This document shows positions 1-64,000 of a stretch of DNA of 64,000 nt, piece by piece. Position 1 is the first letter of the stretch, and every line of letters begins with the position of its first letter. The notes under the pieces were generated by a model that did not search any database, was not told the origin of the DNA, and worked only from the letters and a program-made list of their open reading frames with translations. Source of the DNA: Cohaesibacter intestini (GTDB lineage: Bacteria; Pseudomonadota; Alphaproteobacteria; Rhizobiales; Cohaesibacteraceae). The position numbers and the translations under genes were made by a program. The stretch lies in the NCBI RefSeq assembly GCF_003324485.1, contig NZ_QODK01000002.1, positions 1,054,001 through 1,118,000 on the forward strand, read 5' to 3'.

Positions 1-1109
1 CGGCCTTCTTCCTGGCCACCAGTCTGTCGAAGGCAAATGCCCAACAGACTCCCAGTCTTGAAACCCAGACCGGCCCGATCGAAATCGAACAAATAGCCAC
101 ATTCGATCGTCCCTGGGGCATGGCCTTTTTGTCAAGAACACAGTTGCTGGTGACCGAACGAACCGGTGGTCTATGGCTGTTTGACACTGCATCAGGAGAA
201 AAGACGGCGGTTAAAAACCCGCCCTCAGCCCATGTCGCCGGTCAGGGCGGGCTGCTGGATGTCGCCCTCCACCCGGATTTCAGCCAGACCAACTGGGCCT
301 ATTTCACCCTCGCACGCCAGTCCGAAGGGGGCACGGGAACCACTCTGGTGCGGGCCAAATTGTCAGGTCTCGGAACGGGTTCACCAACCCTGTCGGATCA
401 GCAAACCCTGTATGAAGTCCTGCCCAGCGCCGGAACCTACCATTATGGCTCCCGCATCGCTTTTGCCGCGGATGGCAACCTCTATGTCACCTTCGGCGAC
501 CATGGGGTACGCCCAAGAGCGCAGGATGTCACCAACGCCTCTGGCTCGGTTATCCGCCTGACAGACGACGGATCGATCCCCGCTGACAATCCGTCCTTCG
601 GTGCCAATGCCAAAGAGGGACTATGGTCGATTGGCCATCGCAATCCGCAAGGTGCCGCCATCCATCCCGAAACCGGTCAACTCTGGACCGTTGAACATGG
701 CGCCCGGGGCGGTGATGAAATCAATCGTCCGGAAGCAGGCAAAAATTATGGCTGGCCAACCATTTCCTATGGCCGTCACTATTCCGGAGGCCGCATCGGC
801 GAAGGCACTCAGAAGGCCGGCATGGAGCAGCCGATCCACTATTGGGACCCATCCATAGCACCGTCCGGTTTGGCCTTTTATGATGGCGATCTGTTCCCCG
901 ACTGGAAAGGCAACCTGTTTGTTGGTGCCTTGAAGGACCAGAAACTGGTCCGCCTGACCCTTGAGGGAAACCGGGTCACCCATGAGGAAATTCTGCTTGA
1001 GCGGCTTTATGGTCGCATCCGCGATGTGCGCTCCGGCCCCGACGGTGCCCTTTGGTTGTTGACCGACTCCTCGCGTGGTGCCTTGCTACGGATCACCCCC
1101 GCCCGATGA
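1..1109 (+). CDS. PQQ-dependent sugar dehydrogenase family protein (5' partial)
   Basis: Soluble aldose/sorbosone dehydrogenase-type beta-propeller, expected to be periplasmic and PQQ-linked. The frame is open to the left edge. The first visible residues are hydrophobic and end in a signal-peptide-like AKANAQ stretch, so the ATG at 120 is internal and the true start lies outside the window. Family hallmarks are the early WGMAFL segment, GLLDVALHPDF, FGDHG, SIGHRNPQG and a late GPDGALWLLTD blade. These match the YliI/glucose-sorbosone dehydrogenase family. The substrate cannot be read from the sequence. An 11-bp hairpin follows the stop. Only a few signal-peptide residues appear to be missing. 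Confidence 0.9.
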   Translation, partial: AFFLATSLSKANAQQTPSLETQTGPIEIEQIATFDRPWGMAFLSRTQLLVTERTGGLWLFDTASGEKTAVKNPPSAHVAGQGGLLDVALHPDFSQTNWAYFTLARQSEGGTGTTLVRAKLSGLGTGSPTLSDQQTLYEVLPSAGTYHYGSRIAFAADGNLYVTFGDHGVRPRAQDVTNASGSVIRLTDDGSIPADNPSFGANAKEGLWSIGHRNPQGAAIHPETGQLWTVEHGARGGDEINRPEAGKNYGWPTISYGRHYSGGRIGEGTQKAGMEQPIHYWDPSIAPSGLAFYDGDLFPDWKGNLFVGALKDQKLVRLTLEGNRVTHEEILLERLYGRIRDVRSGPDGALWLLTDSSRGALLRITPAR

Positions 1110-1186
1110 TCCATCAATTTCCCTGCGCAATCCATCGAAACTATTCAATTGATTGATCGCAGAAAATGGCGTAATTCCGTTTGACC

Positions 1187-1216
1187 GGGCCGACAAGCCT
1201 CCCTTGTCGGCCCTTG
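1187..1216 (+). terminator. Hairpin after sugar dehydrogenase
   Basis: A perfect 11-bp stem (1187-1197 with 1203-1213) around a 5-nt loop, GC-rich and placed about 75 nt after the stop. The following T-run is weak, so it may be an imperfect terminator or only an mRNA 3' end stabiliser. Confidence 0.55.
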
Positions 1217-1265
1217 ATGACTTTATGACAGACCCGCCTCAAAAAATGTGTCCGGAAGTGATGCC

Positions 1266-2180
1266 ATGTCCCGTTTGACTGCCAATAGCCTGTTGTTGAT
1301 CGCCGCCATGGTCTGGGGCGCTGCCTTCGTGGCCCAATCCACCGCCATGGACTCCATCGGTCCGCTCAGCTTCACAGGCGTCCGCTTCCTTCTGGCCGCC
1401 ATCTCGGTCGCCCCCTTTGCCTATTTCGAGTGGCGCAAAAGCGAAAAACGCATTCCCCTCAGGGGCATGTTGCAAAGTGCCTTTGTCGGCGCAATCTTCT
1501 TCATTGCCATCACCTTGCAGCAATATGGCTTTTTCACCACCTCTGTCACCAATGCCGGTTTCCTGACTGCGCTCTATGTGGTCTTCACCCCGATCATGGG
1601 GATCGTGATCCTGCGCACCTGGCCCAATGCCTATATCTGGCCCATCGTGGCGATTGCCTTGATCGGAGCCTATCTGTTGGCCGGTAGACTGGAAAGCATG
1701 GCCGTCGGTGATCTGCTGAATGTCTTGAGCGGCCTGTTCTGGGCCTTGCAAATCATTCTGATCGGTCGGCTTGTCCTCCAATATGGCAATCCGATCACCA
1801 TTGCCTGCCTCCAGTTCCTCACAGCCGGTCTATTGGGCATGCTGTTCGGCCTGCCGATTGAAGGTCTGGCGCTGCACAATCTGACCGGTGCCTGGTTTGA
1901 AATCATCTATACTGGCGTCTTTTCAGGTGGCCTGTCCTTCACCTTGCAAGCCATCGGCCAGCGCTACACGCCACCAGCCGATGCTGCCATTCTGCTGTCG
2001 AGCGAAAGCCTGTTCGCTGCGATTTTCGGCGCTTTGTTGCTCCATGAACGACTCACGGGCAGTCAAGTGGTCGGATGTGCGATGATCTTTTCCTGCATTC
2101 TTCTGGTCGAATTGCTGCCTCTGATCAGCCGCAAACTGCGCCGCTCCGGTGACAAGCCACAGGCAAAACAGCCCGCCTGA
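1266..2180 (+). CDS. DMT superfamily (EamA) transporter
   Basis: Inner-membrane drug/metabolite transporter with two EamA repeats and about ten hydrophobic segments in 304 residues. The first repeat opens with LLIAAMVWGAAFVAQ and GVRFLLAA. The second repeat contains FSGGLSFTLQAIGQ and ILLSSESLFAAIFGALLLHERL, a typical EamA ending. The substrate is unknown. I chose the ATG at 1266 because GGAAG lies about 8 nt upstream; a GTG at 1248 would add six residues. The gene stands alone and ends inside a terminator hairpin. Confidence 0.88.
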   Translation: MSRLTANSLLLIAAMVWGAAFVAQSTAMDSIGPLSFTGVRFLLAAISVAPFAYFEWRKSEKRIPLRGMLQSAFVGAIFFIAITLQQYGFFTTSVTNAGFLTALYVVFTPIMGIVILRTWPNAYIWPIVAIALIGAYLLAGRLESMAVGDLLNVLSGLFWALQIILIGRLVLQYGNPITIACLQFLTAGLLGMLFGLPIEGLALHNLTGAWFEIIYTGVFSGGLSFTLQAIGQRYTPPADAAILLSSESLFAAIFGALLLHERLTGSQVVGCAMIFSCILLVELLPLISRKLRRSGDKPQAKQPA

Positions 2181-2197
2181 CAAGCGGGCGAATTTTT
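2171..2197 (+). terminator. Rho-independent terminator after DMT transporter
   Basis: GCCCGC (2171-2176) pairs with GCGGGC (2184-2189), followed by GAA and a run of T. The stop codon of the transporter lies in the loop. Confidence 0.65.
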
Positions 2198-2280
2198 CCG
2201 TCCGACACCCTTCATATTCCTGATTTGTTCCCTTATATTGAGTCTTCGACGCGCACGGATACAATTGAGGGGCTTTCTCC

Positions 2281-4944
<2,664 letters not shown>

Positions 4945-4945
4945 A

Positions 4946-4972
4946 GGGGGGAGGCGCAAGCCTCCCTTTTTA
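4946..4972 (+). terminator. Rho-independent terminator after uvrB
   Basis: GGGAGGC (4949-4955), loop GCAA, GCCTCCC (4960-4966), then five T. It lies directly after the uvrB stop. Confidence 0.88.
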
Positions 4973-5018
4973 AACGGCACGCCATCTATGCATGAGAGAC
5001 AAGAGCTGCTTGATATAT

Positions 5019-5543
5019 CTATTGGCTTCGTTTGAGATCAACGCAATAGAGCCAGAACGCCATGCATCCAAGCGCCAGCACAAAGACATGCGGCATCATG
5101 ACATTGGCTTTGAAGATGAGGCCGAGCCAGTCAAACTCACCCCAATTTGGTCGCCACGAAGAATAAATATTGAAGTCTATTTCCCCATCCACTGCGCAAG
5201 CAATGTTCTCTTCGAGCGCCTTGATCCGCGGAACATAGGCATTTTGATAGCTCTTCCAGACCGCATCGGTGATCCAGAAAGGCAGAGCAGACAAAGCCGC
5301 AAACAACATCGTCATCGCCCCTGCCCGTGTACGCGGCCTTGCATAGACCGCAAGAATGGTCGCCAGCCCGATGGTCACCGACCAACCTTTCAAGGCCAAT
5401 GCATGCTGATTGAAACTCTCATAGGTGAGATAGATCAGTTCAGATTCTTTGATGACAGCGTCACAGGTCAAAACCGGGTCCAGCCTTCCAACAAACAGCG
5501 CCAAAGCACCACTATAAGGCGCACCTGAGAACCAATACAACAC
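5019..5543 (-). CDS. Hypothetical multi-pass membrane protein
   Basis: A 174-residue protein I do not recognise. It starts at a GTG. Hydrophobic segments occur near the N-terminus, around residues 52-67 (GWSVTIGLATILAVYA), around 77-92 (MTMLFAALSALPFWI) and near the C-terminus (VMMPHVFVLALGCMAFWLY). A hydrophilic loop with aromatic residues separates the last two. It is convergent with uvrB and divergent from ccdA. No catalytic motif is visible. Codon use resembles its neighbours, so I take it as a real gene of unknown function. Confidence 0.6.
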   Translation of the reverse strand: MLYWFSGAPYSGALALFVGRLDPVLTCDAVIKESELIYLTYESFNQHALALKGWSVTIGLATILAVYARPRTRAGAMTMLFAALSALPFWITDAVWKSYQNAYVPRIKALEENIACAVDGEIDFNIYSSWRPNWGEFDWLGLIFKANVMMPHVFVLALGCMAFWLYCVDLKRSQ

Positions 5544-5629
5544 CCAACGGAATTGTGATTCCCAGTTGATTCCAGCAGCCGCTATAGAAGGGTTAGTCCT
5601 TGACGGAACCCAAGAGAGTGTAGCATCGC

Positions 5630-6343
5630 ATGGAACTTGTCTTTGCTTACGGCGCCGGTCTGCTGACCCTGATCAATCCCTGTGTCCTGCCGGTTTTGCC
5701 GATTGTACTGGCCTCTGCCCTGTCGGAAGACCGCCGCGGTCCGGTAGCCTTGGCGCTTGGCATGTCGATCTCCTTTGTCAGCTTCGGCCTGTTGGTTGCC
5801 TCAGCGGGGCATGCTATCGGGCTGGATGAACGCATTTTGGGACAAATTGGCGCGAGCCTGATGTTGGCGTTCGGCCTGATCCTCCTTGTGCCCGCCTTTG
5901 CCAGCCGCTTTGAGACAGCTACCGCAGGCTTTGCCGCCAAAGCCGACAGTCAACTTTATCAATCCAATCTGACAGGGTTCAAGGGCCAGTTCTTTGCCGG
6001 TCTGTTGCTCGGAGCCGTCTGGTCCCCTTGCATTGGTCCAACCCTTGGCGGAGCCATTGCGCTGGCCAGTCAGGGAGAAAATCTCCTTTGGGCCACCGCC
6101 ATCATGATTGCCTTTGCCGCCGGTGTCTCGACCCTCATTCTGGGCCTTGGCCTTGGGGCAAAGAATGCCATCCGCAGCCGGGCGCAGGCCCTGCGCGCCG
6201 TAGCTGAAAAATCCAAGCCACTGATGGGTCTGCTCTTCATCGCCGTCGGCCTGATGATCCTGCTCGGCGTCCATCACTGGTTCGAAGCATGGGCCGTCGA
6301 GCATCTGCCCTACTGGCTGCAAGACCTTTCTGTCGCGCTCTAG
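5630..6343 (+). CDS. Cytochrome c biogenesis protein CcdA family
   Basis: Membrane thiol-disulfide electron carrier of the CcdA/DsbD transmembrane family, 237 residues with about six helices. The signature TLINPCVLPVLPIVLASAL in the first helix and the AVWSPCIGPTLGGAIALAS segment in the fourth each carry one of the two conserved cysteines next to Pro. The family moves electrons from cytoplasmic thioredoxin to periplasmic partners. The next gene encodes an exported CxxC thioredoxin-fold protein, a likely redox partner, so the two probably form an operon. Confidence 0.9.
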   Translation: MELVFAYGAGLLTLINPCVLPVLPIVLASALSEDRRGPVALALGMSISFVSFGLLVASAGHAIGLDERILGQIGASLMLAFGLILLVPAFASRFETATAGFAAKADSQLYQSNLTGFKGQFFAGLLLGAVWSPCIGPTLGGAIALASQGENLLWATAIMIAFAAGVSTLILGLGLGAKNAIRSRAQALRAVAEKSKPLMGLLFIAVGLMILLGVHHWFEAWAVEHLPYWLQDLSVAL

Positions 6344-6414
6344 CTGCCCAAAATGATCACCAAGGCCACATCAACCGTAGAAATGCCAAATGCATCTTTC
6401 AGGGAGACACAACC

Positions 6415-6804
6415 ATGATCCGATTTTTCGCCCTTCTGAGCTTCCTCGTCATGACCAGCGTTGCATCCGCCTCTGACGTCATGGACTACAAACCCGGCCT
6501 CATTCAGTCCTTGCTGAAAGAGGGCAAGACCGTCTTTGTCGATTACAAAGCCAGCTGGTGCACCACCTGCGCCGCGCAGGAGCGGGTGATCGAGCGCTTG
6601 CGGTCCGAAAATGATGTCTATGACAAGGCGCTAACCTTTGTCGCCGTTGACTGGGACAATTATCGCGACCACGAGGTCACCACCTCGCGCAACATTCCCC
6701 GCCGTTCCACCCTGCTGGTGCTTAAAGGCGATCAGGAACTCGGTCGCATCGTTGCAGGCACCTCGACCAAGGAAATCAAGGCCCTGCTCGACAAGGGCCT
6801 CTGA
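6415..6804 (+). CDS. Exported thioredoxin-family protein
   Basis: A 129-residue protein with a signal peptide (MIRFFALLSFLVMTSVASA) and a thioredoxin fold with active site WCTTC. The segment VFVDYKASWC resembles DsbD C-terminal or TlpA-like reductases. It probably receives electrons from the upstream CcdA-like protein and reduces a periplasmic target that cannot be identified here. I chose the ATG at 6415 because it begins the signal peptide and has AGGGA upstream; the frame is open to 6289 but overlaps ccdA. A terminator follows. Confidence 0.88.
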   Translation: MIRFFALLSFLVMTSVASASDVMDYKPGLIQSLLKEGKTVFVDYKASWCTTCAAQERVIERLRSENDVYDKALTFVAVDWDNYRDHEVTTSRNIPRRSTLLVLKGDQELGRIVAGTSTKEIKALLDKGL

Positions 6805-6817
6805 CCATACCCACAAA

Positions 6818-6843
6818 GAAGGGAGCCACTTGGCTCCCTTTGC
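6818..6843 (+). terminator. Rho-independent terminator after ccdA-thioredoxin pair
   Basis: GGGAGCC (6821-6827), loop ACTT, GGCTCCC (6832-6838), then TTT. The stem extends by AA/TT pairs. Confidence 0.8.
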
Positions 6844-6929
6844 TCGTTCCATGCGCTGCTTTATTGGCAGACATGGATTGGAGCCGGATCAAGCCCGAAC
6901 TGCAAGCCTCTTTCCTGACATCCCCAGCC

Positions 6930-6969
6930 ATGGCTTCTTCATGGCTGCTTCTTCATGGCTGCATCTTCA
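6930..6969. repeat. Short imperfect tandem repeat
   Basis: Three units beginning ATGGCT (11, 14 and 14 nt: ATGGCTTCTTC, ATGGCTGCTTCTTC, ATGGCTGCATCTTC) in the 270-nt gap before the RlpA-like gene. I saw no other structure in this gap. Confidence 0.6.
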
Positions 6970-7074
6970 TTGCAACGCACCATACTCTTGCCATTTTGAT
7001 CGATCAAACAGTGCCCCTGCCGCATCTGGGATAGCCTTGCGGTCACCCAATGCACCGACAGGGAGTTCCGGTTG

Positions 7075-7542
7075 ATGAAGCATGTTAGCCTATATGCGCT
7101 TGTGGCGAGCGCCAGCCTGCTCTTTTTGGCTGTGCTGATGGATGTCAGTCGCGCGACGGAATGGAACAATTGCGGCAAGGCTTCGTGGTATCAGCTCACG
7201 ACGCGCACCGCGTCCGGCGAATATGCCAACCCGGACAAGATGACTGCAGCCCACCGCAAGCTGAAATTTGGCACCCATGTAGAAGTGCGCAACATGCGTA
7301 ACAACAAAACGGTCATTGTCCGGATCAATGACCGCGGGCCCTTCATCAAGGGCCGTATTATCGATGTGACCCGCGCAGCTGCCATCAAGCTTGGCTTCAA
7401 GAATGCAGGGACCACCAAGGTCTGCTATCGCGTCGTGACAAAAGAGCATGCGGTCAACAACGCACCAAAGGCCCGGCCACACACCCCACCCAAAAGCCTG
7501 CCGAAAAGCAAACCTCAAACGGCACCTGAGAAGTCACTCTGA
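7075..7542 (+). CDS. RlpA-like septal ring lytic transglycosylase (double-psi beta-barrel)
   Basis: A 155-residue exported protein: an N-terminal signal segment, then a double-psi beta-barrel with GKASWYQLTTRTASGE, MTAAHRKLKFGTHVEVRN, VIVRINDRGPFIKGRIIDVTRAAA and LGF. The last are the classic RlpA hallmarks. It lacks the SPOR domain of long RlpA proteins and ends in a Pro/Lys-rich tail (HTPPKSLPKSKPQTAPEK). It probably acts on glycan strands at the septum or envelope. I chose the ATG at 7075; a TTG lies one codon upstream. There is no lipobox cysteine after the signal segment. Confidence 0.88.
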   Translation: MKHVSLYALVASASLLFLAVLMDVSRATEWNNCGKASWYQLTTRTASGEYANPDKMTAAHRKLKFGTHVEVRNMRNNKTVIVRINDRGPFIKGRIIDVTRAAAIKLGFKNAGTTKVCYRVVTKEHAVNNAPKARPHTPPKSLPKSKPQTAPEKSL

Positions 7543-7560
7543 ATCACGCCCTCAACGCCC

Positions 7561-7812
7561 TCAACGCGGGCCGGGCTTTTGCTCCAGCGCATAGAGCGCT
7601 TCGGTATAATCGTCCATCTTCTTCTCAAGCAAAGCCCGCGCATCCAGCAATCCGCGATTGTAGAAGACCGGTGCCATGTAACGGGCCAGATGATCGAGCA
7701 GAAACTCCGCCTCAAAGCGCCCCAGCTCGAAGTCTAGCTCCTCGGCGACATACGCGCTGAGCAGTTCAACCAGATGCGCCTTTTCTCCGGGTGTTAACGT
7801 GACCTCGGTCAT
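7561..7812 (-). CDS. DUF2164 family protein
   Basis: An 83-residue soluble protein matching the DUF2164 pattern: a helical N-terminus ending in VAEELDFELGRFEAEFLLDHLARYMAPVFYNRG, then LLDARALLEKKMDD. The LLDH...P..YN.G..DA core is characteristic. The function is unknown. It lies 24 nt downstream of the MBL-fold hydrolase on the same strand, so the two may be co-transcribed. Confidence 0.8.
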   Translation of the reverse strand: MTEVTLTPGEKAHLVELLSAYVAEELDFELGRFEAEFLLDHLARYMAPVFYNRGLLDARALLEKKMDDYTEALYALEQKPGPR

Positions 7813-7836
7813 CCCACAATCCTCAGAGATGATACG

Positions 7837-8472
7837 TCAAAGATTTTGCAGGAACGGATTGTTCCGTCGCTCTTCGCCGATATTGGAATGATTGCCATGG
7901 CCACAAATGAAGGCCACATCATCGCCCAACGGCAGGATCTTGTCGCGGATCGAAGCCATCAGGGTGTCATAGTCGCCGCCGGGCAAATCGGTCCGGCCAA
8001 TTGAGCCATTGAACAAGACATCCCCCATGATGGCAAACTGCGCATCTTCATTATAGAAAACCACATGGCCCGGCGCATGACCGGGGCAATGCAATACATC
8101 AAAGGCCATGCCGGCAATATCCACCTGATCCCCTTCAACCAGCCAGCGATCCGGCTCGCATGGTTTGGCTTCTGGCAGTCCGAACTGGATCGCCTGATCG
8201 GCCACCCGCTCCATCAGCATCCGGTCCGCTTCATGCGGGCCTTCCACCTCGACATCCAGCGCGTCGCGCAGCTCGGCCGCTCCCCCCACATGATCAATAT
8301 GCCCGTGGGTGATCAGGATGCGTTCCACCTCGATCTTTTCATGCTCCAGCACCTTGAGGATCTGAGGCACATCCCCGCCCGGATCAATCACGACCCCCTT
8401 GCCGGTTTCTTCGTCCCAAATCAGCGTGCAATTCTGCTGAAATGGCGTCACGGGAACAATCGCTACTTTCAT
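7837..8472 (-). CDS. MBL-fold metallo-hydrolase (glyoxalase II-like, YcbL type)
   Basis: Cytosolic metallo-beta-lactamase-fold hydrolase of 211 residues. Metal-binding motifs are THGHIDHVGG, the downstream HCPGHAPGH, GDVLF and the final GHGNHS. The short length and the late GSIGRTDLPGGD and GEERRNNPFL segments point to the YcbL/type II glyoxalase-like subgroup rather than GloB, which carries an extra C-terminal substrate domain. Its likely substrate is a thioester such as S-lactoylglutathione, by family analogy only. Confidence 0.88.
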   Translation of the reverse strand: MKVAIVPVTPFQQNCTLIWDEETGKGVVIDPGGDVPQILKVLEHEKIEVERILITHGHIDHVGGAAELRDALDVEVEGPHEADRMLMERVADQAIQFGLPEAKPCEPDRWLVEGDQVDIAGMAFDVLHCPGHAPGHVVFYNEDAQFAIMGDVLFNGSIGRTDLPGGDYDTLMASIRDKILPLGDDVAFICGHGNHSNIGEERRNNPFLQNL

Positions 8473-8762
8473 GATGCTGTCCTGTCTTGCGCACCATCGT
8501 TGGCTGCGCGGATGAGTAATATGGTTCGCGGCGGCAAAACCGATGCGAAGCGCTTTGCCCCATGCTTAGCCTGTTTCGTGACAAAATCCAATCCGACCTT
8601 CCTTGGGATCACCACCCTTGAGAAGGGTCTCATCGGTCATGGTCATCGCCTTGGCCGGAGCCTGTTTGTTGCCGCATGCGCCTGCTCCATCATCTTTGGG
8701 TGAACAGGCCTGCGCGAAAGTGGCACAATCAAAACGAGTCAGTTATCCTTGCGTCCAGTCGT
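8473..8762. other. Gap between divergent genes
   Basis: About 290 nt between the hydrolase start and the repeat that precedes the next gene. It must hold promoters for both directions, but I could not pick out a convincing -35/-10 pair. The long plus-strand ORF that overlaps here is a shadow of the hydrolase gene. Confidence 0.4.
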
Positions 8763-8809
8763 TTCTTCAGGCCAGTACTATTCTTCAGGCCAGCACTATT
8801 CTTCAGGAG
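8763..8809 (+). repeat. 18-bp tandem repeat whose last partial unit carries an RBS
   Basis: Two units (8763-8780 and 8781-8798, one mismatch: TTCTTCAGGCCAGTACTA and TTCTTCAGGCCAGCACTA) and a partial third (8799-8809). The third diverges to TTCTTCAGGAG and so supplies the AGGAG ribosome-binding site of the gene at 8818. Confidence 0.8.
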
Positions 8810-8817
8810 CGTTGGTG

Positions 8818-9537
8818 ATGCAATTCAGGCAATCGATCAAAGGGTACGAAAGACAAGCGCCCGCGGCCACTGCAAGGCAGCCCCAATCCCAGTCGATTTT
8901 CTGGCTATTTGGTTTTTTATGCCTGTTCGCTCTTGTGTTTTGCGCCTCTCTGGCGCAAGCCGCCAACATTCCCATCCCACAACGTCTGATCGACAATCAC
9001 CGCGCCACAATGGGCTGCTGGCTGGCAGACATCGACGATGACGAACTCTCAGACAAGGCGATTTACATCGATCTGGGTGTCCAGAAGCTTTATGGTTTCA
9101 TCTGCTCGTCCAGCCTGTCAGGCGACAGCTACCGGCTGTTTCAGGTCGAGGATGGGCGAGATGAATGGGCCAACCTGATCTCGTTTCCTCAACTCGACAC
9201 CAAGCTGGGCTGGTATGCCACCAGCCAGCTGCAAAAACCCACATGGGATGAAAAGAAAAAGCTGCTGCGCTCGGAAATTCCGAAACAGGGCTCGGCCAGT
9301 TCCTGCCGCCAGTTCAGCATCTATTCCTGGCAGAAGGACCGCTTTTTCATCGCCCAGATTGGCTTGGCCGGTGACTGCAAGGAAAAGGAAGATGCCGACA
9401 AGGATCTGATCATATATCCCTTCGTTGCCGAAGTGGAAGAAGGCAAGGCTGCAGGAACCGCACCCGGTGACGAAACGGAAGCAACCACCGACAAGGATGC
9501 GGATTCAGCGGAAAAGTCGGAAAAGAAGGCCAACTGA
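8818..9537 (+). CDS. Hypothetical exported protein with acidic/lysine-rich tail
   Basis: A 239-residue protein I do not recognise. After a hydrophilic N-terminus of about 30 residues comes a long hydrophobic segment (FWLFGFLCLFALVFCASLAQA) ending in a plausible signal-peptidase site. The mature part has several cysteines (MGCWLAD, GFICSS, SSCRQF, GDCKEK). The tail is rich in Glu, Asp, Thr and Lys. I chose the ATG at 8818 because AGGAG lies 8 nt upstream. The frame is open to 8749, but that extension would only translate the tandem repeat. Confidence 0.7.
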   Translation: MQFRQSIKGYERQAPAATARQPQSQSIFWLFGFLCLFALVFCASLAQAANIPIPQRLIDNHRATMGCWLADIDDDELSDKAIYIDLGVQKLYGFICSSSLSGDSYRLFQVEDGRDEWANLISFPQLDTKLGWYATSQLQKPTWDEKKKLLRSEIPKQGSASSCRQFSIYSWQKDRFFIAQIGLAGDCKEKEDADKDLIIYPFVAEVEEGKAAGTAPGDETEATTDKDADSAEKSEKKAN

Positions 9538-9639
9538 GCCGAGATCATTTGACAGTCCCCGCCCGCTCGTCCATTAGGGCGCATCCGGTCTTGGCCCGCC
9601 CTTGGGCCCAGGCACCACCCGTTGCAACCCGAGCATGCC

Positions 9640-10497
9640 ATGAACTATCGCCACATCTACCATGCAGGCAATTTCGCTGACTGCCTGAAACATATCGTGC
9701 TAACGCGCATCCTGACCTATTTGCAGAAGAAGGACAAACCCTGCTTCTGTCTGGACAGCCATGCCGGTATCGGTGCCTATGATCTGTCGAGCGAGGAAGC
9801 TCAGAAGACCGGAGAGTGGCAACAGGGCATCGCCCGCCTGATGGGCCCGGATGCAGCCCCGCTGCCCGCCAACATTGCCCAGATGTGCGAGCCTTATCTG
9901 GCGATCATTCGCAAGTTGAACCCCGAAGGTCCGATCACCACCTATCCCGGATCACCGCTTCTGATGGCCGAAATGGCCCGCCAGCAGGACCGCGCCTTCT
10001 TTGTCGAAAAGCATCCCGACGATGCCGAGACCCTGAAGCAGACCATCCGCCGCGACCGCCGCTTCCATATCCGTCAGGAGGACGGTTGGAACGCCATCAA
10101 AGGCGACCTGCCGCCGCAGGAGCGCCGTGGCATGGTGCTGGTTGACCCGCCTTTTGAGGAAAAGGGCGAGTTCAATCGCATGATCTGGTACTTCACCCAA
10201 GGCTACAAGCGCTGGGCCAATGGCATCTATTGCCTCTGGTACCCGATCAAGGCCCGCCGCGATGTTGACGAGGCCGCGGGCATGCTCAAGGCCGAAGGCA
10301 TCGACAATATCCTGCGCGCCGAGTTGGTGATCAACAAGCTCGACACGGCCAAACGCCTCAACGGCACCGGCATGTTCATCATCAATCCTCCTTTCATGCT
10401 GCATGACGAATTGTCTGCCCTGCTGCCGTTCCTTGCGGAGCGCCTTGGCGAGACGGCGCGCCGGTCCCATCTTGAATGGATCGCGCCGCCACGCTAG
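9640..10497 (+). CDS. rlmJ: 23S rRNA (adenine(2030)-N6)-methyltransferase
   Basis: SAM-dependent methyltransferase that modifies A2030 of 23S rRNA. It is 285 residues long, close to the E. coli enzyme. Diagnostic features are the N-terminus MNYRHIYHAGNFADCLKH, LDSHAGIGAYDL, the catalytic DPPF motif in VLVDPPFEEKGEF, and FIINPPFML near the end. The ATG at 9640 is chosen because it gives the conserved N-terminus; the frame is open six codons upstream. The RBS is weak. Confidence 0.95.
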   Translation: MNYRHIYHAGNFADCLKHIVLTRILTYLQKKDKPCFCLDSHAGIGAYDLSSEEAQKTGEWQQGIARLMGPDAAPLPANIAQMCEPYLAIIRKLNPEGPITTYPGSPLLMAEMARQQDRAFFVEKHPDDAETLKQTIRRDRRFHIRQEDGWNAIKGDLPPQERRGMVLVDPPFEEKGEFNRMIWYFTQGYKRWANGIYCLWYPIKARRDVDEAAGMLKAEGIDNILRAELVINKLDTAKRLNGTGMFIINPPFMLHDELSALLPFLAERLGETARRSHLEWIAPPR

Positions 10498-10578
10498 AAG
10501 CAAAGCGTGCGACACAAAAGGCAAGGATGGTCAGCCGAGCGGACAACCGGGCGCGGCCCATCCTTCATGGGGAACAAT

Positions 10579-11241
10579 ATGGCCATACACACAAAGCTTG
10601 TGGCATTGCTCACGACCCTTATGCTCTTTCCGCTGGCGTTTGATAAAGCGCAGGCCGACCGGGCTGGAGACTTCGATTATTACCTCCTCGCCCTGTCATG
10701 GTCCCCCTCCTATTGCGCCGATGATGGCCGACAGGGACGCGACAAGTTGCAGTGCTTTTCGGGCCGTCCCTATGGCTTTGTCATTCATGGTCTTTGGCCG
10801 CAACATGAAAGCGGCTACCCGGAATTTTGTCGCTCCTCGCACCGCAAGCCCTCCGACAAACTTGTCGACCAGATGCTGAAATATTCCCCAAGCCGCGGCC
10901 TGATCCATCATGAATGGAAGAAGCATGGCAGCTGCACCGGGCTGTCACCCCTTGACTATTTCCGCAAGGCCGTCAAAAGCTACAAATCGCTAAAGCGCCC
11001 AAGCCAGTTGGTGGGTCTGGAGCGTCCCCTGCTGATGACAGTCAAGCAAATCCGCGACGCCTTTCTCAACGCCAACCCGGATCTGCCGCGCGACAGCGTG
11101 CTGGTGACCTGCAAGCGGAACAAGCTGCGCGAGGTGCGGATTTGCTTTGACAAACAGGGAAGCCCACGCGCCTGCAGCCCCTCCGCATTCAAAGGGGCCT
11201 GCCGAGATCGGGGCAAGCTGCGCATTCTGGCTGTGCGATAA
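10579..11241 (+). CDS. Ribonuclease T2 family protein, secreted
   Basis: Exported acid-type endoribonuclease of 220 residues. A signal peptide (MAIHTKLVALLTTLMLFPLAF...AQA) precedes the T2 catalytic segments CAS-I FVIHGLWP and CAS-II HHEWKKHGSC. Each contains a catalytic histidine. YYLLALSWSPSYC is the usual T2 opening. Cysteines are spaced as in the family. I chose the ATG at 10579, which starts the signal peptide and has GGGGAA upstream; earlier in-frame starts would add a basic leader. Its likely role is scavenging periplasmic RNA. Confidence 0.92.
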   Translation: MAIHTKLVALLTTLMLFPLAFDKAQADRAGDFDYYLLALSWSPSYCADDGRQGRDKLQCFSGRPYGFVIHGLWPQHESGYPEFCRSSHRKPSDKLVDQMLKYSPSRGLIHHEWKKHGSCTGLSPLDYFRKAVKSYKSLKRPSQLVGLERPLLMTVKQIRDAFLNANPDLPRDSVLVTCKRNKLREVRICFDKQGSPRACSPSAFKGACRDRGKLRILAVR

Positions 11242-11419
11242 TGTCGCACTTTTCCGGGCCCTGTCACGCCATTGTGACCTGCATCCGCTACCCCTCATCC
11301 CGGACAGCCACCAGCCGCAGAATTCTGCCACCTTTCGCCCAGAACGTGTGATTTCTTTCTTGACCTAGGCAAACGAACAGGCAAAGCTGCTGGAAAATCA
11401 CATTCGGGGAGCAGACAGA

Positions 11420-11824
11420 ATGTCATTTCCAATCCGTGCCGCCTTCAGCGCCGCTCTGCTGATCGCAGCAACCCTCAGCATGCCCGCCAAGGCAGCGATC
11501 CTGCCGGAATGCGATTCCGCTGGCGTGCTGGCCAAAATCAACCGCACCCTGACCATTGCAGAAAGCAATGTTGTCCGGTCCGGTGACCCGGTCGCCCAAC
11601 TGCACTATATCCGCCAGTCCAAGCTCAGGGATCAGGGGCCGCGCGCATTCGCACAGCGCTATTGCCGCGCCACCGGTATCACGGAAAATGGTCGCAAAAA
11701 AAGGGTCTATTACTTGATTGAAGCCCGTGGCGGTTTTGCCGGTTACACCTATGGCGTCGAGGCTTGCATCCTTGGCCGCGATCCGTGGAAGGTCCACGGT
11801 GCCTATTGCAGGTCCCTGCGCTAG
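11420..11824 (+). CDS. Hypothetical small exported protein
   Basis: A 134-residue protein with a clear signal peptide (ending AKA). The mature domain has four cysteines: ILPECDSAG, FAQRYCRATG, YGVEACILGRD and AYCRSL. They are probably paired as two disulfides in the periplasm. No known enzymatic motif is visible. GGGGAG lies upstream of the ATG. A strong hairpin follows, so the gene is monocistronic. Confidence 0.7.
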   Translation: MSFPIRAAFSAALLIAATLSMPAKAAILPECDSAGVLAKINRTLTIAESNVVRSGDPVAQLHYIRQSKLRDQGPRAFAQRYCRATGITENGRKKRVYYLIEARGGFAGYTYGVEACILGRDPWKVHGAYCRSLR

Positions 11825-11850
11825 ACCTGCTCTTGCCTGATCGACGCTCC

Positions 11851-11890
11851 AAGCCTCTGGCCAGCTTCTGGCCGGAGGCTTTCATTTTGA
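11851..11890 (+). terminator. Rho-independent terminator
   Basis: A 14-bp stem with one G-U pair: AAGCCTCTGGCCAG pairs with CTGGCCGGAGGCTT around a CTT loop, followed by TTCATTTT. Confidence 0.82.
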
Positions 11891-12068
11891 TTGGCAGCGT
11901 GCACCGCGTCAGACCGACACAAATCCAGCACTCCCTATTTCCTTTGTCGAACGGCCTTTAAATCCCTCCGACGCCCGCCTATATAGGGGTTTACGCTTCA
12001 ACAATCCCAAAGCCAGCGCCAGAACAAGCCCCTCGGCACCAACAATAATAACGGACGTCAAACGACCC

Positions 12069-13052
12069 ATGATGATGTATCTGCACCTCGTTGGAGGTCT
12101 CCTGTTGCTCTTGATTGCCGGGGATCTTCTGGTAAGAGGCGCTATTGCGCTCGCTACCCGTCTGGGCATTCCGCCACTGATCATCGGCCTGACCATCGTC
12201 TCCTTCGGTACCTCGGCACCTGAATTGATCATCTCACTACGCGCCGCCTTTGAAGGGGCAGCCGGCATCGCCATCGGCAACGTGGTTGGATCCAACATCA
12301 CCAACATCCTGCTCGTCCTTGGCATGCCAGCTCTAATCCGCATGACCCAATGCACGGAAAATGGCGTCCGCTCCAGTACCGTTTTCATGATGACCATCTC
12401 GATTGTCTTCACGGCCCTATGCTGGCAAGGGGTTCTCGATATCACAGCAGGCATTATCCTGTTGTCTCTGTTGGCTTTTTTCCTTTCCTGGACCGTATGG
12501 ACCTCGCGCAAGCAAAAAGGCGAACCCTGTGATCTGATGGATGGCGATATGCTGGACGAGGCGCCATCGAGCCTTGGCCTAGCCGTTCTGTTCACTGTCG
12601 TCGGCATCATTGGCCTGCCCATTGGCGGCAATTTCACCATCGACGGAGCAACCGCCATTGCCCGCACATGGGGTGTTTCAGAGGCCACAATTGGTCTCAC
12701 CGTCGTTGCGCTTGGCACCTCCCTGCCCGAACTGGTCACAACACTGGTTGCCGCCATTCGCAATCAGGGCGCGGTTGCCATCGGCAACGTGGTCGGCTCC
12801 AACATTTTCAACATTCTGGCCATCATGGGCCTGACGGCAACCATCATACCGATCAGGGTGCCCAGCGAAGTGATCGACTTTGACCTCTGGATCATGCTCG
12901 CCTCGTCTGCCCTGATGTTGCCTGTAGCCCTGCTGCGCATGAACATCACGCGGATGCGCGGCATCGCCATGTTGATTGCCTATGCAACCTATATTGCAGT
13001 GGTCTTCAAGGTTGGCGAGTTGCCCGACATTTCCCTCGGCATCAAATTCTGA
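12069..13052 (+). CDS. Calcium/sodium antiporter (YrbG family)
   Basis: Inner-membrane cation:calcium exchanger of 327 residues with two inverted Na_Ca_ex repeats and about ten helices. The alpha-1 signature is SFGTSAPELIISLRAAF followed by GNVVGSNITNILLVLG. The alpha-2 signature is ALGTSLPELVTTLVAA followed by GNVVGSNIFNILAIMG. Paired Glu residues in these repeats bind the ion. It exchanges K+-independent Na+/H+ for Ca2+ by family analogy. It is flanked by terminators on both sides, so it is probably a single-gene unit. Confidence 0.93.
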   Translation: MMMYLHLVGGLLLLLIAGDLLVRGAIALATRLGIPPLIIGLTIVSFGTSAPELIISLRAAFEGAAGIAIGNVVGSNITNILLVLGMPALIRMTQCTENGVRSSTVFMMTISIVFTALCWQGVLDITAGIILLSLLAFFLSWTVWTSRKQKGEPCDLMDGDMLDEAPSSLGLAVLFTVVGIIGLPIGGNFTIDGATAIARTWGVSEATIGLTVVALGTSLPELVTTLVAAIRNQGAVAIGNVVGSNIFNILAIMGLTATIIPIRVPSEVIDFDLWIMLASSALMLPVALLRMNITRMRGIAMLIAYATYIAVVFKVGELPDISLGIKF

Positions 13053-13078
13053 GCCGACACACAAAGCCAAATGCCTTC

Positions 13079-13109
13079 GGGAGGGGTCTGTTTACAGCCC
13101 CTCCTTTTG
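13079..13109 (+). terminator. Rho-independent terminator after antiporter
   Basis: GGAGGGG (13080-13086) pairs with CCCCTCC (13098-13104), with an inner CTG/CAG helix and a TTTA loop, then TTTT. Confidence 0.85.
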
Positions 13110-13145
13110 ATTCACCATTCATTCAATTTGCTCTAAAGTGCAGCC

Positions 13146-15110
13146 ATGATTGACGAATCGAACCATCCCGACGCATCCCATCCTACCGACGACACCAATG
13201 CCACCCCCGCCAAACCGGCGACCGGCTTTGATGTCATCGCCGATTTCGTGCGCCGCTTGCCCAATGGTCCCGGCGTCTATCGCATGCTCAATGCGGGCGG
13301 CGATGTGCTCTATGTCGGCAAAGCCCGCAACCTGAAAAAGCGCGTCTCCAACTATGCCCGCCACGGCAACCAGACCAACCGCATCCTGCGGATGATCCAG
13401 TTGACCAGCTCGATGGAATTCGTCACCACCGCCACCGAGACCGAAGCCCTGCTGCTGGAAGCGAACCTGATCAAGCGCCTCCGCCCCCGCTTCAATGTGC
13501 TGCTGCGTGACGATAAGAGCTTCCCCTATATTCTGATCGGTGAAGACCATGCCGCCCCGCAAATCACCAAACATCGCGGCGCGCGCAAGAGAAAAGCCAA
13601 ATATTACGGCCCCTTTGCCTCGGCAGGTGCTGTCAACAACACCATCAATGCCCTGCAAAAAGCCTTCCTTTTGCGCACCTGCACGGACTCGGTCTATGAA
13701 AGCCGCAGCCGCCCTTGCCTGCTCTATCAAATCAAGCGCTGCGCCGCCCCCTGCACCGGCGAAATCTCGATCGAACAGTATGGCGAGCTGGTCAAGGAAG
13801 CCCATCAATTCCTGACTGGCAAGAGCCAGACTGTGCGCAAGGAAATGGCGGAAAAGATGCAACAAGCATCAGAGGCCCTCGATTTCGAGACGGCGGCGAT
13901 CTATCGCGACCGCTTGGCAGGCCTTAGCCATATTCAGTCCCATCAGGGCATCAACCCGCAGAATACCGAAGAAGCCGACGTCTTTGCCTGCTATCAGGAT
14001 GGCGGCCAGACCTGCATTCAGGTCTTCTTTTTCCGCACCGGACAAAACTGGGGCAACCGCGCCTATTTCCCCAAGGCCGATAAGAGCCAGACCGAGGCAG
14101 AAGTGCTCGGTGCCTTTCTCGCCCAGTTTTATGACAACAAACCCTGCCCGCGTCTTGTGCTATTGTCCCATGAGATAGAGGAACAGGAGCTTGTCGCCGA
14201 GGCACTGACCAGCAAGAGCGACCACAAGGTCGCGGTCACCATGCCGCAAAGGGGCGAAAAACGCGCGCTGGTCGACCATGCCCATGCCAACGCCCGCGAA
14301 GCTTTGGGCCGCCGTCTGGCCGAAACCTCGACACAGGCCAAACTGCTTGATGGTGTCGCCGAGGTTTTTGGTCTGCCCGCCCGCCCGAACCGGATTGAAG
14401 TCTATGACAACAGCCACATTCAGGGCACCAATGCGGTTGGTGGCATGATCGTTGCCGGGTCAGATGGCTTCATGAAGAACCAGTATCGCAAATTCAACAT
14501 CAAGTCCGACACGATCACCCCGGGGGATGATTTCGGCATGATGCGCGAAGTGCTGGAGCGCCGTTTCTCCCGTCTGTTGAAGGAAAATGGCCCTCGCCCC
14601 GAGATGACAGAAAAAGAAGCTGGCGACAATGAAGGCGTCAACATGCCAGACCCGGCCTGGCCGGATCTGTTGCTGATCGACGGCGGCAAGGGCCAGTTGA
14701 ATGCGGTTTGCGAGACCCTCGCCGACCTCGGCATTCATGATCTGCCAATTGTTGGCGTCGCCAAAGGGCCGGATCGGGATGCGGGGCGCGAGCAGTTTTT
14801 CATGCCCGACCGCGACAGTTTCATGTTGCCCCTGCGCGACCCTGTCCTCTATTTCATTCAGCGCCTGCGCGACGAAGCCCACCGCTTCGCCATCGGCACC
14901 CATCGCGCCAAACGCAGCAAGCAGATTTCCCAGACCGGCCTTGATGACATTCCGGGCATCGGTCCATCCCGCAAACGCGCCCTATTGCATCATTTCGGCA
15001 CCGCCAAGGCGGTGCGCAACGCCGCCCTTTCAGATCTCTTGGCCGTCGATGGCATATCTGAACAAATGGCCAAAGTGATCCACGCCTATTTCCACGAAGA
15101 TGGCCACTGA
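13146..15110 (+). CDS. uvrC: Excinuclease ABC subunit C
   Basis: Dual-incision endonuclease of nucleotide excision repair, 654 residues. In order: a hydrophilic N-terminus of about 30 residues, a GIY-YIG nuclease domain ([27 protein letters not shown]), a UVR domain ([18 protein letters not shown]), an RNase-H-like second nuclease ([41 protein letters not shown]) and C-terminal helix-hairpin-helix repeats ([20 protein letters not shown]). It heads the conserved uvrC-pgsA-moaD-moaE order. Confidence 0.98.
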
Positions 15111-15317
15111 ACGGCACTAGGCATTAAAGCCGCATTGACGCCGCCCCTTCTGCCATGCTTTGAAGGGGGCGAGACGATTATGCAAGACCGCTGGTTTTTC
15201 AGCGACATCAGCCGCGCTGGGCCAGCATGATCTCAAGATGGAGCATTCTTTGCGCCCGTTTGCCACTCAGGCATCAGGCACGGACATGCCTCTGTCTTGA
15301 AGAAGGGCGCGACCAAG

Positions 15318-15893
15318 ATGAATGGCTCCAAGACTTTCAGCCTTCCCAACATCCTCACATTCGGGCGCATTCTAGCGGTCCCGGCGGTGGTGTTCGTCCT
15401 GCTCTGGCCAGACAAGGACTGGGCCCGCTGGACTGCATTGGGCATCTTTTCTGTCGCTGCCATCACCGATTTTTTCGACGGCTATCTTGCCCGTCGCTGG
15501 AAAATGCAATCCGCTCTTGGCCGGATGCTCGATCCGATTGCCGACAAGCTATTGGTTTCCATCTGCATTGTCATGCTGGCCCATGACCAGACGCTCTATG
15601 GCTGGCATATCTGGGCCGGTGTGATCATCCTTTGCCGTGAAATTCTGGTTTCGGGCCTGCGCGAATTCCTTGCGGAGCTGCAGGTCAGTGTGCCGGTCAC
15701 CAAGCTGGCCAAATGGAAAACCACGGCCCAGCTGATCGCCCTTGGCTTCTTGCTCGCAGGCCATGCAGGGGACAAGGTGTTGCCCTACAACACGGAAATT
15801 GGCCTCTCGCTGCTTTGGGTATCGGCGTTGCTCACCCTTTATACCGGTTATGACTATTTCCGCGCCGGGATGAAATATCTGATCAACGAGTAA
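15318..15893 (+). CDS. pgsA: CDP-diacylglycerol--glycerol-3-phosphate 3-phosphatidyltransferase
   Basis: Membrane enzyme making phosphatidylglycerophosphate, the first committed step to phosphatidylglycerol and cardiolipin. It is 191 residues with about five helices. The CDP-alcohol phosphatidyltransferase motif is complete: TDFFDGYLARRWKMQSALG followed by RMLDPIADK, with the expected Asp, Gly, Ala-Arg and paired Asp positions. N-terminal NILTFGRI is typical of PgsA. The ATG at 15318 is preferred over a TTG at 15297, because the family begins shortly before LPNILT. Confidence 0.95.
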   Translation: MNGSKTFSLPNILTFGRILAVPAVVFVLLWPDKDWARWTALGIFSVAAITDFFDGYLARRWKMQSALGRMLDPIADKLLVSICIVMLAHDQTLYGWHIWAGVIILCREILVSGLREFLAELQVSVPVTKLAKWKTTAQLIALGFLLAGHAGDKVLPYNTEIGLSLLWVSALLTLYTGYDYFRAGMKYLINE

Positions 15894-15970
15894 GCGGCGC
15901 GAAGTCGTGACGTCTACCCGTTTGCCGTGCTACCGTCTGACAAAGACGAAAGAATCAGGTGGAAGCAGTT

Positions 15971-16222
15971 ATGAAGCTCATTTATTTTGCATGGATCCGG
16001 GAACGCATCGGCAAGGAAGAAGAAGAAGTCGCCCTGCCTCCTTCTGTCACCACCGTCCATGATTTGCTTGTCTGGCAAAAGCAGCGCGGCGAAGAATATG
16101 AAGCCGCCTTTGGTGAAATCGACACCATCCGCGTCGCCCTTGACCAGTTTCATGCCGACCCGTCCGATCCCGTCGGCGCTGCCGGTGAAATTGCCTTTTT
16201 CCCGCCCATGACCGGTGGTTAG
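15971..16222 (+). CDS. moaD: Molybdopterin synthase small subunit
   Basis: Ubiquitin-fold sulfur carrier of molybdenum-cofactor synthesis, 83 residues, ending in the required Gly-Gly (FFPPMTGG). The C-terminal glycine is thiocarboxylated and delivers sulfur to MoaE, encoded 9 nt downstream. N-terminal KLIYFAWIRERIG is typical. The ATG at 15971 has AGGTGG 8 nt upstream; a GTG at 15959 would overlap that RBS, so I reject it. Confidence 0.95.
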   Translation: MKLIYFAWIRERIGKEEEEVALPPSVTTVHDLLVWQKQRGEEYEAAFGEIDTIRVALDQFHADPSDPVGAAGEIAFFPPMTGG

Positions 16223-16231
16223 GAGCGACCC

Positions 16232-16693
16232 ATGGCGGTTAGGCTTCAGCGCGACGATTTTGACATTGGACGAGAGATTGATCACTTGGTGGCGGGCCGC
16301 ACCTCCATCGGGGCTGCGGTCACCTTCACCGGACTGGTGCGCGACATGATCGGCGACCAGCGCATTCTCGACATGGAACTGGAGCATTACCCGGCCATGG
16401 CACAGGCCGAGCTTGAACGGATCGAGGCAGAGGCCCGTCAGCGTTGGCCAATGCTCGAAGGCACCACCATCATCCACCGCTATGGCACCTTGGCGCCGGG
16501 CGACCGGATTGTTTTGGTGATCACCCTGTCGTCCCACCGTCAGGCGGCCTTTGACGCCAACAATTTCATCATGGATTTCCTCAAAACCCGCGCTCCTTTT
16601 TGGAAAAAAGAGCGTCTCGCCAGCGGCAACGCCCAATGGGTCGAGGCAAAAGACAAGGATGACGAAGCCACCCGGCGCTGGCATCAGGACTGA
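16232..16693 (+). CDS. moaE: Molybdopterin synthase catalytic subunit
   Basis: Large subunit of molybdopterin synthase, 153 residues. It converts precursor Z (cPMP) to molybdopterin with sulfur from MoaD. Family marks are GAAVTFTGLVRD, LELEHYPAMAQ, IIHRYGTLAPGD, the conserved SSHRQAAFDA and the lysine-bearing KTRAPFWKKE. GGAG lies 7 nt before the ATG. A terminator follows, ending the uvrC-pgsA-moaD-moaE unit. Confidence 0.96.
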   Translation: MAVRLQRDDFDIGREIDHLVAGRTSIGAAVTFTGLVRDMIGDQRILDMELEHYPAMAQAELERIEAEARQRWPMLEGTTIIHRYGTLAPGDRIVLVITLSSHRQAAFDANNFIMDFLKTRAPFWKKERLASGNAQWVEAKDKDDEATRRWHQD

Positions 16694-16721
16694 AGCCCAA
16701 AAGACTGAAACCCAGACACGA

Positions 16722-16750
16722 AAACGGCGCCCATTGGCGCCGTTTCTTAT
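16722..16750 (+). terminator. Rho-independent terminator after moaE
   Basis: AAACGGCGCC (16722-16731), loop CATT, GGCGCCGTTT (16736-16745), then TCTTATT. It separates convergent moaE and ilvE. Confidence 0.85.
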
Positions 16751-16777
16751 TCTGTCAGCACTGATCCTCCAAGGGGA

Positions 16778-17668
16778 TCACTCGGCAGCGATGGCCTTCG
16801 GGGTGACTTCATTGGTATAGTCATCCATCAGCTGCTTGGTGATGTCGCCCGGCGTGAAGCCATAATTGTCGATGACCGATACCGGAGTAACCTCAACCGC
16901 CGTACCGGTCAGGAAGCATTCCTCGAAATCGCCCAGCTCTTCCGGGCGGATCTTGCGCTCGATAACCTCAATGCCGCGCCGCTTGGCAAGCTCGATGGTG
17001 GTCTGGCGAGTGATGCCATCCAGGAAGCAATCCGGGGTCGGAGTATGCAAAACCCCATTCTTGGTGAAGAAGATGTTCGCTCCGGTGGCCTCGGCGATAT
17101 AGCCTTCGAAATCCAGCATCATCGCATCATTGAAGCCTTGACGCTCAACCTTGTGCTTGGACAGGGTGCAAATCATGTAAAGACCAGCGGCCTTGGCACG
17201 GCAAGGAATGGTACGTGGATCCGGGCGACGCCATTCAGCAGTCGCCAGACGCAGACCTTTGAGGCGATCTTCCGGTTTGAAATAGGATGGCCATTCCCAA
17301 GCGGCAACAGCAACATTGATCCGGTTCGACTGGGCAGAGATGCCCATCATTTCGGAACCGCGCCAGACAATCGGCCGCAGATAAGCGTCCTGAAGGCCTT
17401 CTTTTTCAAGAATCTCGATCTGAATCCGGTTCAGTTCTTCCCGGCTGTAAGGCATTTCCATACCAAGCATGTCTGCCGAGGCGAAGAGCCGGTTGGTATG
17501 CTGCTCCAGCTTGAAAATCTCGCCACCATAGGCCCGAACACCTTCAAACACGCTGGAAGCGTAATGCAGACCGTGGGACAAGACATGCATCTTGGCATCC
17601 TTCCAGTCGACATAGTCACCATTATACCAGATATGGCCTTCGCGTTGATCAAATGCAGGTCCTGCCAT
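16778..17668 (-). CDS. ilvE: Branched-chain amino acid aminotransferase
   Basis: PLP-dependent fold-type IV transaminase of 296 residues, performing the last step of Leu/Ile/Val synthesis and the first of their breakdown. Visible marks are HGLHYASSVFEGVRAYGG, RPIVWRG, the PLP lysine region RAKAAGLYMICTLSKHKV, and the class-IV signature EATGANIFFTKNGVLHTPTPDCFLDGITR (split here as two adjacent stretches). FLTGTAVEVTPV follows. The frame is open to 17803, but AGGAG stands 8 nt before the ATG at 17668, where the homologous N-terminus begins. It is divergent from the MarR gene. Confidence 0.95.
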   Translation of the reverse strand: MAGPAFDQREGHIWYNGDYVDWKDAKMHVLSHGLHYASSVFEGVRAYGGEIFKLEQHTNRLFASADMLGMEMPYSREELNRIQIEILEKEGLQDAYLRPIVWRGSEMMGISAQSNRINVAVAAWEWPSYFKPEDRLKGLRLATAEWRRPDPRTIPCRAKAAGLYMICTLSKHKVERQGFNDAMMLDFEGYIAEATGANIFFTKNGVLHTPTPDCFLDGITRQTTIELAKRRGIEVIERKIRPEELGDFEECFLTGTAVEVTPVSVIDNYGFTPGDITKQLMDDYTNEVTPKAIAAE

Positions 17669-18033
17669 CGTTTCACTCCTGTACAGACAGTCGGTTCGGT
17701 CCGGCTGTGGTTGCTTGCCCGAAAGACTTTTGCTTTGTCCGATGACTGTCGCTATGGTCTGGGCAGCTTTATGATTCCAATCAGCGAAGGAACAGATCTC
17801 CAAATTTTCGCATGAAAATGATCATTCCTTTCGCCTGTCGTGCTATCTAGGTAACAAATGACACAAATTAAGTCAACAATGCTGACTTAAATTTTTATCT
17901 CTCCCTGTGCAGCAACACAGGCAAGAGAAAACGGTTCCATCCGGATGGAACAATATTGTAAGAATATATTTCCAGATGACGCTACCAAAACGGTATACAT
18001 CTCGCAGGAAGACCAAAAAAGCGAAACAGAAAA
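17669..18033. other. Divergent ilvE / marR intergenic region
   Basis: About 365 nt, AT-rich compared with its surroundings. It carries the promoters for both directions and the 8-7-8 palindrome listed separately. I found no convincing RNA gene or small ORF here. Confidence 0.5.
17868..17890. promoter_or_regulatory. Perfect 8-bp inverted repeat, candidate MarR-family operator
   Basis: TTAAGTCA (17868-17875), a 7-nt spacer ACAATGC, and TGACTTAA (17883-17890). Its size and symmetry fit a dimeric winged-helix regulator. It lies about 145 nt upstream of the MarR-family gene and about 200 nt upstream of ilvE. Autoregulation is an inference. Confidence 0.5.
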
Positions 18034-18594
18034 ATGGTTGAAAAAAACTCTGACTCCGGATCAGTCGTGACGCTCCCCATGTCTGAACAGGATGGAATCT
18101 CGTTTGAAATGATCGAGCTTCTCTTCTTTGCCTACCGCGATTTCGTTGCCGACCCAGACTCGATGCTGGCTCAATATTCCTATGGCCGCGCCCATCACCG
18201 GGTGCTGCATTTTGTCAACCGCACCCCGGGCATCCCCGTTGCCACCCTGCTCGAAATCCTCAAGATCACCAAGCAGAGCCTTGCCCGTGTCTTGAAACAG
18301 TTGATAGAGGACGGCTATATCACCCAGCAGACAGGCGAGCAGGACCGCCGCCAACGGCTGCTTTATCCCACTGAGAAGGGTCGCGCGCTGGCGCTGGAAA
18401 TTTCCCGCTGTCAGGCCCGCCGGATAGAGGACGCCCTGCAAACCCTGCCAGAAAGCACCAGACAGGCCAGCAAGGCCTTTCTCTATGCCATGATTGAGCC
18501 ACAAGACCGCCCCATGGTGCGCCACCTCAACAAGGGTCTTGCCGCCTTGAATAACGCGGACAGCGATGCTGACGTCATCCGCATTTCGAAATAA
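18034..18594 (+). CDS. MarR family transcriptional regulator (PetP-like)
   Basis: A 186-residue winged-helix regulator. After about 20 hydrophilic residues comes a helical dimerisation segment, then the wHTH (GRAHHRVLHFVNRTPGIPVATLLEILKITKQSLARVLKQL as adjacent helices) and the wing YITQQTGEQDRRQRLLYPTEKG. The pairing with an OmpR-type regulator 11 nt downstream resembles petP-petR of Rhodobacter capsulatus. There the pair controls cytochrome bc1 gene expression and lies beside those genes. Whether this pair has that role is inferred. An ATG at 18079 is an alternative start. Confidence 0.85.
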   Translation: MVEKNSDSGSVVTLPMSEQDGISFEMIELLFFAYRDFVADPDSMLAQYSYGRAHHRVLHFVNRTPGIPVATLLEILKITKQSLARVLKQLIEDGYITQQTGEQDRRQRLLYPTEKGRALALEISRCQARRIEDALQTLPESTRQASKAFLYAMIEPQDRPMVRHLNKGLAALNNADSDADVIRISK

Positions 18595-18605
18595 AGGACA
18601 CATCA

Positions 18606-19307
18606 ATGCCCAGCGCAGATCACGCTCTGCCCGACAATGCCCAGCATCTGCTGGTGATTGACGACGACAGCCGCATTCGCAATCTTCTGCAACGCTTTCT
18701 GGTCAAGGAAGGCTTTCGGGTCTCCACAGCGCAAAATGCCCTGGAAGCCCGCAAGATGTTTTCCGGACTGGCCTTTGATCTCCTGATCCTCGATGTGATG
18801 ATGCCCGGCGAAAGCGGCATGGAGCTTGCCCGCGACCTGCGCAAAGATGACGACGTACCCATCCTGATGCTGACCGCTCGCGATGAGAGCGAGAGCCGCA
18901 TTCAGGGTCTTGAAATCGGTGTTGATGATTATCTCACCAAGCCCTTCGAACCGCGCGAGTTGCTTCTGCGCATCCGCAACATCCTCAAGCGCCACAATCT
19001 GCGTGCCGCAGTCCCCATCGATCAGGTGACCTTCGGCCCCTTCTGCTACAAGCTGGAACGCCAGGAACTGCTCTGCGGCGAGGATGTCATCCGCCTGACC
19101 GACAGAGAGCGCGAATTGCTGTCGCTCTTTGCGGCCCAACCCGGCGCAACCGTCACCCGCACTGCCCTTGCCGGAGAAGACGGCACCGGCGAACGCACGG
19201 TCGATGTGCAGATCAACCGCCTGCGCCGCAAGATTGAACCGGACCCGTCCAATCCGATCTACTTGCAAACCATCCGCGGCATCGGCTATCGCTTGCTGAC
19301 CGACTAG
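18606..19307 (+). CDS. OmpR-family response regulator (PetR-like)
   Basis: A 233-residue two-component regulator. The receiver domain shows the acidic pair DDDSRIRN, the phosphoacceptor Asp at residue 63 in LLILDVMMPG, MLTARD, and the conserved Lys in YLTKPFEPRELL. The C-terminal winged helix carries LTDRERELLSLFAAQPGATVTR and TVDVQINRLRRKIEP, ending at YLQTIRGIGYRL as OmpR/PhoB effectors do. It sits between the MarR gene and a histidine kinase, its probable cognate. Gaps are 11 and 52 nt, so one transcript is likely. Confidence 0.93.
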   Translation: MPSADHALPDNAQHLLVIDDDSRIRNLLQRFLVKEGFRVSTAQNALEARKMFSGLAFDLLILDVMMPGESGMELARDLRKDDDVPILMLTARDESESRIQGLEIGVDDYLTKPFEPRELLLRIRNILKRHNLRAAVPIDQVTFGPFCYKLERQELLCGEDVIRLTDRERELLSLFAAQPGATVTRTALAGEDGTGERTVDVQINRLRRKIEPDPSNPIYLQTIRGIGYRLLTD

Positions 19308-19359
19308 AGGCAGAAGGGGCCAACTCCGAACCCTGTCACCTGATCCGAGACATACAGGC

Positions 19360-20823
19360 ATGAGCGACCAGAAACCCGACCAGCACAAGACGTCCGAGCG
19401 CTCGAAGGCAGCAGCAGACGAGGATATGTCCCGCGCCTTGAGCGCCCGGCAAGCCGTGTTGCGGCTGGTTGGTCCCCTTGGCTGGCTTTATCGTGGCTAT
19501 GGCAAGGTTGCGCGGCAATTGTCCAGATTGATGCCCAAGGGCCTTTATGCCCGCTCACTCATCATCATTGTCGCGCCGATGGTCATTCTTCAATCGGTTC
19601 TGGCCTTTGTCTTTATGGAACGCCACTGGCAGACCGTCACCAACCGCCTATCGACGGCCGTGACACAGGATATTGCCGCCATCATCGCGGTGCTGGAAAC
19701 CTATCCGCAGGACGAGAATTACGACCGGATCATCAATCTGGCCAAGGACAAGCTGGATCTCAACATTTCGATCCTGCCCGACGGCCCCTTGCCTCCCCCG
19801 GCCCCGAAGCCCTTCTTCACCCTGCTTGATCACGCCCTGTCGAAACGCATCACCAATCTGATCGGCAAACCCTTCTGGATCGACACGGTCGGCCGTTCCA
19901 ACATTGTTGAAGTCCGCATCAAGCTCGACGACAAGGTCTTGAGGGTCTTTGCCCGCCGGTCACAGGCCTATGCCTCCAACTCTCACATCTTTCTGCTCTG
20001 GATGATTGGCACGTCACTGGTCTTGCTGGTGGTCGCCATTCTCTTCCTGCGCAACCAAATCCGCCCGATTCAGCGCTTGGCTGACGCCGCCGAGCGTTTC
20101 GGCAAAGGACAGGAGGCCCGTAACTTCCGCCCCTCGGGTGCCCGCGAAGTGCGCCGCGCCGCCCATGCCTTCCTTGAAATGAAGCGCCGCATCGAGCGCC
20201 AGATTGAACAGCGCACCACCATGCTGGCCGGTGTCAGCCACGATTTACGCACCATTCTGACCCGCTTCAAACTGCAGTTGGCCCTGTTGGATGACGAACC
20301 GGAAGTGCGCGACATGCAGCGCGATGTGGACGAAATGCAATTGATGCTGGAAGACTATCTGGCGTTTGCCCGAGGGTCCTCGTCTGAGACAGCGGAAATG
20401 ATCTCGATCCCCGAATTGCTTGAAGAACTAGAGCATGATGCCCAGCGCACTGGGATGGCCCTGACCATCCAGCACACGGGTGGCAACCGTGTTGAAGTCA
20501 GGCCCAACACCATCAAGCGCTGCCTCCACAATCTGCTGAGCAACGCGGAACGCTATGCCGACCGGATCGAACTGACTTCCGAACGGCTCGGTAACTGGTG
20601 GCTGATTGAAATTGATGACAATGGCCCCGGCATCCCGGAAGCCGAGCTGGAAAGCGTCTTCCGCCCCTTCCATCGCCTTGATACGGCCCGCAATCAGGAC
20701 ACACCCAACACCGGACTCGGTCTTGCCATCGCCCGCGACATTGCCCGCGGCCATGGTGGCGACATCAAACTAGGCCGCAGCAAACTGGGCGGTCTCAAAG
20801 CCACCCTCCGTTTGCCTTCCTGA
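19360..20823 (+). CDS. Membrane sensor histidine kinase (EnvZ-like)
   Basis: A 487-residue sensor kinase. A basic cytoplasmic N-terminus of about 60 residues precedes the first membrane helix (LIIIVAPMVILQSVLAFVF). A periplasmic domain of about 130 residues follows, then a second helix (ILLWMIGTSLVLLVVAILFL-like), a HAMP linker (RNQIRPIQRLADAAERFGKG), the dimerisation/phosphoacceptor segment with His294 in VSHDLRTILTR, and the ATPase domain (N-box NLLSNAERYA, G1 DNGPGIP, F-box FRPFHRLD, G2 GLGLAIA). It is probably the partner of the upstream regulator. The signal is unknown. Confidence 0.93.
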   Translation: MSDQKPDQHKTSERSKAAADEDMSRALSARQAVLRLVGPLGWLYRGYGKVARQLSRLMPKGLYARSLIIIVAPMVILQSVLAFVFMERHWQTVTNRLSTAVTQDIAAIIAVLETYPQDENYDRIINLAKDKLDLNISILPDGPLPPPAPKPFFTLLDHALSKRITNLIGKPFWIDTVGRSNIVEVRIKLDDKVLRVFARRSQAYASNSHIFLLWMIGTSLVLLVVAILFLRNQIRPIQRLADAAERFGKGQEARNFRPSGAREVRRAAHAFLEMKRRIERQIEQRTTMLAGVSHDLRTILTRFKLQLALLDDEPEVRDMQRDVDEMQLMLEDYLAFARGSSSETAEMISIPELLEELEHDAQRTGMALTIQHTGGNRVEVRPNTIKRCLHNLLSNAERYADRIELTSERLGNWWLIEIDDNGPGIPEAELESVFRPFHRLDTARNQDTPNTGLGLAIARDIARGHGGDIKLGRSKLGGLKATLRLPS

Positions 20824-20842
20824 CGATGCGACAACGTGCGCC

Positions 20843-21193
20843 CTAGTGCAGACGTGACCCGTTCGGTACCGACTTGTCGACCTTGGCCAACACAATGTTG
20901 CCTTCGCCATCATCATAGCCAAGGGTCAGCACTTCGGACATGAACGGTCCGATCTGGCGCGGCGGGAAATTGACCACCGCCATCACCTGCCGCCCGACCA
21001 GATCCTCCGGTTTGTAATGCACCGTGATCTGGGCCGAGCTTTTCTTCACGCCAATGGCGTCGCCAAAGTCGATTTTCAGCTTATAGGCCGGTTTACGGGC
21101 CTGAGGAAAATCCACCGCCTCTACGACCGTCCCAACACGAATATCGACTTTCAGAAAATCATCAAACTGGATTTCGGGGGTGATATCCGTCAT
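20843..21193 (-). CDS. csaA: tRNA-binding domain protein, CsaA family
   Basis: A 116-residue OB-fold protein. The hallmark VDIRVGTVVEAVDFPQARKPAYKLKIDFG, here spread over residues 15-43, and GVKKSSAQIT, VVNFPPRQIGPFMSEVLTLG and SVPNGSRLH match CsaA, a homodimeric export-linked chaperone related to the tRNA-binding domain of MetRS. It is convergent with the kinase gene and 57 nt downstream of a TetR gene on the same strand. Confidence 0.92.
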   Translation of the reverse strand: MTDITPEIQFDDFLKVDIRVGTVVEAVDFPQARKPAYKLKIDFGDAIGVKKSSAQITVHYKPEDLVGRQVMAVVNFPPRQIGPFMSEVLTLGYDDGEGNIVLAKVDKSVPNGSRLH

Positions 21194-21250
21194 GGCGGGC
21201 TCCTTGGCAAATTGTCAAAGCCCGAATGGTTGCCGATCAGCCCGTCCCGT

Positions 21251-21982
21251 TCAAGAAGGCATTGGCTGAGCCGGTGGCTCATCCACAGCGGACATGTCGG
21301 TCACATTGCCGTCAGATGGAGCCAGCCCGTCGGTTGAGGCCGCCTCATCACGCCCAGTTCTGCGAGCGCTTTTCCGGCACCGCCGCCCTGCCTTTGGCAA
21401 CAGACAGGCAATCCGCTCGGCCCGCCGCAAGGCACTTTCCCCTTGCTTGAGATACTTATCAAGCGCCGACATTGTCTTGGTGAGGTCTTCACTGTCATCC
21501 TCCAGCCAGACCCGGAATACCCGTGCATAGGTCGCCAAAGCGCCCTTGCTACGGATGATGCCGGAGATCCCGGCAGGCGAAATCTGGGCGATATCGAGAA
21601 ACCAGTCCGCGGTCAGGCGTGACAGGGCCACCAGATGCAGCGACAGCATCGGATCCCGGCGTGCCGCCTTGCTCAGGGCAACGATCAACGCCCGATTGCC
21701 CTGCATGGCCTCGAACCGCGCCATCATCACGTCAAGCAAGCGTTCACGCGCCGGTTCGTCCACCATCTCCCGATCATAGGCATCCAGCATCGCCGCATCG
21801 GTCCGGCGGATCAGTTCGGTGACATAGGCATAGCGGTTCCGATACTCGACAAAGGCGATATGCAAGTCGACCCCGGCAGCCGTCGCAATCTCGGCGCACG
21901 AGACGCTCCGCCAGCCATCAGCCAGCACGGAGCGGGAAAACTGGTCGAAGAGTGTCTGACGGACATCCTGATTCTGCTGCAT
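21251..21982 (-). CDS. TetR/AcrR family transcriptional regulator
   Basis: A 243-residue putative regulator. Residues 1-60 form a TetR-type HTH: WRSVSCAEIATAAGVDLHIAFVEYRNRYAYVTELI. The position-specific helices are recognisable, although the usual small-Tyr pattern in the recognition helix is degenerate. A helical ligand domain follows. The last 50 residues are basic (RRAERIACLLPKAGRRCRKSARR as two stretches) and then acidic. The ATG at 21982 has GGGG upstream; the frame is open 16 codons further. Targets are unknown. Confidence 0.75.
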   Translation of the reverse strand: MQQNQDVRQTLFDQFSRSVLADGWRSVSCAEIATAAGVDLHIAFVEYRNRYAYVTELIRRTDAAMLDAYDREMVDEPARERLLDVMMARFEAMQGNRALIVALSKAARRDPMLSLHLVALSRLTADWFLDIAQISPAGISGIIRSKGALATYARVFRVWLEDDSEDLTKTMSALDKYLKQGESALRRAERIACLLPKAGRRCRKSARRTGRDEAASTDGLAPSDGNVTDMSAVDEPPAQPMPS

Positions 21983-22158
21983 TTTATCCCCTTTCACGAG
22001 TATGGTTCGAAGTCGGGTTGCTTGTCCCATCTTTACGGCCTGTAGAGCAGCAATGGATCATCCAAAGCGCTTCAGCCGTGGCAAAAGCAGACAAACAGTC
22101 TACCACACTTTAGGGACAACCGCTCAAAGGATTGGGTATCAATCCCCTCACACAGGCA

Positions 22159-22980
22159 TCACATCGACAGTTCGATGGAGCGATCGCGCGCAGCTTCCGT
22201 CGCCTTGGCCATCAGAGGTGGTAACCCCGATCCCTCGTCCATCAAAACCGCCAAGGCCGCAGCAGTGGTGCCCCCCGGCGAGGTGACATTGGTCCGCAAG
22301 GTCGCGGCATCCAGATCAGACTGATGCATCAATTCCCCTGCTCCGACCACCGTCTGGCGGGCCAGCAAGGCCGCGACGTCAGGAGCCAATCCCAGAGCTT
22401 CCCCGGCTTTCGCCATGGCTTCGACCATATGAAAGACATAAGCGGGACCAGAACCGGAAATCGCCGTCACCGCATCCATCTGCCCTTCATCGCCAACCCA
22501 GACAAAAGCCCCCATCGAGGAAAGCAAGGTGGCGGTCACCTCTTTCATGGCTGCATCCACGCCCGCACTGGCAAAGGCAGCGGTCATCCCCCGGCCAACC
22601 TGCGCCGGTGTGTTGGGCATCGCACGCACAACCAGCGCGTCTGCACCGAAATGAGCCTTGAACGTCGCAACCGGCGTTCCTGCGGCAACAGAAACGACCA
22701 CGGTCTTTGGCCCGACCATTGCTTTCAGGCCGGGCAAAACCTTGTCCATCATTTGCGGCTTGATGGCGATCACCACCATGTCGGGGGCATCAACCCCTTC
22801 GGCCGATGATGCCAACGTGAAGCCCTTATCCGTCGCCGCCTTGGCAATCTCCTCAGGCTGGCTTGGATCGATGACCACGGTCTTGGACGCATCCAGCCCC
22901 ATATCGAGCCAGCCTGCCAGCATCGCACCGCCCATTTTGCCAGCCCCAACCAACACCAGAGAAATATCACCAATCGTCAT
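22159..22980 (-). CDS. proC: Pyrroline-5-carboxylate reductase
   Basis: Final enzyme of proline synthesis, reducing P5C with NAD(P)H; 273 residues. The N-terminal Rossmann motif reads LVLVGAGKMGGAMLAGW. VVRAMPNTPAQVGRGMTA and AVTAISGSGPAYVF are typical of the family. The C-terminal signature TNVTSPGGTTAAAL is exact for ProC. The ATG at 22980 is preceded by AGGCGAGG. The frame is open to 23034, but that extension is not family-like. It is probably transcribed after ubiK, 186 nt upstream. Confidence 0.96.
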   Translation of the reverse strand: MTIGDISLVLVGAGKMGGAMLAGWLDMGLDASKTVVIDPSQPEEIAKAATDKGFTLASSAEGVDAPDMVVIAIKPQMMDKVLPGLKAMVGPKTVVVSVAAGTPVATFKAHFGADALVVRAMPNTPAQVGRGMTAAFASAGVDAAMKEVTATLLSSMGAFVWVGDEGQMDAVTAISGSGPAYVFHMVEAMAKAGEALGLAPDVAALLARQTVVGAGELMHQSDLDAATLRTNVTSPGGTTAAALAVLMDEGSGLPPLMAKATEAARDRSIELSM

Positions 22981-23166
22981 TTTACCTCGCCTTTCTAAGC
23001 GCCTGAAACCGAGTATTTTATCGACTTCTGCCACATCGCCTATTGTTTATCAGTTGCAACGGCCAGTATCAGGCAATCAAAGCGCCAAACAAAAAGCCCA
23101 CCAAAACTGACAGGCTTTCCATTCAGGCCACTTAGTGCCCGTCACCTCTTTCAACGCCACAGCCAA

Positions 23167-23448
23167 TCAGGCGTCGGGCCCGCTTGCCGTGTCCTCAGAC
23201 CCGCCGAGTTTGGCTTCCAGCACAGCAAGCCGTGCAGCCAGACGATCATTTTCGTCACGCGCCGCTACGGCCATTTCCTTCACCGCTTCAAACTCGTCGC
23301 GGGTAACAAGATCCATGTCACCCATCAAGCGCTCCAACTGCGCCCGAATTGCGGTTTCCGCCTCGTCGCGCACCCCTTGGGCCACACCGGCGGCATCGGT
23401 CATCAATTTGGCAAATTCGTCAAACAGCCGATTGTTGGTATGGGTCAT
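23167..23448 (-). CDS. ubiK: Accessory factor UbiK family protein (BMFP)
   Basis: A 93-residue coiled-coil protein. N-terminal NRLFDEFAKLMTDAAGVAQGVRDE is followed by LERLMGDMDLVTRDEFEAVKEMA, a helical hairpin, and a Leu-zipper-like LAARLAVLEAKL. This is the BMFP/UbiK pattern. UbiK supports ubiquinone synthesis as a JC-complex accessory factor. It is divergent from lgt, a pairing common in Hyphomicrobiales. Confidence 0.85.
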   Translation of the reverse strand: MTHTNNRLFDEFAKLMTDAAGVAQGVRDEAETAIRAQLERLMGDMDLVTRDEFEAVKEMAVAARDENDRLAARLAVLEAKLGGSEDTASGPDA

Positions 23449-23640
23449 AGCACTTGCTCCTCGCTGCGGCGGCCTCGGTCTTGCATTGGACCGTGCCTGC
23501 CTTTGCCTTCAATCTGTCACTATCTGAGATATAGTATCGCCAGCGATTTTCACAACGAATATTTGCGCTTTCCCTTGACTTGTTGCGATCAAGGCAACAC
23601 ACCCTCTAGACCCATTCATTGAATTGCAGAGGCAAAGCCC

Positions 23641-24465
23641 GTGACCTTTCTGGCCATTCCCTTCCCGATGATTGATCCCGTTCTTCTGTCTCTTGGTCCC
23701 GTTCAGATCCATTGGTATGCCATCGCCTATATTGCGGGCATCCTGCTGGCCTGGAGCTATACCAAGCGTGTTGCCCGACAGTCCCATCTCTGGCCCCATG
23801 CCAAAAGTCCGATGAGCAGCCTCGCTCTGGATGATTTCGTTCTCTGGGCCACTGTGGGGATCATTCTGGGGGGACGGCTCGGTTATGTGCTCTTTTACAA
23901 TTTCGACGCCTATCTTGCCGACCCGACCCAGATTTTTGCGGTCTGGAAGGGTGGAATGGCCTTTCATGGCGGTTTTCTCGGTGTCACGCTGGCGATGGTG
24001 CTCTTCGCCCGTGTTCGGTCGATCCCGCTTTTGTCGATGTTCGATCTGATTGCTCTTGCAGCCCCTTTCGGACTGTTGTTTGGCCGCATCGCCAATTTCA
24101 TCAATTCCGAACTTTGGGGCCGGGTCACCGACCTGCCATGGGGCGTTGTCTTTCCCAATGGCGGCCCGGAGCCACGCCATCCCAGCCAGCTCTATGAAGC
24201 CGCGCTCGAAGGCCTGCTGATGCTGATCCTGCTGCGCATTCTCAGCCATTCCCTCGGTGCCCTGAAACGCCCCGGTCTGGTGGCAGGCTGCTTTGTCATT
24301 CTTTACGCCCTCTTCCGTTCGCTGGTCGAACTGGTCCGGGTGCCAGATGTCCAGATCGGCTATCTCTCCCATGGCACCACCATGGGCATGTGGCTCTCCG
24401 CCCCGATGGTTCTGGCGGGTCTGCTGCTGGTACTCCTTGCCCTGCGCAAACCAGCCGCAATGTGA
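23641..24465 (+). CDS. lgt: Prolipoprotein diacylglyceryl transferase
   Basis: Inner-membrane enzyme that transfers diacylglycerol from phosphatidylglycerol to the lipobox Cys of prelipoproteins. It is 274 residues with about seven helices. Conserved segments include IHWYAIAYIAGIL, GGRLGYVLFYN, the catalytic FHGGFLGV and the Lgt signature GRIANFINSELWGR. It begins at GTG 23641, with GAGG 8 nt upstream; the internal ATG at 23668 lacks an RBS. The lipoprotein at 28097 and the Rz1-like phage protein would be substrates. Confidence 0.96.
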   Translation: MTFLAIPFPMIDPVLLSLGPVQIHWYAIAYIAGILLAWSYTKRVARQSHLWPHAKSPMSSLALDDFVLWATVGIILGGRLGYVLFYNFDAYLADPTQIFAVWKGGMAFHGGFLGVTLAMVLFARVRSIPLLSMFDLIALAAPFGLLFGRIANFINSELWGRVTDLPWGVVFPNGGPEPRHPSQLYEAALEGLLMLILLRILSHSLGALKRPGLVAGCFVILYALFRSLVELVRVPDVQIGYLSHGTTMGMWLSAPMVLAGLLLVLLALRKPAAM

Positions 24466-24473
24466 GAGGCCCC

Positions 24474-25577
24474 ATGCGCGACACCGCAACACCACTTGAA
24501 AGCCGCCTCAAAAGGCTGATTACCGCCTCTGGCCCGATTGATCTGGCGACCTATATGAGCCTCTGCCTTGGCGATCCGGAGCATGGCTATTACACCAGAC
24601 ACACACCGATTGGTGCGGACGGTGACTTCACCACGGCACCGGAAATCAGCCAGCTCTTTGGCGAATTGCTCGGCATCTGGATGCTGTCGGTCTGGCAACA
24701 GAGCGGATGCCCGTCGCCTTTCCATCTGGTCGAGCTTGGCCCTGGCCGTGGCACACTGATGCAGGACATGGCCCGCACGATCCAGTCCCAGCCGGATGCT
24801 TTTGCTGCCCTCCATATTCATCTGGTTGAGATCAGCCCAACCTTGCGCGACCAGCAGGCCCACCGCCTTGAAAGCATCAAACGTCCCATCACGTGGCATG
24901 ACACGATCGACAGCCTACCCGAAGCGCCCCTCTTCCTCATCGCCAACGAGTTTTTCGACTGTCTCCCGATCCATCAATGGGTCCGAAAGGGCGACTCTTG
25001 GCATGAGCGCGTGGTCGGCCTTGATGACAATGGCAACCTCGCCTTCGGCCTTGGCCCGGTCCGGGCGCTAAGTGCCCCATCGCCAGATGCCGAGACAGAA
25101 GATGGCGCAATCCTCGAACAATCCCCGGCCAGTGATGCCGTCATGGCCACCCTCGCCCACAAACTGGCCAGCCATGGGGGCGCGGGCCTTTTCATCGATT
25201 ATGGCTATGCCAAACCCGGCTATGGCGACACCCTACAAGCCATGCGCAATCATGCCTATGCCAACCCCTTGGCCAAACCCGGTGAGCAGGATCTGACGGC
25301 CCATGTCAATTTCAGCGCTCTTGCCCACGCGGCAAGCAGCGCCATTCAAACCAATCTGCATGGCCTCACGGTCTCTCCAGCAATCAAGCAGGGCAATTTC
25401 CTCCTCGCCATGGGGCTGCTCGAGCGCGCCGGACGCTTGGGTGCAGGCAAGAGCGCCCAAGAGCAGGAAGCCATCCGCGATGCCGTCGAACGCCTAGCCG
25501 CACCCGACCAGATGGGCAGTCTATTCCATTGCCTCGCCATTCTGCCTCACCTCTGCCCAATTCCTCCGCTCTCTTGA
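24474..25577 (+). CDS. SAM-dependent methyltransferase, MidA/NDUFAF7 family
   Basis: A 367-residue class I methyltransferase of the DUF185 family. Mitochondrial NDUFAF7/MidA, its relative, methylates an arginine of a complex I subunit. N-terminal PIDLATYMSLCLGDPEHGYYT and FTTAPEISQLFGELLGIW are diagnostic. The SAM-binding loop is LVELGPGRGTLMQDM. LIANEFFDCLPIHQWV and AGLFIDYGYAKPGYGDTLQA follow. It starts 8 nt after lgt stops, so translation is probably coupled. A complex I role here is inference. Confidence 0.9.
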   Translation: MRDTATPLESRLKRLITASGPIDLATYMSLCLGDPEHGYYTRHTPIGADGDFTTAPEISQLFGELLGIWMLSVWQQSGCPSPFHLVELGPGRGTLMQDMARTIQSQPDAFAALHIHLVEISPTLRDQQAHRLESIKRPITWHDTIDSLPEAPLFLIANEFFDCLPIHQWVRKGDSWHERVVGLDDNGNLAFGLGPVRALSAPSPDAETEDGAILEQSPASDAVMATLAHKLASHGGAGLFIDYGYAKPGYGDTLQAMRNHAYANPLAKPGEQDLTAHVNFSALAHAASSAIQTNLHGLTVSPAIKQGNFLLAMGLLERAGRLGAGKSAQEQEAIRDAVERLAAPDQMGSLFHCLAILPHLCPIPPLS

Positions 25578-25661
25578 CTTAAAGAGACCCACAAGGAACA
25601 GTGGCTTGATCCCGTTCGCCAAGGGATTGACACCCCGATACTTGACACAACCGGAGCCCCC

Positions 25662-26432
25662 ATGCGCATCGAGCATCCTGCCCTCGCCTGCCTACCTGCC
25701 ATCGATCATGGTTTTTTCACCCGCAAGGGCGGCACCTCCAAGGATACCTATCACAGCCTCAATTGCGGCTATGGATCGGCTGATGATCGCGCACAGGTGA
25801 CCGAGAATCGTGGCCTTGTCGCCGACAGTCTGGGCGTGGCCCGTAACCGGCTGGTGACCGCCTATCAGGTCCATTCGCCGCTTGCATTGGCCATCGACGC
25901 ACCGCTCGACCGCGACGCCCTGCCCAAGGTTGATGCGTTGGTCACCAACAAACCGGGCCTTGCCGTGGCGGTCCTGACAGCGGATTGCGGCCCGATCCTT
26001 TTTGCCGACAACAAGGCCGGTGTGGTCGCTGCCGCCCATGCTGGTTGGCGCGGAGCCTTTGAGGGCGTTATTGAAGCAACCATCAAAACCATGGAGGAGA
26101 ATGGTGCCAGCAAGGCCAACATGACGGCCATACTGGGCCCCACCATTTCGCTGGCCAACTACGAAGTGGATGATGGTTTCATGGACCGTTTTACCGCCCG
26201 CAACAAGGACTGGAGCCGGTTCTTTGAGGCCGGAGACCGCGATGGCCACAAACAGTTTGATCTGCCCGCCTTTATCCTCGCCCGACTTGAAATGGCAGGG
26301 GTCGGGTCTGCCATCAATCTGGATCGCTGCACCTATGGCGAGTCGGACCATTTCTTCAGTTACCGCCGTTCCACCCACCGCAACGAACCCGATTATGGAC
26401 GGCAAATCGCCGCAATCGCCTTGCGTGATTGA
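25662..26432 (+). CDS. pgeF: Peptidoglycan editing factor, laccase-domain protein
   Basis: A 256-residue YfiH/CNF1-fold protein; PgeF relatives remove wrongly incorporated L-Ser peptides from peptidoglycan precursors. The metal-binding signature residues lie in VLTADCGPILFAD and VAAAHAGWRGAFEGV, with the matching His and Cys. NCGYGSADDRAQV and TYGESDHFFSYRRS are family marks. It is the third gene of lgt-methyltransferase-pgeF. Confidence 0.93.
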   Translation: MRIEHPALACLPAIDHGFFTRKGGTSKDTYHSLNCGYGSADDRAQVTENRGLVADSLGVARNRLVTAYQVHSPLALAIDAPLDRDALPKVDALVTNKPGLAVAVLTADCGPILFADNKAGVVAAAHAGWRGAFEGVIEATIKTMEENGASKANMTAILGPTISLANYEVDDGFMDRFTARNKDWSRFFEAGDRDGHKQFDLPAFILARLEMAGVGSAINLDRCTYGESDHFFSYRRSTHRNEPDYGRQIAAIALRD

Positions 26433-26587
26433 CCGCAAGACAGAGTAAATGGCCTATCTGCAAGGCCTTGGAGCTGCCGCTCGATACAAGCAAGGCGAGC
26501 GTGGAAACAGGGCCGTCGCGCTTTATCCTGACGGTTTTATCTGCAATGATGGCCTCGACAAAAGGTCAGGTCGAGAGGATTGGATTT

Positions 26588-27745
26588 ATGGCTTTGCATT
26601 TTTCCCCTGATGAATATGAGCGTCGCAAGGCGTCCGTTCTGGCGAAAATGGCGGATCGGAAACTGGATGCCCTGCTGATTTTCTCACAGGAAAGCATGTA
26701 TTGGCTGACCGGCTACGACACGACGGGATTCCACCTGTTCCAGTGTCTGGTGCTGCGCAAGAATGGTGCAACGGACCTTTTGACCCGCTCGGTCGATTTA
26801 CGGCAGGCCCGACAGACCTCCAACATCGAAACCGTTCACGTCTGGTCAGACCGGGTGAAGAAGAAAGCCTCCCCGGCCATGCAGCTGCGTGGATTGCTTG
26901 ATGAGCTGGACCTGCTGGGTGCCAAGATCGGCATTGAATATGACAGCCACGGCCTGACAGCCAAGGACGGCAAGACACTGGATGAGTCCTTACGCTCCTT
27001 TGCCGACACTGAAGATGCCTCTCGTTTGATTCCCCCCTTGCGCGCCATCAAGTCCGGTGCGGAAATCACCTTCATGCGCAAGGCTGCCGAGCTGACCGAT
27101 CTGGCGCTGACCGAAACCCTGCCGATCATTCAGGCCGGCGCCGACGAAGGCCGGATCCTTGCCCGCTTGCAAGGCACCATTCTGGAAAATGGTGGTGACT
27201 TTGCTGCCAACCATTTCGTGGTCGGGTCAGGGGAAGCCGCGCTTCTTTGTCGCTATCAGGCCGATCGCCGGGTGCTCGACAACAACGATCAGTTGACGCT
27301 CGAATGGTCCGGCGCCTTCCGCCACTATCACGCCCCCGCCATGCGCACATTGGTCATTGGCCAACCCTCGGCCCGCCATCGTGAGCTGTTCGAGATCGCC
27401 TTAGAGGCACTTGCTGCTGTCGAGGAAATCCTGCGTCCGGGCACCACCTTTGGCGAAGTGTTCGACACCCATGCCCGGGTGATTGACGAAATGGGGGCCA
27501 GCAAGCACAGGCTTAATGCCTGCGGTTACAGTGTGGGCGCACGGTTTGCACCAAGCTGGACCGACTGGCCGCTTTTCTATCGTGGCAATGACAATGAAAT
27601 TTGCCCGAATATGACCTTATTTGCCCATATGATTTTGGTGGATAGTGAAGCAAGCACGGCCATGTGTCTGGGGCGCACCTATTTGACCACCGAAGAGGCA
27701 CCGGAACCTCTCTCCAAGCTGCCGCTGGACCTGATGATCCGCTAA
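26588..27745 (+). CDS. M24-fold (creatinase/aminopeptidase P-like) hydrolase lacking canonical metal ligands
   Basis: A 385-residue pita-bread-fold protein. An N-terminal creatinase domain (EYERRKASVLAKMADRKLDALLIFSQESMYWLTGYDTTG, read as two stretches) leads into the C-terminal catalytic domain. The usual metal motif (Asp...Asp before TRT) reads LEWSGAFRHYHAPAMRT, so the two Asp become Glu and Pro. The usual His motif reads NACGYSVG, with Tyr in place of His. Creatinase and ectoine hydrolases are metal-free members of the fold. A C-N hydrolase of that type is possible, but the substrate is not identifiable. The start at 26588 has GAGAGGA upstream. Confidence 0.85.
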   Translation: MALHFSPDEYERRKASVLAKMADRKLDALLIFSQESMYWLTGYDTTGFHLFQCLVLRKNGATDLLTRSVDLRQARQTSNIETVHVWSDRVKKKASPAMQLRGLLDELDLLGAKIGIEYDSHGLTAKDGKTLDESLRSFADTEDASRLIPPLRAIKSGAEITFMRKAAELTDLALTETLPIIQAGADEGRILARLQGTILENGGDFAANHFVVGSGEAALLCRYQADRRVLDNNDQLTLEWSGAFRHYHAPAMRTLVIGQPSARHRELFEIALEALAAVEEILRPGTTFGEVFDTHARVIDEMGASKHRLNACGYSVGARFAPSWTDWPLFYRGNDNEICPNMTLFAHMILVDSEASTAMCLGRTYLTTEEAPEPLSKLPLDLMIR

Positions 27746-28096
27746 AGGCTTCTCGACAGGCGAGCATGGCCCCGACCTTCAAGGCGCTGAGATGGAAAAC
27801 TGTGTCTGGGAGCGTCGTCGTGATGCCCGTGGCGTCAGGGGCAGAGCCTGCGGCTAGGCCGTGAACCGACGGGTGGGACATGGCTTCCAGATCGATAAGA
27901 GCCTAACCACTCAGTGTACCCAGACCCAATTGGCCCCAATTGGAACCGTGCAAAACGAAAAATCGGATAAGGTTAAGAATTGGAAAACCCAAGCCGATTA
28001 TAGTGAAAGAGCAAACGCGGCCATTCTGATGCTCAGTGCGTGAGGAAGGCCGGGTTTTCGTGTGTTTGAGTAAATGTCGATGCGGAGATAGACAAT
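27746..28096. other. Intergenic gap
   Basis: About 350 nt. The only pattern I see is CCCAATTGG repeated back to back around 27926-27947. A 60-codon ORF at 27861 has neither an RBS nor a family-like sequence. A promoter for the lipoprotein gene must lie here, but I could not place it. Confidence 0.4.
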
Positions 28097-28735
28097 ATGC
28101 AATCTGTGCAGTCCGGTTTCATCACCAAGCTTGGCCTTGCCGCCCTTCTGGCAGTGTCTCTGGCGGCCTGTTCCAGCAATGGATCGCCAACCCCTCCAGG
28201 CACCATTGGCAACAGCTCACCACCTTCCATCACCGAGACCATGCCTCCGGATGACACCCTGATGGATCAGCAGCAGCCAGAGATGGCGGCCAACAATGAC
28301 GATACGGCCAATCTACCACCTGCCAACCAGATCCCGTCCGCGGCCGAGTCCAACCGCTATCAAACGCCCGCATCGAGCGCGATTCTGACCTTTGAACCGA
28401 TGGTTGGCGCGCCCAAAACCGTGGCACGGGAATTGTCCTCAGCCCTCGGCATGCGCGTTGCGCAGCATTCCCTGCCGGTTGTTGCCCGCAGCGACAAGAA
28501 GGCAACCCATCGCATCAAGGGCTATTTCACCGCCAACCAGTCCGGTGACGACTGTGTGGTCGCCTATGTCTGGGACATTTTCGACGCCTCTGGCAAACGG
28601 ATCAACCGTGTGACAGGCTCTCAGAAGACCCCCATGGTGTCTACGGACCCTTGGGACAGCGTCAAAGGCCCTGTGCTGGACAAAGTCGCGGTCGATACCG
28701 CCGCGAAACTGAAGAGCTGGCATGCCAGCATCTAG
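28097..28735 (+). CDS. Hypothetical lipoprotein
   Basis: A 212-residue lipoprotein. The signal peptide ends in the lipobox LAAC (residues 22-25), followed by SSNGSPTPPG. Residues 30-95 are a low-complexity Pro/Asn/Asp/Thr linker. The remaining 110 residues form a globular part with THRIKGYFTANQSGDDCVVAYVWDIFDASGKRINRVTG spread over a beta-rich stretch. I do not recognise the family. It needs Lgt, encoded about 4 kb upstream. GGAGA lies before the ATG. Confidence 0.75.
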   Translation: MQSVQSGFITKLGLAALLAVSLAACSSNGSPTPPGTIGNSSPPSITETMPPDDTLMDQQQPEMAANNDDTANLPPANQIPSAAESNRYQTPASSAILTFEPMVGAPKTVARELSSALGMRVAQHSLPVVARSDKKATHRIKGYFTANQSGDDCVVAYVWDIFDASGKRINRVTGSQKTPMVSTDPWDSVKGPVLDKVAVDTAAKLKSWHASI

Positions 28736-29114
28736 AACCAACATCTAGAAAGCGCATCTGGGGCGAACCGCTGGGACAGGAGAGCGCGGACCGAAGACCG
28801 CGATCCGATGGGATCGAACCGGAAGCGAATCTGTTTTTCGCCTTCCCGTTATCAGAAGTATCAACCCGACGCCTCATTCCGCCGAGAGGACGGCAGCCCC
28901 AGTAGACTGGCCGCATTTTTCATCCTTTCTCAACGACACCTCCCAAATGATGCACCCGACTGTGTGCTTTTAGGCGTAAAATTGGCGCAACGCTGTCACT
29001 GAAACTTTACATTCACCAGCTTCCATGCTTACAACGCCCCTGTCACAGGGCGTATCGGAGCCATCCCCGCATCCAAAGGCTCCCATCTCATCGAATCGAC
29101 AGGGCACAGGATTC
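28736..29114. other. Intergenic gap before prs
   Basis: About 380 nt. Around 28820-28850 an imperfect hairpin (GGAAGCGAA with TTCGCCTTCC) could terminate the lipoprotein gene, but it has no T-run. No RNA gene is recognised. Confidence 0.35.
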
Positions 29115-30047
29115 ATGAAACTTCTCTCCGGCAATTCCAATCTCACCCTCACCAAACGCATTGCCGACTATCTCGGCATCGAAATCAGCGACGTTTCCGT
29201 CCGCCGCTTTGCGGATCAGGAAATCTTCGTTGAAGTGCATGAAAATGTACGTGGTGAGGACGTGTTCGTGGTTCAGCCAACTTCTTACCCGGCCAATGAC
29301 CACCTGATGGAACTTCTCATCATCATTGACGCATTGCGCCGAGCGTCTGCGCGCCGCATCACGGCCGTCATTCCATATTTCGGCTATGCGCGTCAGGATC
29401 GCAAACCTGGCCCACGCACGCCGATTTCGGCCAAATTGGTTGCCAATCTGATCTCCAATGCCGGGGCCGATCGCGTCCTGACCCTCGATTTGCACGCAGC
29501 CCAGATTCAGGGCTTCTTCGACATTCCAACCGACAACCTTTATGCAGCACCAGTTTTGTCCCGTGACATTCTGGAGCGCAACGAAGTCGAGAATGTCATG
29601 GTGGTCTCCCCTGACGTGGGCGGCGTGGTTCGTGCCCGTGCATTGGCCAAGCGCATCGGAGCGCCTCTGGCGATCGTTGACAAACGCCGTGAGCGCGCGG
29701 GCGAATCCGAAGTCATGAACATCATCGGTGACGTCTCCGGCCGCAACTGCATTCTGGTCGATGACATCATCGATTCCGGCGGCACCCTGTGCAACGCCGC
29801 TGAAGCCCTGATCAACAAAGGCGCGGAATCGGTCACCGCTTACATCACCCACGGCGTCCTGTCCGGTGGCGCGGTTGCCCGCATCACCGCATCCAAGCTG
29901 CGCGAACTGGTGATCACCGATTCCATCGAGCCAACCGAGGCCATCATCAATGCCCATAATATCCGGGTCTTGAGCGCCTCCAATCTGCTCGGCGAAGCCA
30001 TTTCGCGCACCGCCAACGAACAGTCAGTATCGAGTCTCTTTGATTAA
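29115..30047 (+). CDS. prs: Ribose-phosphate pyrophosphokinase
   Basis: Makes PRPP from ribose 5-phosphate and ATP. PRPP feeds purine, pyrimidine, His, Trp and NAD synthesis and the APT reaction encoded at 37364. It is 310 residues. Visible motifs are [17 protein letters not shown], the ATP-flexible loop [31 protein letters not shown], the PRPP loop [11 protein letters not shown] and the final segment [10 protein letters not shown]. The ATG at 29115 starts the canonical N-terminus MKLLSGNSN; the frame is open to 29025. Palindromes and a terminator follow. Confidence 0.98.
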
Positions 30048-30073
30048 GGGTTTGGCGCAGCCAAACCCGTCCC

Positions 30074-30202
30074 CAGCGGCAAGCGCTTTTGCAAAGCAAA
30101 ACGCCGAGAGCCCAGCGTTTCGCACAGCGAAACGCACCAATGTCGCAACGAACTCTAAGCCCTCAGCGGCAGGCGCTTTTGCAAAGCAAAACGCCGATAG
30201 CC
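30074..30202. repeat. REP-like palindromic cluster downstream of prs
   Basis: Three hairpin-forming units. Two are near-identical 39-bp copies (30074-30112 and 30164-30202), each containing GCGCTTTTGC-AAA-GCAAAACGC. Between them is a perfect 9-bp palindrome GCGTTTCGC-ACA-GCGAAACGC (30115-30135). All share the pattern GCGTTT(T)xGC. This resembles extragenic palindromic elements. Confidence 0.8.
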
Positions 30203-30209
30203 TTACAAA

Positions 30210-30239
30210 AAAAGCCCGGTCACCGACCGGGCTCTTTTG
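30210..30239. terminator. Bidirectional terminator between prs and lysE-like gene
   Basis: AGCCCGGTC (30213-30221), loop ACC, GACCGGGCT (30225-30233). CTTTT follows on the plus strand and seven T on the minus strand. Confidence 0.85.
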
Positions 30240-30252
30240 ATCGACATTCGCC

Positions 30253-30891
30253 TCACACCGACGGTCGATAAAGCGCCAGTTTGGCACCAAAACCGAGGAA
30301 AACCACACCGGTCACACCCTTCAGCCATCTCTGGAAGACACCATTTTGGGCCATCGTCGTCAGTCTGGACAGCAGAAGCACCATCGCACCGAACCAGATC
30401 GCATTGATCACAGAATGCACGAAGACCAACGTAAAGGACGCTGCGACCGATGTTTCTCCGATGGTTATGAATTGCGGAAAGGCTGCCAGATAAAACATCG
30501 AAACCTTCGGATTGAGTGCATTAGTCAGAAGGCCCTCAAAATAGGCGCCAATCAGGCGTCGCTTTCTTTTGGCGGGCTGGACAGAAGCACCCGCAGAGCC
30601 ACCTTTGTAAGCCGCAATCAGCGACTTGATGCCGATCCAGCACAAATAGGCAGCCCCGACATATTTGACGATCGCAAAAGCCGTTGCCGATTTCACAAGC
30701 AGAATGGAAATACCCATAATCGCCATCGCACCATGCAAATAGAAACCTGTGACGAACCCCGCCACATTGGCGAAACCCGCAGCGCGCCCGGACGTCGGAA
30801 CGGTTCTGGCAATCAGCACCCCATTGGGGCCGGGCGAGATAACCAGCAAACTGGCCACAAATGCAAATGTAAGAATCTCGGATAGTGTCAT
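30253..30891 (-). CDS. LysE family translocator
   Basis: Inner-membrane amino-acid exporter family, 212 residues with about six helices. The N-terminal pattern VISPGPNGVLIARTVPTSGRAAGFANVAGF is the LysE/RhtB opening. AAYLCWIGIKSLIAAYKGG and FFEGLLTNALNPKVSMFYLAAFPQFI (here EGLLTNALNPKVSMFYLAAF) are also family-typical. The exported compound cannot be deduced. It is convergent with prs and divergent from marC. Confidence 0.88.
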   Translation of the reverse strand: MTLSEILTFAFVASLLVISPGPNGVLIARTVPTSGRAAGFANVAGFVTGFYLHGAMAIMGISILLVKSATAFAIVKYVGAAYLCWIGIKSLIAAYKGGSAGASVQPAKRKRRLIGAYFEGLLTNALNPKVSMFYLAAFPQFITIGETSVAASFTLVFVHSVINAIWFGAMVLLLSRLTTMAQNGVFQRWLKGVTGVVFLGFGAKLALYRPSV

Positions 30892-31044
30892 CGCAGTCCC
30901 CCTAATGAGCGTTCCACGCTACGCACATTTCCTCAGAAACACAATATGAGCGCGCGACCGAGTCCAAGCCGAACAAATGTTGAAAGCGCCCCCAATCCGC
31001 ATTTTCCCATAGGCGATCTCTCAACAACCGCCTATATAAGAGCC

Positions 31045-31707
31045 ATGATGAATAGCGCTATCAATTGGACCGACCTGTTCAGAGAGCTGATCACGATTTT
31101 CGTCGTGATCGATCCGATCGGCTCCATTCCTGTCTATCTGTTTGCAGTCCAATCGGTGCCAGCCCATTTGCATCGACGCTTTGCTGTGCGCGCTGTTGCG
31201 ATTGCCACCCTTGTGTTGCTGGCCTTCCTGATTGGCGGGCAAGTCGTTCTTGAAACCATCGGCTTGCGCCTTGGCTCCTTTCAGATTGCCGGAGGCCTTG
31301 TCCTTTTCCTGTTTGCTCTGAGCATGATTTTCGGTGAATCAAAGCCCAATCTGGAAATCGCCGAAGCGGAACGGGACCATTTATCGAGCGCCGTCTTCCC
31401 CCTTGCCATCCCAAGCATCGCATCCCCCGGGGCCATGCTCGCCATTGTCATTCTCACCGAGAATCGCAGCAACACGCTCGCCGAGCAAACTGTCACGGCA
31501 AGCCTATTGCTTCTCGTCTTGCTCTTCACTTTGCTATTGCTGCTGGCGGCGACCTTCATCTTCAAACTGATCGGCAAGACTGGTGCCTCCATCATCTCAC
31601 GCGTGATGGGGCTGATCCTCGCCACCATTGCCGTTGACGCCATCCTCAATGGTCTGGATGCTGTCGGCATATTGGAAGTGGCTAACACTGGACCCCCTGC
31701 CCTTTGA
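31045..31707 (+). CDS. MarC family (UPF0056) integral membrane protein
   Basis: A 220-residue inner-membrane protein with about six helices. Its features are FVVIDPIGSIPVYL, LGSFQIAGGLVLFLFALSMIFG, AVFPLAIPSIASPGAMLAIVIL and SRVMGLILATIAVDAILNGL. This is the MarC pattern; the family's transport role is unsettled. The ATG ATG pair at 31045/31048 begins the family-like sequence; the frame is open to 30946 without similarity. Confidence 0.88.
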   Translation: MMNSAINWTDLFRELITIFVVIDPIGSIPVYLFAVQSVPAHLHRRFAVRAVAIATLVLLAFLIGGQVVLETIGLRLGSFQIAGGLVLFLFALSMIFGESKPNLEIAEAERDHLSSAVFPLAIPSIASPGAMLAIVILTENRSNTLAEQTVTASLLLLVLLFTLLLLLAATFIFKLIGKTGASIISRVMGLILATIAVDAILNGLDAVGILEVANTGPPAL

Positions 31708-31822
31708 GCAGGCTTTGCCGATTGGCAGCATTCAGACCATCAGAATGACGCCCAAAACAGCAAAAAACCGCACCTTTGCGCCCTTTGCCTGCTTGCCATC
31801 GTCGCCATCTTGCCCTATAAGC

Positions 31823-31850
31823 CCTCCAGCTGCCTCTACACCCTTGGAGG
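31823..31850 (+). promoter_or_regulatory. rplY leader hairpin 1 (sequesters an upstream RBS)
   Basis: CCTCCA (31823-31828) pairs with TGGAGG (31845-31850). The second arm overlaps a strong Shine-Dalgarno, GGAGGAG (31846-31852). That site lies 9 nt before an ATG at 31862, which opens a 46-codon ORF running out of frame into rplY. Confidence 0.4.
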
Positions 31851-31863
31851 AGTTGCAGCAAAT

Positions 31864-31887
31864 GGGCCGATGGATCGGCCCTTTTTT
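31864..31887 (+). terminator. Attenuator-like terminator in rplY leader
   Basis: GGGCCGA (31864-31870), loop TGGA, TCGGCCC (31875-31881), then six T. The T-run ends only 9 nt before the AGGAG of rplY, so any rplY transcript started upstream must read through it. Confidence 0.75.
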
Positions 31888-31908
31888 GATCTTTTTAGGA
31901 GTTCTCAA

Positions 31909-32523
31909 ATGGCTGAATTTGAATTCAAAGCAGAACGCCGTGACCGGGCCGGTAAGGGGGCCGCTCGTGCATTGCGTCGCGCTGGCCGCGTACCTGCCGT
32001 AATCTATGGCGACAAGAAAGACCCCATCTCCATTTCCATCCCTTACAAGGAAACGGAATTGCAGATCCAGAAGGGCGGCTTTCTGTCCCACGTCATCACC
32101 GTTGATATTGATGGCGAGAAAATCCGCGTGATCCCACGTGACTACCAGCTCGACGTTGTCCGTGACTTCCCTGTCCATGTTGATTTCCTGCGCGTTTCCC
32201 GCAGCACCAAAATCACTGTTGGTGTGCATGTTACGTTCCTCAACGAAGAGACCTGCCCAGGCCTCAAGCGTGGTGGTGCTTTGAACATTGTGCGCCGTGA
32301 AGTGGAAGTCCTGTGCCCAGCGACTGAAATTCCAGAATCCATCGTCATCGATCTGAAAGACGCTGACCTCGGTGATTCCATCCACATTTCCGCAGTTGCT
32401 CTGCCGGAAGGTGTGACCCCAACCATCACTGATCGCGACTTCACCATCGTCACCATCGCTGCTCCTGCCGGCTTCAATGAAGCAGAAGAAGGCGAAGAAG
32501 ACGAAGCAGCGGAAGCTGAATAA
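31909..32523 (+). CDS. rplY: 50S ribosomal protein L25/general stress protein Ctc
   Basis: 5S rRNA-binding protein of the large subunit, 204 residues. It combines the L25 domain (RDRAGKGAARALRRAGRVPAVIYG, VHVDFLRV) with the C-terminal TL5/Ctc domain (CPGLKRGGALNIVRREVEVLCPA as adjacent stretches) and an acidic tail. AGGAG lies 7 nt before the ATG at 31909. The gene heads the conserved rplY-pth-ychF translation cluster and follows a leader with an attenuator-like hairpin. Confidence 0.96.
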   Translation: MAEFEFKAERRDRAGKGAARALRRAGRVPAVIYGDKKDPISISIPYKETELQIQKGGFLSHVITVDIDGEKIRVIPRDYQLDVVRDFPVHVDFLRVSRSTKITVGVHVTFLNEETCPGLKRGGALNIVRREVEVLCPATEIPESIVIDLKDADLGDSIHISAVALPEGVTPTITDRDFTIVTIAAPAGFNEAEEGEEDEAAEAE

Positions 32524-32574
32524 TAGGTCCTGTCTAACAGAACCTGACGAAATCAGGGTTCGGGAGGATATTCC

Positions 32575-33330
32575 ATGTATCTGCTTGTCGGACTTGGTAA
32601 CCCCGGACCCAAATATGCGTCCAACCGCCACAATATCGGCTTCATGGCAGTGGACGAGATCGCCCGCCAGCACAATTTTTCCCCTTGGCGGCGCAAATTT
32701 CAGGGTGAAGTCTGTGAAGGCCAGATCGGTCGCCACAAAGCCCTGTTGCTCAAGCCTACCACCTATATGAATGAATCCGGTCGCTCTGTTGCGGAAGCCT
32801 GTCGCTTCTACAAGATTGAGCCGAAGGATGTCTTCGTCTATCACGACGAGCTTGATTTGGCCCCCGGCAAGGTCAAGGCCAAGCTTGGTGGCGGTGTCGC
32901 GGGACACAATGGCTTGCGCTCCACCGGAGCCCATATCGGCAACGATTTTCATCGCGTCCGTCTGGGGATCGGCCATCCGGGCCGTGACCGGGTCACTCAA
33001 TGGGTGCTGGGCGATTTTGCCAAGGCCGATCGTGATTGGCTCGAGCCATTGATCGATGCGCTCGCCAAGTCTGCACCAAGCCTTTTGGCCGGAGATCTCG
33101 GCCGCTTCATGACAGATTTCAGCCACACGCTGAACCCTCCCGTCAATGGCCACAAAAAGGCGCGCCCGGAGAACAAGGCCGAGCAGAACCAACCAGATAA
33201 TTCAGACAAATCAGTCAAATCAGTCAAATCAGACAAGGGCGCGACGCCAACAAGCACGTCGGACGCGGCCCCGAAAAACGCAATGGCCGAAGCTCTCAAG
33301 AAGCTGATGTCGGTCAAGAAGGATAACTAG
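32575..33330 (+). CDS. pth: Peptidyl-tRNA hydrolase with repeat-bearing C-terminal extension
   Basis: Releases peptides from prematurely dissociated peptidyl-tRNA. The core (residues 1-190) has the catalytic Asn and His in [49 protein letters not shown] and GHNGLRS. At 251 residues it exceeds the usual 190-200. The excess is a Lys/Asp/Ser-rich tail with a four-unit 9-bp repeat coding S-D/V-K. GGGAGG precedes the ATG, and ychF starts 1 nt after the stop. Confidence 0.96.
33202..33237 (+). repeat. 9-bp in-frame tandem repeat inside pth
   Basis: Four units: TCAGACAAA, TCAGTCAAA, TCAGTCAAA, TCAGACAAG. They encode [12 protein letters not shown] in the tail of peptidyl-tRNA hydrolase. Copy-number change would not shift the frame. 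Confidence 0.9.
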
Positions 33331-33331
33331 T

Positions 33332-34432
33332 ATGGGTTTCAAATGCGGCATTGTCGGCCTGCCCAACGTCGGCAAATCCACCCTGTTCAACGCACTGACC
33401 AAAACGGCAGCCGCTCAGGCCGCCAACTATCCCTTCTGCACCATTGAACCAAATACCGGTGACGTGGCCGTGCCGGATTCCCGCATGGATGCCATCGCCA
33501 AGGTTGCTGGGTCCAAGGAAATCATCCCGACCCGCCTCACCTTCGTTGACATTGCCGGTCTGGTGCGTGGTGCCTCCAAGGGTGAAGGCCTCGGCAACCA
33601 GTTCCTTGCCAACATCCGCGAAGTGGACGCCATTGTCCATGTCTTGCGCTGCTTTGAAGACGAAGACATCACCCATGTCGAAGGCAAGATCGATCCGGTG
33701 GTCGATGCCGACACGGTGGAAACCGAGCTGATGATCTCTGATATGGAGAGCCTTGAGCGCCGCGTCGCCAACCTGCGCAAGCGCGGCCAGACCGGCGACA
33801 AGGAAGCCAAGCTTCAGGTCGCCCTGATGGACCGCATTCTCGAGCTGCTGCATGACGGCAAACCTGCCCGCATGCTCGACACGGCGGACGAAGAAGAACG
33901 CAAGGCCGTCAAGGCCCTCAACCTGCTGACCACCAAACCAGTGCTTTATGTCTGCAACGTCGACGAAGAAAGCACAGCCACAGGCAACAGCTTCTCCAAA
34001 GCGGTCGAGGAAATGGCCGCCGCGCAGGGCAACGGCGCCGTGGTCATTTCGGCCGCCATTGAAGCCGAAATTTCTCAGCTGGACGCAGAGGAACAGGAAG
34101 AATTCCTCGAAACCCTCGGGCTGGAAGAACCGGGCCTCGACCGGATGATCCGCGCTGGCTATGACCTGTTGCACCTGATCACCTATTTCACCGCAGGTCC
34201 GAAAGAAACCCGCGCATGGACCGTGACCAAAGGCTCCCGTGCCCCGCAAGCTGCTGGCGTCATTCATACCGATTTCGAGCGTGGCTTCATTCGCGCCCAG
34301 ACCATCGCTTATGATGATTATGTCTCTCTGGGTGGCGAGACCGCGGCCAAGGAAGCGGGCAAGGCGCGCGACGAAGGCAAGGAATATGTGGTGCAGGACG
34401 GCGACGTCATGCTCTTCAAGTTCAACACTTGA
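33332..34432 (+). CDS. ychF: Redox-regulated ATPase YchF (Obg-related)
   Basis: Universally conserved P-loop NTPase of the Obg group that prefers ATP; 366 residues. The P-loop is [15 protein letters not shown], with [23 protein letters not shown] at switch II/G3. In place of the GTP-specific NKxD it has YVCNVDEE, as YchF proteins do. The C-terminal TGS-like domain ends in GDVMLFKFN. It binds ribosomes and tRNA-related factors in other bacteria, fitting its rplY-pth context. Confidence 0.97.
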
Positions 34433-34452
34433 TCACGCCAACAACCACACAT

Positions 34453-34490
34453 AAAAAAACCGGTCTGGATTGCTCCAGACCGGTTTTTTG
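34453..34490. terminator. Bidirectional terminator between ychF and yceI
   Basis: A 16-bp perfect stem AAAAAACCGGTCTGGA / TCCAGACCGGTTTTTT around loop TTGC (34470-34473). It has T-runs on both strands. Confidence 0.93.
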
Positions 34491-34508
34491 TTGTCTGAGC
34501 GGCAAGTC

Positions 34509-35087
34509 TTACTTGCGGACACCTTCAACATTCAAGGTCAGATCGATGGTTCCGAAATCCATTTTGAAACCATAATCTTTCAACGCAATCGAAGTGGTGC
34601 CTTTGAAGCCTGCACGATAGCCACCCCAAGGGTCTTTGCCTTCACCAACGAATTCTGCATCGATCACCACTGGCTTGGTTACACCGCGCAAGGTGAAGTC
34701 GCCCGTGATTTTGGCGGTTTTGTCGCCGGTCAGCTCAATGCCGGTGGATACGAAGGACGCAGTTGGATATTTGCTGACTTCCAGGAAATCGGCGGTGCGC
34801 AAATGCTTGTCACGCTCGGCATGATTGGTATCAACGCTGTCTGTTTCGATTTCGACCGCCACTTTGGAGGCTGCCGGAGCATCCTTGTCGTAGGAGAAGT
34901 CACCACTAAAGGTGTTGAAGCGACCGGTGGTGTAAGAAATACCAAGGTGAGACGCAGAAAAAGCGATGGAAGCGTGCGCCCCTTGGGTGTCAATCACATA
35001 GTCAGCAGCCAGTGCAGGGCTGGCAACTGCAGCAGCGAGACCGAGGCCGCCAACAACGGCGAAAGCGCGAAGATTTTTGATGAACAT
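34509..35087 (-). CDS. YceI family periplasmic lipid-binding protein
   Basis: A 192-residue exported lipocalin-like protein; relatives bind polyisoprenoids. The signal peptide ends PALA-A. The mature part shows [32 protein letters not shown] over two strands, [24 protein letters not shown] and [18 protein letters not shown], all YceI hallmarks. The adjacent cytochrome b561-type gene 61 nt downstream is the usual partner, suggesting a quinone- or isoprenoid-linked role. Here it is the downstream gene of that pair. Confidence 0.93.
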
Positions 35088-35148
35088 GGGAAGATTCCTT
35101 TTGAGTGGGAGATGTTACGTTTAAGATCCAGTTTGAAGCAAGGTCGCC

Positions 35149-35700
35149 CTAGCCGCGAAGCATGCGCTTCAGGGTAACGTCCTTATCGAGAAAATGATGT
35201 TTGAGAGCTGCCAGCGCGTGAAATCCGGCCAAGCCAATCACGCCCCATGCGAGCCATTCATGGACAAGACCGGCGACATCTTCCAAGCCGCGTTGCTCGA
35301 TGAGCGAGGGCACTTCGAACAGACCGAACACGGCGATGCCGCGGCCATCAGCGGTGGAAATGAAATAGCCGGACACCATGATGACCAGAAGCAGACCATA
35401 AAAGGCCAGATGCGCCACGTGCGAGCCAAGTCGCTCCCAGCGGCCCAGATGATTATCGGACGGTACTTTGTTCACCTGACGCCAAACAAAGCGGAGCAGC
35501 AGCAAAGCCAGCAGAAGCAAGCCAACCGATTTATGCAAATCCGGCGCAGATCGATAATATGGGCTGTAATAGTCGAGCCCGCGCATCCATATTCCCAGCC
35601 CAAACATTATGAATATCGCCAAGGCCATACCCCAATGCAACAGACGGGAAAGCCATCCATAGGTACTATCACTGTTCTTGATGGTCATGTGCGGGTCCAT
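35149..35700 (-). CDS. Cytochrome b561-type di-haem membrane protein
   Basis: A 183-residue four-helix cytochrome b of the CybB type. Candidate haem-ligand histidines are in WLSRLLHWGMA (helix 1), APDLHKSVGLLLLALLLLR (helix 2), LVHEWLAWG (helix 4 region) and GFHALAALKHHF. It probably exchanges electrons with the quinone pool. It precedes yceI on the same strand and is divergent from a LysR gene. Start codons at 35700 and 35688 are both possible; neither has a strong RBS. Confidence 0.88.
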   Translation of the reverse strand: MDPHMTIKNSDSTYGWLSRLLHWGMALAIFIMFGLGIWMRGLDYYSPYYRSAPDLHKSVGLLLLALLLLRFVWRQVNKVPSDNHLGRWERLGSHVAHLAFYGLLLVIMVSGYFISTADGRGIAVFGLFEVPSLIEQRGLEDVAGLVHEWLAWGVIGLAGFHALAALKHHFLDKDVTLKRMLRG

Positions 35701-35803
35701 TCATGATCTACAACTCATTGCTACGCACTGTTTCATGCCTTCATATACATAACAGTGCCGATGGCTGATAAAATGGAGTGCCAATGCTGAGACTTAAACA
35801 CCA

Positions 35804-35836
35804 GAATTGGCAATTCATAATCAATGATGTATTGAT
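35804..35836. promoter_or_regulatory. Paired palindromes, candidate LysR-type operator
   Basis: GAATTG-G-CAATTC (35804-35816) and ATCAAT-GATGT-ATTGAT (35820-35836) stand side by side just before the LysR gene start, in the divergent gap with cytochrome b561. The second overlaps the translation initiation region. Binding by the adjacent regulator is inferred from position. Confidence 0.4.
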
Positions 35837-35842
35837 AATCCC

Positions 35843-36751
35843 ATGGATACACTTTTGGGGATGCGCACCTTCTGCGCCGTGGTCAATGAAGGCTCCTTCA
35901 TCAAGGGTGCCGAAAGCCTTGACATGTCAGCCGCCTTGGCCAGCAAATATGTCGGTCAGTTGGAGGAGCGCCTTGGCGTGCGGTTGCTGAATCGCACCAC
36001 CCGCTCCATGGCCCTGACGGAAGCGGGGCAGGCCTATTTTGATGAATGTGCCCAGCTGATTGCCGATTTTGACATGCTGGAGACGGTCACGCGGGATCGA
36101 CAGGCCACACCGGTGGGCCATTTGCGGATCTCCGCCCCGGTCTCCTTTGGTCAGGACCGCCTGACGGAGGCTCTTGCTGCCTTCTTGCGACAGCATCCGG
36201 GCATTTCCATTGAAACCAAGCTGACCGATCGCTTCGTCAATATCGTCAACGAAGGCTATGACATGGCAATCCGTATCGGCAAACTTGAGGATTCAAGCCT
36301 CATTGCCCGCAAATTGCTGCCAATTTCTATCAGCTTCTTTGCCGCGCCAACTTATCTCGCTGCCCATGGCACCCCGCAACACCCCGAAGACCTGCTCGCC
36401 CATCAATGCATCGTCGACATGAATCATCGAGGCCGCAACAATTGGCAGTTTGAGACGGATGAGGGCACACGGATGATCAGTGTCAAAGGACAGTATCTCA
36501 CTGACAGCGCCGATTCCTGCCGCATGATGGCCCTTTGTGGCCTTGGCATAGGCTGCGCGCCCTCCTTCGTGGTTGAAGATGACATCAGGAACGGGCATTT
36601 GGTCCCCCTGCTGACGGATCTCACCCATGCTGAGCATAATCTGTATGCGCTTTACCCTCACAGCCGCCACGTGGCCAGCAAGGTGCGCCTTTGTGTCGAT
36701 TTCCTCGCGCACTATTTTGCCGATGGCAATCCCGCCCTTTCGTCGCGGTAA
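35843..36751 (+). CDS. LysR family transcriptional regulator
   Basis: A 302-residue LTTR. The N-terminal HTH reads LLGMRTFCAVVNEGSFIKGAESLDMSAALASKYVGQLEERLGVRLLNRTTRSMALTEAG (in several stretches). The effector domain begins GHLRISAPVSFGQDRL, typical of the CrgA/DsdC-like subgroup. It ends with a hydrophobic SFFAAP and YALYPHSRHVASKVR. It is divergent from the cytochrome b561-yceI pair, its likely target. The inducer is unknown. Confidence 0.92.
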   Translation: MDTLLGMRTFCAVVNEGSFIKGAESLDMSAALASKYVGQLEERLGVRLLNRTTRSMALTEAGQAYFDECAQLIADFDMLETVTRDRQATPVGHLRISAPVSFGQDRLTEALAAFLRQHPGISIETKLTDRFVNIVNEGYDMAIRIGKLEDSSLIARKLLPISISFFAAPTYLAAHGTPQHPEDLLAHQCIVDMNHRGRNNWQFETDEGTRMISVKGQYLTDSADSCRMMALCGLGIGCAPSFVVEDDIRNGHLVPLLTDLTHAEHNLYALYPHSRHVASKVRLCVDFLAHYFADGNPALSSR

Positions 36752-36774
36752 TCAGAGCAGCAGCTGTCAGGCAA

Positions 36775-36806
36775 CAAAAAAGCCGGGCTTGAACCAAGCT
36801 CGGCTA
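36775..36806 (-). terminator. Rho-independent terminator after DUF2892 gene
   Basis: On the minus strand AGCCGAGCTT, loop GGTTC, AAGCCCGGCT, followed by TTTTTTG. One G-U pair in a 10-bp stem. It lies between the LysR stop and the DUF2892 stop. Confidence 0.75.
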
Positions 36807-36862
36807 TTGACGATCCGCCAGGGATCAATTGTCCGGTCTCCATGCTGCGGCATCCCCACGGC

Positions 36863-37054
36863 TTACCGCACTGCAGCAACGGTATTTAAGCCAACAAGAT
36901 TATAGAGTGGGCAGACGCGGAAAATACCGGAAATGTAAGGAGCAAGTCCAAGCAATCCCCACCAGCCAACTGGTTCGAAGAAAATCATTCCGAGCAGCAC
37001 GAACCCAATAATGATCCGAAACGTGCGATCGGTAGAGCCAACATTTTCTCTCAT
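36863..37054 (-). CDS. DUF2892 (YgaP-like) small membrane protein
   Basis: A 63-residue protein with two hydrophobic segments (IIIGFVLLGMIFFEP and WWGLLGLAPYISGIF). N-terminal MRENVGSTDRTFRIIIG and C-terminal CPLYNLVGLNT match the DUF2892 pattern N-G..DR..R...G and G..CP.Y...G. In YgaP-like proteins this segment anchors a rhodanese; here it stands alone. The function is unknown. Confidence 0.85.
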   Translation of the reverse strand: MRENVGSTDRTFRIIIGFVLLGMIFFEPVGWWGLLGLAPYISGIFRVCPLYNLVGLNTVAAVR

Positions 37055-37273
37055 GAGCCTTCTCCCTTATTGTCATACAAGGGAGATTGTACCGCAAAAC
37101 TACGCAATTTCGGTTGGTACGCCCGTATATGTGCGCATCGGTCACAGATCCAAAAGTCGATAAAGGTAGACACAACACGGAGAAGTTGGTCGCAACTTCA
37201 TTGTAAGTGTTTGAAATTAATAAACATTGCTTTCGCCTCCGCCTTTTGTAAAGCTATGAATAAAACAGTGGAG
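37055..37273. other. AT-rich gap
   Basis: About 220 nt between the DUF2892 start and the apt terminator. It is noticeably AT-rich at 37190-37270. No small ORF with an RBS and no RNA gene is recognised. Confidence 0.35.
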
Positions 37274-37316
37274 AACAAAAAAAGCCACCCCATTTTTGCA
37301 TAGCAGGGTGGCTTCC
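37274..37316 (-). terminator. Rho-independent terminator after apt
   Basis: On the minus strand AAGCCACCC (37314-37306) pairs with GGGTGGCTT (37290-37282), followed by a run of seven T. The loop is about 15 nt. Confidence 0.8.
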
Positions 37317-37363
37317 ACAGATGGCATCAAACGGATCGCGCGTAAGTCGCCCGATTTACAATC

Positions 37364-37909
37364 TCAAAGACCTTCAAAAGCCATCAAAGTATGCACTTCG
37401 ATGCCTTTCTCGCGCAGCAAGGCTGCACCGCCCAAATCAGGCAAATCGATCACGAAAGAAGCAGCGACAATCTCGCCACCAACCCGGTCGAGCAGATCAA
37501 AGGCCGCCACAGCCGTTCCGCCAGTGGCAATCAGGTCATCAATCAGCAGGATTTTCTCCCCCGGAGCGATCGCATCTGCATGCAGCTCAATCCGGTCGGT
37601 GCCATATTCGAGCGCATAGTCCTGACCGACCACCTCGCCGGGCAGCTTGCCCTGCTTGCGGATCGGCACAAAACCGACGCCCAGCAGATCGGCAATCGCC
37701 CCACCAAAAATGAAGCCACGGGCCTCGATGCCTGCCACTTTGGAAATGCCCTTGCCCTGATAAGGTGCCGCCAGTTCGCGCACCGACTGACGAAATCCCT
37801 CGCCATGCGCGATCAGGCTGGTGATATCGCGGAAGATAATCCCGGCTTTGGGATAATCCGGAATCGACCGGATCAGGCTTTTGAGGTCGAGTGCTTCACT
37901 GGTTTGCAT
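37364..37909 (-). CDS. apt: Adenine phosphoribosyltransferase
   Basis: Converts adenine and PRPP to AMP; 181 residues. The PRPP-binding signature [17 protein letters not shown] is clear, as are [30 protein letters not shown] and [12 protein letters not shown]. The ATG at 37909 has GGAG 7 nt upstream; a GTG at 37921 overlaps that site. It lies 15 nt after mtnP on the same strand. MtnP releases adenine from MTA and Apt recycles it. Confidence 0.96.
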
Positions 37910-37924
37910 GGGTTGCTCCACTTG

Positions 37925-38800
37925 TCATTTCTTCAGAATGCGCCCGGCCACAGCGTCCAGCTTGGCCATCAACTTCGGATCACGTTGGTCATAAGCGGTC
38001 ACCAATGCATATTCAAGCGCCCTGTCCGACCCAATCGGGCACTCGACATGGTCCTTTGGCATGATCTGGGCCAAACGGGCCACCAACCGCTGCGCTTTTT
38101 CGGAATTTTCCTGCAGCACGCGAATGATATCCTTGATATCAACACTGCCATGGTCCGGGTGCCAACAATCATAATCGGTCACCATCGCCACCGTCGCATA
38201 GCAAATCTCTGCCTCACGGGCCAGCTTGGCTTCTGGCATGTTGGTCATGCCGATCACGTCGCAGCCCCAGCTGCGATAAAGCTGGCTCTCGGCAAGCGAG
38301 GAAAATTGCGGCCCCTCCATCGCCAGATAGGTGCCTCCCTTGGCATAGTCGAGCCTCTCTTGCTTGGCGGCATCCTCAACCATATCCATCAGCGCCGGAC
38401 TGATAGGGTCAGCAAGCGAAACATGGGCCACACAGCCCGAGCCGAAAAAGCTTTTCTCGCGGGCAAAGGTGCGATCGATAAACTGATCCACCAGCACAAA
38501 ACTGCCCGGTGCATAGGCTTCCTTCAAGGAGCCGCAGGCGGAGACAGACACCAGATCGGTCACCCCGGCCCGTTTCATCACATCGATGTTGGCGCGATAA
38601 TTGATCTCACTGGGACTATGCACATGACCGCGCCCATGGCGGGGCAGGAAAACAGTTTTGCGGCCATGCAACTCACCAATCCGCACGGCATCCGAAGGCG
38701 CGCCCCAGGGACTGTCGATGGTCACCCACTCGCCATTTTCAAATCCGGGCAGATCATAAAGCCCTGATCCTCCGATAATGCCCAACACCGCTTCTGTCAT
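37925..38800 (-). CDS. mtnP: S-methyl-5'-thioadenosine phosphorylase
   Basis: Cleaves methylthioadenosine to adenine and methylthioribose-1-phosphate; 291 residues. Phosphate-binding GIIGGSGLYDLPG and PRHGRGHVHSPSEINYRANI are diagnostic. GVTDLVSVSACGSL, MEGPQFSSLAES and VIGMTNMPEAKLAREAEI also match the family. The ATG at 38800 begins the canonical sequence; the frame is open to 38920, which overlaps the petC terminator. Adenine goes to Apt, encoded next. Confidence 0.96.
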   Translation of the reverse strand: MTEAVLGIIGGSGLYDLPGFENGEWVTIDSPWGAPSDAVRIGELHGRKTVFLPRHGRGHVHSPSEINYRANIDVMKRAGVTDLVSVSACGSLKEAYAPGSFVLVDQFIDRTFAREKSFFGSGCVAHVSLADPISPALMDMVEDAAKQERLDYAKGGTYLAMEGPQFSSLAESQLYRSWGCDVIGMTNMPEAKLAREAEICYATVAMVTDYDCWHPDHGSVDIKDIIRVLQENSEKAQRLVARLAQIMPKDHVECPIGSDRALEYALVTAYDQRDPKLMAKLDAVAGRILKK

Positions 38801-38919
38801 CGTCCCCACTCCATTGTCTGCCTGCATCCAGCCTCTCGCCCATCGCTTCGGGTCGAAACGCCTCGCCGGGCAGTTTGCCAAAGCCTGATGGCAACCGAAA
38901 GGAAAAAGCCATTTGCACA

Positions 38920-38949
38920 CAAAAAAAGGGGCTCCGAAAAGCCCCTTTC
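38920..38949 (-). terminator. Rho-independent terminator after cytochrome bc1 operon
   Basis: On the minus strand AAAGGGGCT, loop of about 6 nt (TTTCGG), AGCCCC, then eight T. It separates petC from mtnP, so mtnP-apt needs its own promoter or readthrough. Confidence 0.88.
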
Positions 38950-38971
38950 CAATCTTGTCACCCGGCAGGCC

Positions 38972-39853
38972 CTAGTGATCGACGTTGGACCACAGCTTGC
39001 GCTTGGTGAAGAACAGCAGACCGGCAAAGACGATCAGGAAGATCAGGGCGTTGATACCAACGCGCTTGCGTTCTTCCAGCTTCGGTTCTGCCGTCCACAT
39101 CAGGAATGCGGTGACGTCCTTGGCATATTGCTCAAGCGTCATCGGCGTACCATCGGTATATTCCACCAGCTCATCAGACAATGGCGGCGCCATGCCGATA
39201 GCAACACCATTGGCGAAGAATGGGTTGTAATGCTTGTCACCGACTTTCTCAGCCAGTTCGGCAGGCACTTCATCCTTGTAACCGGTCAGCAGGCTATAGA
39301 CATAGTCGGCGCCATATTCCTGATAGGTGGTGATCGGATGCCAGATCATGCGCACCAGATCGGTGAGCAACTGATTGTGCAGGTCCGGACCAACATTGGC
39401 AGCGCGTGCCTTGGTGATCAGCGACAGATCAGGAGGATAGGCCCCACCGTTGGCAGCCTTGGCTTCCTCCGGATTGGCAAATGGAGACGGGAAGCGATCG
39501 AACGGTTTGGCGGGACGGGTGAACATCTCGCCATCGCTGTTCGGGCCATCTTCGACTTCATATTCGGCAGCCAGAGCCTTGATCTGCTCTTCGTTATAGC
39601 CAAGCGCACCCTCTTCGCCGAGGTTACGGAAGGCAATATACTCCAACGAGTGACAGCTGGAACAGACTTCCTTGTAGATCTGGAAGCCACGCTGCAATTG
39701 TGCCTTGTCAAACTTGCCGAACGGGCCAGAGAAGCTCCAGTCCTGCTTTTCGACATGCACGCCACCACCTGCGGCCAGTGCTGCGGCGGATGACACCGCC
39801 ATGGCACCAGCTACAACGAGCGCGCGAACCGTGTTTTTGGTCAGCGTAATCAT
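38972..39853 (-). CDS. petC: Cytochrome c1 of the bc1 complex
   Basis: Periplasm-facing c-type cytochrome of complex III, 293 residues. The signal peptide (MITLTKNTVRALVVAGAMAVSSAAALA in two stretches) is followed by the haem attachment motif CSSCH (C64, C67, H68). The axial Met is probably in NGVAIGMAPPLSD. DLSLITKARAANVGP and ADYVYSLLTGYKD are typical. A C-terminal helix (INALIFLIVFAGLLFF) anchors it. The frame is open upstream, but the ATG at 39853 starts the signal peptide. Confidence 0.97.
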   Translation of the reverse strand: MITLTKNTVRALVVAGAMAVSSAAALAAGGGVHVEKQDWSFSGPFGKFDKAQLQRGFQIYKEVCSSCHSLEYIAFRNLGEEGALGYNEEQIKALAAEYEVEDGPNSDGEMFTRPAKPFDRFPSPFANPEEAKAANGGAYPPDLSLITKARAANVGPDLHNQLLTDLVRMIWHPITTYQEYGADYVYSLLTGYKDEVPAELAEKVGDKHYNPFFANGVAIGMAPPLSDELVEYTDGTPMTLEQYAKDVTAFLMWTAEPKLEERKRVGINALIFLIVFAGLLFFTKRKLWSNVDH

Positions 39854-39875
39854 GGTTTTACCCTTTCCTCGCCCG

Positions 39876-41129
39876 TTATTCTGCAGGTTCTGCAGCAGCA
39901 GATCCGCCATGTTTCGCCAAGACCGCTTCACTGATTGAAGCAGGCAGCTCCTTCGGCTTTTCGATAAAGCCGAGCACAGGCAGAACAATGATGAAATATG
40001 CGAAATACAGCGCGGTGAAGATCTGCGACGCAATCACATAATTGCCTTCCGCCGGCTTCGCACCCAGATAGCCAAGGGCCAGACAGGTTACAGCGAAGAT
40101 CCAGAAAGCAATACGACCGATTGGGCGATAGTTCATCGAACGCACCTTGGAAGTATCCAGCCAAGGCAGAACGAACAGAACCGCAATCGCACCAAACATC
40201 AGCAACACGCCGCCCAGTTTATCAGGCACAGCACGCAGGATCGCATAGAATGGCAGGAAGTACCATTCCGGCACGATGTGCGGAGGCGTGACAAGCGGAT
40301 CAGCCGGGATATAGTTATCCGGATGGCCCATGAAGTTCGGCACCATGAACATCATCCACGCAAAGAAGATGAAGAAGACGATGATCGCATACAGGTCTTT
40401 CACCGTGTAGTATGGCGTGAATGCGACGGTGTCTTTGCTGTCCTTGACTTCAACGCCGGTCGGGTTGTTGTTGCCCACTTCGTGGAAGGCCCAGATATGC
40501 AGGCCGACAACGCCAGCCAGCATGAATGGCAGCAGATAGTGCAGCGAGAAGAAGCGGTTCAGCGTTGCGTTATCAACGGCAAAGCCACCCCACAGCCACT
40601 CAACAATCGGACCACCGACAACCGGGAAGGCCGAGAAGAGGTTGGTGATAACGGTCGCACCCCAGAAGGACATCTGACCCCAAGGCAGAACATAGCCCAT
40701 GAAGCCGGTTGCCATCATCAGAAGGAAGATGACCACACCAAGAATCCAGACAACCTCACGAGGCTCTTTGTAGGAACCATAGTAAAGGCCGCGGAAAATA
40801 TGGATATAAACGGCGATGAAGAACATCGACGCGCCGTTGGCATGCATGTAACGCATGAACCAGCCCCAGTTCACGTCGCGCATAATATGCTCGACGGAAG
40901 AGAAAGCCATCGCGGTATTGGGCGTATAATGCATGACCAGCACAATGCCGGTGATGATCTGGACGACAAGGCACATCGCGAGGATGGCACCAAAGGTCCA
41001 GAAGTAATTGAGATTCTTCGGAACAGGGTATGCAACGAAGGAGCCGTGCGCGAAACTGATGATCGGCAGGCGGCGCTCCATCCATTTAACCAACCCGTTC
41101 TGCGGCTCGAAAGTCGAATGTCCGCTCAT
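39876..41129 (-). CDS. petB: Cytochrome b of the bc1 complex
   Basis: Quinol-oxidising core subunit of complex III, 417 residues with eight helices. Haem-ligand histidines lie in the second and fourth helices ([25 protein letters not shown], with a further [13 protein letters not shown] and [11 protein letters not shown]). The Qo-site PEWY motif is intact ([16 protein letters not shown]). AAGGAGA precedes the ATG. It begins 30 nt after the Rieske gene. Confidence 0.97.
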
Positions 41130-41159
41130 AACTGGTCTCCTTAAGACAAATGCCGTGCG

Positions 41160-41684
41160 TCAGCCGATCTTGATAACAGTATCGGACAGGAATTCGTAAG
41201 GCGGGATTTCCAGGTTCAGCGGAGCTGGCCCCTTACGGATACGCCCTGCGGTGTCATAGTGCGAACCGTGGCATGGGCAGAACCAGCCCTCATAGTCGCC
41301 GGACTCACCCAGTGGCACGCAGCCAAGATGCGTACAGATACCGATTTGCACCAGCCATTGTTCTTTTCCTGGCTTGGTACGCTCTACATCGGTCTGTGGA
41401 TCTCGCAAGCTCGCGACATCAACGGCCTTGGCCGCATCAATCTCTGCCTGTGTACGATACCGGATGAAAATCGGCTTTCCGCGCCATTTGGCGACAATGC
41501 CCTGGCCTTCTTCGAGAGAAGAAACATCCACTTCGATCGAAGCAAGTGCCAGTGCGGAAGCATCGGGATTCATCTGGTCAATAAATGGCCAAGCAAGCGC
41601 AGCTGCGCCAACGGCCCCAAACGCGCCAGTTGCGATGTAAAGAAAATCGCGGCGGGTATGTTCTGCCTTATCGCTGGTAGCCAA
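41160..41684 (-). CDS. petA: Ubiquinol-cytochrome c reductase iron-sulfur (Rieske) subunit
   Basis: A 174-residue [2Fe-2S] protein. Cluster motifs CTHLGC and CPCHGSHYD are intact. The N-terminus [25 protein letters not shown] carries the twin-arginine signal that also serves as membrane anchor. It appears to start at TTG (41684), with AGGA 7 nt upstream; I find no ATG or GTG that keeps the twin-arginine segment. First gene of petABC. Confidence 0.96.
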
Positions 41685-41978
41685 GGCTAGGTCCTCTTCT
41701 AACCAGTGTCCAACTCAAGCTCGCCCTCTCCAAACCTTAGTCAGACATCCTTACTGCTGGATGTTTCGGTCCCACGACGTCAGACGAGCCAATTCAATAA
41801 AAGACGTCCTAAAGGCGGACATCTGCGGATATCTTTTTGCATTGAAACACCGCCTTGTCCAGAGCGGCAAACCAATCTAGTGCGATTTGTGGCTATATGT
41901 GCATCACACATTCGTCTTATGCAGCTCTACGTTGGGACAATATGTCTCAGACCATCCTTTCCGGGTGGAAAAGACACG
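41685..41978. other. petABC upstream region
   Basis: About 290 nt between the Rieske start and the ABC transporter terminator. The petABC promoter must lie here. I see no clear palindromic operator, including nothing resembling the TTAAGTCA repeat found next to the PetP-like gene. Confidence 0.4.
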
Positions 41979-42016
41979 CAAAAACCCGCCGACCTCCATC
42001 AAGGAGCCCGGCGGGC
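41979..42016 (-). terminator. Rho-independent terminator after ABC transporter
   Basis: On the minus strand CCCGCCG (42015-42009) pairs with CGGCGGG (41991-41985), with an inner CTCC/GGAG helix, followed by TTTTTG. Confidence 0.8.
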
Positions 42017-42113
42017 TGCGATTTTGGGGAAGGCTGCACTGATTCTCACCATCACAACCATGCCGCCTGTTTTACACATCAAATGTCGGGGCGACGCCCC
42101 GAATCCGACGCCA

Positions 42114-43937
42114 TCAAGCGATGAAACCACCCGATTGCCGTTCCCACAGGCTGGCATAGAGACCACCCTTGGTAAGCAGCTCCTCGTGACTGCCCATCTC
42201 GATGATCCGGCCAGCATCCATGACGATCAGCCGGTCCATCGAGGCAATGGTCGACAGCCGGTGCGCGATCGCCAACACCGTTTTGTCTTGCATCAACAGA
42301 TTGAGGCTGTCCTGAATGGCCGCCTCGACCTCGGAGTCCAGCGCCGAAGTTGCCTCATCCAGCACAAGGATCGGCGCGTTCTTGAGGAGAACCCGTGCGA
42401 TGGCGATCCGCTGCCGCTGGCCGCCGGACAACTTGACGCCCCGCTCTCCAACCTGCGCATGAAGCCCTTTGCCACCGGAATTGTCCTCAAGCCCATGAAT
42501 GAAGTCCAAGGCTTGTGCCTTTTCTGCCGCAGCAATGGCTTCAGCTTCAGACGCCCCTTCCCGGCCATAGACGATGTTTTCCAGCACCGTCCGATGCAAC
42601 AGCGAGGTATCCTGTGTCACCACCCCGATCTGGGCGCGCAAGCTGTCCTGCTGCACTTCGCAGACGCTTTGCCCGTCGATCCGGATCGCTCCGGACTTGA
42701 GATCATAGAAGCGCAGCAGCAGATTGATCAGCGTTGACTTGCCCGCTCCGGAGCGGCCAACCAGACCGATCTTTTCGCCCGGTCGAATGACCAGATCGAG
42801 TTGATCGATCACCGGATCTTCCTTGCCATAATCGAACGAGACCTTGTCGAACTCGATTTTTCCGTGAGGAACCGCAAGAGGAACAGCGGATGCTTTGTCG
42901 AGCACGATCTGGGGTTGGGAAATCGTGCCGATCCCGTCCTGAATCGTCCCGACATTCTCAAACACACCGCCCACTTCCCAAAGGATCCATTCCGACATAC
43001 CACGCAACCGCAGCACCAGACCCGTTGCAAGTGCCACGTCACCGGGTGTGACCACACCCTGATGCCAGTAATAGATGGCGACCACCACAGTGCCCAGCAA
43101 CAGCAACTGGTTGATCGTCTTGAGCGCGATCTCGAGCACGGTCACCAGACGCATCTGCCGATAGACTGCATCCATGAAGCCGACCATTGAGCCTTTGGCA
43201 TAATTGTCTTCCCGCGCCGCATGGGAGAACAGCTTGACGACCGAGATGTTCGAATAGGCATCGACAATCTTGCCGGTCATGTCAGAGCGCGCATCCGCCT
43301 GCTTGCGGGAAATCTCCCGCAGGCGCGGCACAAAGATCACCAACACGCCGATATAGCCGACGATCCACATCGCCATCGGCATGGCCATCTGCCATTTCGC
43401 CTGAGACAGAAGAAACAGCGCCGACATGAAATAGACCGTGACGAACACGAACACATCGGCCATCCGGGTGATGACCTCACGCACCGCGAGCGCCGTTTGC
43501 ATCAGCTTTTGGGCGACACGCCCGGCAAACTCGTCCTGATAAAAGGACATCGACTGGCGCAAAAGATAGCGGTGAACCCGCCACCGGATCGACATGGGAT
43601 AGTTGCCCATGATTGTCTGATGAAACAGGAACTGCCAGACAAACTCGATCACCGGCATGACCAACAGGACCAGAATACCGATCCACAGCAATTCGTCGCC
43701 ATGATCGTCAAAAAAGGTCTCTGGTGTCGAGGTTGAGAACCAGTTGACCAGATCCCCGACAAAGCCATAGAGCGCCACTTCAATGACCGCGATGGTGGCA
43801 CTCATCAGCGAAACGAGCAGCAGATAGGGCGCAATCGGCTTGGTATAGTGCCAGCAGAAGCCCCAGAAGGACGTGGGCGGCTGTTCCAATGCATCCAGCT
43901 TGAACGGATCAACCAGTTTTTCAAAACGCGAAAACAT
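42114..43937 (-). CDS. ABC transporter, fused permease/ATP-binding (exporter type)
   Basis: A 607-residue half-transporter. Residues 1-330 are a six-helix ABC membrane domain beginning after an amphipathic N-terminus. The nucleotide-binding domain has Walker A GLVGRSGAGKST, the Q-loop VTQDTSLLHRT, signature KLSGGQRQRIAIARVLL, Walker B ILVLDEATSALDSE and switch His AIAHRLSTI. It belongs to the MsbA/multidrug-like group. It should act as a homodimer; the substrate cannot be assigned. It stands alone. Confidence 0.92.
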   Translation of the reverse strand: MFSRFEKLVDPFKLDALEQPPTSFWGFCWHYTKPIAPYLLLVSLMSATIAVIEVALYGFVGDLVNWFSTSTPETFFDDHGDELLWIGILVLLVMPVIEFVWQFLFHQTIMGNYPMSIRWRVHRYLLRQSMSFYQDEFAGRVAQKLMQTALAVREVITRMADVFVFVTVYFMSALFLLSQAKWQMAMPMAMWIVGYIGVLVIFVPRLREISRKQADARSDMTGKIVDAYSNISVVKLFSHAAREDNYAKGSMVGFMDAVYRQMRLVTVLEIALKTINQLLLLGTVVVAIYYWHQGVVTPGDVALATGLVLRLRGMSEWILWEVGGVFENVGTIQDGIGTISQPQIVLDKASAVPLAVPHGKIEFDKVSFDYGKEDPVIDQLDLVIRPGEKIGLVGRSGAGKSTLINLLLRFYDLKSGAIRIDGQSVCEVQQDSLRAQIGVVTQDTSLLHRTVLENIVYGREGASEAEAIAAAEKAQALDFIHGLEDNSGGKGLHAQVGERGVKLSGGQRQRIAIARVLLKNAPILVLDEATSALDSEVEAAIQDSLNLLMQDKTVLAIAHRLSTIASMDRLIVMDAGRIIEMGSHEELLTKGGLYASLWERQSGGFIA

Positions 43938-44311
43938 CGCATGGCTCCAAAAGAACTGCGTGAAAAGGATTGGTTTGGTTGAATGGATGTTCGAACAGGC
44001 GACAGACGCGATACCAGCTTGGGGCCCATCCAGCGAAGAGAGCCGGACCCTATCATATCAGGGAAGAAAAGGTGAACAAATCAGCCATTTCCCGCAGTTG
44101 CGGCAAATCTGTGACATTATTCCCACGATTTCCCGTCAAACCATCCGGTTTATCCTTGCTGCATCCGACCAGCCAATAGGGCCGCACCGTGGCTCCCTGC
44201 GCCCTCGAGCAAAGCAGATGGCAAGCAAAGCGCGGGGAAATCACCGCACCAAGACGCAAAAGTTCGACAAAGACCATTGCCATTGCCGGTCACTTGCGCG
44301 AAACCAGATGT
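43938..44311. other. Divergent gap between ABC transporter and trmL
   Basis: About 370 nt. Open frames on both strands here lack an RBS and family-like sequence. No hairpin with a T-run and no RNA gene is recognised. Promoters for both flanking genes are expected. Confidence 0.35.
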
Positions 44312-44779
44312 ATGACTGACTTATCCATTGCCCTTTACCAGCCCGACATCCCGCAAAATACCGGCACCATCTTGCGGATGGCCGCCTGTCTTGACCTGCA
44401 TGTCCATATCATCGAGCCTTGCGGGTTCGCACTCAGCGATCGCACCTTGAAACGGGCGGGCATGGACTATCTCGAACGCTCTCGATACACCAAGCACCTG
44501 TCGTGGGATCACTTTTCGGACTGGGTGCGCGATGAACACAAACGCCTCGTGTTGGCCACCACCAAGGCCAACCAGAGCTTCCTCGACATACCCTATGCCG
44601 ACGGCGACATTCTGCTCTTTGGTCGCGAATCCGTCGGCGTGCCAGACGATGTGCATGCCAGAGCCGACATCCGCATGACGATTCCGATGAAGCAAGGCGA
44701 GCGTTCCCTCAATCTTGCCATTTCCACTGCCATGGTCGCGACCGAAGCCATGCGTCAATTGAAAGCCTTTCCGAGATGA
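44312..44779 (+). CDS. trmL: tRNA (cytidine(34)-2'-O)-methyltransferase
   Basis: SPOUT-fold methyltransferase that modifies the wobble nucleotide of some leucine tRNAs; 155 residues, the usual length. SPOUT motifs [38 protein letters not shown] and [19 protein letters not shown] form the knotted SAM site. The ATG at 44312 gives the conserved N-terminus. It overlaps hemF by 4 nt (ATGA). Confidence 0.95.
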
Positions 44780-45693
44780 CCGAGACCATCAATTCGACCT
44801 TGCCGGACGGCCTCCCCCACGACATCGAAGACAAGAAGCAATTGGCCGCCCAATGGTTCGCCGAGCTGCGCGACCAGATCTGCGCAAGCTTTGAGGCCAT
44901 TGAGGATGACATCAAAGGACCGAATGCGGAGATGAAGCCGGGCCGGTTCGAACGCACCCCATGGGAGCGCACCGACCATACCGGGACCAAGGGCGGCGGC
45001 GGCACCATGGCGATCATGAAGGGCCGGGTGTTCGAGAAAGTCGGCGTGCATGTTTCCACCGTTCACGGGGAGTTCGCCCCACAGTTCCGCGACCAGATCC
45101 CTGGTGCATCGGACGACCCGCGCTTCTGGGCGGCTGGCATTTCACTAATCGCCCACTTGCACAATCCCAATGTCCCGGCGGTTCACATGAATACCCGGAT
45201 GATCGTCACCACCAAGCAGTGGTTTGGCGGCGGGGCTGACCTGACCCCGGTATTGGATCGCCGCCGGGTGCAGGACGATCCGGACAGCCAAGATTTCCAC
45301 GCCGCCATGAAACGTGCCTGTGACGCGCATGCTGTGGCCGACTATGACGCCTATAAAGCCTGGTGTGATCGCTACTTTTATCTGCCCCATCGGGATGAGT
45401 CGCGCGGCATTGGCGGCATTTTCTATGATCGCCACAACAAGGGCGACTGGCAGGCGGATTTCGACTTCACCAAGGATGTCGGCCTTGCCTTCCTCGACAT
45501 CTATCCCAAGCTCGTCCGCCGCAACATGGAAGATCCATGGACGCCGGAAGACCGCGAAGAACAGCTCATCCGGCGCGGCCGCTATGTGGAATTCAACCTG
45601 CTTTATGATCGCGGCACGATCTTTGGCCTGAAGACCGGCGGCAATGTCGCCTCGATCCTGTCCTCCATGCCGCCAGAGGTCAAATGGCCCTGA
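44776..45693 (+). CDS. hemF: Oxygen-dependent coproporphyrinogen III oxidase
   Basis: Decarboxylates coproporphyrinogen III to protoporphyrinogen IX with O2; 305 residues. Family marks are [66 protein letters not shown] and the final [22 protein letters not shown] (in adjacent stretches). The start overlaps the trmL stop. Haem supply fits the bc1 genes nearby, though a direct link is not shown. Confidence 0.97.
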
Positions 45694-45726
45694 AAGCTGA
45701 CCAGCCTTTCAGCCCATGAAACAATC

Positions 45727-45762
45727 AAAGCGACCCTCAGTCCTCTGTGGGTCGCTTTTTCA
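45727..45762 (+). terminator. Rho-independent terminator after hemF
   Basis: AAAGCGACCC (45727-45736) pairs with GGGTCGCTTT (45749-45758), loop about 12 nt, followed by TT. Confidence 0.82.
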
Positions 45763-45814
45763 AATCATTCTGTATGATGGCAATCGGGTCCGGAACGGCT
45801 AACACACGACCCAG

Positions 45815-47062
45815 TCAGCGACGCATACGCTTGCGGGCCAGCAAAGAAGCCTTGCCCATCGCGAAACCGCTTTCCACCCAGAGCGTCTCCAGATCATGCA
45901 GCCATTCGCCCATCTTTGGGCCGGGCTTGATGCCAAAGGCAATCAGATCCCGCCCATTGATCGGAAAACGCGGAGCGTCCCAAAGATCAAGATTGCGCAT
46001 CATCATCGACAGGGAGGTGAGGTCAGGCGCGATTTGATGGTAGACAAGGGCCAGCATGGCCAGATCCTGTGCCACATCCTTGCCATGCCAATAGGCAAGC
46101 TGCTGCAATCTTTCCTCAGACATATCATCAATGGGGCCAACCCCATTGACCAACCGGACCATGTGGTCCCGCATACGGTTTGGCAACCGCAGGGTCCGCG
46201 CCAGCCGCAAAGCATCTTCCTCGACCTTGACGCACAAAACCGTCAGCAACAAAGGCACGGTCGGTTTCAGATGCATTTCGCGCGACATCGACACCAGACG
46301 GTCAAACCGTCCCAAGCGCGGCACGCAGCGCAAGATATCGCCCAGCATACCACCTTCATGCATCACTTGAAGAGCTTCGGACGCATAGGCTCCGCGCAAC
46401 AGCTTGGTCATTTCCGCCCCCACCCGCTCGGCAGACAGGGAGGACAGATTGCTCTGCGCCTCGATGCAGGCGTGATAGTCCTGGTCGCTGAAATGCTTGC
46501 CATAATGGGCATAAAACCGGAAGAAGCGCAGCACCCGGAGATAATCCTCGGCAATCCGCTCTGAAGCATCACCAATGAACCGCACACAGCGAATGCGCGC
46601 ATCCGCAATGCCCAGCCCGGTCGGATCATAAAGGCGCCCCTCATGGTCCAGATACAGGGCATTCATCGTGAAGTCTCGACGCCGGGCATCCTCCGCCCAG
46701 TCGCTGCCAAAAGCCACCTTGGCGTGCCGCCCGTCCGTTTCGACATCTGAACGCAGGGTGGTGACCTCAAAAGGCGTGTCATCGATCAACAATGTCACGG
46801 TGCCATGGTCCAGCCCCGTTGGCAGCACCCGAATGTCTTCGGCCCGCGCCCAATCCATCACCAGCGAAGGTGGCGCCGTGGTGGCGCAGTCAATGTCCCC
46901 GACAGGTTCCCCGAGCAGAGCGTTCCGGACAGCCCCGCCAACAACCCGAACCTCGTGTCCGTCGCGATTGAGCAAGGTGAAGAGCGCCTGCAAATCCGGC
47001 CGATTGAGCCAATCAAAGGCACAATCATCCGTTACGAGAAAAAACCGTTCGTTCGCACTCAT
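45815..47062 (-). CDS. cca: CCA tRNA nucleotidyltransferase
   Basis: Class II tRNA nucleotidyltransferase/poly(A) polymerase-family enzyme that adds or repairs the 3' CCA; 415 residues. The catalytic head is VRVVGGAVRNALLGEPVGDIDCATTAPP (two stretches, with the metal-binding DxD as DID). RRDFTMNALYLDHEGRLYDPTG and ERIAEDYLRVLRFFRFYAHYG follow. The C-terminal helical region is family-typical. It overlaps the DUF6111 gene by 4 nt. It might instead act partly as a poly(A) polymerase. Confidence 0.93.
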   Translation of the reverse strand: MSANERFFLVTDDCAFDWLNRPDLQALFTLLNRDGHEVRVVGGAVRNALLGEPVGDIDCATTAPPSLVMDWARAEDIRVLPTGLDHGTVTLLIDDTPFEVTTLRSDVETDGRHAKVAFGSDWAEDARRRDFTMNALYLDHEGRLYDPTGLGIADARIRCVRFIGDASERIAEDYLRVLRFFRFYAHYGKHFSDQDYHACIEAQSNLSSLSAERVGAEMTKLLRGAYASEALQVMHEGGMLGDILRCVPRLGRFDRLVSMSREMHLKPTVPLLLTVLCVKVEEDALRLARTLRLPNRMRDHMVRLVNGVGPIDDMSEERLQQLAYWHGKDVAQDLAMLALVYHQIAPDLTSLSMMMRNLDLWDAPRFPINGRDLIAFGIKPGPKMGEWLHDLETLWVESGFAMGKASLLARKRMRR

Positions 47063-47325
47063 TCCGCTCTCTTGAATTCCCCGGGCACAACCACCCCATT
47101 GTCAAAATGCGCAGGAACATAGGTCCCACCGGGCGAGTTGTTGTTAATTTGCGACATGATCAGAAAGCCAGCCAGGGTGAAAACCAGCCCGGTGACAATC
47201 AACCAATAGCGCGGCGCATCGATCCACGCCTGACGGTTCAGTTTCTGGGTCAGGAACAAATAACCCGCATACAAAAGGAAGGGCAGCAGGAACAGGATGA
47301 CCTGAGTGATCAAAACGCGGATCAT
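47059..47325 (-). CDS. DUF6111 family small membrane protein
   Basis: An 88-residue protein with two hydrophobic segments (VILFLLPFLLYAGYLFL and YWLIVTGLVFTLAGFLIM). The C-terminus NNNSPGGTYVPAHFDNGVVVPGEF is the family's conserved end. The function is unknown. It overlaps both neighbours by 4 nt, so it is translationally coupled with the NUDIX and CCA genes. Confidence 0.8.
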   Translation of the reverse strand: MIRVLITQVILFLLPFLLYAGYLFLTQKLNRQAWIDAPRYWLIVTGLVFTLAGFLIMSQINNNSPGGTYVPAHFDNGVVVPGEFKRAE

Positions 47326-47951
47326 GAAGAATACACCGTCTCATAAAGGTTGCGTAAAATGCCAGCAGTAACACCCCAGATATAGTGTTCTCCATAAGGC
47401 ATTGCAAAATAATGGCGGGTTTTTCCGCGCCACTCCGCGCTTTTTCTCTGATGGTTGGCTGCATCCATCAAAAAACGCAGCGGCACCTCAAATACATCAG
47501 ACACTTCCCCCGGATTGGGCACCAGATCAAAGCCCTGCCGAACGGTCGACAAGACTGGAAAAATCCGATAGCCGGTCGAGGAAATATAGGGACGCATCTG
47601 ACCGAAAATATCGACAAACTCGGCCTTCAGACCGATTTCCTCATCCGCTTCACGCAAGGCGGCCATCTCTGCCGACAGATCCTCCGCATCCACCTTGCCG
47701 CCGGGAAAGGCGATTTGCCCCGCATGGGACGCCAGATGGTGGGTACGCTGGGTCAGGATCACCGACGCTTCGTCTCCCCGATCGACGATGGGGATCAGCA
47801 CCGCCGCATCCTTGAGCTGCAACACTTCGCCTTCATGCCAAGCCAGATCCTTGATCGGCGTGCGGTCTTCTGGCGCCCGTTGTTGTTCTTCGCACTGTTG
47901 CAGAATGCCCAGCACACGATCCCGAAATGACGGGGCAGAAAAGTCGCTCAT
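47322..47951 (-). CDS. NUDIX hydrolase, CoA pyrophosphatase-like
   Basis: A 209-residue NUDIX enzyme. The NUDIX box is GGKVDAEDLSAEMAALREADEEIGL (residues about 93-117). The preceding LTQRTHHLASHAGQIAFPGG is the CoA/NudL subgroup marker. It probably cleaves CoA or its derivatives to phosphopantetheine and 3',5'-ADP. It is the second gene of a four-gene overlapping operon. Confidence 0.9.
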   Translation of the reverse strand: MSDFSAPSFRDRVLGILQQCEEQQRAPEDRTPIKDLAWHEGEVLQLKDAAVLIPIVDRGDEASVILTQRTHHLASHAGQIAFPGGKVDAEDLSAEMAALREADEEIGLKAEFVDIFGQMRPYISSTGYRIFPVLSTVRQGFDLVPNPGEVSDVFEVPLRFLMDAANHQRKSAEWRGKTRHYFAMPYGEHYIWGVTAGILRNLYETVYSS

Positions 47952-48616
47952 GCATGCACCTCGAAAGCCTCAAGCTCTGCCAACGAGCAAATCGGAAAGA
48001 AAGCACCACCGCTGGCGATCCCATACTGATCCGCATGGGGCTCCTTGCCAGCATCGGCCAAAGCGATCAGGTCATACATCAAGGCGCGCGTCAGGCGCGC
48101 TTCAAGACGACCGCGAACGCGGATATAGGCCTTCAGGCCGCCTGTCTCTGCCTCGAGCTCGAACCGCATGGGATGATCCTGATCGAGCTGGACGAGATCC
48201 CCCAATTGTGTCCGGAACGTCAACCGCCCGCCCGTCTCCGAGTTGCCGTCGCTTGCCATTTCAACAGCCTGAAAATGCGCATCCTCTACTGAGATGCCGA
48301 TTTTCTCGACCGGTGTCACCAGATAGGTCTTGCCATCGGCATCCTTGCGCAGAACCGACGCAAACAGCTTGACCAACGGCAACCGCCCGATCGGTGTGCC
48401 AAGATAGAACCACGTCCCGTCTGCCGCAATCCGCATGTCGAGATCACCGCAAAATTCCGGACTCCATTGATCGACCGGCGGCAGCGGGCGGCCCGCAGGA
48501 CCATCCGACCGACGGATCAAGGCCGCAAGGCTGGCTGGCATCGACGCCAGAGCAACATCGCCCGCATCCTTACCATCGTCAGCCTGCTTGTCATCATGCA
48601 TGTATCCGTCAGACAT
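47948..48616 (-). CDS. DUF1285 domain-containing protein
   Basis: A 222-residue protein whose core matches DUF1285: DLDMRIAADGTWFYLGTPIGRLPLVKLFASVLRKDADGKTYLVTPVEKIGI (in stretches) and FELEAETGGLKAYIRVRGRLEARLTRALMYDLIALAD. The function is unknown. I chose the ATG at 48616 with AAGGA upstream; the frame is open to 48745 but lacks similarity. First gene of the overlapping DUF1285-NUDIX-DUF6111-cca set. Confidence 0.85.
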   Translation of the reverse strand: MSDGYMHDDKQADDGKDAGDVALASMPASLAALIRRSDGPAGRPLPPVDQWSPEFCGDLDMRIAADGTWFYLGTPIGRLPLVKLFASVLRKDADGKTYLVTPVEKIGISVEDAHFQAVEMASDGNSETGGRLTFRTQLGDLVQLDQDHPMRFELEAETGGLKAYIRVRGRLEARLTRALMYDLIALADAGKEPHADQYGIASGGAFFPICSLAELEAFEVHA

Positions 48617-48886
48617 TCCCCAATTTCCTTGCCCCGATTCCTTACTCAGTTCCCTTGCCTCAATGCCCTGACGATCACGCACAAGGACCACCCCACCCGA
48701 ATGCTCATTTCGGATGCGGCTTCCAGTCCATCGTGAATCGCGCATGACATTAGAATGGGTTCACAACGACCCAAAGACAAGGGTTATTCCAATGGGAACG
48801 TGGCAAGTCCTGACTGAATGCAAAGCAAGGCTGGGCATCGCATCCCGCTCAGGGTCAGGAAAGAGCGAGCAAAGGGCCGGCGGAAA

Positions 48887-49390
48887 TCAATTGACGCCAG
48901 CCTGCACAACCCCTTCGCAAGCATGCGCTTCGGCCTTGTCAAAAGGCAGCAGAAGCACACGCATCGGATCCACCGGGCCGGGTAAGGCGATTTTGCCAAC
49001 CGGCACCCGCTGGAACCCGAAGCGGCAATAATAGTCATAGTCACCGACCAGCAGAATGGAACAATAATCAAGCGCCTTGGCTTCCTCGATCGCCTTTTCC
49101 ATCAACAAGGCGCCTGCACCCTTCTTCTTGAAGTTCGGATGCACCGCCAAAGGTCCCAGCAACAAGGCCCGGCATGTACCAATCGTAATGGGCGACAGAC
49201 GCACGGATCCGGCCATATGCCCATGACACAGGGCGACATAGCTCAGGGATGGTTCGGGTTCCACCGCCTCGCGCACACGAAAAGCCGTACGGGCAAACCG
49301 TCCGGGGCCAAAGGCGTCCCTGTGCAATTGTTCAATCGCATCCACATGGAGCGGCAATTCGCGCTCCAGATTAAAGTCAGACCGGCACAT
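48887..49390 (-). CDS. GNAT family N-acetyltransferase
   Basis: A 167-residue acetyltransferase. The acetyl-CoA site lies in LLGPLAVHPNFKKKGAGALLMEKAIEEAK, with the R/Q-x-x-G-x-G/A pattern as KKKGAG. AFGPGRFARTAFRVRE and GDYDYYCRFGFQRVP are typical of the YhbS-like subgroup. The substrate is unknown. The start is uncertain: ATG 49390 or GTG 49429, which would add 13 residues. Confidence 0.85.
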   Translation of the reverse strand: MCRSDFNLERELPLHVDAIEQLHRDAFGPGRFARTAFRVREAVEPEPSLSYVALCHGHMAGSVRLSPITIGTCRALLLGPLAVHPNFKKKGAGALLMEKAIEEAKALDYCSILLVGDYDYYCRFGFQRVPVGKIALPGPVDPMRVLLLPFDKAEAHACEGVVQAGVN

Positions 49391-49702
49391 GTCGGAGTTC
49401 CATTTCCATTGCCCAGGATGGGCAATCACACACTCTAGTGAAGCTTTGAAGGTGAAACAGCTTTCCTGTTATCCCCCTTGACGAGATCATTCAACACCGC
49501 TCATACGGCCTGTGGCCTGCATGAGGAACGGTGCCTTGCATTTGTCATCGTCGTCGCATCATTTCAGTGGTCCAATTCTGTTTGTCTGCCTCCCCTAGCA
49601 TGGCATCGAAATCCTGTCTACATGATATTTTATGATATAAAGACAAATTTTGCCGCACAATATGCCGAAATTAACAGCAAAACAGCATTTGATCAAACAA
49701 CT
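49391..49702. other. AT-rich gap
   Basis: About 310 nt, with a distinctly AT-rich core at 49615-49690. It separates two minus-strand genes. No hairpin with a T-run, RNA gene or plausible small ORF was found. Confidence 0.35.
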
Positions 49703-50236
49703 TCAAGCCCGCCGCAGCCACCGGTCATCGACCGGCCCATCTCCGACAATTTCCTTGATGCGCGCGCGTGTTGCGGCCGTGGCCCCGTCTGGCAAGGCTT
49801 CAGGCGCGAAAAACGCACCTTCGACAATCTCCCCATCTCCAGACGCGCCATTGGAACTGGCACCGTCCATTGGGATCCACTGCCCATCCCGCACGATAAA
49901 ACAGCAAATGTGATCAGGCACTGCATAGCCATCATAAAGAAACACCCCGTGCAACTCAGGCATTCCGGTCACCTGAATGCCCGCTTCCTCGGCGACCTCC
50001 CTTTTTGCCGCTTCCAGCGCGGTTTCCCCCCGCTCAACACCACCGCCGGGGAGGTACCACCCCTTCATATAACTGTGCCTGACCAAATAGACAGCACCTT
50101 CTGCATCCAAAATGACCACCCGCACACCAAGCGAAACCCCTCGAAACCCCGACTGGAAGAGGACAAATAAACTTATCAACCATTTTGGCAAATGGAGAGA
50201 AATTTTCGCTTTTGATAACATATTGAGAACGTTCAT
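49703..50236 (-). CDS. NUDIX hydrolase
   Basis: A 177-residue NUDIX protein. A short hydrophobic N-terminal segment (PKWLISLFVLFQSGF) precedes GVRVVILDAEGAVYLVRHSYMKGWYLPGG. The box reads GGGVERGETALEAAKREVAEEAGI. The substrate is unknown. The N-terminal segment could be a membrane-associating helix. In-frame ATGs at 50236 and 50221 are both possible starts; a third at 50278 lacks support. Confidence 0.87.
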   Translation of the reverse strand: MNVLNMLSKAKISLHLPKWLISLFVLFQSGFRGVSLGVRVVILDAEGAVYLVRHSYMKGWYLPGGGVERGETALEAAKREVAEEAGIQVTGMPELHGVFLYDGYAVPDHICCFIVRDGQWIPMDGASSNGASGDGEIVEGAFFAPEALPDGATAATRARIKEIVGDGPVDDRWLRRA

Positions 50237-50386
50237 TTTCCTTAGCCTATTCACGGAATGCAAAGCTGTTATGCACAATTATCGCTACTGAAAGCCGCCT
50301 GTTTGAGGCATATCAGCGCGCAATTAAGAGTTTTGCTGTAAATTTCAGCACACGATGCACAAAAATTGATCAACAGGAGCCTGATC

Positions 50387-50497
50387 ATGATGAAGTTTCT
50401 GAAAAAGTCCAAAAAGGCGCCTGCTTATCATTGGCGTCCGGCAGTCGACATGACTGACCGCAAGGTTGTCAACACCCTGATCAACCCACTGGTCTAA
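50387..50497 (+). CDS. Uncharacterised 36-residue cationic small protein
   Basis: A small ORF with a strong translation signal: AGGAG 7 nt before tandem ATG codons (50387 and 50390). It reads MMKFLKKSKKAPAYHWRPAV, then DMTDRKVVNTLINPLV, and stops at TAA. The first third is basic (KKSKK). No transmembrane helix or signal peptide is evident. A 19-bp terminator follows 53 nt later. It stands alone on the plus strand after a minus-strand gene. I do not recognise a family. Confidence 0.65.
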   Translation: MMKFLKKSKKAPAYHWRPAVDMTDRKVVNTLINPLV

Positions 50498-50549
50498 TCA
50501 TCAACTGCCAGGCTCCGAATGGTGGCCAGCAGACAGATAAGACACTCTG

Positions 50550-50595
50550 AACAAAGCGGCGAGACTTCGATGAAGTCTCGCCGCTTTGTTATTTT
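50550..50595 (+). terminator. Very strong hairpin after the 36-residue ORF
   Basis: A 19-bp perfect stem AACAAAGCGGCGAGACTTC (50550-50568), loop GAT, GAAGTCTCGCCGCTTTGTT (50572-50590), then ATTTT. Confidence 0.9.
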
Positions 50596-50686
50596 GGCCC
50601 ATTTTTACCCAAACCGAACCGGAATTTGCAAGAAAGCGGCTGGACCTGACTGCAAAAAGAGACTAATCGCTGTCGCAAGTGCCAGA

Positions 50687-50719
50687 GCGATGGCCCAAGC
50701 AAGCGCGATGGCCCAAGCA
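50687..50719. repeat. 18-bp-period direct repeat
   Basis: GCGATGGCCCAAGCA occurs at 50687-50701 and 50705-50719, upstream of the metallophosphoesterase. No function is apparent. The rest of the 50498-50798 gap holds only the terminator above. Confidence 0.7.
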
Positions 50720-50798
50720 CTTGAATGACATCATACGGCTTCGACGGACCAAAGCGGCCAGACCAAGCCTGCCCCTTCGACTGACAGGCTCAAGCTCT

Positions 50799-51719
50799 AT
50801 GTTTCGTCTCGCCCATATTTCCGATCCGCATCTCGGCCCCTTGCCAAGCCCAACCCTGCGCCAACTGGCCAACAAGCGCATCTTTGGCTATGTCAATTGG
50901 CGGCGCAATCGCAAGGGCGTGCTGACCACTGCCATTCTCGATGGCCTGATCGATGACCTGCAGGCACAGGCACCTGATCATCTGGCGGTCACAGGCGATC
51001 TGGTCAATCTGGCCCTGCCCAACGAGATCGACAATGCCCGCGATTGGCTCGAGACGCTGGGAACACCGCATGACGTCTCCATCGTGCAGGGCAACCATGA
51101 TGCCTATGTTCCCTATGCGCGCCGGATCGCGGAAAAATCCTGGACCCACTATCTGACGGGCGACGAACCGGTATCCGAAGAGCACGCCTTCCCTTATCTG
51201 CGGGTCCGCAACAATGTGGCCCTGATTGGCGTCAATTCCGCTCGGGCCACCCTGCCTCTGATGGCAACCGGCTATTTCCGCTCCAAACAGGCCAGACAGC
51301 TGGGACAGATCCTTGACCATTGCAAGGCAAACGGGCTTTTCCGGGTGGTGATGATCCATCATCCCCCCTGTCGCAACGCCACCCACTGGCACAAGCGTCT
51401 GATTGGCGCCTCGCGTTTTCGCGCCGTGATCAAGTCACACGGAGCCGAGCTCGTGCTCCATGGGCACACCCATCTGGCAACCAAAAATGTCCTGCCCGGT
51501 CCTGACGCTGCCGTACCGGTCGTTTGTGTCCCCAGCGCCTCACAGGGCCTTGGCAGTCACAAGCCACCAGCCCGCTACAATCTGTTCGAAATTTCAGGAG
51601 AACCCGGTCAGTGGTCCTGCCGGCTCATCGAGCGTGGCTACCCGCAAGGAGAGCCTTCCGCGACCGTACCGCCCGTCATCGAAATCAACAGCCAGATACT
51701 GCCCTTTTCCGACGCGTAA
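50799..51719 (+). CDS. Calcineurin-like metallophosphoesterase
   Basis: A 306-residue cytosolic phosphoesterase. Metal-binding motifs are in order: HISDPHLG (residues 6-13), VTGDLVNLALP, VQGNHDAY, VMIHHPPC and LVLHGHTHLA. Together they form the full D-H / D / N-H / H / H-x-H ligand set. The substrate could be a cyclic nucleotide, UDP-sugar or nucleic acid end; none can be chosen. The ATG at 50799 is preferred, since the upstream extension is repeat-derived and basic. Confidence 0.9.
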   Translation: MFRLAHISDPHLGPLPSPTLRQLANKRIFGYVNWRRNRKGVLTTAILDGLIDDLQAQAPDHLAVTGDLVNLALPNEIDNARDWLETLGTPHDVSIVQGNHDAYVPYARRIAEKSWTHYLTGDEPVSEEHAFPYLRVRNNVALIGVNSARATLPLMATGYFRSKQARQLGQILDHCKANGLFRVVMIHHPPCRNATHWHKRLIGASRFRAVIKSHGAELVLHGHTHLATKNVLPGPDAAVPVVCVPSASQGLGSHKPPARYNLFEISGEPGQWSCRLIERGYPQGEPSATVPPVIEINSQILPFSDA

Positions 51720-51740
51720 CGAACGGTACCAGCACCAAAT

Positions 51741-51779
51741 GCAAAGAGCCGCCTTACAGTTCGTAAGGCGGCTCTTTGC
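51741..51779. terminator. Bidirectional terminator
   Basis: A 17-bp perfect stem GCAAAGAGCCGCCTTAC / GTAAGGCGGCTCTTTGC around loop AGTTC, between convergent genes. Confidence 0.82.
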
Positions 51780-51809
51780 ATTCAATTGGCAAGATCAGGC
51801 AACCCCCGA

Positions 51810-52397
51810 TCAGAAATTGGTAGGCAGAAACCAGGCATAGAGCACAAGGCCGATGGCCCCGGCCAAAATGCCCAGCAGGAACCACCACACGCCGCCAAAG
51901 CCACTGCCTTCCTTGGCAGTCTTGGCGCGCTTGGCGCCCTCGACCGCTGTTTCATCGACGGCACTCTTGCCCAGTTTCTCCAACAGATAGTCGGATTCCA
52001 TCGCTTTTTCGCGCTCGATGATCCGCTCTGCCAGATAATGGGTCACTGCATCAGCAGTGTCTTCCACATCGGTGCTCTCCGACAGAACGACCCGGCCAAG
52101 CCGCGTATCTTTCAAGAAGCGATAAGTCCGCTTGTCGCGTGCCATCTCGACAAAGGAAGTGATATCCACCCAGAAGCGGGGCTTGCGGCCCGGAACAATC
52201 TGGAAGGTCAGCATATCCATGTCGTCGGGCAATTCCTTTTCGACATCAACCAGCGCCTCGCCCAGCAGTTCAAGCCGCGCCCGCTCTGTATCGCCCAGCT
52301 CGACAATGACGCTATTCTGCTCAACATCGGCAATCCTCACATCGCGAATGGCGCGACCAAGACTGCGAACCGGTTCAGATTTTTGCTGCTCATCCAT
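51810..52397 (-). CDS. Hypothetical C-terminally membrane-anchored protein
   Basis: A 195-residue protein I do not recognise. The cytosolic part has VGDTERARLELLGEALVDVEKELPDD-like acidic helices and a conserved-looking PRFWVDITSFVEMARDKRTYRFLKDTRLGRVVL (two stretches). A linker near KRAKTAKEGSG leads to one C-terminal helix (WWFLLGILAGAIGLVLYAWFL), so it looks tail-anchored. ATG 52397 is chosen over one four codons upstream. It stands alone. Confidence 0.65.
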   Translation of the reverse strand: MDEQQKSEPVRSLGRAIRDVRIADVEQNSVIVELGDTERARLELLGEALVDVEKELPDDMDMLTFQIVPGRKPRFWVDITSFVEMARDKRTYRFLKDTRLGRVVLSESTDVEDTADAVTHYLAERIIEREKAMESDYLLEKLGKSAVDETAVEGAKRAKTAKEGSGFGGVWWFLLGILAGAIGLVLYAWFLPTNF

Positions 52398-52409
52398 GTC
52401 TCGTACCAT

Positions 52410-52629
52410 CTCACAAATGCGTTCATGCGCGCCGATTGATCATCTGACCGGGAGTGATTCCCTTGCGGCCAACAGGGCCCCATTTGCTAGAATCGCAGGC
52501 CCCTTGCCAATGGGCATTTTTTCGTAAGACACTATAAGCGGTTAAGGAAGGTTAATCAAATATGAAGACATGTGCGCAACATGGATTCACCCGCAAAAGG
52601 CGCGCCCCGTTAAAACACCCCAGTCCGCT
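52410..52629. other. Gap without recognised features
   Basis: About 220 nt between two minus-strand genes. I see nothing that I can name. Confidence 0.3.
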
Positions 52630-53421
52630 TCAGGCAGTGCGCCCGGCTGTAATATTTTGCCGGATCAATGCCAACACGCCACGCCCCACTTCCAGATGCG
52701 GCATGTGACCGACCCGATCAAAAACATGCACAGCAATCATCGGCGGCAGCTTATGACTGTGACGGGTTGGCAAAACACGATCCTGCGTCCCCCAAATCAC
52801 CTTGATTGGCATGGACAGCTTGCCCAGTTCCTCAAGCGGCAGCACCTTCTGCACCTTGCCATCGATGATCGCCTCTGCGGTCGCCTGCAAGGCCTCGAGC
52901 GCCCCTGCACAGGTCCGATGTCTGGCCTCATGTTCGGCCAGGGCCCGAGGCACCTCAAACTCCCAGCCGAAAAACTGCTCAAGCAGCATATGGATGGTAT
53001 CGACATCGGCTGCCTTGGCATAATTGCGCAACAGGGATTGGTTGATCTCATAGCCAAAGCCCCCCGGCGCAATCAATGTCAGGGACGCCACCAAAGAAGG
53101 CTCTCGGAGCGCGATCAGCGCCGCAACAGCGCCCCCCATTGAGTGACCCACAAGATGCACTCTGGACAGCCCCAACGCCTTCATATCGGCCATTACGGCC
53201 TTGGCAGCCACAACGGCATTGCACGGATCAGGATAATCAAGAGATTTGCCGTGACCGGGCAGATCAAACGCGATGCTGCGGACAGAGGATGACAACCCGA
53301 TCTGCAAGTTGGCCCACCCATTCAGATCTCCGGCAAAGCCATGCAGGAACACCACCACAGCCCCCTCATAACCCTCCTGATCCGGTCCCATGATGGTATG
53401 ATTGAGCTTGGCATTGGACAT
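52630..53421 (-). CDS. Alpha/beta-fold hydrolase
   Basis: A 263-residue hydrolase. The oxyanion-hole segment is VVFLHGFAGDLNGW. The nucleophile elbow is LVGHSMGGAVAA (Ser). The acid is likely Asp in VIWGTQDRVLP, and the His lies in DRVGHMPHLEVG. This looks like the esterase/lipase branch close to the E2-associated hydrolases of acetoin catabolism, but there is no lipoyl domain. The substrate is unknown. ATG 53421 starts the family-like sequence; a TetR gene lies upstream on the same strand. Confidence 0.88.
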   Translation of the reverse strand: MSNAKLNHTIMGPDQEGYEGAVVVFLHGFAGDLNGWANLQIGLSSSVRSIAFDLPGHGKSLDYPDPCNAVVAAKAVMADMKALGLSRVHLVGHSMGGAVAALIALREPSLVASLTLIAPGGFGYEINQSLLRNYAKAADVDTIHMLLEQFFGWEFEVPRALAEHEARHRTCAGALEALQATAEAIIDGKVQKVLPLEELGKLSMPIKVIWGTQDRVLPTRHSHKLPPMIAVHVFDRVGHMPHLEVGRGVLALIRQNITAGRTA

Positions 53422-53548
53422 GGATAGGTCTCCGGCTGTGCTTGGTCTGAAAGTAGGACGCATTCCTGCACAACCGGACCAGCGAGGCCAGCCCTGCGAT
53501 AGTCGCGTAGACCGCAGAGCAAATTGGCTCCGGATTCAGGCCCGAAGA

Positions 53549-54142
53549 TCAGCTGTTGCTGATTCCATGGAAGATCAGAGAGGAGTATTTCTCGACCAGA
53601 TCTGCAATCGAATAGCCGCCACGCGGGTCATACCAGACACAAACCCCGGTCAGCATCGGAATAAGCGCTTTGGCGGTCATCCGCATGTCGGCGGCAGCCC
53701 AGCAACCTTCTTCTGCACCGCGCTCGAGAATGTCCACCAGCTTCTTTTCATACTGGTCGCGCAGAACAACAATCTTACGATAATTTTCGCCCTGAAGGCT
53801 GCGCAGTTCGAAATTGCCGATAAAGACCTGCTTCTTGCGTGCAGCATAATAGGTGATGTGAAAACGAACATAGGTCTTGAGCTGCTCAACCGGATCTTCG
53901 ATGCCGCGCAACTCTTCATCAAGCGCACCGTTCAGTTCCACCATGATGGTCGATGTCAGCTTGTAAAGCAGGTCCTGCTTCGAGGCGATATGGTTATACA
54001 GAGACCCAGCCTGAATGCCCACCGCACTTGCCAGCTGTCGCAGGGACACTGCCTCATAGCCATTCTGATAAATCAGGTCGGTTGCCGCCTCATAGATCGC
54101 CTTGAGAGTCTTTTCGCCATTGGAGCCTGGGATGCGAGCCAT
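53549..54142 (-). CDS. TetR/AcrR family transcriptional regulator
   Basis: A 197-residue regulator. The HTH is clear at residues 10-55: LKAIYEAATDLIYQNGYEAVSLRQLASAVGIQAGSLYNHIASKQDLLYKL (two stretches). The ligand domain is helical and includes RFHITYYAARKKQVFIGNFELRSL, as in FadR/AcnR-like regulators of fatty acid or aromatic pathways. The alpha/beta hydrolase 127 nt downstream could be a target. That is inference from position. Confidence 0.9.
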   Translation of the reverse strand: MARIPGSNGEKTLKAIYEAATDLIYQNGYEAVSLRQLASAVGIQAGSLYNHIASKQDLLYKLTSTIMVELNGALDEELRGIEDPVEQLKTYVRFHITYYAARKKQVFIGNFELRSLQGENYRKIVVLRDQYEKKLVDILERGAEEGCWAAADMRMTAKALIPMLTGVCVWYDPRGGYSIADLVEKYSSLIFHGISNS

Positions 54143-54395
54143 GGGATATCTTCTGTTTCTCTGGGTCAGCTTTCGCGGATCAGGGACCAATATGCCTGCC
54201 CCGTCATCGTGCCAGCCGGACCGGCAAAATGCAGGCCCTTCACATTCACTTATGGAGGCGACATCACGACGCTTCCTGCGCCGTTATGCACAAATTCGCA
54301 ATTTCTGTCCACTTGTGCCAATGCCAGCTTGACAGCTCCAAACACGATGCCTATAACCCGCTCACGTCTCATCCAATGAGGCTTTTTGTTGGTTT

Positions 54396-54472
54396 GGCGG
54401 AGTAGCTCAGTTGGTTAGAGCAGCGGAATCATAATCCGCGTGTCGGGGGTTCAAGTCCCTCCTCCGCTACCA
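54396..54472 (+). tRNA. tRNA-Met (anticodon CAT), elongator type
   Basis: A 77-nt cloverleaf. Acceptor GGCGGAG pairs with CTCCGCT (first pair G-U), the D arm is AGCTCAGTTGGTTAGAGC, the anticodon stem GCGGA/TCCGC encloses ATCATAA with CAT at 54430-54432, the T arm is GGGGGTTCAAGTCCCTC, and CCA is encoded (54470-54472). The sequence resembles the alphaproteobacterial elongator Met tRNA rather than initiator or lysidine-Ile tRNA. A phage block follows, so this gene is a likely integration site. Confidence 0.95.
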
Positions 54473-55018
54473 AAATTTCCCAAACAAATCAAATAGATAC
54501 TTAATTTCAAAAACTCCTAGTACTTTTGGTTTTACACTTTTCTTTGAAAAGTTTTACATTTTTGTTCTTCATTCGCCCTCCCAGTTTAGGCATTTCGCCG
54601 CGATTTTCCACTTCGCTCTGACTGACACTTCTCTTTGCGCAACCTTCTCCCTTAGGGAGACCGCTCTAGGTTTCTCTGAATCTGCATTGCACGTGTTTGC
54701 AGAACAGCTTTAACCCCATAAAACACGTTTATTGCGGAACGTATAACGCTGCACAAGGTGCCACCCAAATCTGCACGTACGATTGGCATGAGTGCGGACA
54801 AAGCGGGCTTTGAAAAATTAGCTTGGTTGCGTGATCAGCTCATCTGCAGTGACAGTCCGCTCGAAATGAAACAAGCATAGGCTCCTATCTTGAGAGGCCA
54901 TTCTGGCTTTTAAACGATCAAGGGAGGCTTTGTAAGAAAAATCACGTATCTTTTGAACCGATCTTTGCTACGCTGCGTCATACGATTGGTTGTGACATTA
55001 AAGAAATAGGATTTGATT
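54473..55018. other. AT-rich junction between tRNA-Met and prophage
   Basis: About 545 nt with lower GC than the chromosome to the left. A small hairpin ACTTTTC-TTT-GAAAAGT occurs around 54536-54552. No coding frame with an RBS is visible, and no integrase lies on this side. The left attachment site is expected within or just after the tRNA 3' end. Its partner copy must lie beyond the right edge. Confidence 0.5.
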
Positions 55019-55297
55019 ATGAAAACCATTCACCGCTCCCTTCTCATCGCTTCGTTTATTGTCCCGTTTGCAGTAACAGCAGCAAGCGCGATGTCCCATT
55101 CAGAATGGGAGGCATACAAGAAGGACTGCCGATCAAGAGGTGGAACTCCTGGTGTTCACATGGACGGTTCTCCTGGGTGCCACATAGGGGCCGCGGCAAA
55201 AGTCAAGAACGGTTTTAAACTCAACAAATCTCCCAAATTGGTCAAAGGCAGCGGCAGCGGAAAAGCAGCGTTCACAGATTTGGTAGGCACCAAGTAA
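55019..55297 (+). CDS. Hypothetical small exported protein (possible prophage cargo)
   Basis: A 92-residue protein with a signal peptide (MKTIHRSLLIASFIVPFAV...SAMS). The mature part contains one Cys pair flanking a glycine-rich loop (DCRSRGGTPGVHMDGSPGCH). The tail is basic and glycine-rich. AGGA lies 8 nt before the ATG. It is transcribed against the phage block and sits between tRNA-Met and the phage terminator, the usual place for a lysogenic cargo gene. I do not recognise a family. Confidence 0.6.
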   Translation: MKTIHRSLLIASFIVPFAVTAASAMSHSEWEAYKKDCRSRGGTPGVHMDGSPGCHIGAAAKVKNGFKLNKSPKLVKGSGSGKAAFTDLVGTK

Positions 55298-55490
55298 TAG
55301 GTCGAGGGAAAACGAGTAGAGCCAACACTGGTCGCAGCGATGCGGCCTTTTTCAATCCCGTTCGACAACTGCATTGAAGAAATTTTTTTAATCTCATCTT
55401 AGTGGCTGCGGGAAAACCACAAGCCTTGGGATGGTACACCTTGGGCTCTGAACCGACCTTTGTTGCGGCAGGCACGAATGTTAGCAAAGA
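55298..55490. other. Gap between cargo gene and phage terminator
   Basis: About 190 nt with no recognised gene. It may still be part of the phage-host junction. Confidence 0.3.
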
Positions 55491-55492
55491 AC

Positions 55493-55530
55493 AAAAAAAG
55501 CCCGCCGGGATTAACCGGCGGGCTTTTGTT
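55493..55530. terminator. Terminator at the end of the phage late operon
   Basis: A 13-bp stem AAAAGCCCGCCGG (55496-55508) / CCGGCGGGCTTTT (55515-55527), loop GATTAA. On the minus strand it ends in seven T, so it terminates the leftward lysis transcript. Confidence 0.92.
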
Positions 55531-55737
55531 TTATTTGGCAGCGGCCTCAGCCTCTCGGAGCTGATTGCGCTTAATCCGCCAATCTTCCCATCTATTCAGG
55601 ATCAGCATGAACATGGCAACGATAGTGAAGATTAGCAGGACACCCTGCAAAATGGGATTGAAATATTGATCCCAATAATATGCCATTCCATTGACCCCCA
55701 ATGCGGCAGCTACTTTGGTTTCCGACTGAGAGATCAT
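55531..55737 (-). CDS. Small membrane protein at the end of the lysis cassette
   Basis: A 68-residue protein with one hydrophobic helix (PILQGVLLIFTIVAMFMLIL) followed by a charged tail (NRWEDWRIKRNQLREAEAAAK). It overlaps the Rz1-like gene by 4 nt. Size and layout fit a single-helix holin or antiholin. The position after the spanins is unusual for a holin, so the role is unsure. Confidence 0.65.
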   Translation of the reverse strand: MISQSETKVAAALGVNGMAYYWDQYFNPILQGVLLIFTIVAMFMLILNRWEDWRIKRNQLREAEAAAK

Positions 55738-56012
55738 TGGCCAGCCCTCACACGCACACCACGCACCTGCTTATAGAATTGCACTGTGTCGCGGTGACGA
55801 TTGCGGCACTCTGCCAAGGATTGACGATGGCGGGCGATCACCGCCCGCGCATCTCGACCGGTCTGGACGCCCGGATCCGCGCACTGACGTTGCAGATCGG
55901 CAGGCATGGGCGGCAATTGAGCCGCAGCCACCAGCTCACCGGATGATTTGCAACCGGCTAACGTCATCATCAGTGAGGATGCAAGCATCAGCTTGACCCA
56001 ATTGCGCCTCAT
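55734..56012 (-). CDS. Rz1-like outer-membrane spanin lipoprotein
   Basis: A 92-residue lipoprotein: basic N-terminus, hydrophobic segment and lipobox TLAGC (Cys at residue 21), then Pro-containing AAAQLPPMPADLQRQC. Its 5' part is nested in a different frame inside the Rz-like gene (overlap 55936-56012), the arrangement of overlapping Rz/Rz1. It would sit in the outer membrane and join the inner-membrane spanin during lysis. It depends on host Lgt (encoded at 23641). Confidence 0.75.
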   Translation of the reverse strand: MRRNWVKLMLASSLMMTLAGCKSSGELVAAAQLPPMPADLQRQCADPGVQTGRDARAVIARHRQSLAECRNRHRDTVQFYKQVRGVRVRAGQ

Positions 56013-56286
56013 AGTCTTTTACCTTCTGCTCAAGGTTTGATTGTTCGGCCTCACGGTCTTGCGCGCGAATAACAGCACTTTCCAAGGCCTCGGCATTACT
56101 TTTGATGGATTGGGTCAGGCTTTCGATCTTGTTATCCTTGAGATCGAGCTGCACTTGCTGAGCCTTGATCTCGGCAATGCGGGATTGGTCCAGCCGCCCC
56201 TTGCCATAGGCACCGCCCACGACTAGGAGGGCAGCCCCGGCAAACCACAAGCGCCGATCTGTTAAAAGCTTAAGCAACATGATCAA
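55936..56286 (-). CDS. Rz-like inner-membrane spanin
   Basis: A 116-residue protein with one N-terminal helix (LWFAGAALLVVGGAYG) and a long coiled coil (KIESLTQSIKSNAEALESAVIRAQDREAEQSNLEQKVKDYEAQL, in stretches), the usual i-spanin design. The gene overlaps the holin-like gene by 4 nt and the Rz1-like gene by 77 nt in another frame. Confidence 0.75.
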   Translation of the reverse strand: MIMLLKLLTDRRLWFAGAALLVVGGAYGKGRLDQSRIAEIKAQQVQLDLKDNKIESLTQSIKSNAEALESAVIRAQDREAEQSNLEQKVKDYEAQLGQADACILTDDDVSRLQIIR

Positions 56287-56603
56287 TCACCCGCCTCCAT
56301 TCGCCCCGGATCCGATGGAAAGAAACCGTCAGCGCCGTGACGCTTTTCCCACGACCGGCCAACCGTATGAGCCCCGGTGACCACGCCGCCGGTGCCAACC
56401 ATGGCAATCAGCAGGCTGGACGCATCACCGAGCTGAGCCTGACCCACGGCCAGCAATAGCAGCACCGTCAGCGCCAAGGCCGCAAAGAAGGCAATGAAGA
56501 CCAAGGCAAAGAGAGGGCGCCAAAGCCGCCGCACCCGCCATGCATGAGCATAGGCCGGATCGGCCAACAAATAGCCCTTTGTTTTTGGCACTGTCTCGCT
56601 CAT
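56283..56603 (-). CDS. Putative holin
   Basis: A 106-residue membrane protein. Two hydrophobic segments (PLFALVFIAFFAALALTVLLLLAV and ASSLLIAMVGTGGVVTGAHTVG) are followed by a charged GRSWEKRHG end, resembling the final R-x-x-E-K element of three-helix phage holins. It overlaps the endolysin by 4 nt. Location supports a holin; sequence alone does not prove it. Confidence 0.65.
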   Translation of the reverse strand: MSETVPKTKGYLLADPAYAHAWRVRRLWRPLFALVFIAFFAALALTVLLLLAVGQAQLGDASSLLIAMVGTGGVVTGAHTVGRSWEKRHGADGFFPSDPGRMEAGD

Positions 56604-57307
56604 CGTGTTGCCCCATATCCAGAGGATGGCCTCGTCCCTGCAAAAGGCGCATAGATCTTGCCAGCCTCGGAAGGCGGCACGCGAAACGCAATGAAATGAC
56701 GAATGTGGAAACTGTCATAGCGGATCTGATTTTTCTGATTGCAGCCCAGCAGCGTGACCATGCCGGTCTTACGGTCATAGTTGGCTACGACCCCAATATG
56801 ACCAGCATCTTTGCTCCAACGGATGATCCCAAAAGAGCCGACCAGCGGTCCGCCGGCATCAACGCCATAAAAGCGCCAGTCTTGCGCAAAGAACGGATTG
56901 GACGGCACCGGCACAGATGGAAACATTTCCAACGCGGCATTTTCCGCCCCCTCGCCGCACCAAGGCAATTGTTTAGGATTGCCCAGCACTTTGCCAAAAG
57001 AGCGAAACCAATTCATGAGATCGAACGTATTGCGCCCCTCATGCCAGCCAAGGCGCTGGATGAGCGGGCGAGCGAGAGGCGGAATGTCCAGCACCACCCC
57101 TTTGGCCTTGGTCTTGACCTCAAACAGCATCCGCAGAGTGATCGGCCCGACCTTATCACGCGGGTTGAGATTGACCGACTTTTTAAAGGCGATGATCGCC
57201 GCCGAGGTCATCGGCCCCGGCACGCCATCAATAGGCCCCGGATCAAAACCCAATGCCTTGAGCCGTGCTTGCACGCGCCGGAGCTGCTCAGTTGAGAGGT
57301 TTCTCAT
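56600..57307 (-). CDS. Phage endolysin: peptidoglycan-binding plus CHAP-like amidase/peptidase
   Basis: A 235-residue lysis enzyme. Residues 1-65 are a peptidoglycan-binding-1 domain (LSTEQLRRVQARLKALGFDPGPIDGVPGPMTSAAIIAFKKS, in stretches). Residues 90-235 match the TIGR02594/CHAP-like type, with the likely nucleophile in QLPWCGEGAENAALE and the His in KDAGHIGVVANY. It has no signal peptide, so it needs the holin. ATG 57307 is chosen because AGGA stands 8 nt upstream. It opens the lysis cassette. Confidence 0.85.
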   Translation of the reverse strand: MRNLSTEQLRRVQARLKALGFDPGPIDGVPGPMTSAAIIAFKKSVNLNPRDKVGPITLRMLFEVKTKAKGVVLDIPPLARPLIQRLGWHEGRNTFDLMNWFRSFGKVLGNPKQLPWCGEGAENAALEMFPSVPVPSNPFFAQDWRFYGVDAGGPLVGSFGIIRWSKDAGHIGVVANYDRKTGMVTLLGCNQKNQIRYDSFHIRHFIAFRVPPSEAGKIYAPFAGTRPSSGYGATR

Positions 57308-57482
57308 TTTCATTGTCCTCATAAAAAAAGCCGCCTCAAGGGCAGCTATCTCAAGTCACTTTGGTGAGGTGTTTATTGTGGCCACTCAGCAGCCAAATCT
57401 TGGATCCGCTACGGCATCGATCCACAAGCGCACGAGGTGATCAAAACACACCCCATTGCCCTGATTTAATACAAGCGGAATC

Positions 57483-57506
57483 ATTGGATCCCCTTTATGA
57501 TCCAAT
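57483..57506. promoter_or_regulatory. Perfect 8-8-8 inverted repeat
   Basis: ATTGGATC (57483-57490), spacer CCCTTTAT, GATCCAAT (57499-57506). It lies between the endolysin start (minus) and a small plus-strand ORF. It could be an operator or an RNA hairpin. No T-run follows on either strand. Confidence 0.45.
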
Positions 57507-57533
57507 CTGTCTCAGTGTGATGAAGAGAAAAGA

Positions 57534-57704
57534 ATGTCCGACAATCCCGCCCCATGGCCCAAAATCGTCTCACTCATAAACCGAGCCATCTTGCTCACCG
57601 AAAATGAGGCCGACACCGATCACCTGCGCGCCTTGCTAACAGATGCACGCGTCGAGGCACTGGAGCGCTGTGTCCAGAGCCACAAAGACCACACATTTCA
57701 TTGA
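57534..57704 (+). CDS. Small plus-strand ORF inside the phage block
   Basis: A 56-residue ORF opposite in direction to the phage operon, lying in the only sizeable gap between gpD and the endolysin. The sequence (MSDNPAPWPKIVSLINRAIL then a helical, acidic middle and ending HKDHTFH) is soluble-looking. The upstream AAGAGA is a modest RBS. It may be a late-acquired phage gene. No family is recognised. Confidence 0.45.
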   Translation: MSDNPAPWPKIVSLINRAILLTENEADTDHLRALLTDARVEALERCVQSHKDHTFH

Positions 57705-57900
57705 TTTTGAGTTTGGCTGAAGTTGGTCAACTTGGTGCCTGATTGCCGATCACTGGTTGTTATAAAGCTGTGCATACCAGTGCAGATGCAAGACCATAAG
57801 AAGAACAAAAGGCAATCATAAGAAACACAACCTGAAACGTCACTAGACTTCTTTCTTAATCAGTTTTCCGAAACCTTCCCACCCGGTGCGGGGTTTTCGT
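57705..57900. other. Gap after gpD
   Basis: About 195 nt with no named feature. A GC-rich imperfect hairpin near 57878-57893 could slow the leftward transcript, but I would not call it a terminator. Confidence 0.3.
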
Positions 57901-59013
57901 TCATACCCCGCCAAAGGTCACGCCGTATCCGCTCAGCTGACTGGATTGGGTCGCGCTCGACTGGGGTGAGGTCTGTTTCTTACGTGTATCTTTCCCGGCC
58001 CCGCCCTTTGGCAGCTCTATGGACAGGTTGCAAAGATAGCCTGAGGCGTTGAGCGTATGGGTGCAGCTCTTGACCCGATATTGGCCATCCACCCCCGCCC
58101 GCGCGCCTTTCAGATTGATCAGGCCACCGGCAAAGAGCGAGGGATTGCCGTCACAGGTGATTGTGCCGCTCCCAGCGGCCCGCTCAGCGCCTTCTTTGTC
58201 CGACTTGGCTGCAGCCTCGGCCTCCTCTTTCGTGGCCTTGAGCGAGGCGCTGGAGCGGGCCTTGGCCTTAGCCTCTTTCTCGCCCTCGGCCTCGACCTCG
58301 ATCACCTCGCCCTTTTCAAAATCGAAATAGCGCGAAGCAAAAGCCGAATGCGCAGGCCTGCTTTGCTTGGGCGAGATCGACCAGCCGGTCAGGTTTGGCG
58401 ATTGATCGGACCAAACGATATCGACCGGCACAAGCGAGCGCCCACTCGCCGACTTGCCACCATTGGCCTCGATCATCACCGGCAGGTCATCAAACAGGCT
58501 CGACTTGCCGCCGACCTCACGCGCGATCCGCTTGGCAAATTCCAGATAGCTCTCGCCATCCGCCACCTCGCTGACCCGCATGATCTTGCCGATTGCCTCA
58601 TCAATGCGAGGCGGCTGGAGACCGGCCTCTTTTGCCGCATCGGTGAGGATCTCTTTCACCGTCTTATTTTGCCAGCTCTTTTGCAGGGGTTGCTTGGCCT
58701 TGCCGGTCAGATCCGCCGCATCAGCCGAGACCGCAAGCGTGCGGCCACCACTGCCCCCGCTTGAGGTGACATTGCTCACCTTGCCCCGGAATGTTTCTTG
58801 AGCGCCATGTTTCGAACGGCCCAAGATGATCGACACCGGGTCATTCTTTTGTGGCAGATAAATCGCCCCATCCTTGTCATCGAGCGTCAGCGAGGCAGTC
58901 GCCGCCGCCTCATCAGGGTCATTGATTGTCAGGCTGATCACCCGCGCCGGATCGTCCTCACTGGACAAACGCAATTGACCAGCGATTGACACTGCATAAT
59001 AACTTGCACCCAT
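57901..59013 (-). CDS. Phage late control gene D-like tail hub protein
   Basis: A 370-residue gpD-family protein, part of the baseplate hub of contractile tails. N-terminal ASLTLDDKDGAIYLPQKNDPVSIILG and FRGKVSNVTSSGGSGGRTLAVSADAADLTGKAKQP are the family opening. A charged coiled segment rich in Glu, Ala and Lys follows. GTITCDGNPSLFAGGLINLKGARAGVDGQYRVKSCTHTL (adjacent stretches) forms the OB-like end. P2 gpD gives the family its name; a regulatory role is not implied. Confidence 0.88.
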   Translation of the reverse strand: MGASYYAVSIAGQLRLSSEDDPARVISLTINDPDEAAATASLTLDDKDGAIYLPQKNDPVSIILGRSKHGAQETFRGKVSNVTSSGGSGGRTLAVSADAADLTGKAKQPLQKSWQNKTVKEILTDAAKEAGLQPPRIDEAIGKIMRVSEVADGESYLEFAKRIAREVGGKSSLFDDLPVMIEANGGKSASGRSLVPVDIVWSDQSPNLTGWSISPKQSRPAHSAFASRYFDFEKGEVIEVEAEGEKEAKAKARSSASLKATKEEAEAAAKSDKEGAERAAGSGTITCDGNPSLFAGGLINLKGARAGVDGQYRVKSCTHTLNASGYLCNLSIELPKGGAGKDTRKKQTSPQSSATQSSQLSGYGVTFGGV

Positions 59014-59240
59014 CAGTCAAAAATCCTCACTGCAGTGATCTGCTCAGCCGCCGCGAAGCTGGAGGCGACCGGCACCTTGATCTCAGCGCCGAGCGGCAGC
59101 TCGACAAAAGCGGACAAGCCAGGATTTGACACCAAGACCGCCTCGACCGCACCAACGATCCGCCGCCGATAGTGAGACCAGAGCAGGCCGGACAGTTTCA
59201 GGCCGGTCGCCCTGACCTTGATCACATCATAATCAGACAT
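59013..59240 (-). CDS. Phage tail protein X-like
   Basis: A 75-residue protein matching the gpX/LysM-like pattern, beginning MSDYDVIKVRATGLKLSGLLWSHYRRR, then VEAVLVSNPGLSAFVELPLGAEIKVP. It overlaps gpD by 1 nt. The upstream ATG pair allows a start one codon earlier. It probably binds peptidoglycan or the tail tip. Confidence 0.8.
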   Translation of the reverse strand: MSDYDVIKVRATGLKLSGLLWSHYRRRIVGAVEAVLVSNPGLSAFVELPLGAEIKVPVASSFAAAEQITAVRIFD

Positions 59241-59683
59241 CACAAGCCGAGCCTTTCCATCAGGTTTTTGAGCCGGGTCATGGCAGCGGCCCGATCCGGT
59301 TTGAGCGTCAATTCCAGCTCAAGGCTGACATCAATCACCCGCCCGATCCCCCGACCGCTCAAATGCCGGTCAGACATCTCACACGAGGCGATTGTGTACC
59401 AGCCCATCACCGACCCATCCCCACGCGCCACAAAGACCGGCACCGCATTATCACACGCCTCCTCAAGCCCGGTGACCTCAGGAAAGCCACCAAGCTCGAA
59501 AGGCGCGATCTTGCCCTCAAGGGTGAATTTCTTGTCACCCTTGCCAATTTTCTCATGGGTCTGGCGACCGCCCAAGACGCCCTTGCGAGCGACCCGCGCG
59601 GTGGTCGATTGGGAGGCCCTCAAGCCGCCAAAGACCTGCCCCTTGATCACCACCCCATCAATGACAAATAGATCAGACATCAC
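59240..59683 (-). CDS. Phage tail protein gpU-like
   Basis: A 147-residue tail-completion/baseplate protein. SQSTTARVARKGVLGGRQTHEKIGKGDKKFTLEGKIAPFELGG (in stretches) and GWYTIASCEMSDRHLSGRGIGRVIDVSLELEL follow the gpU pattern. It overlaps the tape measure by 4 nt and gpX by about 4 nt, in the order T-U-X-D seen in many P2-like phages. Confidence 0.82.
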   Translation of the reverse strand: MMSDLFVIDGVVIKGQVFGGLRASQSTTARVARKGVLGGRQTHEKIGKGDKKFTLEGKIAPFELGGFPEVTGLEEACDNAVPVFVARGDGSVMGWYTIASCEMSDRHLSGRGIGRVIDVSLELELTLKPDRAAAMTRLKNLMERLGL

Positions 59684-62304
59684 GCAAATTCCGAATTGTG
59701 AAAGCTGCTCATCTTTTGGTCACGCCAAAGCCGTTCGATCTCGGCCCGCACCGCCTGAGCAATCGCCGCCGGGTCCATCCCGCCGCCGCTGATTGTGATC
59801 TGAGGGGCAAAGACTTCACCACCCCCACGGCCAGCCACCGCCGCCATGCTATCCTTGCGAGATAGGACGCGGCCATTTTTGGCAAAGGTGGCGATCTCGG
59901 TGCCATCCTCATTGACCTCGTAGGAGGCCCCGGCATAACCCGGACCACCCAAGGCCCTTTGACCATCGACCGGCTTGGACACGGCCCCGCCTGACACATT
60001 GACAGACCGGATCTGAGCCGCCTTTTCCGCCAAGGCCTGAGCAAGAGGCGCAGAGCGCACGCCCATGGCTTGAGCCTGCAAGACCTTGTCAATCTCGGCC
60101 TGACGGATCCGCGCGGTCAGGCCATCAATCTCACCAGACAATTGCGATCGCTCAGCCTCAAGGCTCGCCGAGCCGCCACCTGACGAAATTTGCGCATTGA
60201 CCGCCTGCAGGCGTTGCTGCTTGGAGGCCAGATCATCCCGGATCGGCAAGCCCGCGCCGGGCGATTGACCCAAGCCCAGACTAGACCGCGCGCTTTGCCC
60301 CCATTTATAGAGGTCACCGATGATCGGCAGGTCACGCGCCCATTGCTCTTGAGACGCATGCTTTGCATCAATCCGCTTGCGATCCTCAGCCGTGACATCC
60401 TCGACCTTTTTAATGCCGGGATCATCCATCAGGGCCAGCGCCCCAAGCACCCCACCCATTGCGGCCTTGCCCATCAGCTTGCGAGAGGCCGAGCCGAGCG
60501 AGCGGGTTTTCTTAGCCGCCCGATCCGCCTTGGCGGAATAATCATCGAGCGCACTGCCAAAGGTGCCAAAGGCCCGCACGAGACTGCCCGCCCGGAAAGT
60601 TGCCTTGAGCAAGGCAACAGATCCAACAACCCCGGCCAAAGCAAAGGCAGCGCCACCGCCGACCACCAATAAGGTGCCAACGGATCCGGCCAACAGGGCA
60701 ATGGTCTTGGTCAATTCCGGGTTGGCCTTGGCCCATTCCCGACCGGCATTGATCAACTCGGTGGTGGTTTGCAAAAGCTCCCGATAGTCAGGCAACAATT
60801 GCGTGCCAATTTCCGTTTTGAGCGCTGACCATGCCGAGCCCAAAATCTGCTCATCACCGACAGCATTGTCAGACATGGCCTCAGAGATCTCTTTGGCCTC
60901 GCCCTTTGCCGCCCTGAGCTCATCGCGGAGCTTTTTGATTTGCGCTCTTTGCTCAAGCAGGACCGTGAAAGCACTAGAGCCCTCCTCGCCTGCAATCTTC
61001 TTGGTCAGCTCGATTTGCTCGGCACTGCCAAGGTCTTTCATCTTATCGGCAATGTCGTCGAGAATATCCTCAAACGGCCTCAGATTGCCGTTGAGGTCCT
61101 TGGTCTCGACCTTGAGACGCGCCAGCGCCTTTTGTGCCATCTTCGGAGGCCCGGCAAGACGCGAGATCACAGCCCGCAGCGCCGTGCCTGCCATCGAGCC
61201 TTGGATCCCGGCATCACCAAGCTTGCCAGTCGCAGCCGCGACATATTCCAGCGACATGCCTGCCGCCTTGGCTTTTGGTCCGACATATTTGAGCGTTTCG
61301 CCAATCTGTTTTACATTGACGTTGGACCGGGTGAAGGTGCCGACCAGCACATCAGAAATCCGCCCCATATCCTTGCCGGTCATGCCGTAACCCGACATAA
61401 TATTGGAGGCAATATCAGCCGTTCCAGCGAGATCGGTGCGGCCCGCTTTGGACAAGTTGAGGACCGAGGGCATCGAGCTCAGAATGTCAGACACCGACAT
61501 GCCAGCCATGCCAAGAAAACGCTGAGCACTGGCTGCATTGACATTAGTGAAACTTGTCGTTTCCCCCAGCCGGAGCGCCTGATCTCGCAGGAGGCCGAAT
61601 TTTTCCTTGTCGCGGATCGTGCGGGTCACGGCACCAACCGCGACCATTTCTTGCTCAAAATTCTTGGCCTCATCAATCGGGTTTTTAACACCGGCCAAGA
61701 CCCGGCGACCTGTATGGATCCCGGTATAACCCGTTGCCGTCAGACCGGTCGCCCGGTTCAGGCTCTCATCAAGCTTGCGCTTTGCCTCGGCCCATTTTTT
61801 CTGTTGAGCCGTAACCTTTTTGAATTTTGAATAGTTGGCATCGAGACGGGAATTGACCTTACCGACCGCAGAGGCGAGTTCACGCTCCTTGTCTGTCAAA
61901 TTCTTGACGCTAATCCCGGCGGTTTTGAGAGCCTCACGGTTGCCTCTTAATGCCGCACGGTTGGCCTTGAATTCTGAGGAGGCCTTTCTCGCAGCACTTT
62001 GCGCCCGCTCCAGTTCAACCCGCATTTTTGCAGTTGGTCGAGTAGCATTCTTAAAGGCCTGACCAAGCTCTTTCGCCCGCTGTTGCGCAGTCCGCATTTT
62101 GGTTGCCGACTTGCCGAGCTGGCTTTCGGCCTTGCGAAAATCTTCGATCAGCTTGACCGGCCCGCGCAGCTTTTGGAGCTGACCCAATTCACGCTTTGCC
62201 TTGGCACCAAATTTGCCCGCAGCACCCGACATCTTGCCAAGCGGCCCGGTCAGCTTATCAACGCCCCGCACCGTGAGTTTTGTTTCAATTTCCCGCGTTG
62301 ACAT
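59680..62304 (-). CDS. Phage tail tape measure protein (gpT-like)
   Basis: An 874-residue tape measure protein. A basic coiled-coil N-terminus (residues 1-190) leads into the TP901-type core: EAKNFEQEMVAVGAVTRTIRDKEKFGLLRDQALRLGETTSFTNVNAASAQRFLGMAGMSVSDILSSMP (in stretches). Two hydrophobic segments appear around ETIALLAGSVGTLLVVGGGAAFALAGVVG-like sequence. A glycine-rich linker and a helical C-terminus follow. The length suggests a tail of roughly 130 nm by the usual ruler relation; that is inference. GGAGG lies 7 nt before the ATG, next to the E' hairpin. Confidence 0.93.
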   Translation of the reverse strand: MSTREIETKLTVRGVDKLTGPLGKMSGAAGKFGAKAKRELGQLQKLRGPVKLIEDFRKAESQLGKSATKMRTAQQRAKELGQAFKNATRPTAKMRVELERAQSAARKASSEFKANRAALRGNREALKTAGISVKNLTDKERELASAVGKVNSRLDANYSKFKKVTAQQKKWAEAKRKLDESLNRATGLTATGYTGIHTGRRVLAGVKNPIDEAKNFEQEMVAVGAVTRTIRDKEKFGLLRDQALRLGETTSFTNVNAASAQRFLGMAGMSVSDILSSMPSVLNLSKAGRTDLAGTADIASNIMSGYGMTGKDMGRISDVLVGTFTRSNVNVKQIGETLKYVGPKAKAAGMSLEYVAAATGKLGDAGIQGSMAGTALRAVISRLAGPPKMAQKALARLKVETKDLNGNLRPFEDILDDIADKMKDLGSAEQIELTKKIAGEEGSSAFTVLLEQRAQIKKLRDELRAAKGEAKEISEAMSDNAVGDEQILGSAWSALKTEIGTQLLPDYRELLQTTTELINAGREWAKANPELTKTIALLAGSVGTLLVVGGGAAFALAGVVGSVALLKATFRAGSLVRAFGTFGSALDDYSAKADRAAKKTRSLGSASRKLMGKAAMGGVLGALALMDDPGIKKVEDVTAEDRKRIDAKHASQEQWARDLPIIGDLYKWGQSARSSLGLGQSPGAGLPIRDDLASKQQRLQAVNAQISSGGGSASLEAERSQLSGEIDGLTARIRQAEIDKVLQAQAMGVRSAPLAQALAEKAAQIRSVNVSGGAVSKPVDGQRALGGPGYAGASYEVNEDGTEIATFAKNGRVLSRKDSMAAVAGRGGGEVFAPQITISGGGMDPAAIAQAVRAEIERLWRDQKMSSFHNSEFA

Positions 62305-62310
62305 GGCAAG

Positions 62311-62350
62311 CCTCCAAAAAGAAAAGCCGTCAGCCGATCACTCGGCTGAC
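62311..62350 (-). terminator. Hairpin between E' and tape measure
   Basis: GTCAGCCGA (62350-62342 on the minus strand) pairs with TCGGCTGAC (62337-62329). The loop contains the E' TGA stop. It is followed by GGC TTTTC TTTTT and then the GGAGG of the tape measure gene. It looks like an intrinsic terminator or a translational control structure inside the tail operon. Confidence 0.6.
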
Positions 62351-62741
62351 GACCTGTCAGGGATTAGGGAATGAAGAAAGCCCAGCTCACCAAGAGGCAG
62401 GGCCATCAGCTCAGACAGCGACCAGCCGGTCGCAGACGCGATCTCAAAGCAGACCCGATAAAGATCCACCTTGATCGGATTGGCTTTGGTAAAGTCGGCA
62501 ACTAGATCAGATCGGGAAAAAAAGCAGCTTTACCGCGCGCCGCAGCCGACCAGAAAGATTCCGGATCCATTGTGCGAATATCATCAAGGGTCACACCGGC
62601 CATGAGCGCCGCCGCCTTGCAATAGCTCACGAGGACCGGCTCTTTTTCGTCAAGCTCAGCATAAAAATCAATAATATCGCCACCGGTCGGATCCTTAAAC
62701 GTGAGGTCGGAAAAGGTGAGTTTCTTTTTGCTCTCGGTCAT
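62338..62741 (-). CDS. gpE-E' fusion, tail assembly chaperone made by -1 frameshifting (inferred)
   Basis: A 134-residue product if ribosomes slip -1 at T_TTT_TTT (62523-62517). The first 75 residues come from the gpE frame and the next 59 from the -1 frame, which starts SRSDLVADFTKANPIK and ends LIPDRSSAE at TGA 62340-62338. The -1 segment resembles the C-terminal half of E+E' in P2-like phages, where the same trick is established. The extended product is not found in ordinary ORF calls. Confidence 0.75.
62502..62741 (-). CDS. Phage tail assembly protein gpE-like
   Basis: A 79-residue protein: TESKKKLTFSDLTFKDPTGGD, ending VSYCKAAALMAGVTLDDIRTMDPESFWSAAARGKAAFFPDLI (in two stretches). It sits between tail tube and tape measure, the place of P2 gpE. 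The stop lies just after a seven-T run that is a candidate frameshift site. AAAGGA precedes the ATG. The short form and the fusion probably both work as tail chaperones. Confidence 0.85.
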   Translation of the reverse strand: MTESKKKLTFSDLTFKDPTGGDIIDFYAELDEKEPVLVSYCKAAALMAGVTLDDIRTMDPESFWSAAARGKAAFFPDLI

Positions 62742-62754
62742 TGGTCTTTCCTTT

Positions 62755-62802
62755 GGATGAGAGTGGATGAGAGTGGATGAGAGTGGATGAGAGTGGATGA
62801 GA
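62755..62802. repeat. Decamer tandem repeat in the gpE leader
   Basis: GAGTGGATGA occurs four times in a row (62761-62800), flanked by a partial unit (GGATGA at 62755). On the coding strand it forms TCATCCACTC units ending just before the AAAGGA RBS of gpE. Copy number may vary. Confidence 0.9.
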
Positions 62803-62849
62803 AAAGGCGGACCAACGGCCCGCCTCAGGAGAGGGAAGAAATAAGAGCC

Positions 62850-63368
62850 TTAGACAAGCCCAAGGATCGCATCATCCTCGGCCTCGATATTGACACCGGC
62901 AAAGCGCGGACTTTCGCCCCACGCCCAGCCAAACAGCTCTTTGCCATCCTCGACAATATCCGCCGCCATGATGCTCTTGAGCTCATAGTCATGCTTGTGC
63001 AGGCCGGTGCGATTTTTGGCCTCAGGCGTGATCCCGCCAAGGCGACAGGTCGCAGTGACCTCATGCGGCACTTTCTCGCCGGTCACCTCATCCTCAACAA
63101 CGCCGGTGAAGGTCCAGACGGCCTTTTTACGGAACACCGCATAAAGATCCGAATGGTTGCCCAGCATTTTGAGGGTCATGGTCAGTTTTTCCATTTGGCC
63201 GGTGCTGATCTCAATGGTCGGGCCGGATGCTCCAGCCCCATCAAAATCTTCATAGCCATCCACCAAAGCAGGGAAGCCCAACTCCTCAATCAGCTCGGCA
63301 AAGACCTGATCAGGCAGCTCGGAGCAAGTTGCAGAAACCCGCTTCATTACCTTGAATTTTTGCGCCAT
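62850..63368 (-). CDS. Phage major tail tube protein (FII-like)
   Basis: A 172-residue inner tail tube protein. KFKVMKRVSATCSELPDQVFAELIEELGFPALVDGYEDFDGAGASGPTIEISTGQMEKLTMTL (in stretches) and FTGVVEDEVTGEKVPHEVTATCRLGGITP are the family pattern of P2 FII. It follows the sheath by 12 nt. The product of the late tail operon. Confidence 0.92.
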   Translation of the reverse strand: MAQKFKVMKRVSATCSELPDQVFAELIEELGFPALVDGYEDFDGAGASGPTIEISTGQMEKLTMTLKMLGNHSDLYAVFRKKAVWTFTGVVEDEVTGEKVPHEVTATCRLGGITPEAKNRTGLHKHDYELKSIMAADIVEDGKELFGWAWGESPRFAGVNIEAEDDAILGLV

Positions 63369-63380
63369 GGTTTCAGCTCC

Positions 63381-64000
63381 TTACAGGCTCAAGTTTTTGG
63401 CAAAAGTTTCGAGCTCGGCGATCTCCAGCTCAATGCCGGCATCGTCGCGCTCCATGGTCAGATCAATCCGGGTGAGAGGCGCACGCGGCTCGGCCCGGCC
63501 CGTAAAGGTCAGCTTGCCTTTGCGCCAATCACTTGGTGTTTCAGCATCTGGCACGAACAGGACTTTAGGAGCGGAATAGATGATTTCCCGCTGAGCCATC
63601 CCCACCAGCCAATTGTTGGTCTGTTTGATGACCGCCTTGATCGCCCGCTTGGGGTTCATATTGTATTTGAGCAGGAACACCTTGTAGGAGCGCAACAGCG
63701 TCAGCAGGATGTAATTTTGCATCCTCACAACGTTGTAATACATCTCCAGCGGATCGCTGGACAAAGTGTGACAGGTCACAAGGATCATACCGCCCTCGCC
63801 CGCCGCAAAGTCATCACCGACGCGACCGCGCACGATAATGTCACATTGCGCATTGAGGAGCCGCTGACCTTCCGTCGATGGATCCATCCAATCAAAGGTC
63901 ATCTCACGGCCCGGCGCGGCAATGCGCAAAGCCCGATTGCCCGCCACATGAGACGGCACGCCATCATGCTCGGCATCAACAGCCGCTTGCAAACCGGCAA
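63381..64000 (-). CDS. Phage tail sheath protein FI-like (partial, N-terminus beyond the window)
   Basis: The C-terminal 206 residues of a contractile sheath protein; the frame runs off the right edge. The visible part includes VAGNRALRIAAPG-type loops, LLNAQCDIIVRGRVG, ILVTCHTLSSDP, NVVRMQNYILLTLLRSYKVFLL and IDLTMERDDAG, as in P2 FI-like sheaths. Its presence shows that the phage tail is contractile (myovirus-like or tailocin). Confidence 0.9.
   Translation of the reverse strand, partial: AGLQAAVDAEHDGVPSHVAGNRALRIAAPGREMTFDWMDPSTEGQRLLNAQCDIIVRGRVGDDFAAGEGGMILVTCHTLSSDPLEMYYNVVRMQNYILLTLLRSYKVFLLKYNMNPKRAIKAVIKQTNNWLVGMAQREIIYSAPKVLFVPDAETPSDWRKGKLTFTGRAEPRAPLTRIDLTMERDDAGIELEIAELETFAKNLSL

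Follow-up and report, generated by a model that had tools for sequence, protein, structure and literature searches.

The window, that is, the whole 64,000-nucleotide stretch of DNA analysed here, comes from the marine bacterium Cohaesibacter intestini and stops 1,155 bases short of the end of a contig of 1,119,155 bases. From 57.9 to 64.0 kb, open reading frames and family profile matches outline a P2-type tail operon on the minus strand, with the genes in the same order as in P2: sheath end, tail tube, gpE, tape measure, gpU, gpX and gpD (all on the minus strand). The C-terminal part of the tail sheath, in the gpFI position (63381..63998; phrog_23 tail sheath, E=7.7e-15), runs off the window, and is followed by a 172-aa putative tail tube protein (62850..63368), assigned from its P2 gpFII position and from phrog_55 (E=2e-8). 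The label of phrog_55 is "head closure", which three phage records also put on the gene in the FII position; the tail tube family TIGR01611 matches the same frame below cut-off (E=0.0034). Beyond gpE lie the tape measure protein in the gpT position (59680..62304, 874 aa; PF10145 E=1.9e-53, TIGR01760 E=9.2e-84, phrog_28 E=3e-121), gpU (59240..59683; PF06995 Phage_P2_GpU, E=3e-18), gpX (59013..59243; PF05489 Phage_tail_X, E=2.8e-6) and the baseplate hub gpD (57901..59013; PF05954 Phage_GPD E=1.3e-12, phrog_52 E=1.3e-55). A tRNA-Met gene near the end of the phage-like genes (54396-54472) may mark the attachment site. A tandem repeat with a 10-bp unit (TGGATGAGAG), perfect and present in 4.9 copies, occupies 62754-62802 in the gap from the end of the tail tube gene to the gpE start, and the translations of the close copies L002, L003 and L008 (see below) have no such expansion at that place.

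The gpE gene starts at the ATG at 62741 and ends with the TAG at 62504-62502, giving a zero-frame product of 79 aa (62502..62741). It is a putative tail assembly chaperone, based on its match to PF10109 Phage_TAC_7 ("E, or 41 or 14"): gpE alone scores 22.4 bits (E=1.2e-4), just below the 25-bit cut-off, while the fused form described below scores 28.6 bits over the same best stretch, 9-65. A probable gpE homologue thus sits between the tail tube and tape measure genes, as in a P2-type E/E+E' arrangement. Near its 3' end is an X_XXY_YYZ heptamer in frame with gpE, also as in that arrangement: T_TTT_TTT (62517..62523), read as GC T TTT TTT CCC. The first-pass annotation had placed the heptamer at these positions and in this phase, which re-reading the sequence bears out, and had let gpE end right after GCT TTT TTT CCC; in fact, four codons (CCC GAT CTG ATC) stand between the heptamer and the TAG.

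After the slip site, translation of the -1 frame gives, as had been read before, 59 sense codons up to a TGA at 62340-62338; this is the E' extension (62338..62517), whose assignment is based on identity and pN/pS. Its product is SRSDLVADFTKANPIKVDLYRVCFEIASATGWSLSELMALPLGELGFLHSLIPDRSSAE; it begins with SRSDL, not with VADF as was originally given. Joined to gpE, it makes a product of 134 aa. As the -1 frame does not open before 62529, the shift has to fall in the short overlap of the two frames. Between the slip site and an ATG at 62406, the sole ATG, GTG or TTG in the -1 frame is a GTG at 62467..62469, while rare starts (ATC, CTG) are present.

By itself, the layout of gpE, heptamer and -1 frame is only suggestive. 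By chance, ~22% of first-order random coding-like sequences reach an open frame of 59 codons, and synonymous recodings of GKAAFFPDLI give an in-frame XXXYYYZ of any kind in ~25% and T_TTT_TTT in 1.8%. Seventeen long ORFs of the window, chosen by length as putative genes (7696 codons), hold 16 in-frame XXXYYYZ heptamers and no T_TTT_TTT. Runs of seven T's occur nine times on the minus strand and once on the plus strand, so a run of this length is no rarity on the minus strand. It is the conservation of the seven T's, together with selection in the -1 frame, that lifts the case above chance.

We searched for gpE in 60 other genomes and the window's own. It is present in three of the 60 (4/61 with the window's), two of them close (84 and 81% identity) and the third, L004, distant (36%); IMG/VR provides an additional close copy (L008, 96%). 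One of the close copies, L002, is at the same place as L005, on C. marisflavi NZ_FOVR01000006.1, the nearest named relative within the window's own genus. A gpE profile search of 385 genomes of the class had the window itself as its sole match. Across the aligned four close copies, namely the window with L002, L003 and L008, none of the seven T's changes, whereas third positions near them vary (GC[T/G/A], CC[C/A]), and the offset of the two frames and the stop codons are the same in all four. The -1 segment of the window shares 90% amino acid identity with L002, 87% with L003 and 97% with L008. Past the gpE stop, 53 codons contain 23 variable columns, which are distributed 5/2/16 over positions 1/2/3 of the -1 frame. 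The pN/pS in this region is 0.06-0.26 in the -1 frame for five of the six possible pairs, which are non-independent; over five such pairs the other two frames have values of at least 0.85 or no silent changes, with the zero frame at 0.85-1.21 and one pair without a silent change. Beyond the gpE stop the -1 frame is therefore conserved and under selection at the protein level, as in a P2-type E/E+E' pair; the segment has homologues, and the earlier impression that it looks conserved holds. The -1 frame of L002 lacks any ATG, GTG or TTG ahead of its counterpart of the ATG at 62406, the GTG of the window being GTA there, and the residues ahead of that GTG, DFTKANPIK, are identical in all four close copies. 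Selection in the -1 frame, coupled with the absence of such a start in L002, indicates that the conserved segment is protein-coding in the -1 frame, most simply reached from gpE.

The comparison was extended to 18 hand-checked loci: those of the window, L002, L003, L008, L004, L016, L035, L036 and L037, and those of P2, Fels-2, AP3, M16-3, 3LV2017, Aeromonas 59.1, Vibrio phi 2, Chuche and Valp1. In 17 of the 18, an in-frame XXXYYYZ is followed by a -1 frame of 53-91 codons, the exception being L004, from a Cohaesibacter MAG. The heptamers are TTTTTTT (4), TTTTTTG (7), TTTTTTC (3), GGGAAAA (1), GGGAAAG (1) and GGGTTTT (1); the seven-T run, whose conservation the first-pass annotation had proposed to check, is thus invariant in the three close relatives, and 13 loci further away have a heptamer of equal phase in the corresponding position. 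These are read sites and not a blind scan, since the starting place of the heptamer scan was given for eight of the 18 loci, two of which, Aeromonas 59.1 and Chuche, carry another in-frame heptamer a short way upstream; in L016 and L037, the heptamer itself helped to identify the E/E' pair. The phage set is likewise chosen, not random: seven records were picked for their P2-type look among the 60 matches listed of 1020, and Valp1 and P2 were reached in other ways. Left out of the 18 were longer copies of L002 and L004 (L005, L006), loci on the same contig as L008 (L012, L014), one further IMG/VR contig (L009, L013, L015), a weak match within a longer ORF in a Clostridia MAG (L007), matches inside the tape measure gene (L017, L018, L019), and L038, a locus of the same order with a different upstream layout, in which neither an in-frame heptamer nor E' was found. 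Among the viral P2-type E' relatives in IMG/VR, an in-frame heptamer is found in the overlap in 80/80 of the best 80 of at least 561 confirmed loci, 78 with TTTTTTG alone and two with GGGTTTT and TTTTTTA together. As most of these are near-identical relatives of P2, with six distinct junction contexts, they give a picture of P2 relatives and not 80 independent cases.

Comparison of E' with its homologues, proposed in the first-pass annotation, succeeds among the close relatives (87-97% identical), while P2-type E' is matched weakly by profile: against seven hand-picked P2-type E' sequences, hhalign gives a probability of 44.5% and E=2.3e-4 over 33 columns. By tblastn, the E' of L035 is 46% identical over 24 residues (E=0.004). 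The -1 segment alone has no significant family in Pfam, PHROGs or NCBIfam. When phages were queried by tblastn, gpE had no match and E' hit Vibrio phage Valp1 alone (E=0.06), so the relatives were reached via the tape measure gene. The Fels-2 record notes the E/E' frameshift as the P2 record does, and the record of Vibrio phi 2 lists a joined "gpGT analog". In two of the eight phage records besides P2, Klebsiella phage 3LV2017 (L029) and Aeromonas phage 59.1 (L030), E' is unannotated, despite the presence of both heptamer and -1 frame.

L035 and L036, from two other genomes of the genus, have a divergent P2-type tail operon in which the gpE stop lies 31 codons beyond TTTTTTC, an overlap of E and E' much longer than in the window. 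In L004 and its longer copy L006, gpE and E' (about 30% identical to that of the window) are kept in the -1 relation, with GCTTTTTATG in the overlap in place of an XXXYYYZ heptamer, and ~2 kb separate E' from the tape measure gene. In L006 this interval (~3380-5389) is other DNA, containing a reading frame that we take to resemble a BRO-type antirepressor. L004 may use a looser site or may have lost the frameshift; the looser sites would be of the kind listed for PRFect as "five" and "twofive", the available text of which reports the XXXYYY motif to be absent from most frameshift overlaps examined (PMC10885494). A bolder reading, which we regard as rather unlikely, is that one host genus maintains the -1 fusion by several slip mechanisms: T_TTT_TTT here, where ribosome and polymerase could both slip, TTTTTTC in L035 and L036, and at GCTTTTTATG in L004 a slip of a non-canonical kind, on five T's or with a single tRNA.

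How the ribosome, or the transcript, gets from gpE into E' has to be weighed against three other explanations. The main live rival is slippage of RNA polymerase on the seven T's, by which transcripts with one extra U would bring E' into the gpE frame, whether or not ribosomes slip as well. The homopolymer is invariant in all four close copies, and DNA alignment alone cannot tell the two kinds of slippage apart. However, the distant loci have six T's followed by G, C or A, or GGGAAAA, GGGAAAG or GGGTTTT, in a phase suited to tandem tRNAs, which a bare polymerase site would not require; this argument is partly circular where sites were picked by phase, as several distant ones were. The phase of the heptamer in relatives with shorter runs speaks against polymerase slippage as the main mechanism, and we consider it improbable.

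Still less credible is an E' that is a separate gene, starting on its own or by re-initiation after the gpE stop, without any frameshift. The GTG in the window would open an ORF of 43 aa, the equivalent in Vibrio phage Valp1 is annotated as an ORF of its own, with its start inside an ATGA shared with gpE, and the records of M16-3, Chuche, Fels-2 and AP3 give E' its own CDS. Against this, a GTG start would leave out the invariant DFTKANPIK, and the seven T's would have no reason to persist. The codon being GTA in L002, internal initiation is a poor explanation, and we rejected an E' start at 62467..62469 or at any ATG, GTG or TTG. Finally, a chance open frame, or a gpE broken by a recent indel, is as good as dismissed: even if open frames of this length are common in random sequence, offset, stop codons and T run are common to all four close copies, and the -1 frame is under purifying selection.

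Programmed -1 ribosomal frameshifting of the P2 E/E+E' type, analogous to lambda G/GT, is thus very probably what the locus encodes, and the conserved heptamer and the selection in the -1 frame support this reading, which had been proposed in the first-pass annotation. Most ribosomes would read gpE and terminate at the TAG at 62504, while a minority would move one base back on T_TTT_TTT; there, both Phe codons, one in the P site and one in the A site, could re-pair just as well in the -1 frame, and slippage of tandem Phe-tRNAs would fit this site. Slipped ribosomes would read 59 further codons and produce the 134-residue gpE+E' fusion. By analogy with lambda, a siphophage, the short form would coat the tape measure protein, and tail tube subunits would be recruited by the rare long form, so that the ratio of the two forms would matter for tail building. 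In lambda, a -1 frameshift yields gpG and gpGT, a short and a long tail chaperone binding the tape measure protein, to which gpE and gpE+E' are here likened by published description; as a point against the reading, the available text of the same source states that in E. coli constructs U_UUU_UUU shifted less readily than A_AAA_AAG (PMC5009743).

Where a -1 frameshift has an RNA stimulator, a stable and conserved fold is expected a few nucleotides past the slip. Folding the 87 nt downstream in the four close copies gave modest z-scores (-1.50, -2.05, -2.07 and -1.95) and no clear stimulator, and a 64-nt fold including the slip site gave z -0.26. The single-sequence folds differ between copies. 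In the four-sequence consensus fold, one of 23 pairs is changed on both sides and one is broken in one sequence; its outer helix begins 15 nt, and its inner hairpin 27 nt, after the heptamer. For the Burkholderia phages KS5, KS14 and KL3, in which the P2 E+E' site is reported to be conserved and a frameshift is predicted, the available text states that no hairpin was found within 60 bp downstream, and it mentions no stimulator for P2 either (PMC3091744).

The closest established system is gpE/gpE+E' of phage P2, where, as the first-pass annotation noted, the frameshift is known and is annotated in the record (AF063097). There too, the pair lies between FII and T, the -1 shift takes place on a T-rich heptamer that lies in frame close to the end of E, and the extensions are alike in length, with 57 codons in P2 and 59 in the window, but the slip site is TTTTTTG in P2 and TTTTTTT followed by CC here, and E' is weakly similar by profile. 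The sites of KS5, KS14 and KL3 also differ from the window in having TTTTTTG (PMC3091744). Related too, according to the available published description, are P2-like prophages of other hosts, Stenotrophomonas and Xanthomonas, for which T7G is predicted in Smp131 and T7C, as here, in related ones (PMC3931495). Our literature search found no paper on a tail assembly chaperone frameshift at TTTTTTT, and, judged by titles, none on an E/E' frameshift in Cohaesibacter prophages. With T7G and T7C slips at E/E' already in print as predictions, the Cohaesibacter site is a clear but ordinary new example, which leaves the current understanding unchanged. Phage records can drop E', and for the Cohaesibacter P2-type prophage, its recognition adds a hidden and probably required tail gene to the annotation.
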